Shown piece after piece: positions 1-41,028 of a DNA stretch of 41,028 nt. The position numbers and the translations under genes are program-made. The notes under the pieces are model-generated. The model worked only from the letters and a program-made list of their open reading frames with translations. It was not told the DNA's origin and searched no databases. Each line of letters starts with the position of its first letter. Positions within the stretch are counted from its first letter, which is position 1. The stretch comes from a virus, in IMG/VR virus record IMGVR_UViG_3300046450_001024, positions 1-41,028 of that record; one strand, written 5' to 3'.

Positions 1-145
1 TGTGGTGGTGTGTGTTCTTGTGGTGCTTGGTGTGGTGCTATGGTGTGTGGTTTAGTGTGTGATTATTGGCTCAATTTGGGTTGTCTTATTGGCTCAATTT
101 GGGGGTGTGTTTGTGTGTGTGTGGGGGGTGTGTTTTATATCATTT
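1..145. repeat. Terminal direct repeat, left copy
   Basis: These 145 bases recur at 40884-41028 with a single difference: G at 127 versus T at 41010, next to a G run. This means a circular or terminally redundant molecule, with unit length near 40,883 bp. The repeat may be a true terminal redundancy or an assembly overlap; the sequence alone cannot decide. It contains two copies of TTATTGGCTCAATTTGGG (63-80 and 86-103). Confidence 0.93.
63..103 (+). repeat. 18-bp direct repeat, two copies
   Basis: TTATTGGCTCAATTTGGG occurs at 63-80 and 86-103, a period of 23 bases, and again at 40946-40963 and 40969-40986 in the right terminal copy. It is the only ordered motif inside the G/T-rich tract and could be a protein binding site, for example for terminase. 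No function is demonstrated. Confidence 0.8.
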
Positions 146-245
146 GGGGGGGGTGTGGGGTGTACTTTTACGCAAACTATTTTACACAAGATGACAATAA
201 AAGGGGTATATATAGAGCCAAAACAACACAAAAAGAGGGTGTAAG

Positions 246-335
246 ATGTCAATCAACAACGAACAAAAAAGAGCGAAAATTTTAAGCCATTCGCAAAGAT
301 CAAAAAAAATAATGGTGCAATTTGTGTGCGATTAA
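246..335 (+). CDS. Possible 29-residue peptide
   Basis: A short ORF starting MSINNEQKRAKILSHSQ and ending FVCD, preceded by a purine-rich GAGGGTGTAAG. It is basic and has no recognisable domain. It is the only plausible small gene between the G/T-rich tract and the terminase gene. It may be a chance ORF; no codon or promoter evidence separates the two possibilities. Confidence 0.2.
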   Translation: MSINNEQKRAKILSHSQRSKKIMVQFVCD

Positions 336-453
336 GTGATTGATAAAGTGCTTATTTACGTAATCAAAAAAATTATCTGGGGTAGTACGATATTCACACT
401 AGATTTTCGGATTTTCAACTTTTATTACACTAACTGCACAATATATATTTAAG

Positions 454-489
454 TTCCAAACTTTATAATTTATTATTCGTTATATTATA
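454..489 (+). promoter_or_regulatory. Late-type promoter before terminase genes
   Basis: TTCCA at 454-458 (preceded by G), a 22-base spacer, and TATATTATA at 481-489. The same boxes with exactly the same spacing occur at 3306-3341 and 23766-23801. A second, host-like box TAAATTTG lies at 501-508, five bases before the ATG at 513, with TTCG at 476-479 spaced 21 bases from it. The small terminase gene may therefore have two overlapping promoters. Confidence 0.6.
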
Positions 490-512
490 CATAAATTATG
501 TAAATTTGTATT

Positions 513-1028
513 ATGAACAAAAGAGATAAAGATAGAGCTGATAAGAGGGATGCCAAGCTTCTTCAAAAAGAAGAAGATTTAAAGATTATTAAATCAGTTG
601 TTTCTAATAATAATACTTCAGCTTTAGATATTACTAAAGACTCAGGAAAAGCTACATCATTGGTTAGTTATAAAAGAACTACTGAGGTGGTAAGATTAAT
701 TTTAAGAGGAGTAAGATATACTGACATAATGGAGTATTGCGAAGCTCATTGGGGAATCAAAAGAAGAATGGCAAGTATCTATTATAAAAAGGCATTGGAA
801 AGCTTTGCAGAGCAATTTGCAGAAGAGAGAGAATATGAAATGGATAAACACGCTATCATGTTACAAGATCTGTATAGTCAGGGATATAAAGCAGGAGATT
901 TAAATATCTGCAGATTGTTACTCCAAGATATTGCAAAGATGAAAGGAATAGTTGTGGATAGAGTGGATATTACTAGTGGGGGAGAAGGGTTTGTTTTTAA
1001 TTATAAATCCCCAGAAGAAACATTATAA
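513..1028 (+). CDS. Probable terminase small subunit
   Basis: A 171-residue protein that probably binds the phage DNA packaging site and delivers it to the large terminase. The N-terminus (1-50) is charged. Residues about 55-100 (from RTTEVVRLILRGVRYTDI to IYYKKALE) look like a helix-turn-helix DNA-binding segment of the type found in small terminases. The C-terminal half is helical and ends in a flexible tail that could contact the large subunit. It is the first gene after the non-coding junction and lies about 0.9 kb upstream of the large terminase, the usual arrangement. The ATG at 513 sits five bases after a TAAATTTG box, so the transcript from that box may have almost no leader. The family is inferred from position, size and HTH-like pattern, not from a strong signature. 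Confidence 0.7.
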   Translation: MNKRDKDRADKRDAKLLQKEEDLKIIKSVVSNNNTSALDITKDSGKATSLVSYKRTTEVVRLILRGVRYTDIMEYCEAHWGIKRRMASIYYKKALESFAEQFAEEREYEMDKHAIMLQDLYSQGYKAGDLNICRLLLQDIAKMKGIVVDRVDITSGGEGFVFNYKSPEETL

Positions 1029-1032
1029 TATT

Positions 1033-1085
1033 CCCTTGACCATCACTTCAACAAAAGTAAAAAAGATTTTGTTAAAGGGGTTTTT
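1033..1085 (+). terminator. Putative terminator after small terminase
   Basis: An outer CCCTT (1033-1037) can pair with AAGGGG (1075-1080). Inside it AACAAAA (1050-1056) pairs perfectly with TTTTGTT (1067-1073). T5 follows at 1081-1085. The bipartite stem is less compact than the other terminators here, so it may be leaky and let transcription continue into the large terminase. Confidence 0.5.
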
Positions 1086-1177
1086 ATATTATTTATAAAC
1101 AACAATAATAAGATGCTAATATAATCAAAATAATTGACATAGTTTGGAAACTTTAAGAATAAATTAAAACATAAAAA

Positions 1178-1804
1178 ATGAATTTAACCACTGCTACACC
1201 AATCAGATTTACAATATCAAATTCTACAATGGACTCGGATTATGTAACATCAAGACCTCCAACTAAAAAGAGGGTAAATCAAAAGTCATCCTTAGTAAAG
1301 AAAGCTAAGAATGTAAAAGAAACATCTTTTTTTAAACCTGCAAATGAAGGCAAAACAAATCTTTATAAAGAGCCATTTGAAGTGGTATCTGGAACACTTT
1401 GGGCTTTGGAATATTCTATAAATGGTGTTTATTCTATGCTTAACGATAGTTTAACCACTAAAGAGCTAAAATCATTTGTAAATAGTGAAGGAATACTTGT
1501 TGCAAGAGCAGCACAAGCCATAATACATATTGATAACACTTTAGCTTTGGCAGAAAGCCACGCAAACAAATATGCTTCTTATTCTTTATCTTATAATATA
1601 CTTGAATTACAACAAGCAATTTATAAAACAAAAGTATTTGAAGATACAGAAAAAGGTCGTATTGCAAAATTTTATATAGAAGTTTTGTATGCTGATCAAT
1701 TAGCTGATAATGCTAAACATACCGCAAGAGAAACTTTTGCTGCAAAGTTTAATAGAAATGAAGCTTCTTTAGTATATTTAAATAGTATTGGAATAATAGA
1801 ATAA
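1178..1804 (+). CDS. Hypothetical protein between terminase subunits
   Basis: A 208-residue protein of unknown function. The first ~65 residues are Ser/Thr/Lys-rich and probably disordered. The remainder (about 70-208) is predominantly helical, with a stretch around EPFEVVSGTLWALEYSINGV. No catalytic motif or membrane segment is visible. It is transcribed with the packaging genes and has an A-rich leader (AAACATAAAAAATG). Placement between small and large terminase suggests a virion or packaging accessory role, but the sequence gives no direct support. Confidence 0.7.
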   Translation: MNLTTATPIRFTISNSTMDSDYVTSRPPTKKRVNQKSSLVKKAKNVKETSFFKPANEGKTNLYKEPFEVVSGTLWALEYSINGVYSMLNDSLTTKELKSFVNSEGILVARAAQAIIHIDNTLALAESHANKYASYSLSYNILELQQAIYKTKVFEDTEKGRIAKFYIEVLYADQLADNAKHTARETFAAKFNRNEASLVYLNSIGIIE

Positions 1805-1808
1805 AAAA

Positions 1809-1979
1809 ATGGAAATAAAAAAATCGTTAGGTCTTAAAGACACAGAAGCAGGAATACTAGAATATTTTTTTGGAGCAATAGCAGTTGTATGTGCTTTACC
1901 TCCAATTATGCTATATCTTGTTTTAGTAGTTTGCATAGTAAAACCTGTAAAGGCATTGGTTAAGTCAGTTTGGAAATAG
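1809..1979 (+). CDS. Small single-pass membrane protein
   Basis: A 56-residue ORF starting MEIKKSLGLKDTEAGILEY. It has one strongly hydrophobic segment at about 19-46 (FFGAIAVVCALPPIMLYLVLVVCIV) followed by a basic tail ending SVWK, typical of a small inner-membrane protein. It follows the previous stop by four bases and overlaps the large terminase start by 10 bases, so translation of the two is probably coupled. Function unknown. Its coding nature rests on tight packing, an A-rich leader and the coherent hydrophobic segment. Confidence 0.6.
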   Translation: MEIKKSLGLKDTEAGILEYFFGAIAVVCALPPIMLYLVLVVCIVKPVKALVKSVWK

Positions 1980-3289
1980 ATTTTAAACCTACACCTAAAC
2001 AAGACAAAGCCTGGAATTACCTTCATGACAGTGAAACTAGTGAAGTTTTATTTGGAGGAAGTGCTGGAGGTGGTAAATCATATTTTGGGGCAGCTTGGCT
2101 TTTATATTCTTGCCTTCGTTATCCTGGTACACGCTGGTTAATGGGTAGAGCAGTGCTAAAAACACTTAAAGAAACGACTTTAAACTCTTTTTTTATGGTT
2201 TGTAGTGATTGGGGAGTTAAAAAAGGTCAAGTTTACAAGTTTAATGCCCAAAGTAATGTTATTGAGTTTACAAATGGCAGTACAATCTTATTAAAAGACC
2301 TTTACCAATACCCAGCCGATCCAAATTTTGATTCACTTGGTTCATTGGAAATATCAGGTGCATTTATAGATGAGGTGAACCAATGTACAGAAAAAGCAAA
2401 GAATGTTGTAGCTTCAAGGATAAGATATATGCTTTCTGACTATAAATTACGACCAAAAGTGCTTATGTCTTGCAATCCAGCTAAAAATTGGGTGTATGAC
2501 TTCTATAAACAAGATAGAGATGGTACTTTAGCTACTCACAAGAAGTTTGTTAAGGCTAAATTAGCAGACAATCCTCATATTTCTGAATTTTATGAAGAAC
2601 AATTAAAAAAACTTGATCCTGTATCAAGAGAAAGACTACTTCATGGTAATTGGGAGTATGATTCAGGTGAAGATAGGTTATTTGACTATGAATCTGTTTT
2701 AAATATGTTTACTAACTCATCTGTATCTGAAGATGTAGGTGAAAGGTATCTTTCTTGCGATATTGCTCTTCTAGGTAGTGATAAATTGGTTATTTGCGTA
2801 TGGTATGGCATGGTGGTTAAAGAAATCATTACAAAAGATAAGACATCTGCCGATAATGTAGAGAAATTGATAAGAAACACAGCAGATATACACAAAATAC
2901 CACAAAAAAACATCATAATTGATAGTGATGGGGTAGGTCAATACCTCTCTCATTACATGAAAGGAGTGCAACCTTTTGTAAATAATGCCAAACCTTTAGA
3001 TAAAGAAAGTTATCAAAATTTAAAGACACAATGCTATTATAAACTTGCAGAACAGATAAATGTGGGTAATATTTGGGTAAAATGCAACGATACTGACCGT
3101 AGAAACAAGATTATTGAAGAATTTGAAGTTATAAGAAGAAAAAATATGGATAATGATGGAAAACTATCTATTTTATCTAAAAAAGAAATGAAAGCTGTCT
3201 TAGGACATTCTCCTGATTTTGCTGATGCTCTTATGATGAGAATGAGGTATATGTTTAAGCATGGTAGAAAAATAATGGCTTGGAGGTGA
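1970..3289 (+). CDS. terL: Terminase large subunit
   Basis: The ATP-driven motor and nuclease that packages DNA into the prohead. A 439-residue protein with Walker A GGSAGGGKS (29-37), Walker B ending in FIDE (D134, E135), and a coupling-type motif LMSCNP (165-170). The C-terminal RNase H-like nuclease domain shows acidic residues in LSCDIALLGSD (D264), IIIDSDGVGQ (D318/D320) and HSPDFADAL (D416/D419), the standard metal-binding set. The only start fitting the N-terminus is a TTG at 1970, which overlaps the stop of the small membrane protein; ATG codons downstream would remove the Walker A region. The family resembles PBSX/SPP1-type large terminases. High confidence in function; the exact start is less certain. 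Confidence 0.95.
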   Translation: MEIDFKPTPKQDKAWNYLHDSETSEVLFGGSAGGGKSYFGAAWLLYSCLRYPGTRWLMGRAVLKTLKETTLNSFFMVCSDWGVKKGQVYKFNAQSNVIEFTNGSTILLKDLYQYPADPNFDSLGSLEISGAFIDEVNQCTEKAKNVVASRIRYMLSDYKLRPKVLMSCNPAKNWVYDFYKQDRDGTLATHKKFVKAKLADNPHISEFYEEQLKKLDPVSRERLLHGNWEYDSGEDRLFDYESVLNMFTNSSVSEDVGERYLSCDIALLGSDKLVICVWYGMVVKEIITKDKTSADNVEKLIRNTADIHKIPQKNIIIDSDGVGQYLSHYMKGVQPFVNNAKPLDKESYQNLKTQCYYKLAEQINVGNIWVKCNDTDRRNKIIEEFEVIRRKNMDNDGKLSILSKKEMKAVLGHSPDFADALMMRMRYMFKHGRKIMAWR

Positions 3290-3305
3290 AAAAACTATAT
3301 TTTTG

Positions 3306-3341
3306 TTCCATAAAGTTCTGTAATTTTATTGTTATATTGTA
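3306..3341 (+). promoter_or_regulatory. Late-type promoter, leaderless
   Basis: TTCCA at 3306-3310, a 22-base spacer, then TATATTGTA at 3333-3341. Boxes and spacing are identical to those at 23766-23801. The downstream ATG (3344) lies five bases after the G of TTG, exactly as at 23804, suggesting transcripts that begin at or within a base or two of the start codon. Confidence 0.65.
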
Positions 3342-3343
3342 GG

Positions 3344-3748
3344 ATGGGGATTAATAATGAAATATTATATCTAAATGAAAGACATTCAGTAATAATTAAT
3401 GAATTTTTATATGATATTCGTAATGTTATTGATGAGGTTACAATGTTTAATGAAGATTATGAAGGTTTTGAATCTTTATTAGATAGAGTTATAGATTTTC
3501 ACAATGGTTTAGGAGAGTATGTAGAAGGAGGAAGAGTTGATAGGAGAGAATGGTATATGTCGCTTCCTAATAATTTATATTGGGCTACTCAAGGTTATAT
3601 TGCTAATCTTGCTTTAAATCACGAAGAAGATTTATCTGAGTTTGAAGGAAAATTATTATCTTTGACTGTAGATGTGTTACAAAGACTAAATCGTAGTCTT
3701 TTAGTACATCCTTTTACAAAAAAAGAAAATAAAATACATTTAAACTAA
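3344..3748 (+). CDS. Hypothetical protein after large terminase
   Basis: A 134-residue acidic protein of unknown function, starting MGINNEILYLNERHSVIINEF. It is largely helical in appearance with no Cys pairs, signal peptide or catalytic motif. The ATG at 3344 was preferred over an in-frame TTG at 3329 because the TTG lies inside the promoter -7 box. It is the first gene of the tail transcription unit and its stop overlaps the next start (ATG at 3748) by one base. Position suggests a tail or head-tail joining role. Confidence 0.7.
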   Translation: MGINNEILYLNERHSVIINEFLYDIRNVIDEVTMFNEDYEGFESLLDRVIDFHNGLGEYVEGGRVDRREWYMSLPNNLYWATQGYIANLALNHEEDLSEFEGKLLSLTVDVLQRLNRSLLVHPFTKKENKIHLN

Positions 3749-4425
3749 TGAAAGAATTTAAAATGAACGAAAAGGTAATAAAATTACCTGAACTTTGGAC
3801 AGAAGTTACTTGGGAGAAATTTTTAGGCTTTACCAAGATAATTCAAAATCATGAAAAAGTTGAAGAAGCAAAAAAAGAAGAAGGAAGTGATGATGAAAAT
3901 GAATGGAAGGAAGCTATTAGAGCTTTAGAATTAAATACAAAGATATTGTCTTTTTGGACTGGATTAAGTCAAGAAGAAATATCTCATTGGGATATGCTAG
4001 AAGCAGAAACTCTTATGAAATGTTTAGATTTTGTAAATGACAAATATATACCTATAGATTTAGGAGAATTTACAATAAATGAAGAAAAATTCTTTTTACC
4101 TAAAAATTTAATGAGAGAAACTACATTTGGTAGATATATAGAAGCAGAACAGCTAGAAATACAATCAGAATTGATAAAAAAAGGCAAAATAGAAATTATG
4201 CCTAGACAAATAGCTATACTTGCTAAAAAAGAAGGAGAAGGAGATAATTTAGATGATGATGTTATAGATAAGAGAGCTAAATTGTTTGAAAAATTAGATA
4301 TGGCAACCATTTGGGATGTCGCTTTTTTTTTGACCAAGTTAGAACAAGGATTGATGATCAGTTCCCTAACCTCTCAGGTGGTAGCGGAGATGCAGCAGGT
4401 TCAAGAGCCGCAAAAGGAACAATAG
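3748..4425 (+). CDS. Tail assembly chaperone, short form (G-like)
   Basis: The zero-frame product, 225 residues. In lambda-like phages a short chaperone (G) and a frameshifted longer form (GT) coat the tape measure protein during tail assembly. Here a run of nine T (4323-4331) at codons 192-195 lets about 195 residues continue into the -1 frame ending at 4616. The zero-frame tail beyond the run is 30 residues and polar (ending QEPQKEQ). The body is acidic and helical with no enzyme motif, as expected for a chaperone. Sequence similarity to known G proteins could not be tested; the call rests on the overlap architecture, size and location among tail genes. Four genes lie between this pair and the tape measure gene, which is unusual. 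Confidence 0.7.
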   Translation: MKEFKMNEKVIKLPELWTEVTWEKFLGFTKIIQNHEKVEEAKKEEGSDDENEWKEAIRALELNTKILSFWTGLSQEEISHWDMLEAETLMKCLDFVNDKYIPIDLGEFTINEEKFFLPKNLMRETTFGRYIEAEQLEIQSELIKKGKIEIMPRQIAILAKKEGEGDNLDDDVIDKRAKLFEKLDMATIWDVAFFLTKLEQGLMISSLTSQVVAEMQQVQEPQKEQ

Positions 4426-4616
4426 ATGGTTATGGCTGGTTAAATTCAGTTTATAGAATAGCTAAAGATGGGATATTCACTCATAATAGCAAAAGTGCTA
4501 TTCAAAGTGTTTTAGACACTAAACTTGATGAGATATTAACTTATCTATCTTGGCAAAATGCTTGTAGTAGATTTGAGGAAATATTAAGTGAAATTAGAAA
4601 AAAACAACAGAAATAA
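3748..4616 (+). CDS. Tail assembly chaperone, -1 frameshift product (GT-like)
   Basis: Predicted 289-residue fusion: about 194 residues of the upstream frame, a -1 slip on the T run at 4323-4331, then FDQVRTRIDDQFPNLSGGSG and on to EILSEIRKKQQK at 4616. The downstream frame has only a weak start of its own (ATG at 4311, inside the upstream gene before the slip site), so expression by frameshifting is more likely than independent initiation. The C-terminal part has a Gly/Ser-rich linker and a helical segment (SAIQSVLDTKLDEILTYLSWQN) that would bind the tape measure protein. Length ratio to the short form is in keeping with lambda G/GT. A homopolymer sequencing error is the alternative explanation. 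Confidence 0.7.
4323..4331 (+). promoter_or_regulatory. -1 ribosomal frameshift slippery site (T9)
   Basis: Nine consecutive T. In the zero frame this reads GCT TTT TTT TTG, and a -1 slip at T-TTT-TTT gives TTT TTT TTT GAC. It fits the X-XXY-YYZ slippery heptamer class used by tail chaperone genes. No convincing downstream pseudoknot was found by eye. Confidence 0.65.
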
Positions 4617-5230
4617 TGGCTACAACTTTAACACAATTAGTAAATAACATGAATATCTGTGCAACTAGCGCAGGATTTAATACATTTAAGTTTGGAAAAT
4701 TATCTCATATTAATTTTGACCATAATATTGAGTACGACTTATTAAATCTTGAGTATCCTAGCTCAAGAATATTAGATATAAACAATGGATTACAAGTTTA
4801 TAATTGTGTTATTACAGCAGCAAGACCTACATCAAAAGCGAATCCAACAGGTGTTTCTATAGTAGATAATGTTCATGTTATCATGACTTCTTTAGAAAAT
4901 AGAATTTGGAGTTTTTTAGCTTGTGTAGGAGCTGGTAGCCATTGTCAAGATATAATCCCTAGAGAAACAATACAAATACATAGAGAGAAAGGAACTCATA
5001 ATGATAATCTAGTTACATTAACTTGTTCTTTTAATGTTGAAGTTTTTATTGATTGTATTGATATTGATTGTAATAGCGACTGGCCGCCAACTACTGTTAC
5101 CCCTTCATATAATTGTGTTTCTGGTGAATGTATAGATCCTGGTAATGGAACAGGAGTTTATAGTAGTATAGAAGATTGTCAAAATTCAGGAGAATGTAGG
5201 GAAACATGGAACAAAGAGAGGGGATTGTAA
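4616..5230 (+). CDS. Virion/tail protein with C-terminal Cys-rich module
   Basis: A 204-residue protein. Residues 1-140 lack motifs but resemble a compact beta-rich virion protein. Residues about 165-195 form a small Cys-rich module (YNCVSGECIDPG, then GTGVYSSIEDCQ, then SGEC) of a type that recurs in structural proteins of flavobacterial phages and is probably stabilised by disulfides or metal. The start ATG overlaps the previous stop (TAATGG). Position after the chaperone pair suggests a tail completion or tail structural role; the exact role is unknown. Confidence 0.65.
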   Translation: MATTLTQLVNNMNICATSAGFNTFKFGKLSHINFDHNIEYDLLNLEYPSSRILDINNGLQVYNCVITAARPTSKANPTGVSIVDNVHVIMTSLENRIWSFLACVGAGSHCQDIIPRETIQIHREKGTHNDNLVTLTCSFNVEVFIDCIDIDCNSDWPPTTVTPSYNCVSGECIDPGNGTGVYSSIEDCQNSGECRETWNKERGL

Positions 5231-5231
5231 G

Positions 5232-5723
5232 GTGAGTAGTATTATAAACATAGCATCCAATAGAATAAAGGAAATGTTTAACGCTCAGTTAAGCAGAACT
5301 AGACCTGGAAGTGAAATGCCAATTAATAGCTCTGGCGGGCTTAAAAGTAGTATGAGAACAGAGCTAGGTAATTCTGGTGGTTTTAAATCTATAGAGCTTT
5401 TAGGAAATGAGTATGGATTAGACTTAAATAAGCCAACAACTACTAAATTTCAATTTTCAGGAGCTGGTCCTAATCCTGGAAGTCCTTATATTCATGGATT
5501 AGTTAAGTGGTTAGGAGATAAAAAAGGACTTTACGGAAGAGCAGCTTTAAGTCAAGCCTTTAAAATTGCAAGAACAAATGCAGGAACATCACCTAAAAAC
5601 CCTAATTGGATTAATGAAATAAAAGAGAAGGTAGATGATGAAATATTTAATTTATTTCAATTAGATACAACAAGATTAGTAGCAGCTGATGTCCATAAGG
5701 TTCTTAACATAAAAATAAATTAA
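5232..5723 (+). CDS. Structural protein, possibly tail completion
   Basis: A 163-residue protein with a GTG start at 5232, one base after the preceding stop and behind a purine-rich GAGAGGGG. It is Gly/Ser-rich early on (INSSGGLKSSMRTELGNSGG), followed by a segment (YIHGLVKWLGDKKGLYGRAAL) reminiscent of small head-tail joining or tail-completion proteins that act on the tail terminus. No enzyme motif is visible. The tail-gene neighbourhood supports a virion role, but the family assignment is a guess. Confidence 0.55.
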   Translation: MSSIINIASNRIKEMFNAQLSRTRPGSEMPINSSGGLKSSMRTELGNSGGFKSIELLGNEYGLDLNKPTTTKFQFSGAGPNPGSPYIHGLVKWLGDKKGLYGRAALSQAFKIARTNAGTSPKNPNWINEIKEKVDDEIFNLFQLDTTRLVAADVHKVLNIKIN

Positions 5724-5724
5724 A

Positions 5725-7152
5725 ATGCCATCAACAATAATTTTACAAAGAGAAAATAAAATTTTTAGAACAGCTTATAGACCAATATTAATAAACGCTA
5801 CAGATACAATAGGAGATGTAGCTTATTTAAAAGCTGAATTACTAAGGGAAAGTGGTAATAATACAGGTTCTTATATTGGAACAGGAATATATTTAAATGC
5901 TTATGAAGATTTTGGTGGTAGTGGAGAATACACTTTTAACGCTATGGGTTATTGTAGAGAGCTTATATCTGGTGGTTTTTTCTCTAAAAACCCTAATGGA
6001 TTAGGTGGAAGTGAAATAGGAACTAGGTTTAAATTAAGAGTATCGGCAGTTAGATATTCTAATACTGCTAATCAACCTTTAATTGATGACAATACAGATT
6101 ACGAAGAATCTGAAGGCTTTTTTGCTTTACCAACTACAACAAATGAACTTCAAGGATTAGATCCTTATTCTTTTATGCCAGGTCAGCGAGAGCATCATGA
6201 TATACATAGATTAGTTTTAGGAGATAATAGAGGAGGTAGTTCTAGTGAAATTAATTATCATTTTAGTCAAAACACACCTACTTTTAATAATTCAACTAGT
6301 TTTTTAAAGAACTTTCACTCTTCTGCTTTTACAAAAGCATATACAATAAATAGAAAAGATGCTCGTAATGATGGTATATATGTTCCTGTAGCATTAACTG
6401 ATGATTGGGATGAATTTTGGGTTTATGTAGTAGTAATAAACCAAGCAGGTTCAGTTGTTGCTTCAAGTATGTTTGAAGTTAGCGGTACTAGTAATTTACA
6501 TACAATACCCTGTCACCCAGATGCATTAAATAATTATATAACGGGTTATGGAGGTAGTGTTTCAAACACTATTATAAATACTAGTGGTGATTTAGTTGCA
6601 AAAGGTGTTGCAATATATCCTATGGTGTTTAATTCTACTACAAACGACCAAAAATTGCAAAAAGATAATACTGGACAAGTTAGACCTCATTTTATAGATT
6701 TTTCTGAAGAAGATAATAATGGAAAATGTAATAGAAATAAATTTGTCTTTAGAAATACATCTGGAGCTTATGATTGGATTAATATATATGGAGAAGAAGA
6801 TAAAACAACAACTTTTGATTCTGTTATATATGATTCAATACCTGATAACGGAGCTTCAAACCACACAAGAAAAACATTATACAATAGTAGAGAAGATGTT
6901 TTCACAGTTAATTCACAACCTGTAGGTAGAGATGTAGGAAGGCATATTGAAGAATTAATAAATAGTTCTTTGGTTTGGGTTAATAAAAAATTTGATACAC
7001 CAATAGGAGGTCAGTTTAGATATACTGATTGTATGCTAGTTCCTATTTTAATAGTTCCTGGATCTTTTGAAATATATAATACAGAAAACAATATAAGTTT
7101 TATAAAGTTTAGTTATACTTTTTCAGAGCAAATAACATCACAAAAAGGATAA
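5725..7152 (+). CDS. Tail structural protein
   Basis: A 475-residue, beta-rich, Asn/Ser/Thr/Tyr-rich protein without signal peptide or membrane segment. This composition is typical of distal tail or tail-tip components. It starts one base after the previous stop and its stop is followed after one base by the next ATG, so the block 5232-11146 is a tightly coupled translation unit. No catalytic motif is visible. Placed between tail completion-like and very large tail genes, it is probably part of the tail tip or baseplate-like hub. Specific function not recognised. Confidence 0.6.
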   Translation: MPSTIILQRENKIFRTAYRPILINATDTIGDVAYLKAELLRESGNNTGSYIGTGIYLNAYEDFGGSGEYTFNAMGYCRELISGGFFSKNPNGLGGSEIGTRFKLRVSAVRYSNTANQPLIDDNTDYEESEGFFALPTTTNELQGLDPYSFMPGQREHHDIHRLVLGDNRGGSSSEINYHFSQNTPTFNNSTSFLKNFHSSAFTKAYTINRKDARNDGIYVPVALTDDWDEFWVYVVVINQAGSVVASSMFEVSGTSNLHTIPCHPDALNNYITGYGGSVSNTIINTSGDLVAKGVAIYPMVFNSTTNDQKLQKDNTGQVRPHFIDFSEEDNNGKCNRNKFVFRNTSGAYDWINIYGEEDKTTTFDSVIYDSIPDNGASNHTRKTLYNSREDVFTVNSQPVGRDVGRHIEELINSSLVWVNKKFDTPIGGQFRYTDCMLVPILIVPGSFEIYNTENNISFIKFSYTFSEQITSQKG

Positions 7153-7153
7153 T

Positions 7154-10100
7154 ATGCCAATAAATAAATTAGCAGAAAATTGTGTTCTTGAAATAGGCGA
7201 AGTTATAGGTAGTAGAGATTTTGTAACTACAACACAAACAGGTAACACTAATGTTTATGAGTATTTAGGATGTAAAACTAATCCTAACTATAAAGATGAA
7301 GGTTTTAATAGTATAGGATTAAGCCACGAAAGAGTTTTTTATAGAGGAATAACTCCTAATCAAAATAGTCAATTAGGTGGTACTATACAAGAAGCTATTG
7401 GTATTGGTAATACAGGAACTCAAGGATGCGTTTTAACCTATTTAGTAATGTGGTCGGGTAATTATCAAATTGAGCCAGGAACTAATATTGATGATAATAA
7501 AGTATTTTATATAACACTATATAAAAACAACAATTATGATCCTGTTGGGCTTCAAAGTGGAAATATACCTCCATACGGACTAAATTCTAGTCATTTTGTT
7601 CCTTACAATGGTCAATCTCAATCTAATAATGTTCAAGGAAGAAGTTTATATTATAAACATAATCAAAAGACAATAGGTATTTTAAATAGTGTTACACAGA
7701 GAGAAGGTGTTGTTTTTGATGTCATATCAGCTTCTGGAGGAGATGATATATTACTTAAAGGCAATGGTTCTGATACTATGGATGCTTATAGCATAATATC
7801 TCCTGACTTTTGGTCAGCTCCTGAAGATTATAGTTGGTATATATCTGCTTATATGCACAGTCATAATTGGGATAGTTCAGAAGGAACTAATAAACCTTTT
7901 TATTGGATAGGGGGAAGATGTAATGTAAAAACAGAAGTTGGTTCTTATGAAGGTTCTCAATATAGAAATCCAGGCACAATAAAAATGAATGAGTGTTATA
8001 GAAGCAGTGGATTATTAGGTTTAAGGTCTGATTATTTTGGTGATATGATTGGAAATGTAGATTGTTTTAAAATAGAAATACAAATATCAGAAATAGAAAA
8101 TGCAACTTTAACTGTATTGGAAGGAACTCCTGATAACACAAACATAAATAGTTTACCTAATCAAAACCTTACTTTTGATAGTGTTGGTGTTTATACAGTA
8201 TGTTTATCTGCTTTAAAAAGAAGTGCTGTTTGGAATGATACTGCTAATTATGGTGGGCTAATAAAAATGAATAATAACAGAGTTTTTGATTTTGCTGATG
8301 GTTCTGTAAATCTTTTAGATGCACAAGCTATACATCCAAAATTACCAGCTAGAATAACATTAGATTATATAAAAATAATAAAACAAGATCCTGATTTTAA
8401 TATTACTGTTTTACCTACTATTAATACTGTTGTAAATTATAGTATTGAACAATATAATTATAATTATTTGAATATTTTTGATAGCGAAGCTTTGCCTTTG
8501 TCTTTAACATATAGTATTGGTAATGTAAAGGATTTATCAAAAAGAGCAACAGGTTATTCTAAAACTTTTCAGATTCCTGCTGACCAACATAATGTTCAAG
8601 TATTAGAGCCTATGTTAGCTGTTGGTGCTGTACGAACTAAAATAGATTGGCAGCCTTGTAGAATAAAAGTAGAGGGAATTATTGTTTTTAAAGGATTAAT
8701 TAGAATAGAAGAAGGTGTTTCAGGAGGAGGAGGTGCTTTTTCTTGTCATATTATAGAAGATTCTATAGATTGGACAAATCTAATTTCAGATTCATTAATA
8801 TGTGATATTGCTGTTGTAGAAGATGATGTTAATAAGCAAAAGAAAAATAAGGACAATATAGTCATGTCTTGGAATAACAGTCCTAATAGTTTAGAACAAC
8901 AACAATCCTCTAATATTACAGCCAATCCTACCAATTTTGACAAAGATTATCATTGGGGATTAGTAAATTATGGAGAATGGCAGGCTCAAAGTGTAAACAT
9001 TGATCCTGATAATCCTGACTATAGACATAATGCTTCTGATTTTCATCCTGCAATTTTTGCATATAGTCTTATTCATAAAATATTTTCTTATATAGGTTAT
9101 ACTTTAGAAAGTAATTTTATAGAGTCTGAAACATTTAAAAAACTATGTCATCCTTATAGTTCAGGAACTTCTTATATAGAAGATAATTTATTTGGAGAAG
9201 GTGGTACACAATTTACAAAAGCAGCAAGAGCTATAAAAACTACAGCAGCAGGTACTTTTTTTAGTGGAGGAAGATGCCCTAATTTATTTGATTGTTTTGA
9301 TTACCCTAATTTAGTTTTAGGAAGTGATTTAGGTAATAATTGGACAGGTAATACACCAACAGGAGGATATTTAGTTCCTTTTAGTGGAGATTATAATATT
9401 CAAGTTTTAGGAACATTATATATAAAAATGAGTAATCTTTTAAATACTTCAAACTCTTGGGTGGCTGGACAAATTATGATTAATGGTCAAATATCAACAG
9501 CGAATGGACAAACTGGTGGGTTTTCAGGTTCAGGAATAGTTCATCATAGTGATTCAGGAGCAAGTAGTGGAGTTACAGGACATGGACAAATTCAGCTTTA
9601 TACTTTAAATGCTGGTGATAGAGTTTCTTTTAGGTTTTTTGGTCATAATGAAGCTATTCTTTATGATTTTTGGGCTGATTATTCAGAAATGAGTATGTCA
9701 ATTTATCCAGTTGTATCAGCAACAGTACCTGAATATAGTTTTAATTTATCTAAAGTTTTGCCTTGTACTAAACAATTAGATTACTTAAAAGGATTAACAG
9801 AGTTATTTAATCTGCAATGGACTGCTAATAAAGAAGCAAAAACAGTACAAGTTGAACCTTATAATGAGTTTTATGGTTCAGGGAAAACATTAGATTGGAC
9901 ACATAAGCTAGATAGAGAAAGTTGGACTGATACTTATATAGTTAAAGAATTAGCTCAAAGTGTTAGGTTTCAATATAAAGAAGATGCTACAGATAAAGGA
10001 ATAAAAAAATTATCTGAATGGAGAGAACAAAATAGTTTAGATATATATAAATCTTACACAGAAATTAATGAAGCTAGATTTAGAAAAGAAACTCTTGAGT

Positions 10101-11146
10101 TAGGAACAAAAATTTTTAATTCAACTTATCGTTTTAATGCTTATGGTAGACAGCCTTATCCTAGTCAAAATGGCAGTACACATCCTATAGCTCCAAATGC
10201 TTATCGTTGGGGTGATTTAAGCTGGACTGATCCTGTTGTAGCTCGTAAGAATCCTCTTATGCCAGTAATGTGGAGTACTGAAGGTGGTCATATTAATGGT
10301 ACTTATGCGAATAGACCTGAATACAATCCAAGACCTAAATTTGGATTAAGAATTTTAAATTACTATGGTGAAAGAAGTTGCTCTAGTTGGATTTTTGTAG
10401 ACCAAAATGGAAATAATAATTTACAAACATCATATCCTTATATGGATTGGTTTGATGGATGGTCAAAATCTGTTGATATAGATCCTTATAACTTATCTTG
10501 GGATGATGTAGATGATGGTTATGGCAATAATAGTCCTGGACTTTTTACTAAGTATTGGAGAAATGCTTATGAAAAAATGAATGGTGGTGCTATGTTACGA
10601 ACTTGTAAATTCGCTTTAACTCCTGTAGATATTAATTTATTTGATTATAAAGATAAAATTCATTTAAAAATAGATGGAGTTTCTACTTATTGGACAGTAC
10701 AAAAAATTAAAGACTATAAACCTAACAAAAAAGAACTTACTGAAGTTGAATTAATTGAATGGAAACATGATACATCTTGGGGAGGAAAATCTACATCTTC
10801 AAAAAGAATACAATCAAAAGTTGAAGAGCAAGAAACTTATGATGTTTCTTTAGAGCAACAAGTTAAATCATCTATTGAATATGGCATTACTAATAATGAA
10901 AGAGAAAAAGCAATTCAAGATCTTGCTCAAGTTGGTTTAACAGTAGATAAAAATGGAGAAATTCAAATGTATGGTGGAGAATTAGTAGTTGAAAACACAG
11001 ATGGTTCTATTTCAAATTTAGTTTACACAGAAGATACAGATGTAAGAAAATTATATTTACAAAAAGAAGAGGAAATAGAAGAACTTGTTGATGGATATTT
11101 AAATACTACACCTCCTTCTAATTCAAATAATAATAATATATGTTAA
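7154..11146 (+). CDS. Large distal tail / tail-tip protein
   Basis: A 1,330-residue structural protein. The first ~430 residues are a beta-rich Asn/Gly/Tyr-rich domain suggestive of a carbohydrate or receptor contact surface. A central segment (about 430-540, including NVKDLSKRATGYSKTFQIP) is a pattern I associate with tail-hub proteins of Bacteroidota phages. The C-terminal ~150 residues are charged and helical (EEQETYDVSLEQQVKSSIEYG). The tail end is Asn-rich. It precedes the tape measure gene by 12 bases. A role in the tail tip, possibly including host contact, is inferred from size and neighbours. Confidence 0.6.
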   Translation: MPINKLAENCVLEIGEVIGSRDFVTTTQTGNTNVYEYLGCKTNPNYKDEGFNSIGLSHERVFYRGITPNQNSQLGGTIQEAIGIGNTGTQGCVLTYLVMWSGNYQIEPGTNIDDNKVFYITLYKNNNYDPVGLQSGNIPPYGLNSSHFVPYNGQSQSNNVQGRSLYYKHNQKTIGILNSVTQREGVVFDVISASGGDDILLKGNGSDTMDAYSIISPDFWSAPEDYSWYISAYMHSHNWDSSEGTNKPFYWIGGRCNVKTEVGSYEGSQYRNPGTIKMNECYRSSGLLGLRSDYFGDMIGNVDCFKIEIQISEIENATLTVLEGTPDNTNINSLPNQNLTFDSVGVYTVCLSALKRSAVWNDTANYGGLIKMNNNRVFDFADGSVNLLDAQAIHPKLPARITLDYIKIIKQDPDFNITVLPTINTVVNYSIEQYNYNYLNIFDSEALPLSLTYSIGNVKDLSKRATGYSKTFQIPADQHNVQVLEPMLAVGAVRTKIDWQPCRIKVEGIIVFKGLIRIEEGVSGGGGAFSCHIIEDSIDWTNLISDSLICDIAVVEDDVNKQKKNKDNIVMSWNNSPNSLEQQQSSNITANPTNFDKDYHWGLVNYGEWQAQSVNIDPDNPDYRHNASDFHPAIFAYSLIHKIFSYIGYTLESNFIESETFKKLCHPYSSGTSYIEDNLFGEGGTQFTKAARAIKTTAAGTFFSGGRCPNLFDCFDYPNLVLGSDLGNNWTGNTPTGGYLVPFSGDYNIQVLGTLYIKMSNLLNTSNSWVAGQIMINGQISTANGQTGGFSGSGIVHHSDSGASSGVTGHGQIQLYTLNAGDRVSFRFFGHNEAILYDFWADYSEMSMSIYPVVSATVPEYSFNLSKVLPCTKQLDYLKGLTELFNLQWTANKEAKTVQVEPYNEFYGSGKTLDWTHKLDRESWTDTYIVKELAQSVRFQYKEDATDKGIKKLSEWREQNSLDIYKSYTEINEARFRKETLELGTKIFNSTYRFNAYGRQPYPSQNGSTHPIAPNAYRWGDLSWTDPVVARKNPLMPVMWSTEGGHINGTYANRPEYNPRPKFGLRILNYYGERSCSSWIFVDQNGNNNLQTSYPYMDWFDGWSKSVDIDPYNLSWDDVDDGYGNNSPGLFTKYWRNAYEKMNGGAMLRTCKFALTPVDINLFDYKDKIHLKIDGVSTYWTVQKIKDYKPNKKELTEVELIEWKHDTSWGGKSTSSKRIQSKVEEQETYDVSLEQQVKSSIEYGITNNEREKAIQDLAQVGLTVDKNGEIQMYGGELVVENTDGSISNLVYTEDTDVRKLYLQKEEEIEELVDGYLNTTPPSNSNNNNIC

Positions 11147-11158
11147 AAAATAAATAAA

Positions 11159-14100
11159 ATGGCTGATAATTCTACAACATATTACAAATTTGTAGCTGAC
11201 CTTAAACAGTTAGATTCTCTTAATACAAAGTTAAAGGAAGCAAAAGTTAATCTTTCTGCTTTAGGTAAAAGTACAATGGCTTTTTCCAAACAGTCAAGAG
11301 CTATTGGAGTAATGACTAATAAGATGAATCAAAATGCAGCAGCAGCTAGAAGGATGGCAACAGCTACATCTCGTGTGAGTAAAAGAGGAAACAGAATGAT
11401 TGCTATTTTTAAGTCTGCAAGTATAGCTATTGCTTCTGCTTTTGCATTTAGAGCTATAATAGGAGGATTAAGAGGTGTTATTACTACATTTGCTGGTTTT
11501 GAAAGTCAAATGGCTGCTGTATTAGCAATATCTGGAGCAACTAATAAAGAATTTCAGAAATTAAAAGATTCAGCTTTAGAATTAGGAAAAACAACAGTAT
11601 TTACTGCAACACAAGTAGGGCAATTACAAGAAGCTTATGCAAGACTTGGTTTTACAGCTAATGAAATTATAGCGGCTCAAGCTGGTACTTTAGCTCTAGC
11701 AGCAGGAACAGGAGAGTCTTTAGCAAGTTCAGCTGCCATTGCTGGTTCTACTTTAAGAGCTTTTGGAATTGAAGCTGATCAAACAGGAAGAGTAGCTGAT
11801 ATTATGGGTGCTTCTTTTACTAACTCTGCATTAAATCTTGAAAAATTTGGGCAGTCTATGAAGTTTGTAGCTCCAATAGCAAGAGCTGCTGGTTTTACTA
11901 TAGAAGAAACTGCTGCTCAAATGATGATACTTGCTGATAATGGTTTATCAGGATCATTAGCAGGTAATGCTTTAAAAAATATATTTTTAAGATTAGGTGA
12001 TGCTAATTCTAAATTAAACAAACATTTAGGTAGAACTGTTCAAGGATTACCTCAAATGATTGTTGCTTTAAGAGAAATGAAAGCTGAATCTTTTGGTTTA
12101 ACTGAAGCAACAGAACTATTAGATAAAAGGTCAGCTCCAGCTTTTCTAGCTTTAATTGAAAACATAGATGGATTAGAACAAAGTTTAGATACTCTTAATA
12201 ATGCTGAAGGTATTATATCACAAATGGCAGCAATAAGATTAAATACTCTTGAGGGAGATTTTACTTTATTGAAATCAGCAACTGAAGGATTAGGAGTTGC
12301 AATAGGGCAAATATTTAATATAAGTTTAAGAAATTCTATAGAAGGATTAACAACTTGGATTCAAAGACTATCAGGATCAACAGAAGCAATGAACAGAGTA
12401 AAAGTTGCTGCTGACCTTATTAGTACAGCTTTTAAAATAATCATTGCAAGATTAGCTCTTTTAAAGCTTGTTACTACATTTGGTAGTATGGTAACAGGAA
12501 TTGGAGCTGTTGTTACTGCCGTTAGAGGTTTAACTTTAGCTACAGGTCTTGCTAGTATTTCTTTTAAATCTTTAGCTGTTGCTATAGCATCTACTGGATT
12601 TGGTGCTTTTGTTGTTTTAGCTGGTACTTTAGTTGGCTACTTCATGACAATGTCAGATGAGATGGGTGAAGTAGAGTTAATGACTAATAGAATGAACAAA
12701 GCTTTTAATACAAGTATAGCTGCTTCATTATTGCTTGTTGAAGGAAGTGAAGAAAGAACTGCTGCCATGAGAAAATTAAAACAAGAACATTCCGAACTTT
12801 TAAAAAATTATGATGTAGAGATAATGAAAAGTAAAGAATTAGAACAATTAATGATAGTGTTAAATTCACAGGCTGAGTTAAGAGTAAGAATTGCTAGACA
12901 ACAAGATATAGTTAATGGTTTAAGCCAAGAAAATCAAAATAAACTAAGACAAGTTAGAATAGATAAGAATCTTTTAAAAATGGCTATTGCAAGGAAGGAT
13001 GTTGATGCTAAAGCTGCTGCTGAAAAACTGGAAGGTTATGAAGATGCAGAAAAAGCTATTTTAAAACAAAGAGTAATAGCTGATCAAGTAGAATTAGATT
13101 TATTAGCAAGTTTAAAAAATCAATTATCAGCTAAAAAAAGAGAAGAAAAAAATTGGAATCAATTTAGAGTAGATGCAAATGATACTACTAGAATTAATCT
13201 TAGAAATGGATATTTACAAGATTTAGAAGATTTTAGAAAATTGAGTAAATCTAAACAGAAAGTCGTACTTGCAGATGTAGAAGCTGAGTTAGCTAGTTTA
13301 ATACAAATACAAGATTATAAAGCAATATTAAATGAACAAAAACAAGCTGATATAGATAAAGATGTTCAAGGATCAGAAGCAGCAAAGGAAGCACAGATGG
13401 CTTTTTTATCAACTTTTACAGGTCCAGATATGCTGAAGTTTTTAGGCAGTGTTAATAAATATAGAAATTCAGGTGATTTATTAAATATTACAATAGATGA
13501 AATGAAAACTTCAGTTACAAGTCTTGAAGCTGCATTAAAAAAATCAGGTGAATCTTCAGATCTTACGGTTTTTAGTGTACATAAATTACAAAGAACAAAA
13601 GACCAATTTAAGGAGTTGTTTAAAATACAAATTCAAAATATAGATGATGCAGAAACTAGAGAAGTAGCATCAATAGCTAACACTAGAAACTTACAAAAAA
13701 GGAAATACGAAGATGAATTAAAACTGATGAAAGCTAATGTTGCTAGTTTAAAAACTCAAATTAATGGTAATGATAAAAACCAAGCAAAAATAGATAAAAA
13801 GTTTTTAAGTAGGAATAAAAGTAAATATAAAGTTTTAAAAGAACTTACTATTGAAGGATGGGAAAAAGCAAATGCAAGTGGTGATGCAGGACAAAAAGAA
13901 AGATTGAGGTTAATGACTTTAATGTTAGAAGAAGAAAATAATAAAATAGAAACTAATAATCTTATTCAACTTGAAATAGATGAAAGGCACAATAAGGCAC
14001 AAAGAAATGCTCTAATTAAATATGATGAAAAAAGAAATCAAGATGTGCAAAAGAAAATTCAAGCTCTATTTGATTTAGAAGATACAGGTATAATTAATTT

Positions 14101-15106
14101 CTTTAAAATAAATAAAGAAAAAGTAGAAAATGCTAAAAAAGTTGCAAAACAAGAACAAGATATAGCTTTTAGGAAATTTCAAGCTGGAATATTAAGTGAA
14201 GAAGCTTATGCAGCTAGAGTTAAAGAAATAAATTTAAAATTATCAGATACATTAAATGATTTACAAGATAAAAGATTAGCTAAAGTATCTGAAGTTTATG
14301 GTCAGCTATCTGAGATAGTTATGGGATTTGCTGCTAATCAAGCTGATTTTGCTATTGCTCAAGTAAATAGACAATTTGAACAAGAAAGTATAGATAGAGA
14401 AAATGTGCATAGAGATAAGATAGAAAAAGCTGAAGCTGCTGGTCAAGATACTGCTGCTATGCAAGAGCAATTTAATGATTTAATGCTTAATCAAGAAAAA
14501 GTTAAAGATGAAAAATTAGCTATCATTAAAAGAAAAATGTTTAATTTAGAAAAAGCTAATAGTGTTGCAATGGCACTAATTAATGGAGCAGTAGCTATAA
14601 CAAAGGTTTCTTCAGAAACAGGAATTGCAGCTATTGTTGCCGCACCTCTTATGTCTGCTTTAATAGCCGCTCAAATTGGTATGATTTTATCTAAAAGGTT
14701 TATAGCAGAAAAAGGTGGTATTGTTCCTTCTAAAGAAAAATTTGCTCAAGGAGGAATGGTTCATGGAGCTAGACATTCACAAGGAGGTGTTAAATTTGCT
14801 GTTGGTGGAAGAGTAGCAGAATTAGAAGGAGGTGAAGCTGTTATTAATAGAAAATCTACTAAAATGTTTAGAAAACAATTATCTGCAATGAATGTTGCTG
14901 GTGGTGGAATTAAATTTGAACAAGGAGGATTGACTCCAGGAACAAATGCAGCTTTAGATGGTGCTAAAGGTAATTGGACTGCAAGTGATATTGCTGCTTT
15001 AATAGCAGGATCTATTAACTCACAACAAGTATATGTTTCTGAATCTGCAATAACTTCTACACAATCTAATGTTTATGTTCAGGAAACTATGTCCACTATA
15101 TTTTAA
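11159..15106 (+). CDS. Tail tape measure protein
   Basis: A 1,315-residue protein that sets tail length and is ejected into the host envelope. Residues about 110-290 carry a TP901-type tape measure core (FAGFESQMAAVLAISGAT, then LGKTTVFTATQVGQLQEAYA, then MGASFTNSALNLEKFGQSM). A hydrophobic stretch follows at about 420-500, then a long Lys/Glu/Gln-rich coiled coil (about 520-1120). The C-terminus has Gly-rich repeats (GGIVPSKEKFAQGGMVHG, GGVKFAVGG, LEGGEAVI) typical of these proteins. At roughly 1.5 angstrom per residue, the rule used for other siphophages, the tail would be near 200 nm. It is unusual that it follows rather than precedes the distal tail genes. Confidence 0.93.
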   Translation: MADNSTTYYKFVADLKQLDSLNTKLKEAKVNLSALGKSTMAFSKQSRAIGVMTNKMNQNAAAARRMATATSRVSKRGNRMIAIFKSASIAIASAFAFRAIIGGLRGVITTFAGFESQMAAVLAISGATNKEFQKLKDSALELGKTTVFTATQVGQLQEAYARLGFTANEIIAAQAGTLALAAGTGESLASSAAIAGSTLRAFGIEADQTGRVADIMGASFTNSALNLEKFGQSMKFVAPIARAAGFTIEETAAQMMILADNGLSGSLAGNALKNIFLRLGDANSKLNKHLGRTVQGLPQMIVALREMKAESFGLTEATELLDKRSAPAFLALIENIDGLEQSLDTLNNAEGIISQMAAIRLNTLEGDFTLLKSATEGLGVAIGQIFNISLRNSIEGLTTWIQRLSGSTEAMNRVKVAADLISTAFKIIIARLALLKLVTTFGSMVTGIGAVVTAVRGLTLATGLASISFKSLAVAIASTGFGAFVVLAGTLVGYFMTMSDEMGEVELMTNRMNKAFNTSIAASLLLVEGSEERTAAMRKLKQEHSELLKNYDVEIMKSKELEQLMIVLNSQAELRVRIARQQDIVNGLSQENQNKLRQVRIDKNLLKMAIARKDVDAKAAAEKLEGYEDAEKAILKQRVIADQVELDLLASLKNQLSAKKREEKNWNQFRVDANDTTRINLRNGYLQDLEDFRKLSKSKQKVVLADVEAELASLIQIQDYKAILNEQKQADIDKDVQGSEAAKEAQMAFLSTFTGPDMLKFLGSVNKYRNSGDLLNITIDEMKTSVTSLEAALKKSGESSDLTVFSVHKLQRTKDQFKELFKIQIQNIDDAETREVASIANTRNLQKRKYEDELKLMKANVASLKTQINGNDKNQAKIDKKFLSRNKSKYKVLKELTIEGWEKANASGDAGQKERLRLMTLMLEEENNKIETNNLIQLEIDERHNKAQRNALIKYDEKRNQDVQKKIQALFDLEDTGIINFFKINKEKVENAKKVAKQEQDIAFRKFQAGILSEEAYAARVKEINLKLSDTLNDLQDKRLAKVSEVYGQLSEIVMGFAANQADFAIAQVNRQFEQESIDRENVHRDKIEKAEAAGQDTAAMQEQFNDLMLNQEKVKDEKLAIIKRKMFNLEKANSVAMALINGAVAITKVSSETGIAAIVAAPLMSALIAAQIGMILSKRFIAEKGGIVPSKEKFAQGGMVHGARHSQGGVKFAVGGRVAELEGGEAVINRKSTKMFRKQLSAMNVAGGGIKFEQGGLTPGTNAALDGAKGNWTASDIAALIAGSINSQQVYVSESAITSTQSNVYVQETMSTIF

Positions 15107-15129
15107 TAATTATTTAATATATTTACTCA

Positions 15130-15366
15130 ATGAAAGATTTAAGAAAATTGTTCTATCAATTCTTTTTAGGAAAAGGAATAAAAATAGCTTCTAAGGAGCT
15201 TTATGACAAAAGGATGGATATATGCCGAAGCAATCCTTGTGGAGTCTATAAGAACCCTCTAGGGCTTAAAATACTTGAAAAGTGTGGTGCTTGTGGATGT
15301 TTTTTAAGAGCTAAAAATAATATTGATGAAAAATTTATATATTGCCCTAAAAATTGGTGGAAATAG
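15130..15366 (+). CDS. Small Cys-rich putative zinc-binding protein
   Basis: A 78-residue protein with Cys at 32, 37, 52, 55, 57 and 72 in the arrangement CRSNPC...CGACGC...CP, likely binding one or two zinc ions. The N-terminus is basic and amphipathic. Such small zinc-ribbon proteins are common beside tape measure genes in Bacteroidota phages, but their role is unknown. It abuts the next gene with no spacer (stop TAG at 15364-15366, ATG at 15367). Confidence 0.65.
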   Translation: MKDLRKLFYQFFLGKGIKIASKELYDKRMDICRSNPCGVYKNPLGLKILEKCGACGCFLRAKNNIDEKFIYCPKNWWK

Positions 15367-15684
15367 ATGGCAAACAACAAAGATATTATTGATGAGTTTT
15401 TAGATATTGTTTGGGCTGAATCAGAAGCAAGATGGGGAGAAAATTTTACAGTTAAAGATTTAGTTTACCATCTTATTGAAAATGGTATAATACCTCCTAA
15501 AGCATTAAGAAATTATATGATGTTTAATGATTTTGATAAATTTATTGTAAACAATGAAGGTCATATAGGAAATACTTTTATTGATATATCTATAAGACAT
15601 GGCATAACTGAAAAACAATGCCGAAACATAATATATAAACAAAGATATAAAACATCTAAAGATTATAATATTATGAGAGAGTAA
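15367..15684 (+). CDS. Hypothetical protein, end of tail operon
   Basis: A 105-residue protein, mixed helix and strand, starting MANNKDIIDEFLDIVW. The centre (SEARWGENFTVKDLVYHLIENGIIPPKALRNYM) could form a small helical or HTH-like fold, but no family is recognised. Its last 14 bases overlap the end of the convergent RusA gene, and no terminator separates them, so tail and replication transcripts meet here. Confidence 0.65.
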   Translation: MANNKDIIDEFLDIVWAESEARWGENFTVKDLVYHLIENGIIPPKALRNYMMFNDFDKFIVNNEGHIGNTFIDISIRHGITEKQCRNIIYKQRYKTSKDYNIMRE

Positions 15685-16027
15685 GACTTGTAAGATTGTA
15701 AAAATCTATACATCCTTTATCACTCCAAATCTTTCTAGCATAAACAGTGTGAACATGAGAATCTTCATCTAAAAGTGCGTCCATTAAACCTTTTAAAAGA
15801 TTATCTATATCAGGTCTTTGTTGATGATGTTTTCCAATCATCTCTTTTTTCTTTTTAACACTCCAAGATTTAGGCATTGGTATATGAAAAACACAATATA
15901 TTTCATTGCCTAATTTAAAATCATTTTTAAATGCCCATTCTTTTATATCATGTTTATAATCCCAGTATTTTAAAACAATAGGTCTTTTTTTCCAAGAATC
16001 TGCTTGAGTCATTCTTGGTTTAGCCAT
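15671..16027 (-). CDS. rusA: RusA-like Holliday junction resolvase
   Basis: A 118-residue endonuclease that cuts four-way DNA junctions, needed to resolve recombination intermediates before packaging. The signature RPDIDNLLKGLMDAL (71-85) with Asp73 and Asp75, followed by acidic residues at 87 and 89, matches the RusA active site. A basic segment (KSWSVKKKKEM) precedes it. The ATG at 16027 (MAKPRMTQAD), behind AAAAAAGGA, is preferred over a TTG at 16051 that overlaps the upstream stop. It is the last gene of the long replication operon. Confidence 0.9.
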   Translation of the reverse strand: MAKPRMTQADSWKKRPIVLKYWDYKHDIKEWAFKNDFKLGNEIYCVFHIPMPKSWSVKKKKEMIGKHHQQRPDIDNLLKGLMDALLDEDSHVHTVYARKIWSDKGCIDFYNLTSLTLS

Positions 16028-16043
16028 TCCTTTTTTATTATAA

Positions 16044-16322
16044 CTAATCAATTATCTTAGCATCTTGGATAACTCCTCTAACTCCTCCATTATTATTAAT
16101 ATTTTGAGTAAGTATTTCTAGTCTATCTGTTCCATCATAAACTAAACCTACCATTTTATTTATTTCTTTTTCTTCAAGACCTTCTATCATATCTTTAAGA
16201 CCTTTTACATTTATAAATTTACCTCCTTCAGCATTACCTTGAGCTTTTAAATCTATACAAACTCTGTATTGCTCGTTGTCATCAATAGATATTACCTCAT
16301 TTTTTGTTTTATTTTTTGTCAT
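16044..16322 (-). CDS. Hypothetical small protein
   Basis: A 92-residue acidic protein (MTKNKTKNEVISIDDNEQY) with no recognised domain. It has a helical core (KGLKDMIEGLEEKEINKM) and a C-terminal Gly/Asn stretch. It lies within the replication operon between RusA and a tiny Cys-rich gene whose end overlaps its start by 14 bases. Function unknown. Confidence 0.65.
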   Translation of the reverse strand: MTKNKTKNEVISIDDNEQYRVCIDLKAQGNAEGGKFINVKGLKDMIEGLEEKEINKMVGLVYDGTDRLEILTQNINNNGGVRGVIQDAKIID

Positions 16323-16479
16323 TATCCTTAATTTTTAATTTATAATTATACTTTTCTAAACATCTTTCATGTACTATACCTCCATCATCTCCTTCTCTTC
16401 TATTACAAACACATCCTTGAAATTTCTTATTACATTCTTTGCATAATTCTTTATAGTTAGGATCATTTACATTAGACAT
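16309..16479 (-). CDS. Tiny Cys-rich putative zinc-binding protein
   Basis: A 56-residue ORF starting MSNVNDPNYKELCKECNKKF, with Cys at 13, 16, 23, 25 and 40 (CKEC, CVC and a later HERC). The pattern is consistent with a small zinc finger. It overlaps the upstream gene stop by 8 bases and the downstream gene start by 14, filling an otherwise unexplained gap in a gap-free operon, which supports it being real. Function unknown. Confidence 0.65.
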   Translation of the reverse strand: MSNVNDPNYKELCKECNKKFQGCVCNRREGDDGGIVHERCLEKYNYKLKIKDNDKK

Positions 16480-16669
16480 CTTTTTGGTTCTTAAATTTAT
16501 CCATTAAAGATTTAAGCTTACTTTCAACAGCTCCATCTACACTTTTATTATAAGTTCCCCAATCTCCTGGCCAGACTTTTATTCCTTTTAATCTTCTTTT
16601 TGTTTTTATGTTTTCTTGTTTCCTTCTCTCAACATAATCTTCATAAGATTCATCTTCTTTTCTTTTCAT
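16472..16669 (-). CDS. Hypothetical small basic protein
   Basis: A 65-residue Lys/Glu-rich protein (MKRKEDESYEDYVERRKQEN), probably helical, with a short aromatic centre (VWPGDWGTY). Start overlaps the upstream stop by four bases, indicating coupled translation. No family recognised. Confidence 0.6.
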   Translation of the reverse strand: MKRKEDESYEDYVERRKQENIKTKRRLKGIKVWPGDWGTYNKSVDGAVESKLKSLMDKFKNQKDV

Positions 16670-16977
16670 AACTTATTATTTCTTTCTACTTTTTCTAATT
16701 CAAATTGTAGGTGAGCAATAGCTTTTGTAAGGCACTCTACAGGAGTTTGATGCTTGTGATAAGCTCTGATTATGTAAGTTGTCGCAGTAGCCAAGTGATA
16801 GGGTAAATCAAAGTTGTCGCAAACTTTACGAGCTTCATAACCTTCTTTACCTTTATAATATTTAGGCACTCTTGAATCACTCATTATCCCTCCTGTTCTA
16901 GTTTTACCATCATATTGGTCAATGTTTCTATTTTTTTCAAAATAATGATTACTATGCTTATCTATTGGTTTCTCCAT
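16666..16977 (-). CDS. DUF3310 family protein
   Basis: A 103-residue protein whose residues about 38-98 (VPKYYKGKEGYEARKVCDNFDLPYHLATATTYIIRA, then a helix ending LQFELEKV) fit the DUF3310 pattern. The family is common in phages and has been linked to T7 gp1.7-type nucleotide metabolism proteins; that link is family knowledge, not visible here. The gene overlaps both neighbours by a few bases in the replication operon, which suits a nucleotide supply role. Confidence 0.75.
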   Translation of the reverse strand: MEKPIDKHSNHYFEKNRNIDQYDGKTRTGGIMSDSRVPKYYKGKEGYEARKVCDNFDLPYHLATATTYIIRAYHKHQTPVECLTKAIAHLQFELEKVERNNKL

Positions 16978-17203
16978 ATTGACCTTCTATTTTTATATTT
17001 ATAATTTTAATTTGAACCTCTCCTTCTTTTTTGCCTATTTGCCTAAATAATTTAGATTTTATATGATTAAATACTTCATCTTTATCTTTAGATAAAGCAA
17101 AAGTATCTATAAATCCATTTTTTATTTGTGTTCTTATGTAGTTACTTCTGCTATTATTTCTATATTCAAAATCAACTTGCACTCTATAAATTGGCTTTTT
17201 CAT
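16958..17203 (-). CDS. Hypothetical small protein
   Basis: An 81-residue protein with alternating polar and hydrophobic residues (MKKPIYRVQVDFEYRNNSRS, then VQIKIINIKIEGQYG), probably a small beta-sheet fold. Its end overlaps the DUF3310 start by 20 bases. No recognised family. Part of the replication operon. Confidence 0.6.
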   Translation of the reverse strand: MKKPIYRVQVDFEYRNNSRSNYIRTQIKNGFIDTFALSKDKDEVFNHIKSKLFRQIGKKEGEVQIKIINIKIEGQYGETNR

Positions 17204-17226
17204 TTAATTTGTCAAAGTTAATAAAA

Positions 17227-18357
17227 TTATTTTAATAAGTTGTTTATGACTGCTTGTATAACATTTACTGTTATCGTGTTACCAAGTTGTTTGTATCTTT
17301 GAGTATCACTAACTCCAGATGTAAAGTTGTCTGGAAACCCTTGTAACCTTTCAGCTTCAATAGGAGTTAATCTTCTTATATGACCTGTGTTTTTATGTAT
17401 TCTATTTACAGAACTTAAAAATTCAGATGATGAGCCTGCTCTATTTCCGGTAGCTTCAGTTAAACAACACATTACTTCTACAGCTTGAGCATTTCCTGTA
17501 TCTAAGCAATATGAAGTGCCATCTTCTTTTTGTAATCTTCCTGTTCCTCCTTTACCTGTTTTACTAGTTCTTGGATATAAACTATGAGAAATTACTCTAT
17601 CATCTTTAAAACAAGGAGTATCTCCACCTACTTTTAAAGTTTTACAAATTCCATCAATTTTCATTGGTTTTCTTTCCATAAATTTACTTTTATATATACC
17701 ATCTACCATTCTTTGACTTAAAAAGAATTTTTTTTCTACAACTTTCTCTAAAATGTCCTTGAGTTTTACTTTTAAAGGCATTGGAGAAGGAAATCTAAAA
17801 TCATTATCTTCATCATCTCTTATTCCCACTATAAATATTCTTTCTCTATTTTGTGGAACTCCAAAGTTTTTGGTGTTTAATACTTGATAATGTATATTAT
17901 AACCTAAATTATCAAAAGGCATTATTGAATATTGATTATTTTCTGTTTTAGCAACACAATCTATTATTGTTCTAAAAGTTTTACCATTATCGTGGCTTAA
18001 TAATCCTTTAACATTTTCACCAATAAAATATCTAGGTTTGTGTTCTCTTAAATATCTTAAAGCATCATAAAATAAAGTACCTCTAGTGTCATCAAATCCA
18101 CCTCTTCTACCTGCCATACTAAATGCTTGACAAGGGAATCCAAAAACTAATAAATCTACAGCAGGTGCTTTTTTCATATCTAATTTAGTTACATCTTCAT
18201 ACATATAATCAGGACTAAAGTTTTTTAAATATGTTTCTCTAGCAAACTTATCTATTTCACAAGCAAATTTTACATCATGATCTACCCCTAAATTTATCAT
18301 AGCTTGTTCAGGGCTTCCTATACCACTAAAAAAAGTTCCAATTTTTATTTTATTCAT
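17227..18357 (-). CDS. DNA (cytosine-C5) methyltransferase, orphan
   Basis: A 376-residue enzyme that transfers a methyl group from S-adenosylmethionine to C5 of cytosine. Conserved motifs: I (FFSGIGSPEQA, 9-19), IV (GFPCQAFS, catalytic Cys76), VI (ENV, 114-116), VIII (QNRERIFIVGI, 169-179), IX (PIEAERLQGFPDNF) and X (QLGNTITVNVIQA). The target recognition region is about 210-320. No restriction endonuclease gene is adjacent, so it probably protects phage DNA from host restriction or alters its regulation. It sits two bases from the primase-helicase gene. Target sequence cannot be read from the protein by eye. Confidence 0.95.
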   Translation of the reverse strand: MNKIKIGTFFSGIGSPEQAMINLGVDHDVKFACEIDKFARETYLKNFSPDYMYEDVTKLDMKKAPAVDLLVFGFPCQAFSMAGRRGGFDDTRGTLFYDALRYLREHKPRYFIGENVKGLLSHDNGKTFRTIIDCVAKTENNQYSIMPFDNLGYNIHYQVLNTKNFGVPQNRERIFIVGIRDDEDNDFRFPSPMPLKVKLKDILEKVVEKKFFLSQRMVDGIYKSKFMERKPMKIDGICKTLKVGGDTPCFKDDRVISHSLYPRTSKTGKGGTGRLQKEDGTSYCLDTGNAQAVEVMCCLTEATGNRAGSSSEFLSSVNRIHKNTGHIRRLTPIEAERLQGFPDNFTSGVSDTQRYKQLGNTITVNVIQAVINNLLK

Positions 18358-18358
18358 A

Positions 18359-20065
18359 TTACAATATATTTTTTTGACTATTTTTTAAATAAGATTTATC
18401 ATCTAGCTTTTCTCCTATCTCACTATATCTTCCATTTTGTATGTTGTATTTAAACTGAGCTTCTCCTAATTCTCCTATATGCCTAAACTTAATTTTTTGA
18501 ACATAAATATTTGTTAAATCATTTCCAAAATCTCTATAAACAGTTATACCATTATCTACTTGATTGTAAAAATTTGCAGAACCAGCTACATCATATAAAC
18601 TTGGCACTTCGTACATACCATTATCTTTCTTTTGCATTTTTCTTGGATGAGCAACTAAAAATATATGTATGTCATATTTTTGTTTAAATATTGTAAGTTT
18701 AGTTAAAAATTTATTTATAAAATTAGTTTCGTTTTGACCTCCTATATTAGCATCAATTTTATTATAAGGATCAATAATTAAAGCTTTTATACCATGCCTT
18801 CTTATTAAACCTTTAGCAGTTTCTAATATAGCATCTATTGTATAAACATCTCCATCTGGTCTTATCCAATGATAATGTTCTGATATAAAGTTTTTAGCAA
18901 TATTTAATTCATTTTTAGTCATCCTATCATATCTAGTTATTTTCCTAAATGATTTTCCTATAAGTTTTTCTGCCAATACTGAAAAATGTAATTGTAAAGG
19001 ATAGTGTTCAGGACTAAAAACCCCAAACTTCCATCCATGCTGTGCAGATAATCTTAATGAAATATGTTCTAAAAAATTACTTTTTCCATGAGTAGGTATT
19101 CCTGTAATAACAGTTAATTGTGAAGAAGCAAAACTAAATAAATTATCAAATGTTTTATGACCAATAGTAGCACCTCTTTGTAATCCATTCTCATACAATG
19201 TGTCAATATCTACATCAAAATCATTTACATTTAACACTCCTTCCAATGGATAGCTTTGTGAGTTGTCTATACAATATTTTACAGCATCTTTATCATAGTT
19301 TATTAATACATCATTTATATCTTTACATCCTTCAGGATAAAAAACTCTATAACATATATCTCTACCTATTCTTCTTGATAGCTCTTCTTGTAATTTTTTT
19401 CCAGGCTCATCATTATCTACAGCTAAATAAACTTTATCTAATCCTTCAGGAAAATCTTTTAAATAATCCATTTTTAAATTTGAAGCACCATTGGGAACTG
19501 AAACACAATTCTTATAACCAGCTTCATAAAATGCTAGTTTGTCCATTTCACCTTCTACAATAATTACACTTTTCTTACCTAGCAAATCATCTAAACCATA
19601 CATAATTCTTTCTGCATCTTTAACTAATTTAAAGTTTTTAGCACCATCCCTATACTTCACATTAATTAATTGACTATTTCTAAAATACTTAAATTGTACG
19701 GTAGTTGTTTCTTTACCTACTTGTGGCATATATTCTTTACCCTCTGCAATTCTATTTTTCAACATAGTTTCTGAAGAAATACCTCTATCTAAAAACCATT
19801 TAATTAAATTTTTTGAATAAACCTGATTTACATTTTTTTCTTTTGGTATTATAAAAGGTTTTTCATCCATAAATTTATTTTGTTTTTTTAATCCTCCATT
19901 CCATCCACAATTATGACAATTCCAAATGCCATCATCTATATTTACAGATAGACAAGGATCAGCCTTTTTCTTTCTGTCATGTGAACATTTAGGACATTTT
20001 GTCTTTACTTGTCCTGTTGCCTTTTTAAGCTCTATGCCGTAATCATTAAATGTCATCTTCATCAT
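18359..20065 (-). CDS. Bifunctional DNA primase-helicase (T7 gp4-like)
   Basis: A 568-residue replication protein that primes and unwinds DNA at the fork. A zinc-binding domain has CPKC (24-27) and CHNC (50-53). The TOPRIM domain has EGEMD (170-174) and DND (216-218). The helicase domain is DnaB/RecA-like, with Walker A GIPTHGKS (321-328), Walker B ALIIDPYN (D431) and HIFLVAHPRKM (466-476). The domain order matches T7 gp4. Upstream lies a 45-residue Cys-rich gene overlapping its start. The first ATG (20065) was kept; ATGs at codons 2 and 4 are also possible. Confidence 0.94.
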   Translation of the reverse strand: MMKMTFNDYGIELKKATGQVKTKCPKCSHDRKKKADPCLSVNIDDGIWNCHNCGWNGGLKKQNKFMDEKPFIIPKEKNVNQVYSKNLIKWFLDRGISSETMLKNRIAEGKEYMPQVGKETTTVQFKYFRNSQLINVKYRDGAKNFKLVKDAERIMYGLDDLLGKKSVIIVEGEMDKLAFYEAGYKNCVSVPNGASNLKMDYLKDFPEGLDKVYLAVDNDEPGKKLQEELSRRIGRDICYRVFYPEGCKDINDVLINYDKDAVKYCIDNSQSYPLEGVLNVNDFDVDIDTLYENGLQRGATIGHKTFDNLFSFASSQLTVITGIPTHGKSNFLEHISLRLSAQHGWKFGVFSPEHYPLQLHFSVLAEKLIGKSFRKITRYDRMTKNELNIAKNFISEHYHWIRPDGDVYTIDAILETAKGLIRRHGIKALIIDPYNKIDANIGGQNETNFINKFLTKLTIFKQKYDIHIFLVAHPRKMQKKDNGMYEVPSLYDVAGSANFYNQVDNGITVYRDFGNDLTNIYVQKIKFRHIGELGEAQFKYNIQNGRYSEIGEKLDDKSYLKNSQKNIL

Positions 20066-20183
20066 ATTCTAGTTCACAATCTTCACTACAAAATACTTCA
20101 CATTTATCTATATGACAAAAACAATTTAAACACTCATCATCTTCAATTATAACTTCTTTGGGATATAGTTCTATAATATTCAT
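20046..20183 (-). CDS. Tiny acidic Cys-rich protein
   Basis: A 45-residue ORF starting MNIIELYPKEVIIEDDECLN, with Cys at 18, 21, 23, 28, 32 and 36 and a very acidic tail (ELEYDEDDI). The pattern suggests a zinc finger with an acidic end. It overlaps the primase-helicase start by 20 bases and begins two bases after the upstream gene stop, so it fits the operon with no gaps. Role unknown; a partner of the primase-helicase is one guess from position. Confidence 0.65.
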   Translation of the reverse strand: MNIIELYPKEVIIEDDECLNCFCHIDKCEVFCSEDCELEYDEDDI

Positions 20184-20184
20184 A

Positions 20185-20817
20185 TTAAAATACCATATTA
20201 TTAAATTTACCACCTGTAAAACCCTCTTTTAAATCATTATTAATCTCATCATCCCAACACTCTTGATTTAACCAAGTGCTTGGATGTTTTTTAAACTTAA
20301 CATCTTTAACAGATGCAGTATATTCTTTTGCAGCAACAACACATTTTTTACAAATGTTTAAATTTAATTTAATAAACTTATCATAACATAACTTTCTGCT
20401 TTTCTTGACATTATAAGCTTCCCAAAACTCATTAAATAACAATATCTTTTCATTCTTAGTATTATCCTTAACATTTTTGCGGAGGGGGGTGTCGCATTTT
20501 TGTGGAGGGGGTGAAGATATAGATTTTGGTATTTTTTGAGTTAAAGAAATAACTCTCTGATCTACATTTTTAACATCATCTTTTATTAAATATATTTTAA
20601 TAAATTTATGTAATGATAAATTCGCTAAATTTCTACTAATGCTCTTAGGGTTTCTATCAAATAATTTACCGAAGTAAGCATTAGATGCCCAGCAATAGCC
20701 TTTATAGTTCGTTAGGCAGGTTATTTCTGCATAAAGCAATCTTTCCATAGGACATAACTTTTTACTGTATCTAACATCTGATGGAATAATTGCGTAATAG
20801 TTTGGTTTTTCGTTCAT
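20185..20817 (-). CDS. Replication initiator with N-terminal HTH
   Basis: A 210-residue protein. Residues about 10-95 (from PSDVRYSKKLCPMERLLYAEI through SNAYFGKLFDRNPKSISRNLANL) form a winged helix-turn-helix of the HTH_36 type used by phage replication initiators. The C-terminal part (FNEFWEAYNVKKSRKLCYDKF, then HPSTWLNQECWDDEI) is the tail common to replisome organisers that contact the helicase. It would bind the phage origin and load the adjacent primase-helicase. It is preceded by a structured RNA ending in U7 and an ACTAACAAAACAAAAC leader, so it may be regulated by attenuation. Confidence 0.8.
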   Translation of the reverse strand: MNEKPNYYAIIPSDVRYSKKLCPMERLLYAEITCLTNYKGYCWASNAYFGKLFDRNPKSISRNLANLSLHKFIKIYLIKDDVKNVDQRVISLTQKIPKSISSPPPQKCDTPLRKNVKDNTKNEKILLFNEFWEAYNVKKSRKLCYDKFIKLNLNICKKCVVAAKEYTASVKDVKFKKHPSTWLNQECWDDEINNDLKEGFTGGKFNNMVF

Positions 20818-20835
20818 AGTTTTGTTTTGTTAGTT

Positions 20836-20920
20836 AAAAAAAGAGGGGAGCTAAACATTTAATATTAAAGGACATTCTTTAAACATCCATTAAATTATTG
20901 GCATAATTGCCACTCCCCTC
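20836..20920 (-). ncRNA. Cloverleaf-like structured RNA / attenuator
   Basis: In the minus-strand transcript GAGGGGAG (20920-20913) pairs with CTCCCCTC (20850-20843) to close an 8-bp stem. Enclosed are a hairpin TGGCA-ATTA-TGCCA (20912-20899), a hairpin GGATGTT-TAAAG-AATGTCC (20888-20870, two G-U pairs) and the weak palindrome TTTAATATTAAA (20869-20858). The closing stem is followed by U7 (20842-20836). It lies after the SSB-like gene stop and just before the leader of the replication initiator. It could be an intrinsic terminator with a multibranched stem, or a regulatory RNA that switches initiator expression. Confidence 0.6.
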
Positions 20921-20927
20921 AATTTAT

Positions 20928-21212
20928 TTAAAATGGTAAATCATCTTCTTCTTGAACGACAGCTTTCTTCTTAGAAGGTTGTCCTGCACCTTTAGTTGGT
21001 TTCCAGGTGTCCACATAAGAATAATGAGTTATACCTGTATCAGAAGGTTCTTTTCTTCTAGTAACAATAAGATTTACCCATCCATTGTCATCTAATTCTT
21101 TTAATTGAGTTACAAAATCTTCAGTTTTAATACTTAACTTTAGTTGATTACCTCCATTATCAAATGTTTTTTCTTTGATAATCATTCCATTTACATACTG
21201 TTTATCTGCCAT
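20928..21212 (-). CDS. SSB-like protein with DDLPF C-terminal tip
   Basis: A 94-residue protein that probably binds single-stranded DNA at the fork. The body (to about 70) has the alternating pattern of a small OB-type beta fold (NQLKLSIKTEDFV, then WVNLIVTRRKEP). After a Lys/Gly/Pro linker it ends EEDDLPF, almost the same as the DDDIPF tip with which bacterial SSB recruits replication and repair partners. It is shorter than typical SSB and would need an assay to prove binding. Neighbours are the replication initiator and a DnaA-domain-like gene, which supports the call. Confidence 0.75.
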   Translation of the reverse strand: MADKQYVNGMIIKEKTFDNGGNQLKLSIKTEDFVTQLKELDDNGWVNLIVTRRKEPSDTGITHYSYVDTWKPTKGAGQPSKKKAVVQEEDDLPF

Positions 21213-21265
21213 ATTTTTGTTGTTTAATTGTTGAAACTATTTAGGTCGTTTCATTAACCTGATTG

Positions 21266-21655
21266 TTACAATAAATCTACTTTTATAGATTCTATTGATG
21301 TTTGAAGTTCTCTTATCTGTCTAGCCATAGCTTGTACTTTAGCTTTCCTATATCCTGTGTTATATTCATCAAGAACACTTTGATAAAACTCTCTATATTC
21401 CTCATAGTATTTCATATTCCATTCATGATCAGTAACATATTTTAATATAGTTGCGTGATGCCTTCCAACTATTTCAGCTGTTCTTTGAGAAGTACATCCA
21501 TTATCTCTTAAAAAATAACCTAATACACTACGAGCTAAAGCTTTTGGTCTTTTCCTATCTTTACCACTTATTATCTTTCTATCTATTCCAGAAACTAATT
21601 CTACTATCTCAACTATTGCAGACTCTGTACTATTCAACTTTAAATTCTTCATCAC
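21266..21655 (-). CDS. DnaA domain IV-like DNA-binding protein
   Basis: A 129-residue protein. Residues about 34-85 (RKRPKALARSVLGYFLRDNG, then SQRTAEIVGRHHATILKYV) match the DNA-binding domain IV of DnaA, including the G-R-x-H-x-T signature as GRHHAT. The AAA+ ATPase part of DnaA is absent. A C-terminal helix (YRKAKVQAMARQIRELQ) may dimerise. It could bind DnaA-box-like sites to control phage or host replication, or act as a transcription factor. Located in the replication operon upstream of the SSB-like gene. It overlaps the upstream gene end by 26 bases. Confidence 0.8.
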   Translation of the reverse strand: MMKNLKLNSTESAIVEIVELVSGIDRKIISGKDRKRPKALARSVLGYFLRDNGCTSQRTAEIVGRHHATILKYVTDHEWNMKYYEEYREFYQSVLDEYNTGYRKAKVQAMARQIRELQTSIESIKVDLL

Positions 21656-22160
21656 TTAATTTTTTTGCTTTTATTAATAATAATTTTAATTCTTTTTCAT
21701 CTAGTTTTTCTTCAAGATATTTTAAAGCTTTTAGAAATCTTTTTTTATTATCTATTATTTCCATAAATAATTCTTCTTCATTATCTAAAACTTCAGATAT
21801 ACTTATGTCTACTTTTCTAAAACAAAGCTCTAAATATTTAGTCCTTATTGTTGATCTATGAATACTCTCTCCTAAGAAACCTAAAGCATCCCAACATACT
21901 CTTTCAGGATGATGATAAAAAACAGGGCTGTTGCACCAATACTCATTTGGTATTACCTTTAAGAAATCATAAAAGAAATCTATTGGTATTGTTGTTCCTA
22001 TTGGTATTGTTGTGGCAACACTTTTACTTGTTAGTGAAAAAAGCCTTCTAATATTCTTTAGGCTTGAATACTCCTGCTCTACACATTTCTTTAAATTGCT
22101 CTTGAGAGTCTGAAGGGCAGTTGTTCTCCCGTAAGTCTTTGATAATCTTTTCTGCTTCAT
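21630..22160 (-). CDS. Hypothetical protein; start uncertain
   Basis: Up to 176 residues with no recognised family. The first ATG (22160) overlaps the upstream gene by 113 bases, and that upstream frame looks genuine, so the real start is probably further in, perhaps a rare codon near 22045. No internal ATG precedes residue ~135. An 18-bp tandem repeat around 21980-22015 encodes TTIPIG-TTIPID. The middle (NEYWCNSPVFYHHPERVCWDALGFLGESIH) is aromatic and Cys/His-containing. The C-terminus is a Lys/Glu helix. Confidence 0.6.
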   Translation of the reverse strand: MKQKRLSKTYGRTTALQTLKSNLKKCVEQEYSSLKNIRRLFSLTSKSVATTIPIGTTIPIDFFYDFLKVIPNEYWCNSPVFYHHPERVCWDALGFLGESIHRSTIRTKYLELCFRKVDISISEVLDNEEELFMEIIDNKKRFLKALKYLEEKLDEKELKLLLIKAKKLSDEEFKVE

Positions 22161-22296
22161 TATGTGTTAAATTGTTAAAATCAATGTTAAAGTATAAATA
22201 GTTACTTGCAGATGTTATCAAAAGCTGTTCAATAAATCCTATTTGCCACATAGAACATTCTTCATCATCTAAGACATCATCTATCCAATCTTTCAC
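22048..22296 (-). CDS. Hypothetical small protein
   Basis: An 82-residue acidic protein (MKDWIDDVLDDEECSMWQIG) with a C-terminal CPSDSQEQFKEMCRAGVF segment similar to tails I associate with early proteins of Bacteroidota phages. It starts one base before the upstream gene stop region and its end overlaps the following frame. Function unknown. Confidence 0.65.
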   Translation of the reverse strand: MKDWIDDVLDDEECSMWQIGFIEQLLITSASNYLYFNIDFNNLTHNEAEKIIKDLRENNCPSDSQEQFKEMCRAGVFKPKEY

Positions 22297-22695
22297 TTAT
22301 TTAGATTTAAAGTCATCACTTTCATCCTCACCAAAGAATCCATTTTCATAAAAACCAGCTAACTTTAAAACAATTCTACTCATTGCCCTTTTTTCTGCCA
22401 TAGCGACTGGATATGCGTTCTTGTTGTTCTTAGGAGTTGCTTCACCAAAAGTTTGAATTATCTTATCTCCCATCTTCCCAATAGCTTTTATTAAGCAATG
22501 TGAATGATCTTCAGACAAATTTACTAATTCATATTGAATTTCAATATTTTGAGCAGACATAATCTTATCTACACCTGCCCTAGTTATAATTGTGTAATGT
22601 GCGTGTTTAAAAACATCTTCTTTTACTAAATTGTTAGCTAGAAATAATCTTCTTAACACATCTTTTTTTGTTTCTGGAGTTTTATTATCTGACAT
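22297..22695 (-). CDS. Putative recombination-associated protein
   Basis: A 132-residue protein. The C-terminal half (GEATPKNNKNAYPVAMAEKR, then AMSRIVLKLAGFYENG and an acidic GEDESDDF tail) has the A-M-A-E-K-R-A-x-x-R-x-x-L-K-L pattern seen in phage proteins annotated near single-strand annealing or recombination functions. The N-terminal half has no clear motif. The operon also encodes an SSB-like protein and RusA, so a role in recombination-dependent replication is plausible but unproven. Confidence 0.5.
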   Translation of the reverse strand: MSDNKTPETKKDVLRRLFLANNLVKEDVFKHAHYTIITRAGVDKIMSAQNIEIQYELVNLSEDHSHCLIKAIGKMGDKIIQTFGEATPKNNKNAYPVAMAEKRAMSRIVLKLAGFYENGFFGEDESDDFKSK

Positions 22696-22870
22696 TTTTT
22701 TCTTTTTTTAATTTATTACTAGTTTTATTTTCTGATGATGCTTTATATAGTTTCTTAAATATATTTTCAGTTCCCATATATTGTGCTAACTGATACATTT
22801 CTGAATAATATTTTTCAAAATCATCTTTCTCTTGTTCTTGTTCCATAAAAATTTCTTTCATTTTTCCCAT
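22685..22870 (-). CDS. Hypothetical small charged protein
   Basis: A 61-residue Glu/Lys-rich, probably helical protein (MGKMKEIFMEQEQEKDDFEK). It overlaps the next start by 11 bases. A start at codon 4 is also possible. No recognised family. Confidence 0.55.
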   Translation of the reverse strand: MGKMKEIFMEQEQEKDDFEKYYSEMYQLAQYMGTENIFKKLYKASSENKTSNKLKKEKNVR

Positions 22871-22886
22871 AAATTATTTTATTAAA

Positions 22887-23036
22887 TTAGTTAATTTGAT
22901 TAAAGTGTATTAGAGATTTCTTGCGTTCTTCATTATTTTTTTTGGCATTATCTTTTGCCATTGCTATAGTACCGCTGAAAAATCCAAATCCATAAGCTAT
23001 TATTATACTGCATACAGTTAAAATTGTTGTTGCCAT
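22887..23036 (-). CDS. Small single-pass membrane protein
   Basis: A 49-residue ORF starting MATTILTVCSIIIAYGFGFF. A hydrophobic segment at 4-26 is followed by a charged Lys/Asn/Glu tail (AKDNAKKNNEERKK). Such a peptide would insert in the inner membrane with its C-terminus in the cytoplasm. It fits an otherwise empty gap in the operon with an A/T-rich leader. Function unknown; early membrane peptides of phages are often host-directed, which is inference. Confidence 0.6.
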   Translation of the reverse strand: MATTILTVCSIIIAYGFGFFSGTIAMAKDNAKKNNEERKKSLIHFNQIN

Positions 23037-23058
23037 ATTATTATTTTTAAATTATTAA

Positions 23059-23340
23059 TTAAACTCTTTCATCACTATCTGCTCTATAACAATTCTTAGA
23101 GCAATATCTAGTATCTTCATCTAATTCATCTCCACAAAAAGTACATTTATATACTTTTTCTACTAAATCTCTATCATCTAACCATTCTTCACAATCATCA
23201 CATATATATCCTTCTGGTTCTGTATGATCATGACAAGAATAGCATAATCCACTTTCTGATATTTTTGCTTCACAACACGCACTTACAGTGTCTGGCTCGT
23301 ACCCCGCATTACAGCAAGGAGTTGCTAGTTTATCACTCAT
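23059..23340 (-). CDS. Multi-zinc-finger small protein
   Basis: A 93-residue protein with about 14 Cys plus His residues: CC at 9-10 and 22-23, CYSC(HDH) at 33-36, CDDC at 47-50, CTFC at about 66-69 and CSKNC at about 79-83. The C-terminal CTFCGDELDEDTRYCSKNC resembles a treble-clef or zinc-ribbon. Very acidic overall. Similar multi-zinc proteins occur in early operons of Bacteroidota phages. It probably binds several zinc ions; DNA, RNA or protein binding cannot be told. Confidence 0.7.
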   Translation of the reverse strand: MSDKLATPCCNAGYEPDTVSACCEAKISESGLCYSCHDHTEPEGYICDDCEEWLDDRDLVEKVYKCTFCGDELDEDTRYCSKNCYRADSDERV

Positions 23341-23341
23341 A

Positions 23342-23680
23342 TTAAAAGTTTACGATTATTTGTTTATTCTTTATATCTACATATAAATCCATAGGCTGAA
23401 TACAATCACCCCATTGTATGTTTGATGAATCAGATTTTAAAGACCATCCTTCATCTTCTGAATCTATTTCTTGTCTGTCTTTTTCAAAAACAGCTTCATC
23501 ATCTTCAAAAACTACACCTATAACTCTTGTAGCATACACACCAACTTCTTTAATATACTCTCCCCTAAACTCTGCATAATACTGCCATTCTACATTAAAA
23601 GCTCCTTCCATAGAGCAATCATCTACTAAACCTCTGTGTACTGTAACATCATATTGGGCAATTTTTGTTGTGAAATCCAT
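23342..23680 (-). CDS. Hypothetical protein, first gene of replication operon
   Basis: A 112-residue acidic beta-rich protein (MDFTTKIAQYDVTVHRGLVD, then a C-terminal VDIKNKQIIVNF strand). No family recognised. It has the best initiation context of the operon: a leader ATCAAAACAAAACAAA directly before the ATG and a promoter with TTTG and TACATTGTA boxes upstream. As the promoter-proximal gene it would be made first and most, so a host takeover role is possible but only by position. Confidence 0.65.
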   Translation of the reverse strand: MDFTTKIAQYDVTVHRGLVDDCSMEGAFNVEWQYYAEFRGEYIKEVGVYATRVIGVVFEDDEAVFEKDRQEIDSEDEGWSLKSDSSNIQWGDCIQPMDLYVDIKNKQIIVNF

Positions 23681-23701
23681 TTTGTTTTGTTTTGATTAGA
23701 A

Positions 23702-23735
23702 TACAATGTAATGGTTAATATTTTACAATACCAAA
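23702..23735 (-). promoter_or_regulatory. Early/replication operon promoter
   Basis: On the minus strand TTTG (23735-23732), a 21-base spacer and TACATTGTA (23710-23702). This matches the Bacteroidota -33 TTTG and TAnnTTTG-like -7 arrangement. Transcription would begin near 23697, leaving a short A-rich leader before the ATG at 23680. The -33 box differs from the TTCCA of the three late-type promoters. Confidence 0.55.
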
Positions 23736-23765
23736 TTATATTGCATAAATCTTTATTCCACTAAG

Positions 23766-23801
23766 TTCCACAATACATAAAATACATTGCGTTATATTGT
23801 A
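23766..23801 (+). promoter_or_regulatory. Late-type promoter for head genes, leaderless
   Basis: TTCCA at 23766-23770, 22 bases, TATATTGTA at 23793-23801. Box sequences and spacing equal those at 3306-3341. The ATG at 23804 lies five bases after the G of TTG. It lies back to back with the replication operon promoter, so this ~120-bp region is the main divergent control point. Confidence 0.65.
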
Positions 23802-23803
23802 GT

Positions 23804-24796
23804 ATGAATTGGTATAGTATAAAAAATATTGCTAAAAGTGAAAACACTGAAGTGATGATATATGATGAAATTGGTAGTTATGGGGTAGATGCCAAGTCTT
23901 TTATAAATGAGATAAAAAACATTCCCAAAGATACATCTGTTCTTTTAAGAATAAACTCACCAGGAGGTTCTGTTATAGATGGTTTAGCAATATATGATGC
24001 TATAAATAGGATGCCACAAAAGGTTACTGCTCGTATAGAAGGTATTGCTGCTTCAATGGCTAGTGTTATTGCACTTGCTGCTGATGAAGTAATTATGAGT
24101 GAAAACTCTCTTTATATGATACACAATGTTTGGGGAGGTGAAGTTGGAGATTCAGATGATTTAAGAAAAGCTGCTGACCTTATGGATAAAATGGGTGAAA
24201 GGCTAATTAATATATATGTTTCAAAAACTGGTCAAACAGAAGAACAAATCCGTTCTTGGATGGATGCAGAAACTTGGTTTAACAGTTTAGAAGCACAAGA
24301 AGCAGGTTTTATCAATTTAGTTGAAGAGCCTATAAAGATGGCAGCTATGTTTGATATAAAAAAGTACGACTATAAGAATAGTGTTCTTGTAGAAAAATTA
24401 TTTAATAATCAAAAAAAAGAAAGTAACATGGAAAAAGAGTTTGAAAACTTAAAATCTTTTATTTCTGAAATGTTTAATAAAACAGCAGAAGCAAAAGAAG
24501 TAAAAATTCTTGACAACGAAGAAGTATCTAACAAAATGATTGCTATAGAAGAGTCTATTGAAGAGTCTAGTAAAGCTATTGTTGAGTTAAATGGTTCAAT
24601 AGTTGAAAAGGATGGTTACATAGCAACACTAGAAGCAGAAATAGCTACTTATAAAGTTGCAAAAATGGAGGGAACTCCAAGTGGTGTAGTACCTAGCAAA
24701 GATCCTAACCCAACTCCTGAAGCTAAGGAAGAAAATGCTTGGGATATGTATGCTAATAGTATTGCAGATAACAAAAAAATATATTTTAAAAATTAA
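23804..24796 (+). CDS. ClpP-type prohead protease with scaffold-like tail
   Basis: A 330-residue head maturation protease. The ClpP-like domain (1-190) shows NSPGGS (51-56), nucleophile Ser84 in GIAASMAS, and His107 in YMIHN. In related phages this protease removes scaffold sequences during capsid maturation. Residues 209-330 are a Glu/Lys coiled-coil region (FENLKSFISEMF, then EESIEESSKAIVELNGS) resembling a scaffold. An in-frame ATG at 24428, behind AAAAAAAAGAAAGTAAC, begins exactly at that region and could make a separate scaffold protein. Followed 20 bases later by the major capsid gene. Confidence 0.9.
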   Translation: MNWYSIKNIAKSENTEVMIYDEIGSYGVDAKSFINEIKNIPKDTSVLLRINSPGGSVIDGLAIYDAINRMPQKVTARIEGIAASMASVIALAADEVIMSENSLYMIHNVWGGEVGDSDDLRKAADLMDKMGERLINIYVSKTGQTEEQIRSWMDAETWFNSLEAQEAGFINLVEEPIKMAAMFDIKKYDYKNSVLVEKLFNNQKKESNMEKEFENLKSFISEMFNKTAEAKEVKILDNEEVSNKMIAIEESIEESSKAIVELNGSIVEKDGYIATLEAEIATYKVAKMEGTPSGVVPSKDPNPTPEAKEENAWDMYANSIADNKKIYFKN

Positions 24797-24816
24797 TTAA
24801 ACAAAAATAAAAGAAA

Positions 24817-25827
24817 ATGGCAAATGTAATAAGTACAAGTTTAACTTGGTCGCAAGAAGATGCTCAAAAGTATTTTTTAGCACCATTATTTTACGAAAAC
24901 GAACATCTTAAAGGAATGGATGTTATAACTGATGTTTCTGGAGTTTCTATCTTATTAGATAGATATACTTCTGTTAAAGACATCACGAAAACAATGACTA
25001 CAGCAACAAGTTTTACTGCTGATGGTACTCAATCTACTAATACTAACATAACTTTAACATTAATTAGATTAGAAGTTGAACACGCACAACAAGCAAATGT
25101 ATTATTCTCTCATATTAAATCTCAATTACTTAAAAAAGGAATTAATAGAGCTGATATGACTGGAACTATCTTCCAAGAAATTGTTTCTGAAGTTGTAATG
25201 CAAGGTATTAAGAGAGATTTCTCTACTATATTATGGTGGGGAGATGTAAATAATGGTGCAGGAACTCAAGCACTATGTAATGGAGTTTGGAAATCATTAG
25301 ATTTACAAGTTGGTGTTGGAGGATTCTCTATAGCAAACAACAGAGTAGTTGGAACTAATGCACTTACTAACTTAGAATCTATGTTAGCTCTTCGTTCTAA
25401 TGAATTAGCTGCAATGGACAATCAATTAATATATTGCTCAAGAGCTTTTGCTGATGATTATGCTTTTAGATTAAGAGCTGCTGGAACTCATGTTGCTGCT
25501 TATGCAGATTTACAAGATGGTATTTCAAATTTAAGATTTCAAGGTGTTAGATTAGTTGTAATTCCTTCTTGGGATGTTGATATTGCAACTCATGGAGCTG
25601 CTTTAGCAAATATGGCTAATGCTTTTGCTCCTGATGCTGTAGCAGAAACTAAATGTGCTATCTGGACTTCTGAAAACAACATCACTGTTGGTACAGACTT
25701 CCAAGCACAAGATGTAGACATGTGGTATAATAAAGATGAAAAAGAAAATAGATTCAGAATGTTGTACTCTATGGGTGTTGCTGTAAAAGAGCCTTTGATG
25801 TGTGTTGCTTCTGTTGAAACTGCATAA
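24817..25827 (+). CDS. Major capsid protein
   Basis: A 336-residue protein forming the capsid shell, most likely with the HK97 fold. It directly follows the prohead protease/scaffold gene and is itself followed by a strong terminator. It has no enzyme motifs. It has an N-terminal arm (MANVISTSLTWSQEDAQKYF), a helical spine region (SQLLKKGINRADMTGTIFQEI) and a C-terminal part (MWYNKDEKENRFRMLYSMGVAVKEP) typical of capsid proteins of this type. Codons are visibly richer in C-ending forms (TTC, ATC, AAC, TAC) than its neighbours, as expected for the most highly expressed gene. Leader is A-rich (AACAAAAATAAAAGAAA). Confidence 0.88.
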   Translation: MANVISTSLTWSQEDAQKYFLAPLFYENEHLKGMDVITDVSGVSILLDRYTSVKDITKTMTTATSFTADGTQSTNTNITLTLIRLEVEHAQQANVLFSHIKSQLLKKGINRADMTGTIFQEIVSEVVMQGIKRDFSTILWWGDVNNGAGTQALCNGVWKSLDLQVGVGGFSIANNRVVGTNALTNLESMLALRSNELAAMDNQLIYCSRAFADDYAFRLRAAGTHVAAYADLQDGISNLRFQGVRLVVIPSWDVDIATHGAALANMANAFAPDAVAETKCAIWTSENNITVGTDFQAQDVDMWYNKDEKENRFRMLYSMGVAVKEPLMCVASVETA

Positions 25828-25839
25828 TTAATAATATCT

Positions 25840-25871
25840 CTTAGGGGAGTTAATAGCTCCCCTAAGTTTTT
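25840..25871 (+). terminator. Strong intrinsic terminator after capsid gene
   Basis: A perfect 10-bp stem CTTAGGGGAG (25840-25849) / CTCCCCTAAG (25857-25866), loop of seven, then T5 (25867-25871). It would limit readthrough into the tail tube gene and set capsid protein in excess. Confidence 0.9.
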
Positions 25872-25895
25872 AACTAAAAAAAAAAATAAATAAAA

Positions 25896-26543
25896 ATGGC
25901 TTTAACTAAAGGACATGCAATTATATGTTGCGACAGAAACCGAAGAGGTGGTTTAAAAAGAATTTGGCTAATGGAACAAGGTGGATTAACTACTGTAGCT
26001 TACGCTGCTGCTGGATCGGGACCAGGTTCTGATGCTGCAGGTGGAGAATTTAACGCTTTTGCTTCATCAACTTTCTTTGAATTTGAATTTGATAGAGGAA
26101 CTGCTGGTTTCACTGCAAATGCAACAAGAGAGAATGGTTCTACTCTTGTAAATGTAGAACTAATGTTTTACATCCCTAAAGTAACTGAAGAAATTAATGG
26201 TAGATTAAGAGAATTAACTGAATCTTGTGGTGTTTACGCTTTAGTAGAAACTTACGCTGATGACTGTGATACTACTGCTCCAGAAACTTACTTCTTTATA
26301 TTAGGATATGATAAAGTATTTGAAAAGAAAGCATATATGGAGTTTTCTTCAGGTGAACAAGCTACAGGTGTTGGACTTCAAGATGCTAATGGAACTGCTG
26401 TAAAACTTGCTGGTGTTCACGCTGAATACCCAAGAGAAGCTATTGTAGTTGTATCTGGTGCAAATGTTGATCCAGGTAATAGTGGACAAATTGATTTTTA
26501 TCAGCCAAGTACAGGTGCTACATTAGCTTGGACAGCAGCTTAG
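25896..26543 (+). CDS. Probable major tail tube protein
   Basis: A 215-residue protein. The N-terminus (CCDRNRRGGLKRIWLMEQGG) and overall beta pattern (FEFEFDRGTAGFTANATREN, LMFYIPKVT, FFILGYDKVFE) match a conserved virion protein of Bacteroidota phages that I believe is the tail tube subunit. Codon use is capsid-like, with many C-ending codons, and strong terminators lie on both sides, indicating high and separate expression. The A-rich leader (AAAAAAAAAATAAATAAAA) also supports strong translation. Location between capsid and portal genes is unusual. A capsid decoration protein is the main alternative. Confidence 0.6.
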   Translation: MALTKGHAIICCDRNRRGGLKRIWLMEQGGLTTVAYAAAGSGPGSDAAGGEFNAFASSTFFEFEFDRGTAGFTANATRENGSTLVNVELMFYIPKVTEEINGRLRELTESCGVYALVETYADDCDTTAPETYFFILGYDKVFEKKAYMEFSSGEQATGVGLQDANGTAVKLAGVHAEYPREAIVVVSGANVDPGNSGQIDFYQPSTGATLAWTAA

Positions 26544-26563
26544 TATAACTTTTTTAAATAAAT

Positions 26564-26590
26564 AGGGGGTGAAATTCCCCCTGTTTTTTT
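26564..26590 (+). terminator. Intrinsic terminator after tail tube gene
   Basis: Stem AGGGGG (26564-26569) / CCCCCT (26577-26582), loop TGAAATT, then T7 (26584-26590). The next gene begins only 20 bases downstream. Confidence 0.88.
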
Positions 26591-26598
26591 ATCTTTAC
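26590..26598 (+). promoter_or_regulatory. Possible -7 box before portal unit
   Basis: TATCTTTAC followed by AT, inside the T-tract end of the terminator, 13 bases before the ATG at 26611. Nearly the same sequence (TATATTTACAT) precedes the gene at 39237. It differs by one base from TAnnTTTG. No clear -33 box is visible, so this is tentative. Confidence 0.35.
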
Positions 26599-26610
26599 AT
26601 AAAAAATATC

Positions 26611-26889
26611 ATGAAATATATATTCATTAAGGATTATTTTGTGTCTGCTGATGATGATGCCGTTCAAATAGCGGGTAATAGCTTTACAGTTTGTTTTAAT
26701 TCAGTTTTAAGCCAAAAAGTTTTATCTAATTTATATAAATTGGGCAAACCTTATGTTAGTTTTGAAGGTGAAGAAAAGCAAGTAGAAGTAATAAAGCCTA
26801 AATTCAAAATAAAAAAGAAAAAAGCTATCATAAATGAGCCGAAAAAAGAATCAAAAGCAGATAATAACCCAAACGAAGAAGAGTCCTAA
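26611..26889 (+). CDS. Hypothetical protein before portal
   Basis: A 92-residue protein starting MKYIFIKDYFVSADDDAVQI, with a small beta-rich N-terminal part and a Lys/Glu-rich tail (FKIKKKKAIINEPKKESKAD). The ATG at 26611 was chosen because an upstream in-frame GTG (26569) lies inside the terminator. The tail overlaps the portal start by 56 bases. It may be a small virion or head assembly protein; nothing is recognised. Confidence 0.6.
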   Translation: MKYIFIKDYFVSADDDAVQIAGNSFTVCFNSVLSQKVLSNLYKLGKPYVSFEGEEKQVEVIKPKFKIKKKKAIINEPKKESKADNNPNEEES

Positions 26890-28186
26890 AATATTAGGTT
26901 ACTCATTTTCTAAGGATTTATCAAAAGAAGCACCAAAAGAAACTAGCTTAATCTCTACAACATTAAGAGATGAGTGGATTCCTTTTGGAAAAAACAATTT
27001 ATTTCCACAAGAACTTTCAGAGCTTTCAAGAGCCGCATCTACACATAGAGCTATACTTGGAACAAAAACTACATTTAGTATTGGAGAAGGATTAAGAACC
27101 ACTAATAAGGCTTTAAGGTCATTATTAGAGGATGTTAATGTATATGGGGAATCAATGGATGATGTTGCAAAAAAAGTTTTATCTGATTATTGGAAACTAG
27201 GTAATGGATATATGGAAGTTGTTATAGGTCCAGGATATATTAACTTTTTTCATCAAGATGGTACTACAGCTAGAGTTCATAAAGATGGCAAACACATATT
27301 ATTACATCCAGATTGGGAACACGCAAGAAGATACCCAGATAATATGAGAAAAATTCCTATGTACCCTGAATACAGTAAGGAAGGAGAGATTTCTAGAAGT
27401 ATTGTTCATTTTTCTGATTACGAAAGCACTTATTATTATTATGGTATGCCTGATTATTGTGCAGCTTTAGACCATATTCGTATAGCAAATCAAATAGGAG
27501 TTTTTAATCTAACACGCTTCAAAAATGGATTTATGCCAAGTGCTATTGTTGAGCTAAACGCTGATATGGGAGAGGATGAAGCACAAGATTTTATTGATGA
27601 TGCTGTAGCTAAATTAACAGGAGCTGGAGATAATTCTAAAATATTATTTATAGCTAAAAATGGTGATGGAGATGCTACAAATGTTCAAATAATTAATGAT
27701 ACTAGTGATGGTTCTTTTATGGAGCTTCAAAAAATTACTAATGATAATATTATATCGGCACACAGATGGAATCCAGCGTTATCAGGTATTCAAGTGGCAG
27801 GTCAATTAGGAAACAATCAGCAAATATTAACAGCTTATGATATAGCTATGAGTACGGTTATAAAAGAACCTCAACAAATGTTTCTTAAATGTATTAAGAA
27901 AATATTAAAAATAGAAAGAGGAATTAGTGCTAGTGATTTAAGATTTTATACAAAACCTCCTGTTTCTTTATTAGGAACAATTAATCCTGCTGAATTTATT
28001 ACAATTAGAGAGGGTAGAGAGATATTTCATTTACCAGAGCTTACTGATGAAGAGTTAGCTGCTCTTATAGAAGAAAAATCATCTAAAAAACAAGAAACTC
28101 ATACAATGCCAGATGGAACAGTAATGCCAGGATCATCACATAAAGAAGAATCAACTAAAAAAGAAGAAGATGGCACTAATAACTAG
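26834..28186 (+). CDS. Portal protein
   Basis: A 450-residue protein forming the dodecameric ring at the capsid vertex through which DNA passes. Features: a lysine-rich disordered N-terminus, a wing/stem region (FSIGEGLRTTNKALRSLLED, then YWKLGNGYMEVVIGPG), a stem helix zone (RTFKNG-like LTRFKNGFMPSAIVELN) and a crown-like C-terminus that is Lys/Glu-rich. The pattern is that of PBSX/HK97-type portals. The gene lies after capsid and tube genes rather than before the protease. Its end overlaps the connector gene by 17 bases. Confidence 0.82.
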   Translation: MSRKKNQKQIITQTKKSPKILGYSFSKDLSKEAPKETSLISTTLRDEWIPFGKNNLFPQELSELSRAASTHRAILGTKTTFSIGEGLRTTNKALRSLLEDVNVYGESMDDVAKKVLSDYWKLGNGYMEVVIGPGYINFFHQDGTTARVHKDGKHILLHPDWEHARRYPDNMRKIPMYPEYSKEGEISRSIVHFSDYESTYYYYGMPDYCAALDHIRIANQIGVFNLTRFKNGFMPSAIVELNADMGEDEAQDFIDDAVAKLTGAGDNSKILFIAKNGDGDATNVQIINDTSDGSFMELQKITNDNIISAHRWNPALSGIQVAGQLGNNQQILTAYDIAMSTVIKEPQQMFLKCIKKILKIERGISASDLRFYTKPPVSLLGTINPAEFITIREGREIFHLPELTDEELAALIEEKSSKKQETHTMPDGTVMPGSSHKEESTKKEEDGTNN

Positions 28187-28649
28187 TACAGAAATAGTAT
28201 CTAAAGCAATGACAAATGCTAATTTTGACAAGCATTTAGTTAAATCTACTTTTATAGAGATAGCAGAATTAAATCATGTTAAACCGTTTTTAGGAAAAGA
28301 TTTATATGATGCTGTATCTCAAGGGGGATATGTAACATTATTAAATGATTATATTAAAGATTATTTAGCATTTTGTGTTAAATTTGAAATATTACCAGAC
28401 ATAACATACAATACAACATCTCAAGGTGTTGTAGATAACATGGCAGATTTTACAAGCCCTGTTAATGAAAAAAAATTAAATTATTTACGACAAGAAACTT
28501 ATAAAAAAGCAGATACTTTTAAAAAGAAAATGCACTTATATTTAGATGACAATCGTAATTTATATCCTGAATGGAAAGGCTGCGGAAGTTGTAGCTTATG
28601 TAATTCAGAAAGCTCTGTTAGTAAAAGACATGGCATAATAACTTATTAA
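28170..28649 (+). CDS. Head-tail connector-like protein (DUF6712-like)
   Basis: A 159-residue helical protein starting MALITSTEIVSKAMTNANFD. The pattern (I-T-x-x-E-I, then FIEIAELNHVKPFLGKDLYDAV, then LNDYIKDYLAFCVKFEILP) fits the DUF6712-type protein that usually follows the portal in Bacteroidota phages and is thought to be a head-tail adaptor. A C-terminal CGSCSLC Cys cluster is unusual. Overlap with the portal gene implies coupled translation. Confidence 0.65.
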   Translation: MALITSTEIVSKAMTNANFDKHLVKSTFIEIAELNHVKPFLGKDLYDAVSQGGYVTLLNDYIKDYLAFCVKFEILPDITYNTTSQGVVDNMADFTSPVNEKKLNYLRQETYKKADTFKKKMHLYLDDNRNLYPEWKGCGSCSLCNSESSVSKRHGIITY

Positions 28650-28652
28650 TAA

Positions 28653-29408
28653 ATGAAGCACCATAATAGTTTATCAGATAGTCAGATACATAATGCCAAA
28701 GGATTTGAGCCTGCAAGAAAGAGAAGTGTATCTACCAAAAACTTATCTGGAGTAGTAGAATGGGTAAAGGGTAATTATACAAGTACAGTTACAATTACTC
28801 CTACAGCTGATCAAGCAGGAAGTTTACATCATAGGTATTTTTGTTTATATAATAGTTATGATGTTACTAAATATGCTGTATATTTTAAAGTAACAGCAGC
28901 AACTACTTTAGCAACTCCTTCAGGTTATGGAGGTGTTATTGCTGTAGATTTAACTTCTTCAGGTATAAATTCTACAATAACTCAAGTTAGTGTAGCTTTA
29001 CATTCAGCTCTTAATGGTCATGCCGATTTTACAGCAACAAGAAATTCTAGTAATGAAATAATTACAGTAACAGGATTAACTAGTGCAAGTCCAGCAAAAA
29101 CAAATGAAATAGGTTTTACTATTTCTGTAGTAGATGTAGAACTTTCTGATGAAGTGCTAACAACTGATGCAAGTGGTAATTTAAAATTTACTTCATTAAC
29201 AAGTGTAGCAGCCGATAAAAACTACGTTCACACTCAAGGCTCTGCTGCTACAGTGTGGACAGTAACACATAATTTGGGGAAGAATCCAAGTGTAGCAGTA
29301 GTAGACTCAGCAGGAACAGTGGTAATAGGTCAAGTTGATTATGATACAATAAATCAAATAACCTTAACATTTAAAGCAGCTTTCTCTGGAAAGGCATATT
29401 TCAATTAA
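28653..29408 (+). CDS. Virion protein with fibre-like C-terminus
   Basis: A 251-residue Ser/Thr/Ala-rich beta protein. The C-terminal ~65 residues (from KNYVHTQGSAATVWTVTHNLGK to FSGKAYFN) form a module found at the ends of phage fibre proteins; the related sequence IAVTHNLGTRAVMVQMFD closes the next gene product. The N-terminal part (TSTVTITPTADQAGSLHHRYF) is a separate beta domain. It may be a short fibre or decoration protein. It starts three bases after the connector gene stop. Confidence 0.6.
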   Translation: MKHHNSLSDSQIHNAKGFEPARKRSVSTKNLSGVVEWVKGNYTSTVTITPTADQAGSLHHRYFCLYNSYDVTKYAVYFKVTAATTLATPSGYGGVIAVDLTSSGINSTITQVSVALHSALNGHADFTATRNSSNEIITVTGLTSASPAKTNEIGFTISVVDVELSDEVLTTDASGNLKFTSLTSVAADKNYVHTQGSAATVWTVTHNLGKNPSVAVVDSAGTVVIGQVDYDTINQITLTFKAAFSGKAYFN

Positions 29409-29440
29409 TAAATAACTAAATAAACTAAATAAATTAAACA

Positions 29441-31162
29441 ATGGCAATTAAATTTTTACATGATCTTGATGTTTCTGGAAACATAGATCATAACAACAAT
29501 CAAGCACTAAATATGGTGCTACAACAATTAAGCACCAATCCTGCTACAGTAGTAGAGGGTAAAATTTTCCAAAACACTACTACAGATAAAGTGTATGTAG
29601 GTCTTAATGGTTCTTGGGTAGAATTATCAAGTTCAACTGGAGATATAACAGAAGTAATTGGAGGTACAAGTATTGATGTTTCAGGTGGAACAACTGGTGC
29701 TGCTACTGTAAACTTAGATAGTTCTACTGTTAGTGCTATTTCAGCTAACACATCTAAAACAGGAATAACTAGTGGTCAAGCATCTGCAATCACTGCAAAT
29801 ACTGCCAAAACAGGGCTTAGCGCAGCACAATCAAATGCTATTTCAGCAAATACTTCTAAGACAGGTATTACTTCATCACAATCAGATGCTATTACTGGTA
29901 ATACATCTAAAACAGGTATTACTTCTTCTCAAGCAAGTGCAATAATTGCAAATACTGCTAAAACTTCAGATATAAACCACAATGTTTCTACTGATTTAAG
30001 CGTAACAGCTAATGCAACTTCTTTAACTGTAGTATCTTCAGATGGGGATAATGCTTCTCTTCCAGCAGCTACATCTTCTGCATGGGGTGCAATGACTGAT
30101 GAACAAGCTTCTGCTGTAACAGCAAATAGTGCTAAGACTGGTATTACCTCTGGACAGGCTTCAGCTATTACTGCAAATACAGCTAAGACAGGTATAAGTT
30201 CAGGACAAACTTCTGCAATAACAGCTAACACAGCTAAAACAGGTATTACTGCATCACAATCTGATAATATTGCAGCGAATAATTCAAAAACTGGAATTAC
30301 ATCTGCACAGTCATCTGCAATTACAGCGAATACTGCTAAAACTTCAGATATTAATCATAATGTTACTACAAATTTAAGTATTACTGGTACAACAGCTGCA
30401 AGAGTAATAGTTTCTTCTGATGGTAGTAATGCAACAATTCCTGTAGCAACTACTGGTGCTTCAGGTGTTATGTCTGCTGCGCAAGTAACTACTTTAAATG
30501 CAAAGGCAAATACATCTTCTCCAACATTAACTGGAACTCCAGCAGCTCCAACTGCAAGTGCATCAACAAATACAACTCAAGTAGCAACTACTGCTTATGT
30601 AACTACTGCTGTAAGTAATTTAGTAGGAGGTGCGCCAGGTGCTTTAAATACTTTAAATGAATTAGCAGCAGCAATCGGAGATGATGCTTCATATGCTAGT
30701 GGAATAACAACTGCCTTAGGACTTAAAGCTACAATAGCTTCTCCAACATTTACAGGAACAGTAGGAGGTATAACTAAAGCTATGGTAGGTTTAGGAAATG
30801 TACCAAATACTTCTTTTAGTGGTTCAAATACTGGGGATGAAGTTGCTGCAAGTATAGGTACTGCTGGTGTTGTTGAAAGAGCTACAGATGCAGAATCATT
30901 AGCTGGAGCAGATACTTCAAGATATGTAACTCCTAAACATTTAGCAAATAGAACTTACACTACTACAATAGGTGGTGCTACTTCTATAGCTGTAACTCAC
31001 AATTTAGGTACAAGAGCAGTTATGGTGCAAATGTTTGATACATCTTCTTACGAAACTATATATGCTCAAGTAGTTAGAAATACTACTAATCAAGTAACTG
31101 TAGGTTTTAATTCAGCACCATCTAGTGGTGATGTAACAATATTGGTTTCTAAAATTCAATAA
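29441..31162 (+). CDS. Tail fibre with duplicated repeat modules
   Basis: A 573-residue fibre. Residues 102-169 and 228-295 each hold four 17-residue repeats of the form A-N-T-x-K-T-G-I-T-S-x-Q-x-x-A-I-T. Both sets are followed by ANTAKTSDINHNV and a ~45-residue spacer, so the whole ~126-residue module is duplicated. Such repeats form trimeric shafts. The part after ~355 (GTPAAPTASASTNTTQVATT, then FTGTVGGITKAMVGLGNVPN) resembles lambda-type side fibre segments, and the last ~60 residues carry the THNLG module. It likely binds the host surface. Leader is A-rich. Confidence 0.8.
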   Translation: MAIKFLHDLDVSGNIDHNNNQALNMVLQQLSTNPATVVEGKIFQNTTTDKVYVGLNGSWVELSSSTGDITEVIGGTSIDVSGGTTGAATVNLDSSTVSAISANTSKTGITSGQASAITANTAKTGLSAAQSNAISANTSKTGITSSQSDAITGNTSKTGITSSQASAIIANTAKTSDINHNVSTDLSVTANATSLTVVSSDGDNASLPAATSSAWGAMTDEQASAVTANSAKTGITSGQASAITANTAKTGISSGQTSAITANTAKTGITASQSDNIAANNSKTGITSAQSSAITANTAKTSDINHNVTTNLSITGTTAARVIVSSDGSNATIPVATTGASGVMSAAQVTTLNAKANTSSPTLTGTPAAPTASASTNTTQVATTAYVTTAVSNLVGGAPGALNTLNELAAAIGDDASYASGITTALGLKATIASPTFTGTVGGITKAMVGLGNVPNTSFSGSNTGDEVAASIGTAGVVERATDAESLAGADTSRYVTPKHLANRTYTTTIGGATSIAVTHNLGTRAVMVQMFDTSSYETIYAQVVRNTTNQVTVGFNSAPSSGDVTILVSKIQ

Positions 31163-31165
31163 TAA

Positions 31166-31606
31166 ATGAGTAAAGTTAATAAGTACGAAAAATTTGGTTC
31201 TCGTAACTTTAGTCCTAGTGGCATAAGCTCTACATCTGGTGAGGCAGAAGGGGATATTATGTATTATGGTTCTACTTCAGTAATTATTGGTAGGGTTTAT
31301 GTCTGGACAGGGGATTGGGTTGCAGCAGATGCTGATATTGCACTTCATGGTTCTAACTTATTAGCTTTAGCTTTAGGAACAGGAGCAGCAAATAGTGTAG
31401 GGATGCTTTTAAGAGGTATGGCTTATTTAAGTAATGCTAATGGAAATGGAGGTTCTCCTCTTTATTTAAGTACAAGTGCTGGACTTTTAAGCTCTTCAGC
31501 TCCTACTGCTGTTAGTGATGTGGTTAGAATAGTTGGATATAATATTGAATCTACAAAAATTTGGTTTAATCCAGACAACACTTCAATAATACTAGCAGAT
31601 GCCTAA
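31166..31606 (+). CDS. Small virion protein, possible decoration or fibre domain
   Basis: A 146-residue Gly/Ser/Ala-rich beta protein. The segment from LLALALGTGAANSVGMLLRG to GSPLYLSTSAGLLSSSAP, then VRIVGYNIESTKIWFNPD, is a pattern seen in phage decoration and fibre-associated proteins. No signal peptide. Its end overlaps the next gene by 8 bases. Exact role unknown. Confidence 0.55.
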   Translation: MSKVNKYEKFGSRNFSPSGISSTSGEAEGDIMYYGSTSVIIGRVYVWTGDWVAADADIALHGSNLLALALGTGAANSVGMLLRGMAYLSNANGNGGSPLYLSTSAGLLSSSAPTAVSDVVRIVGYNIESTKIWFNPDNTSIILADA

Positions 31607-32540
31607 TATTGGTCTTTTAAATAATGTAGAATCAGCATCACTTGCAAAAGTGAACGCAATAGAAATGGCTAGTGTTGCAGGTGTTAATTCAATAGATTAT
31701 TCTGCTCCTTCTGCTGGATTTACAGATAACCAAGCAGTAGCAAGATCAATAACAACTGGAGTAGGGCAGTCAATAAGACTTGCAGATACTAATGGTAAAT
31801 TTAATTTTATTCAATCAGATGCTTATTCAATTAGTTTTTGGATAAAAGTAGGGTGGTCTACATCATTAAATACTAATATACATTTATTTGCATCTGCCGT
31901 AGACCCTTATGTATCTTACACTAATTTAATTAGAATTTATTACAGAGAAGATAATAATAGAATTTATTATCAATTTGCATCTGGAAGCCCTTCAAGATAT
32001 AGTCAGAATTTTTGGCTAATGCAAGTTAATTCTGGAAATTATGCAGCTGCATATCAAGCTGCTGGATTAGGAAGTAGTTATTGGAGTGCTTCAAATAGAG
32101 GGAATGTTGGAGATGATGATTTTACACTAATAACTATTACACAAAGTGCTACTGCAAATGCTGGTGGAAACTATGCGACTATGTATTGGAACGGAACGAG
32201 TATGGGTAGTGGATATTATGCTAATGGAAATAGCAATGGTGCTGTAAATATGACTACTGCCGATAGACAAATAACAGTAGGTAGTAATTCTTGGTCTTAT
32301 GCGAAATCTGGTAATAGTGCTGAAACACAATATAATGATTTGTCTTGGTGGAATAAACAATTATCAGCTTCTGAAGTTGCAGAGATATATAATGAAGGAA
32401 CGAGAATGGATTTAACTACACATTCGGCAGCAAGTAATTTAAAAGGCTATTATAAATTTGAGGGGAATGGGAATGATTCAAGTAATAGTAATGGAAATCC
32501 TTTTGTTGTAAGCGGGAATAGTAATTTTGAAAATATATAA
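31599..32540 (+). CDS. LamG/concanavalin-like receptor-binding protein
   Basis: A 313-residue protein. Residues about 60-300 show a LamG-like jelly-roll: FNFIQSDAYSISFWIKVG at the start, a central VTITQSATANAGGN-like strand set, and the typical closing YNDLSWWNKQLSASEVAEIY followed by LKGYYKFEGNGND. Such domains bind glycans. With the fibre genes upstream it is likely a virion-tip adhesin. The stop and the next ATG overlap by one base (TAATGA). Confidence 0.72.
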   Translation: MPNIGLLNNVESASLAKVNAIEMASVAGVNSIDYSAPSAGFTDNQAVARSITTGVGQSIRLADTNGKFNFIQSDAYSISFWIKVGWSTSLNTNIHLFASAVDPYVSYTNLIRIYYREDNNRIYYQFASGSPSRYSQNFWLMQVNSGNYAAAYQAAGLGSSYWSASNRGNVGDDDFTLITITQSATANAGGNYATMYWNGTSMGSGYYANGNSNGAVNMTTADRQITVGSNSWSYAKSGNSAETQYNDLSWWNKQLSASEVAEIYNEGTRMDLTTHSAASNLKGYYKFEGNGNDSSNSNGNPFVVSGNSNFENI

Positions 32541-32794
32541 TGAAATATTACATAGTAACTAACGAAGTTTTTAATGAATTAGATGAAAATAGCATTGATT
32601 TTGCTTTTGTAAGTCTAGATGGTAGTCAATGGGTAGTAACTACAACAGAAATTGTAGGAGATACAGTATTAAGCTTTAAAACTTCTGAAGAATTATCTTT
32701 ATATACTTTTGAAGAAGGTTCTTTTTGGACTGGAGATAACACAGGTGTTGAAGAGTGGGAAATGAATGAAACAGAATATATAAATGAATTTTAA
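32540..32794 (+). CDS. Hypothetical small acidic protein
   Basis: An 84-residue acidic protein (MKYYIVTNEVFNELDENSID) with alternating beta pattern and a Glu/Asp-rich tail. It is coupled to the lectin-like gene by a one-base overlap. It may be a chaperone or capping protein for the adhesin, by analogy with other fibre loci; this is inference. Confidence 0.6.
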   Translation: MKYYIVTNEVFNELDENSIDFAFVSLDGSQWVVTTTEIVGDTVLSFKTSEELSLYTFEEGSFWTGDNTGVEEWEMNETEYINEF

Positions 32795-32819
32795 AATAAC
32801 AAATTAATAAATAAATAAA

Positions 32820-33269
32820 ATGGCAACGACAGTAACAAACGCAAACTTAACAGTAACAGTAACAGACACAGTTACTTTAAATGGACAATCTTATGGTAAC
32901 ACAAACACTTTAACTGTAGCTTCTATTGATGAAGTTTATAGTAGAGTAGTAGAAGTGCCTATTTCAGCATTTACACCTGTATTACAACTAGGATCTACAG
33001 GACAAGGGCAATTAACAGCAGCTAACTGTAAATATATTAGAATAACAAATTTAGATGATACTAATTATGTTAATCTAAAAGTTTTTGGAACAGATGCAAT
33101 GGTAATTAAACTAGAAGCTGGTAAATCTTTTATGTTAGGTGGTGTAAGTTTTGATGCAGCAGCAGCTGATATAGCTCAAGGAGCTGTTTCTCATAATTCA
33201 GCATTTGTAATTTCAGCAGAAGCTAGTGTAGCACCTTGTGATTTAGAGGTATTCGCAGCAACAATCTAA
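32820..33269 (+). CDS. Hypothetical virion-type protein
   Basis: A 149-residue Thr/Val/Ala-rich beta protein (MATTVTNANLTVTVTDTVTL). A central SRVVEVPISAFTPVLQLG and a strand-rich CKYIRITNLDDTNYVNLKVF suggest a jelly-roll-type decoration or head-fibre protein. Its A-rich leader suggests good expression. No family recognised. Confidence 0.6.
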   Translation: MATTVTNANLTVTVTDTVTLNGQSYGNTNTLTVASIDEVYSRVVEVPISAFTPVLQLGSTGQGQLTAANCKYIRITNLDDTNYVNLKVFGTDAMVIKLEAGKSFMLGGVSFDAAAADIAQGAVSHNSAFVISAEASVAPCDLEVFAATI

Positions 33270-33270
33270 A

Positions 33271-33747
33271 ATGAAATTAAAAGTTCTAAGATTTAGTAGT
33301 CAAGCTGATTGCACTAATGGATTGCTTTTTGAAGATTCTGATATTGGAATGATCTTCATAGCATATACATTAGAAGATGAGCATAGAGCTTTAAAAGTGA
33401 AGGGTGAAACAAGAATACCTTGTGGAACATATAACTTAAAATTTAGAAATGAAGGGGGTTTTAATGAAAGATATTCTAAAAGATTTCCAAACATACATAA
33501 AGGTATGTTGGAAGTTTGTAATGTTAAAAACTTTAAATATGTTCTTATACATTGTGGTAATGATGATTCGCATACAGCTGGATGCCTTCTTGTGGGTGAT
33601 TCGCAAGAGAATAATGTCATCATCAAAGATGGCTTCATTGGAAAATCCACTAATGCGTATAAAAGATTATATCCAGATATTGCAAGGCAATTAGAATTGG
33701 GGAATGAGGTTACTATTGAATACATAGATATGGATAGAAGAATTTAA
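33271..33747 (+). CDS. DUF5675 family protein, possible cell-wall enzyme
   Basis: A 158-residue protein of the DUF5675 type: RIPCGTYNLKFRN (48-60) and VLIHCGNDDSHTAGCLLVGD (91-110). The H94...H101...C105 arrangement resembles the HxG...S-H-G-C active site of L,D-transpeptidase-fold enzymes, suggesting a peptidoglycan-directed activity. It opens the lysis cassette, where an endolysin is expected, and no other endolysin is evident. The next ORF begins in the overlapping TAATG. The enzymatic role is inference. Confidence 0.7.
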   Translation: MKLKVLRFSSQADCTNGLLFEDSDIGMIFIAYTLEDEHRALKVKGETRIPCGTYNLKFRNEGGFNERYSKRFPNIHKGMLEVCNVKNFKYVLIHCGNDDSHTAGCLLVGDSQENNVIIKDGFIGKSTNAYKRLYPDIARQLELGNEVTIEYIDMDRRI

Positions 33748-33998
33748 TGACAATGGCAACTAATAAAGATATAGTAAAAGAGATGGCACTAATGGAACAA
33801 AGGATAGATTCAATGGATGATAAATTAGAAAAAATGGATAAGAAGTTGGATATGCTGACTGAAAAGTTGCTAGATCCTGATTATGGTGTCGTTGCCAGAG
33901 TAAACAGGAACACTTCTTCTAGAAAAATACTAAGTAAATCTCTTTGGGTAATCTATGTTGCTATTATAGGGCTAATTATTAAAATGTTTTTAGGATGA
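33747..33998 (+). CDS. Small membrane-anchored coiled-coil protein
   Basis: An 83-residue protein. Residues ~10-45 are an amphipathic coiled coil (MALMEQRIDSMDDKLEKMDK, KLDMLTEKLL). A C-terminal membrane segment covers ~64-82 (LWVIYVAIIGLIIKMFLG). This layout resembles XhlA-type haemolysin/holin accessory proteins. It is coupled to the DUF5675 gene by a TAATG overlap and to the next gene by a 4-base overlap, inside the lysis cassette. Confidence 0.65.
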   Translation: MTMATNKDIVKEMALMEQRIDSMDDKLEKMDKKLDMLTEKLLDPDYGVVARVNRNTSSRKILSKSLWVIYVAIIGLIIKMFLG

Positions 33999-34210
33999 AA
34001 TCCCCAATCAACTTTAAAGATTTTGCTGCCAATCCAATGGCAGGAGGATTGTTTTTTTGTTTAATTGCCATAGGATATTTATATATAGATAATAAAACTA
34101 CACTAACAAATCAAATTGAAGCTCTACAAGAAGAAGTCATAACTTTAAGAAGTGATTATAAAAAGTTAAACGATAAATTCATAGAAACTTTAGAAAATAT
34201 TAATGAATAA
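33995..34210 (+). CDS. Putative inner-membrane spanin (i-spanin-like)
   Basis: A 71-residue protein with an N-terminal membrane anchor (~17-31, GGLFFCLIAIGYLYI) and a periplasmic coiled coil (IEALQEEVITLRSDYKKLND). That is the layout of Rz-type i-spanins. The following gene encodes a lipoprotein, overlapping by 8 bases, as an o-spanin partner would. The assignment rests on topology and context only. Confidence 0.55.
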   Translation: MKSPINFKDFAANPMAGGLFFCLIAIGYLYIDNKTTLTNQIEALQEEVITLRSDYKKLNDKFIETLENINE

Positions 34211-34640
34211 GTTGTGTTTTATATTGTTGTTTACATTATCCTCATGCTTATCATCCGAAAAGCCTGTGGAAGAGATAAAATCTTCTAGCAATAATTTAGA
34301 TAGTCTGTTTAGATCAGCAGATATGGCTGTTTTACAAATAATGACTAATAAAGAAGAAAAAACACTATTAGAGCAAGATTTGTGGAGAAAACAAAGAGAT
34401 ATTACGCTTTTAAACAATAAAGTAGATGCTTATCATGATAGTATGTTTGAAATGAGTGAATTAAGAATGGGTGATGATAGTGTACAATACAATTATAAGA
34501 TAGTATTAAAAACAATAATAGACACAGTAAGGATAAGTATTACAGATACAATTTGTAGCGTATGTGAAACAAAACAAAACAAAAAGGATAATAGATGGTA
34601 CAAAAAAACTTTTAGGTGGATTAAAAACATAGAAATATAA
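34203..34640 (+). CDS. Lipoprotein, possible outer-membrane spanin
   Basis: A 145-residue protein with a lipoprotein signal peptide (MNKLCFILLFTLSSC, lipobox LSSC, lipidated Cys15). The mature part is charged and helical, ending in a basic segment (KKTFRWIKNIEI). Its start overlaps the i-spanin-like gene by 8 bases. It would be anchored in the outer membrane and join with the inner partner for envelope disruption; alternatively it is a superinfection-exclusion lipoprotein. Confidence 0.55.
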   Translation: MNKLCFILLFTLSSCLSSEKPVEEIKSSSNNLDSLFRSADMAVLQIMTNKEEKTLLEQDLWRKQRDITLLNNKVDAYHDSMFEMSELRMGDDSVQYNYKIVLKTIIDTVRISITDTICSVCETKQNKKDNRWYKKTFRWIKNIEI

Positions 34641-34696
34641 TGGCAAAAAAAAGAAAAAAGAAAATAGTGAAAAAACCTAGTTATCCTAATAAATAA
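34640..34696 (+). CDS. Possible 18-residue basic peptide
   Basis: An ORF starting at the overlapping TAATGG and reading MAKKRKKKIVKKPSYPNK. It is extremely basic. Tiny lysine-rich ORFs of this kind recur in lysis regions of Bacteroidota phages, and the tight overlap argues for translation. It may equally be spacer. Confidence 0.35.
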   Translation: MAKKRKKKIVKKPSYPNK

Positions 34697-34701
34697 ATAA
34701 T

Positions 34702-35094
34702 ATGAGTATATTAGGTAAAATATTTTCTAGTGGAGCTACAGAGCTTGTTAAAGGTGTTGGAGGTGTATTAGATAATTTAACAACAACTAAAAAAGAAAAG
34801 CTAGAAGCGGAAAGAAAGATTCAGGAGATAATACATTCTTATGAAACAAAAATGCAAGAAGAAGTTTCTAATAGATGGAACGCAGACATGAAATCAGACT
34901 CCTGGCTATCAAAAAATGTTAGACCAATTATACTATTATTTCTTGTTTTTAGTACAATCGTTTTAATTTTTATAGATGCAGGTTTAATAGACTTTTATGT
35001 AGAAGATGCCTGGATTAACCTTCTACAATTAACTTTATTAACAGTGATAGGTGCATATTTTGGTGGAAGGAGCTGGGAAAAGGTTAAAAAATAG
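34702..35094 (+). CDS. Holin (3TM-type family)
   Basis: A 130-residue membrane protein that would form the lysis-timing pore. It has an N-terminal amphipathic region (MSILGKIFSSGATELVKGVG), a charged helix, then SWLSKNVRPIILLFLVFSTI and a second hydrophobic segment LLQLTLLTVIGAYFGG. The pattern of polar helix followed by W-x-x-x-x-R-P and two hydrophobic segments matches the GTA_holin_3TM family. Context in the lysis cassette agrees. Confidence 0.78.
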   Translation: MSILGKIFSSGATELVKGVGGVLDNLTTTKKEKLEAERKIQEIIHSYETKMQEEVSNRWNADMKSDSWLSKNVRPIILLFLVFSTIVLIFIDAGLIDFYVEDAWINLLQLTLLTVIGAYFGGRSWEKVKK

Positions 35095-35107
35095 CTTATT
35101 ATTACAT

Positions 35108-35239
35108 ATGGCAAAAAAGAAGAAGCTTAACAGTAAGAATCCTAAATACCTACCAAAAGAAAAAGTTAAAGAATATAAAAAGATAGTTGTCAAGGAGGTA
35201 AAGGGTTGTAAAATAACTTTAATATGGGAAAAAGACTAA
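35108..35239 (+). CDS. Small basic protein
   Basis: A 43-residue Lys-rich peptide (MAKKKKLNSKNPKYLPKEKV). An upstream in-frame start at 35051 would overlap the holin gene, so 35108 is preferred. Its end overlaps the metallophosphoesterase start by 16 bases. Function unknown; it resembles the lysine-rich peptide at 34640. Confidence 0.45.
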   Translation: MAKKKKLNSKNPKYLPKEKVKEYKKIVVKEVKGCKITLIWEKD

Positions 35240-36309
35240 GATTATCAGATAAAGAGGTAGACATAATTTATCAGTATAGAGCTGATGATTTAGAAAACCT
35301 AAACCACAATCTTACACACAATTCAGCATTAGATAATCATTTAATAGATAGAGGAATTGATAAAAAAGATGTGGTTTCAGTAAAGCATTGGCAAAATATG
35401 GGAGGAGAATTGAGATTTTCCGTAGTAACCAAAAATGCCCTAATAGATGAAAAAAGTGTTTTCAATAATGTTTTAAAACTTATAGAAGAAAATGCTCCTG
35501 AATATAAAAAAATTAAGCATAAAGACGGAACTCATCTATTAGTTATAAATCCAGCAGATGTCCATATAGGGAAATATGCAAACAAAAAGGAAACAGGCGA
35601 AGATTATAACATAGAAATAGCCATAAATAGAGTTTTAATGGGTGTTAGTGGACTTATAAATAAAGCTAAAGGTTTTGATGTGGATAGAGTGTTATTTTGC
35701 ATTGGCAACGATATTTTACATACAGATAATGTAATGTCATCAACAAGCAAAGGAACATACCAAGATACAGATGGTAAATGGTGGGAGCATTATGAAATTG
35801 CATTAAAAGTTTATGTTCAATGCGTAGAGATGTTAAGAGAAATTGCTCCTGTAGACTGTGTTCATTCAATGAGTAATCACGATTTTATGAGTGGATTTCA
35901 CCTGGCACACGCATTAAAAAGTTGGTTTAGAAATACAAATGATGTTACTGTTGATTGTGGTGTTTCTTCTCGTAAATATTATATATATGGTAGCAACTTA
36001 ATAGGACTAGAACATGGAGATGGTGCAAAAATGGATAAATTACCTCTTTTAATGGCATCTGAAAAACCTCAAGAATGGGCTAAAACCACTCATAGATATT
36101 GGTATTTACACCATTTACATCATAAGATTAAACATAAATGGTTAGATGCTAAAGATTATATTGGTGTTAGTGTGGAATATATGCGAAGCCCTAGTGCTAG
36201 TGATTCCTGGCACTCAGGAAAAGGATTTTGTGGTGTTCCAAAAGCTATTGAAGGTTATCTTCACGATAAAGATAGTGGTCAGGTAGCAAGATTTGTTCAT
36301 TATTTTTAA
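35224..36309 (+). CDS. Calcineurin-like metallophosphoesterase
   Basis: A 361-residue hydrolase. Metal-binding motifs in order: ADVHIG (Asp112, His114), GND (161-163), SNHD (217-220), EHGD (263-266) and LHHLHHK (295-301). This is the full calcineurin-type phosphoesterase set. The N-terminal ~90 residues form an extra domain starting RLSDKEVDIIYQYRADDLEN that looks like a small helical/HTH unit. It closes the lysis operon, followed by a terminator at 36442. Its substrate is unknown; nucleic acid, nucleotide or signalling phosphoesters are all possible. The late-operon location is unusual for a nuclease. Confidence 0.82.
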   Translation: MGKRLRLSDKEVDIIYQYRADDLENLNHNLTHNSALDNHLIDRGIDKKDVVSVKHWQNMGGELRFSVVTKNALIDEKSVFNNVLKLIEENAPEYKKIKHKDGTHLLVINPADVHIGKYANKKETGEDYNIEIAINRVLMGVSGLINKAKGFDVDRVLFCIGNDILHTDNVMSSTSKGTYQDTDGKWWEHYEIALKVYVQCVEMLREIAPVDCVHSMSNHDFMSGFHLAHALKSWFRNTNDVTVDCGVSSRKYYIYGSNLIGLEHGDGAKMDKLPLLMASEKPQEWAKTTHRYWYLHHLHHKIKHKWLDAKDYIGVSVEYMRSPSASDSWHSGKGFCGVPKAIEGYLHDKDSGQVARFVHYF

Positions 36310-36389
36310 ATATACGCTTAAATTTGCTTTTAGTTACTAAATTTCTTGGAAAAAAGCTTATTGTTTTAAAAAATTGTTGTTATATTGTA

Positions 36390-36466
36390 TTGTTTTGTTG
36401 AACATAGTGTTTCGCACTATAACTTGTTAGGAAATGATTAAGGGGAGCTTCGGCTCTCCTTTTTTT
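36390..36466 (+). ncRNA. Candidate small RNA
   Basis: A possible 77-base transcript starting after the GTTATATTGTA box (36379-36389). It holds hairpin ATAGTG-TTTCG-CACTAT (36404-36420), an unpaired AACTTGTTAGGAAATGATTA, and the terminator hairpin with UUCG loop (36442-36459) plus T7. No ORF. It may instead be only the 3' end of the lysis operon transcript; the promoter lacks the TTCCA box found elsewhere. Confidence 0.35.
36442..36466 (+). terminator. Intrinsic terminator ending lysis operon
   Basis: Stem GGGGAGC (36442-36448) / GCTCTCC (36453-36459) with one G-T pair and a stable TTCG tetraloop, followed by seven T (36460-36466). Confidence 0.9.
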
Positions 36467-36469
36467 GTC

Positions 36470-36593
36470 CAGGATTAATCACTGATCGGTTTGTAACACT
36501 TATTTTATGTCTTGTTTTATCTCCAATAAACTGGACAGACTTCATCAAAATGTACGCTAATATTTCTCTTTATCAGGATTAATCACCGATCGG
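36470..36593. repeat. 20-bp palindrome-bearing direct repeat pair
   Basis: CAGGATTAATCACTGATCGG at 36470-36489 and CAGGATTAATCACCGATCGG at 36574-36593, one mismatch, 104 bases apart. Each contains the palindrome GATTAATC, and the second also CCGATCGG. This is the form expected of an operator bound by a dimeric regulator. No identical copy was noticed elsewhere. Confidence 0.75.
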
Positions 36594-36682
36594 ATTAAAA
36601 GTACGCTAATTCCTCTCTTTATAGTAAAAGTACGCTAACATTACTCTTTATAGTAAAAATACGATATGCTCTCTCTTAGGGC
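36552..36682 (+). repeat. GTACGCT repeat array (iteron-like), left
   Basis: GTACGCTAA occurs at 36552, 36601 and 36630, with a degenerate form ATACGATAT at 36659. Each is followed four to five bases later by CTCTTTAT or CTCTCTTA. The last three units have a 29-base period and share TATAGTAAAA between them. The core reappears at 38978-38984 and 39013-39020. Such arrays serve as replication iterons or as cooperative operator sites. Confidence 0.75.
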
Positions 36683-36815
36683 ATCACTATTACTCACAAC
36701 AATACAATAAGAGTATAATTTCAATGTTTTTACCTCTATAAATTATGTTGGATATAATTTGCATATCTAAAAAAGTATTCGTTATATGATTCTATAACTA
36801 ACAAACAAAAACAAA

Positions 36816-38336
36816 ATGAAAAACTTTAATGATTTTATAGCTACAAGAAAACAAATGACTCCTAAAGAGTTTAACGAAATGAACAATGATAATATATTAG
36901 AAGATGTATGTTCTAAAGAATGTCCTTATATATATGTATATAAAGATTTCTATTATATTCAAATAGGTTTAAGTGGTTTTGGATTAGTAATAGGCAATCA
37001 ATATTATGAAAGCGAATACTTAGAAGAGATGGAAATTAAACTATATAATGATTGGTTTATAGATAATCTTGAGGGTGTTGATGAATGGTTGCCTTATATT
37101 GGAATACACTCGCAAAAGTCTAGTGCATTATATTCTATTATGTTTCGTGATATGGGGTTTGATATAGAGGATGTTTCTTATCGTAATGATAGTGTAGATA
37201 GTTTAAGACTATCTATTGGTAGTTTAGAGTTATTTGATGTGCTACTACCTAATAGTGCTACAAATGATAATGATAAAGAGAAGTTTAACACATTTTGTGT
37301 TTTTCCTTTAGAAAAATCTCTTGATGTAGATGAGTTTGAAAGATGTGAAGATAATATTGATGGTTTGATTTATGATAATGTTATGGAGATGCAAGAGTCT
37401 TTTGAATGGAGATTTCATCAATTAGCAAAAGATTATATGAATAGAGTTCTTGGTTTAAATAATGAATGTGATTTTGAAAATGGAGATTATGAGCCTAATA
37501 CTTTAGAAGATTTTATGAGTGATGAAAGTGGTAGTGGTGTTTGGTATAAATTTCCAAAGAGCATAACATTAAGAAAGGCTCTTAATTTTGAAAATAGTGT
37601 AGAGTTTATGACAAAAGTAAAAAATGAGGGATATGATATATTAAGAATTTGGGAACACTTTAAATTCTTAAAAAAGTATATGGAATTTGGATGTGAGCCT
37701 ATAAATATGTTTGAAGATAGTGAGGTTGATGATAGGGAATCTAGAGTAAAAGCTAGTTTTGAAAAGGCAAAGGTATTAATTGAAAAAAATATTTCAAATG
37801 GTAAAATACCTCTAGATACTAAATACTTAGATTTTGTTGAGATAGGAGAATATTTTGATAGTAGTGAATTAACAAGTGATTTTCATAATGATGTGGATGG
37901 TGCAAGTGATTTAGTAGATTTAATAAACGATTACTTAGAGTTTGATTGTAGTATAACTTTTAGCCCTAAACATTACGATAACATTAAGCTTAAAAAAAGG
38001 ATAGTAGAGCTAGAGAAATTACAAAGTAGTATAGAGGATGAGGATTATAAAGATTTGCTTAAAAATAGAGATTACTATAAGCAAAAATATAATGAAGTTT
38101 TAGATGTATTTCCTAATAGAGATTACTATAAGCAAAAATATAATGAACTTAAAGATGTATTTCCTACTCAATCTCATCCTATGTTAATATTGGCTTTAGA
38201 ATCACTTTTGTATGAGTATGAGGGATTTGAGGAGCATAGAGCTATTGCGAATACTAAAAGAGATATAATCAATACCACTAAGATTAAATCACAAATAGAA
38301 AAAATAGAAAAAATTATACTAAATAAAACTAAATAA
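36816..38336 (+). CDS. Large acidic protein of unknown function
   Basis: A 506-residue acidic protein with no recognised domain. It is aromatic and Asp/Asn/Glu-rich in the first 250 residues (FYYIQIGLSGFGLVIGNQYY, then NDWFIDNLEGVDEWLPYIGI), then helical. Residues 417-433 and 434-450 are a perfect-length tandem repeat (NRDYYKQKYNEVLDVFP / NRDYYKQKYNELKDVFP), coded by a 51-base duplication (38064-38114, 38115-38165). A strong ACTAACAAACAAAAACAAA leader precedes the ATG. It heads the right-end operon behind a repeat-rich control region. Likely an early-expressed, possibly host-directed protein; this is positional inference. Confidence 0.7.
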   Translation: MKNFNDFIATRKQMTPKEFNEMNNDNILEDVCSKECPYIYVYKDFYYIQIGLSGFGLVIGNQYYESEYLEEMEIKLYNDWFIDNLEGVDEWLPYIGIHSQKSSALYSIMFRDMGFDIEDVSYRNDSVDSLRLSIGSLELFDVLLPNSATNDNDKEKFNTFCVFPLEKSLDVDEFERCEDNIDGLIYDNVMEMQESFEWRFHQLAKDYMNRVLGLNNECDFENGDYEPNTLEDFMSDESGSGVWYKFPKSITLRKALNFENSVEFMTKVKNEGYDILRIWEHFKFLKKYMEFGCEPINMFEDSEVDDRESRVKASFEKAKVLIEKNISNGKIPLDTKYLDFVEIGEYFDSSELTSDFHNDVDGASDLVDLINDYLEFDCSITFSPKHYDNIKLKKRIVELEKLQSSIEDEDYKDLLKNRDYYKQKYNEVLDVFPNRDYYKQKYNELKDVFPTQSHPMLILALESLLYEYEGFEEHRAIANTKRDIINTTKIKSQIEKIEKIILNKTK

Positions 38337-38337
38337 A

Positions 38338-38619
38338 ATGAAAGACTATAAACAAGTAAAAATTCAACAAAGGGTAACTATGCACAAATATGTAGAAGTG
38401 TTCGTAAACGTGCCTAAAAGCGTTAATGAGTATGATGTTGAGGAATGGATGTGGGATAATCAAAAGGATGTTATAAGTGATAAAATAAATAATGCTTTTG
38501 ATAAGAAAGAGTTTGAAAGTGGTAGTGGATATTATGACTATGAGGGCTTAGAGGAGTGTGAGGATATAGAAACAAGATTTCAAGTAGGAGATTATGGAGG
38601 ACATACTTATTGTTATTAA
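38338..38619 (+). CDS. Hypothetical small acidic protein
   Basis: A 93-residue protein with a beta-like N-terminus (KQVKIQQRVTMHKYVEVFVN), a helical centre and an acidic, aromatic C-terminus (GYYDYEGLEECEDIETRF, then GDYGGHTYCY). It starts one base after the 506-residue gene stop. The fold may resemble small stress or regulatory proteins, but nothing specific is recognised. Confidence 0.65.
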   Translation: MKDYKQVKIQQRVTMHKYVEVFVNVPKSVNEYDVEEWMWDNQKDVISDKINNAFDKKEFESGSGYYDYEGLEECEDIETRFQVGDYGGHTYCY

Positions 38620-38634
38620 CTTAAATATTATAAA

Positions 38635-38850
38635 ATGAAAATAGAAAAAACATATATGGATAATAGTAGATTTTTAGAGATGCTTGATAAATTTACTATA
38701 AGCACTATTAAGGCACAATTTAACAACAATCTATACAATGACTATGGAGATATGCACCAAGAGGTAGAAGATGCTTATATCACGCTATATGATGCTAATG
38801 AAACAATAGCTCATAGTTTAGGGTTACACTCATCTTACGATAAAGATTAA
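38635..38850 (+). CDS. Hypothetical small helical protein
   Basis: A 71-residue, probably all-helical protein (MKIEKTYMDNSRFLEMLDKF, then DANETIAHSLGLHSS). It is the last gene before a terminator at 38943. No recognised family. Confidence 0.6.
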   Translation: MKIEKTYMDNSRFLEMLDKFTISTIKAQFNNNLYNDYGDMHQEVEDAYITLYDANETIAHSLGLHSSYDKD

Positions 38851-38942
38851 TGGTGTATCTTTGGATAGTGATATTCATCCTAGCTTTTTTAAGGATTGTA
38901 GAGTAATAATACTCACTTAAAATAAAATTTTATGTTAAATAT

Positions 38943-38966
38943 ACCCCTAGAAATAGGGGTTTTTTT
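38943..38966 (+). terminator. Intrinsic terminator
   Basis: Stem ACCCCTA (38943-38949) / TAGGGGT (38954-38960), GAAA tetraloop, T7 (38960-38966). It ends the 36816-38850 unit. Confidence 0.9.
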
Positions 38967-38969
38967 ATG

Positions 38970-39037
38970 CTTAAAAGTACGCTTGATTTTCTATTTACAA
39001 GTGGACTTAAAAGTACGCTTGATTTTCTATTTACAAG
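38970..39037 (+). repeat. Perfect 32-bp direct repeat pair with GTACGCT core
   Basis: Two identical 32-base units at 38970-39001 and 39006-39037, separated by TGGA. Each contains CTTAAAAGTACGCTTG followed by ATTTTCTATTTACAAG. AAAAGTACGCT is shared with the array at 36597-36640, and CTNTTTA follows the core at a similar distance in both arrays. Confidence 0.9.
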
Positions 39038-39192
39038 GAGATATTATATTGGTGCTTATAAATTGTGAATGATATTTTTTTTGGGGGGGTGCTTTTGCTT
39101 TTTGTTCATTCTTTCATACTAGATATAAAAACACATAACACATAAAAAACGAGAAAAAAAAACTTTTTTATACTTATTATGTGAAAATTTTT

Positions 39193-39201
39193 TATATTTA
39201 C
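39193..39201 (+). promoter_or_regulatory. Possible -7 box
   Basis: TATATTTAC followed by AT, one base off TAnnTTTG, 12 bases before an ATG at 39213 and 36 before the preferred ATG at 39237. It resembles TATCTTTACAT at 26590. The -33 box is unclear. Confidence 0.35.
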
Positions 39202-39236
39202 ATATATCAATAATGATACTAACTAACAAAAAGAAA

Positions 39237-40286
39237 ATGAAAATAGTACAACAAAACACAAGCGAAGTATATCACCTATTTGCAAATCAAATACAAAGCA
39301 ATGCAACTAATCAAACTAGAACTTTATATTTTAAAGAAAAAGAACTTTATTCTTTTGGCTCACATTATAAACTAGCTCAATATCTAAAAGGGGGTGCAAT
39401 TCTTATAAATAATGATGGTTATAGTGTAACAACATCTAAGCACATTTCTAGTATAGTACAAGCATCACAACACAAAAACCAATTTTTGACTCAAGATGTA
39501 ATTCTAGAGGATGCTCTTTCTAGGGTTGAGGATTTGGCTAAAAAATTTGTAAGAGCTAGACAAAACAAAGAGTATCTATATAATACTATTTTATCAATAC
39601 AAAGCGAGTTTTTAAGGTTTCAAGATTATTTAAATCTACATAAGATAGACTCCATTAGAATGAATTACGATACACCAAAAAAAGTAAAAGTAGATAAGAG
39701 AGATAAATCATATAAGAGATTTATTCATTTAGTAACAACTTTTGAGAGTAAAAACTTTAAAATAGAGGTTATGGAAACAATGATAAAGTTACAAGAGCAA
39801 AAGAAGGCAAAACAACTTTTAGATAGTGATAAATTTTATAATAATAAAAAAGATTGGGTTAGGGGTTTAAACTTTGATTTACTACGTTTAGATTGTGAGA
39901 TAGGCACTCAATACAATATTTACGAATATAGCGTGAAAACCTCTCAAAATGTCGTTGTTAAGGTTGATAAGGTAGTTGAAATAATTGATGCACTAGTTTA
40001 CTTTGAATGGAACAACGAAAAAGCAAATCAAATCTTTGCAAATAAAAAAATTGGTTATTATACGATTAATAAGGTTGCAAATGATGTTTTTTATATTGGA
40101 TGTCATAAAATAACTTTTAAAGAGATTAAAAAGTTAATGGATACAATTAATGAAGAATACCAACTTTGCAAAGAAAATAATACAAGCACTAACTTGCATT
40201 ATAATGTGAGAACAAAGCAAGAGCAAGATAATCAAGATAACACAAATAAAAATTTTGATGTTAAATCTTGTGCATTTACTAACTAA
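39237..40286 (+). CDS. Unknown protein with phage/plasmid Y-S-x-G-x-H domain
   Basis: A 349-residue protein. The ATG at 39237 is preferred over 39213 because the ACTAACAAAAAGAAA leader, like those of 36816 and 40314, directly precedes it. The first ~80 residues (TRTLYFKEKELYSFGSHYKL, AQYLKGGAILINNDGYSVTT, SKHISSIVQA) resemble a domain in many phage and plasmid proteins of unknown role, with conserved Y-S-x-G-x-H and Y-S-x-T-T-x-x-H. The rest is Lys/Asn/Glu-rich and helical. It may bind nucleic acid; that is inference. Confidence 0.65.
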   Translation: MKIVQQNTSEVYHLFANQIQSNATNQTRTLYFKEKELYSFGSHYKLAQYLKGGAILINNDGYSVTTSKHISSIVQASQHKNQFLTQDVILEDALSRVEDLAKKFVRARQNKEYLYNTILSIQSEFLRFQDYLNLHKIDSIRMNYDTPKKVKVDKRDKSYKRFIHLVTTFESKNFKIEVMETMIKLQEQKKAKQLLDSDKFYNNKKDWVRGLNFDLLRLDCEIGTQYNIYEYSVKTSQNVVVKVDKVVEIIDALVYFEWNNEKANQIFANKKIGYYTINKVANDVFYIGCHKITFKEIKKLMDTINEEYQLCKENNTSTNLHYNVRTKQEQDNQDNTNKNFDVKSCAFTN

Positions 40287-40313
40287 AATAAACTAACTAA
40301 AAACAAAAACAAA

Positions 40314-40649
40314 ATGAAAATTACTTATAAAATATTATTCAATAGAGATAAGCACAATAACAAAGTGCAATCACAAATATCTAAAATCAAAGACTATTTA
40401 AATAACACGCTTAAGCACTCAAATCACCCCTATTTTATTGACATAGGGTTTGTGGGTGGTAGTGGGTGTGAGGATGAACAAACCTCTTTTAATCTTACTT
40501 TATATATAGCTAATGATTTAGATGCTAGGATGTCCTTAAATGATGTTATCTTATCTACCTTTAAAGGGTTGCAAATATATATCTTTGAGAATGATTCACC
40601 CCCTTACTTGTTCCCTCCAATAGCTATATTTGCTAAGCCTAGCTCTTAG
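40314..40649 (+). CDS. Hypothetical protein, last gene
   Basis: A 111-residue alpha/beta protein (MKITYKILFNRDKHNNKVQS) with a Gly/Ser-rich turn (GFVGGSGCEDEQTSF) and a hydrophobic, Pro-rich C-terminus (SPPYLFPPIAIFAKPSS). Preceded by the repeated A-rich leader (40292-40313) and followed by tandem terminators. No recognised family. Confidence 0.6.
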   Translation: MKITYKILFNRDKHNNKVQSQISKIKDYLNNTLKHSNHPYFIDIGFVGGSGCEDEQTSFNLTLYIANDLDARMSLNDVILSTFKGLQIYIFENDSPPYLFPPIAIFAKPSS

Positions 40650-40670
40650 TATATAGCGAACACATCAAAG

Positions 40671-40697
40671 CCCTCCAATCTATTGGGGGGTTTTTTT
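40671..40697 (+). terminator. Intrinsic terminator
   Basis: CCCTCCAAT (40671-40679) pairs with ATTGGGGGG (40682-40690), one T-G pair, followed by T7 (40691-40697). Confidence 0.85.
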
Positions 40698-40721
40698 ATG
40701 GCTTAATTTCAAGCCCTCTAG

Positions 40722-40752
40722 CCCTCCATCATAATGGGGGGTTTGTTTGTTT
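40722..40752 (+). terminator. Second, duplicated terminator
   Basis: CCCTCCAT (40722-40729) pairs with ATGGGGGG (40734-40741), followed by a T-rich GTTTGTTTGTTTA-type tail. Its sequence resembles the preceding terminator, suggesting duplication. Confidence 0.7.
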
Positions 40753-40823
40753 ATGCTTACCTAGTAAATCACGAATTTGGGCAATACCTGTTTTTTATAT
40801 ATCAACGTCAAGCATCAAGACTA

Positions 40824-40853
40824 AAAGCCTTTAAAGGGGTTTAAATGGGCTTT
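40824..40853. other. Bulged hairpin next to genome junction
   Basis: AAAGCC-TTTAAA (40824-40835), loop GGGG, TTTAAA (40840-40845), bulge TG, GGCTTT (40848-40853). Twelve base pairs. It lies at the border of the G/T-rich junction tract and could be a packaging, replication or termination structure. Confidence 0.6.
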
Positions 40854-40883
40854 GTCTTGTGTGTTGTGTTGTGGGGTTGTTTG

Positions 40884-41028
40884 TGTGGTGGTGTGTGTTC
40901 TTGTGGTGCTTGGTGTGGTGCTATGGTGTGTGGTTTAGTGTGTGATTATTGGCTCAATTTGGGTTGTCTTATTGGCTCAATTTGGGGGTGTGTTTGTGTG
41001 TGTGTGGGGTGTGTGTTTTATATCATTT
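40884..41028. repeat. Terminal direct repeat, right copy
   Basis: This is the right-hand copy of the 145-base sequence at 1-145, identical except for T at 41010 (G at 127). It ends just before the G8 run that follows the left copy. Together the two copies show that the window closes on itself. Confidence 0.93.

Follow-up and report, generated by a model that had tools for sequence, protein, structure and literature searches.

Right-end repeat clusters with lineage-specific cores in a group of uncultured phages, and a DnaA domain IV-like protein as their candidate reader

The right end of the window and its repeat units

The stretch of DNA analysed here, called the window (G000 among the genomes below), is the whole 41,028-base virus record IMGVR_UViG_3300046450_001024, and positions are given on its + strand. 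The structural genes point rightward and a replication operon (23680 to 15671) points leftward, with small ORFans at the right end. Among cultured phages, Flavobacterium phage 11b has the nearest terminase (52% identical), which makes a Flavobacteriia host likely for this marine phage. A nucleotide search against cultured phages returned no match to the window, an Rfam search found nothing (best E 0.68), and no integrase or lysogeny genes were recognised in this phage. The record ends (40601-41028 and 1-512) are GT-rich and repeat-rich, and the first 40 bases recur at 40884; a similar GT-rich stretch is found in the relative L006, and the record-end stretch is possibly related to packaging or to the ends themselves. 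The right end contains the following features:

35224-36309: phosphoesterase gene before the left array
36307-36335, + strand: weak unit 0, starting with the stop codon of the phosphoesterase gene
36380-36466, + strand: putative short non-coding RNA, located after unit 0 and before the left array, with a -7-like TTATATTG, a hairpin (36404-36420) and a terminator (36440-36466)
36547-36575, + strand: left array unit 1, AAAATGTACGCTAATATTTCTCTTTATCA
36596-36624, + strand: left array unit 2
36625-36653, + strand: left array unit 3
36654-36682, + strand: degenerate fourth left copy, TAAAAATACGATATGCTCTCTCTTAG..., assigned by eye; the tandem repeat reaches 36677
36782-36788, + strand: TTATATG, putative host-type -7 element for the 36816 operon
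36816-38336, + strand: 506-residue ORFan between the two arrays
38943-38966, + strand: intrinsic terminator ACCCCTAGAAATAGGGGTTTTTTT, immediately upstream of the right array, called from sequence; relatives are arranged likewise
38972-39000, + strand: right array unit 1
39008-39036, + strand: right array unit 2
39237-40286, + strand: gene behind the right array; another gene takes its place in L006 and L008

The earlier note had pointed to a GTACGCT core shared by the intergenic regions on both sides of the 36816 gene, and the count over the window bears this out. The core occurs five times in 41,028 bases, only in those two regions and always on the + strand (36552, 36601, 36630, 38977 and 39013), with no copy inside a gene; 0.39 copies were expected, and none of 100 dinucleotide shuffles reached five. 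The CTNTTTA block, described as lying at a similar distance, follows the core of every one of the five copies at exactly 7 bases, and a scan of the window for both blocks together always gave at least three mismatches elsewhere. The unit can thus be written as AAA[AT]-GTACGCT-N7-CT[CA]TTTA, about 25 bases long. Scored with a matrix derived from the five units, these reach 34-38 bits, which is high by construction, and the rest of the window reaches 10.8 bits or less. On the right, two identical 32-base copies were confirmed, 36 bases apart. On the left, the expected three to four units were found as three good ones and a degenerate fourth, but the uniform 29-base period did not hold, as the intervals between starts measure 49 and 29 bases. 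In the 400 bases that follow the phosphoesterase gene, 8-mer repetition exceeded that of all 500 shuffles. A coding function of the units (ATG TAC GCT and so on) was considered and dropped, there being no codon pattern.

The TTATATG element lies about 130 bases after the left array and is kept in relatives; its assignment as a host-type promoter element is drawn from the Bacteroidetes promoter consensus. The 506-residue ORFan behind it holds a 51-base in-frame tandem duplication (38064-38166). In the candidate short transcript, the start from TTATATTG to GTTTTG is constant, the hairpin differs in sequence between phages with its stem kept, and the terminator follows. The whole candidate folds at z -3.6 in the window, partly driven by the terminator, and the hairpins alone mostly lack individual significance. 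From the phosphoesterase end to TTATATTG, the offsets in relatives are 32, 43-44, 53 and 73, close to multiples of 10.5, with 38 as an exception, hinting in a very small sample at helical phasing with unit 0.

Conservation of the clusters and change of their cores among relatives

With the phosphoesterase gene as query we collected 80 relatives, all metagenomic contigs. About 20 contigs keep clusters at homologous sites, and the cores differ by lineage: GTACGCT, GTACGGT, GGTAACA, GGTAGCA, GGCCTGA, GCACCTG and GAACGCT. Close to the window, the right arrays of L001/L012, L006, L008 and L011 consist of letter-identical units (AAAAGTACGCTTGATTTTCTATTTACAAG twice, 37 apart), the core and spacer of right unit 1 are identical in L001, L006, L008 and L011, and L006, L008 and L011 have a left array at the matching place as well. 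Behind the phosphoesterase gene of other close relatives the cores are:

L118, L119, L127, G023: GGTAACA
L129, L130: GGTAGCA
L121, L132: GTACGGT
L117: GCACCTG and GCACTAT
L134: GAACGCT and GCACGCT
L133: GGCCTGA
L138: GTACG[CG]T

In a test that makes no use of the motif, 8-mer repeats at the left site beat all of 500 shuffles in 12 of 16 loci. We aligned the units of 11 phages by eye, and the resulting conservation table is a description rather than a proof. These phages keep, almost universally, the A/T tract, the G in front of the core and the TTT block (positions A2, A3, G6, T23 and T24, 88-100%). Inside one phage the core agrees at 81-100%, but from phage to phage it changes; the N7 spacer lacks conservation even among the units of a single phage. 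The right half of the unit mirrors the core only in G001 and G017.

One protein acting on both arrays, as the earlier note had proposed, fits these data well. The same core stands at both arrays in the window, in L006, L008 and L011 and in most relatives, and between lineages it changes at both sites. Some genomes carry several cores (two in G006, three in G001), and G001 mixes them. All phages that carry the 36816 gene have cores of the GTACG or GCAC type.

Array sites in the six genomes that were inspected lie on the + strand, and nearly all fall into gaps at the right end, ahead of an operon. Each right-end operon has one cluster, and G002 and G023 have three such clusters. The sites number 3-10 per genome and are bipartite and clustered at the right end. 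Most clusters sit behind a terminator, 100-160 bases upstream of putative host-type promoters, and unit starts within clusters are irregularly spaced, 11 to 49 bases apart. Single units occur as well. Unit 0, very weak in the window, is strong at the phosphoesterase stop codon of G005, G012 and G016, and a unit stands just before the start codon of that gene in G005 and G016. Further single units overlap terminators in G005 and G001 or lie in a leftward operon of G017 (9690) and between late genes in relatives; in G020 they occur where a stop and a start codon meet and also within a gene.

Some other repeats were seen along the way. TAATTGGTAGC occurs four times with an 11-base period in L203 (G002; 17050-17095) and in G023 (39606-39650); these are left half-sites in tandem that lack right halves, and they precede another right-end operon. 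The units described above are absent from more distant phosphoesterase relatives. In 12 of these, AACCCTT stands behind the gene, with 2-3 copies, mostly 11 bases apart, in 11 of the 12; carriers include L162, L165, L156, L164, L175 and L194-L196. The copies come directly after the phosphoesterase stop and are followed by AAAGATAAAG-type repeats and then a canonical Bacteroidetes promoter. DnaA-C-like proteins are also encoded in two genomes of the AACCCTT type, L168 and L157.

Candidate proteins for the core

The genes that come into question as setting the core, or that change with it, are as follows:

15367-15684, + strand: 105-residue protein with a predicted helix-turn-helix (HTH), last in the tail operon, a rival binder
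20185-20817, - strand: HTH_36 replication initiator, excluded as the core-setting factor
21266-21655, - strand: proposed array-binding protein, consisting of a DnaA domain IV on its own and a long C-terminal helix
21630-22160, - strand: partner gene overlapping 21266, changing along with 21266 and the core

Three products had been named as possible binders, those of 20185, 21266 and 39237. The last is not needed: an identical right array precedes an unrelated gene in L006 and L008, and the array is therefore no operator private to 39237. The initiator 20185 is 93-94% identical between phages with different cores, and it can be ruled out as the specificity factor because it is only 53% alike in G002 and G023 despite their shared core. 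This leaves 21266, a DnaA domain IV protein, as the putative binder.

The comparison of G002 with G006, which have different cores, is informative. Their primase (96%), initiator (94%), phosphoesterase (96%) and 22297 (99%) are nearly identical, while in the same operon 21266 falls to 52% and 21630 to 47%. In the close same-core pairs (window-G006 and G002-G023), 21266 and 21630 stand at 74-89%. G002 and G011 share a core, but their 21266 products are only 51% identical overall, with 80% in the HTH. In a Mantel test on the only 8 genomes with both parts, similarity of the 21266 HTH correlated with the core (r=-0.60, p=0.0004), and the initiator, SSB and 22297 were uncorrelated with it. Nevertheless, 21630, the capsid and tail genes and 15367 correlated with the core as well as 21266 or better, as phage modules move in blocks. 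The correlation thus narrows the field but names no single gene, since linked genes correlate too.

The predicted fold of 21266 is that of DnaA domain IV. Its match to PF08299 (Bac_DnaA_C) in the window has E 2.5e-6 and 27.9 bits, just under the cut-off of 31.5, and homologues in G010, G017, L260 and L262 pass the cut-off with 36-51 bits. The predicted model (pLDDT 90) matches the DnaA DNA-binding domain structures 3pvp and 1j1v with Z 15.0 (rmsd 1.7 over 95 residues) and 14.8 and continues in a long C-terminal helix to residue 128. No AAA+ ATPase domain is present in the 129-residue protein; the model consists of domain IV and one long helix. R34, the counterpart of E. coli DnaA Arg399 in the alignment, is almost unchanged across 15 homologues, and the helix-turn-helix varies among phages. 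In DnaA, the 5' TTA of the box is read by Arg399 in the minor groove and the 3' part by the HTH (PMC5742627). On the structural model, a constant A/T tract beside a changing core is the footprint expected of a domain IV with a changing HTH. The earlier remark that the core is not a recognisable DnaA box is literally right, yet the site is laid out like a DnaA box, only with a different core. A protein search with 21266 against cultured phages gave no match, and a literature search for phage-encoded DnaA-like regulators found none in the collection searched.

Two other candidates were rejected. The terminase small subunit, as a binder, is 93-94% identical across core classes. Promoters of a phage-specific RNA polymerase were rejected because no polymerase gene was found; the 1330-residue protein lacks a DxDxD motif and looks structural.

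Readings of the arrays and their relation to known systems

The arrays could be a replication origin, where 21266 on DnaA-like boxes brings in the 20185 initiator and the primase-helicase. Such an origin would suit the DnaA descent of 21266 and its position in the replication operon beside the initiator and SSB genes. Direct repeats clustered in intergenic DNA recall the iteron origins of phages and plasmids, here in a phage with a replication initiator gene; no iterons were found near that gene, and the units share one genome direction even within a leftward operon of G017. We nevertheless consider an origin unlikely. The protein lacks the AAA+ part, single units lie between late genes and in G020 even inside a gene, and the core is the same although the initiators are only 53% alike. 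An iteron origin split around the 506-residue gene, as the earlier note had suggested, is likewise disfavoured: unlike iteron origins, the clusters are irregularly spaced (11-49 bases), several occur per genome before operons (three, one per operon, in G002 and G023), and the initiator does not co-vary with the core.

A somewhat poorer prospect is that another phage protein reads the sites as an activator, above all 15367. Its identity closely follows the phage lineages and likewise the core (partial r -0.88 for the core), with same-core pairs at 95-96% and most others at 66-72%, but it is located in the tail-gene block, which moves as one. It is predicted as an HTH protein with a possible distant fold resemblance to the Mor/C activators of phage Mu (Z 6.1 to Mu C; Mor match E 0.11), a weak match in the chance range, and its presumed recognition helix EKQCRNIIYKQ is invariant across all phages despite their differing cores. 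We prefer 21266 over 15367 because of its structural fit, set against that invariant helix and the chance-range fold matches.

It is very unlikely that a host regulator sets the core and that phages with different cores infect different hosts. The tail genes, which bear on host range, do change together with the core, but the core changes are too many and too patchy for one conserved host factor, with two cores in G006 and three in G001. Moreover, a scan of 257 Gb of bacterial genomes with the 16 fixed bases of the single-unit pattern gave 101 places, one per contig, about the chance expectation. That the units act as RNA, as hairpins, processing or translational sites, is hardly credible: units spanning stop/start junctions (G020) or just before a start codon (G005, G016) and a possible hairpin in a G001 unit would accord with it, but the arrays fold no better than shuffles (z +0.96 and -0.50) and the variable core has no pairing partner.

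We therefore favour, with moderate confidence, the reading that a DNA-binding protein encoded by the phage, in all likelihood the 21266 product, recognises the arrays, which would be DnaA-like boxes with a private code. The conserved A/T tract (AAAT, AATT or AAAA) would be contacted by the minor-groove arginine of 21266, and the phage-specific core would be read by its helix-turn-helix. The second, more general half (YTTTA) faces the core about 20 bases away, as for a dimer, and the long C-terminal helix probably dimerises. The 21266 product would bind all clusters and act on the right-end operons as a group, as the clusters sit behind terminators upstream of the putative promoters of each operon. 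Most likely it would repress or insulate the right-end operons, which are probably early, after the replication operon with the 21266 gene has been switched on; a repressor or roadblock fits sites behind terminators and at stop/start junctions. The sites, their conservation, the change of core between phages and the co-variation are observed, and the DnaA-like fold is a model prediction; binding, dimerisation, and the sign and timing of regulation are what we infer for 21266 from these. Several points weigh against this reading: linked genes co-vary with the core as well as 21266 does, in a set of 8 genomes; G002 and G011 share a core with rather different 21266 products; the 36816 gene is restricted to two core types; the window protein scores just under the Pfam cut-off; the right half of the unit seldom mirrors the core; and one unit lies in a leftward operon.

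Compared with DnaA and its boxes (TTATCCACA), the 21266 system has the same domain fold, the minor-groove arginine and an A/T tract followed by a core. Unlike DnaA, 21266 has a long C-terminal helix in place of the AAA+ part, and the core is not CCACA and varies from phage to phage. The stoperators of cluster A mycobacteriophages (L5, Bxb1, Trixie) offer another comparison, as their motif diverges with the repressor (PMC6550527, PMC9283540). Like these, the present sites have a phage-specific motif, which may change together with the candidate protein, lie mostly in one orientation, and are in many cases placed in short intergenic gaps (PMC6550527, PMC9283540). Cluster A stoperators, however, are 20-30 dispersed, asymmetric 13-base sites where the bound protein stops transcription elongation in one orientation, as against 3-10 clustered, bipartite sites of about 25 bases here, and in contrast to the two-domain Rep of cluster A the candidate is DnaA domain IV-like.

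More broadly, and only tentatively, we suggest that in a group of Flavobacteriia-type phages the DNA-reading domain of DnaA has become a dimeric transcription regulator with fast-changing, mutually orthogonal boxes, a private code per lineage. Such codes might keep related phages apart, as an incompatibility or immunity barrier. The clusters would mark a conserved control hub at the boundary of structural and right-end genes in an uncultured phage group, with its own code in each lineage. If the proposal is true, DnaA domain IV would have a role beyond replication initiation, that of a rewirable phage regulator, and these phages would provide a natural series of protein/site pairs, with at least seven cores, from which to learn how specificity changes in this fold.
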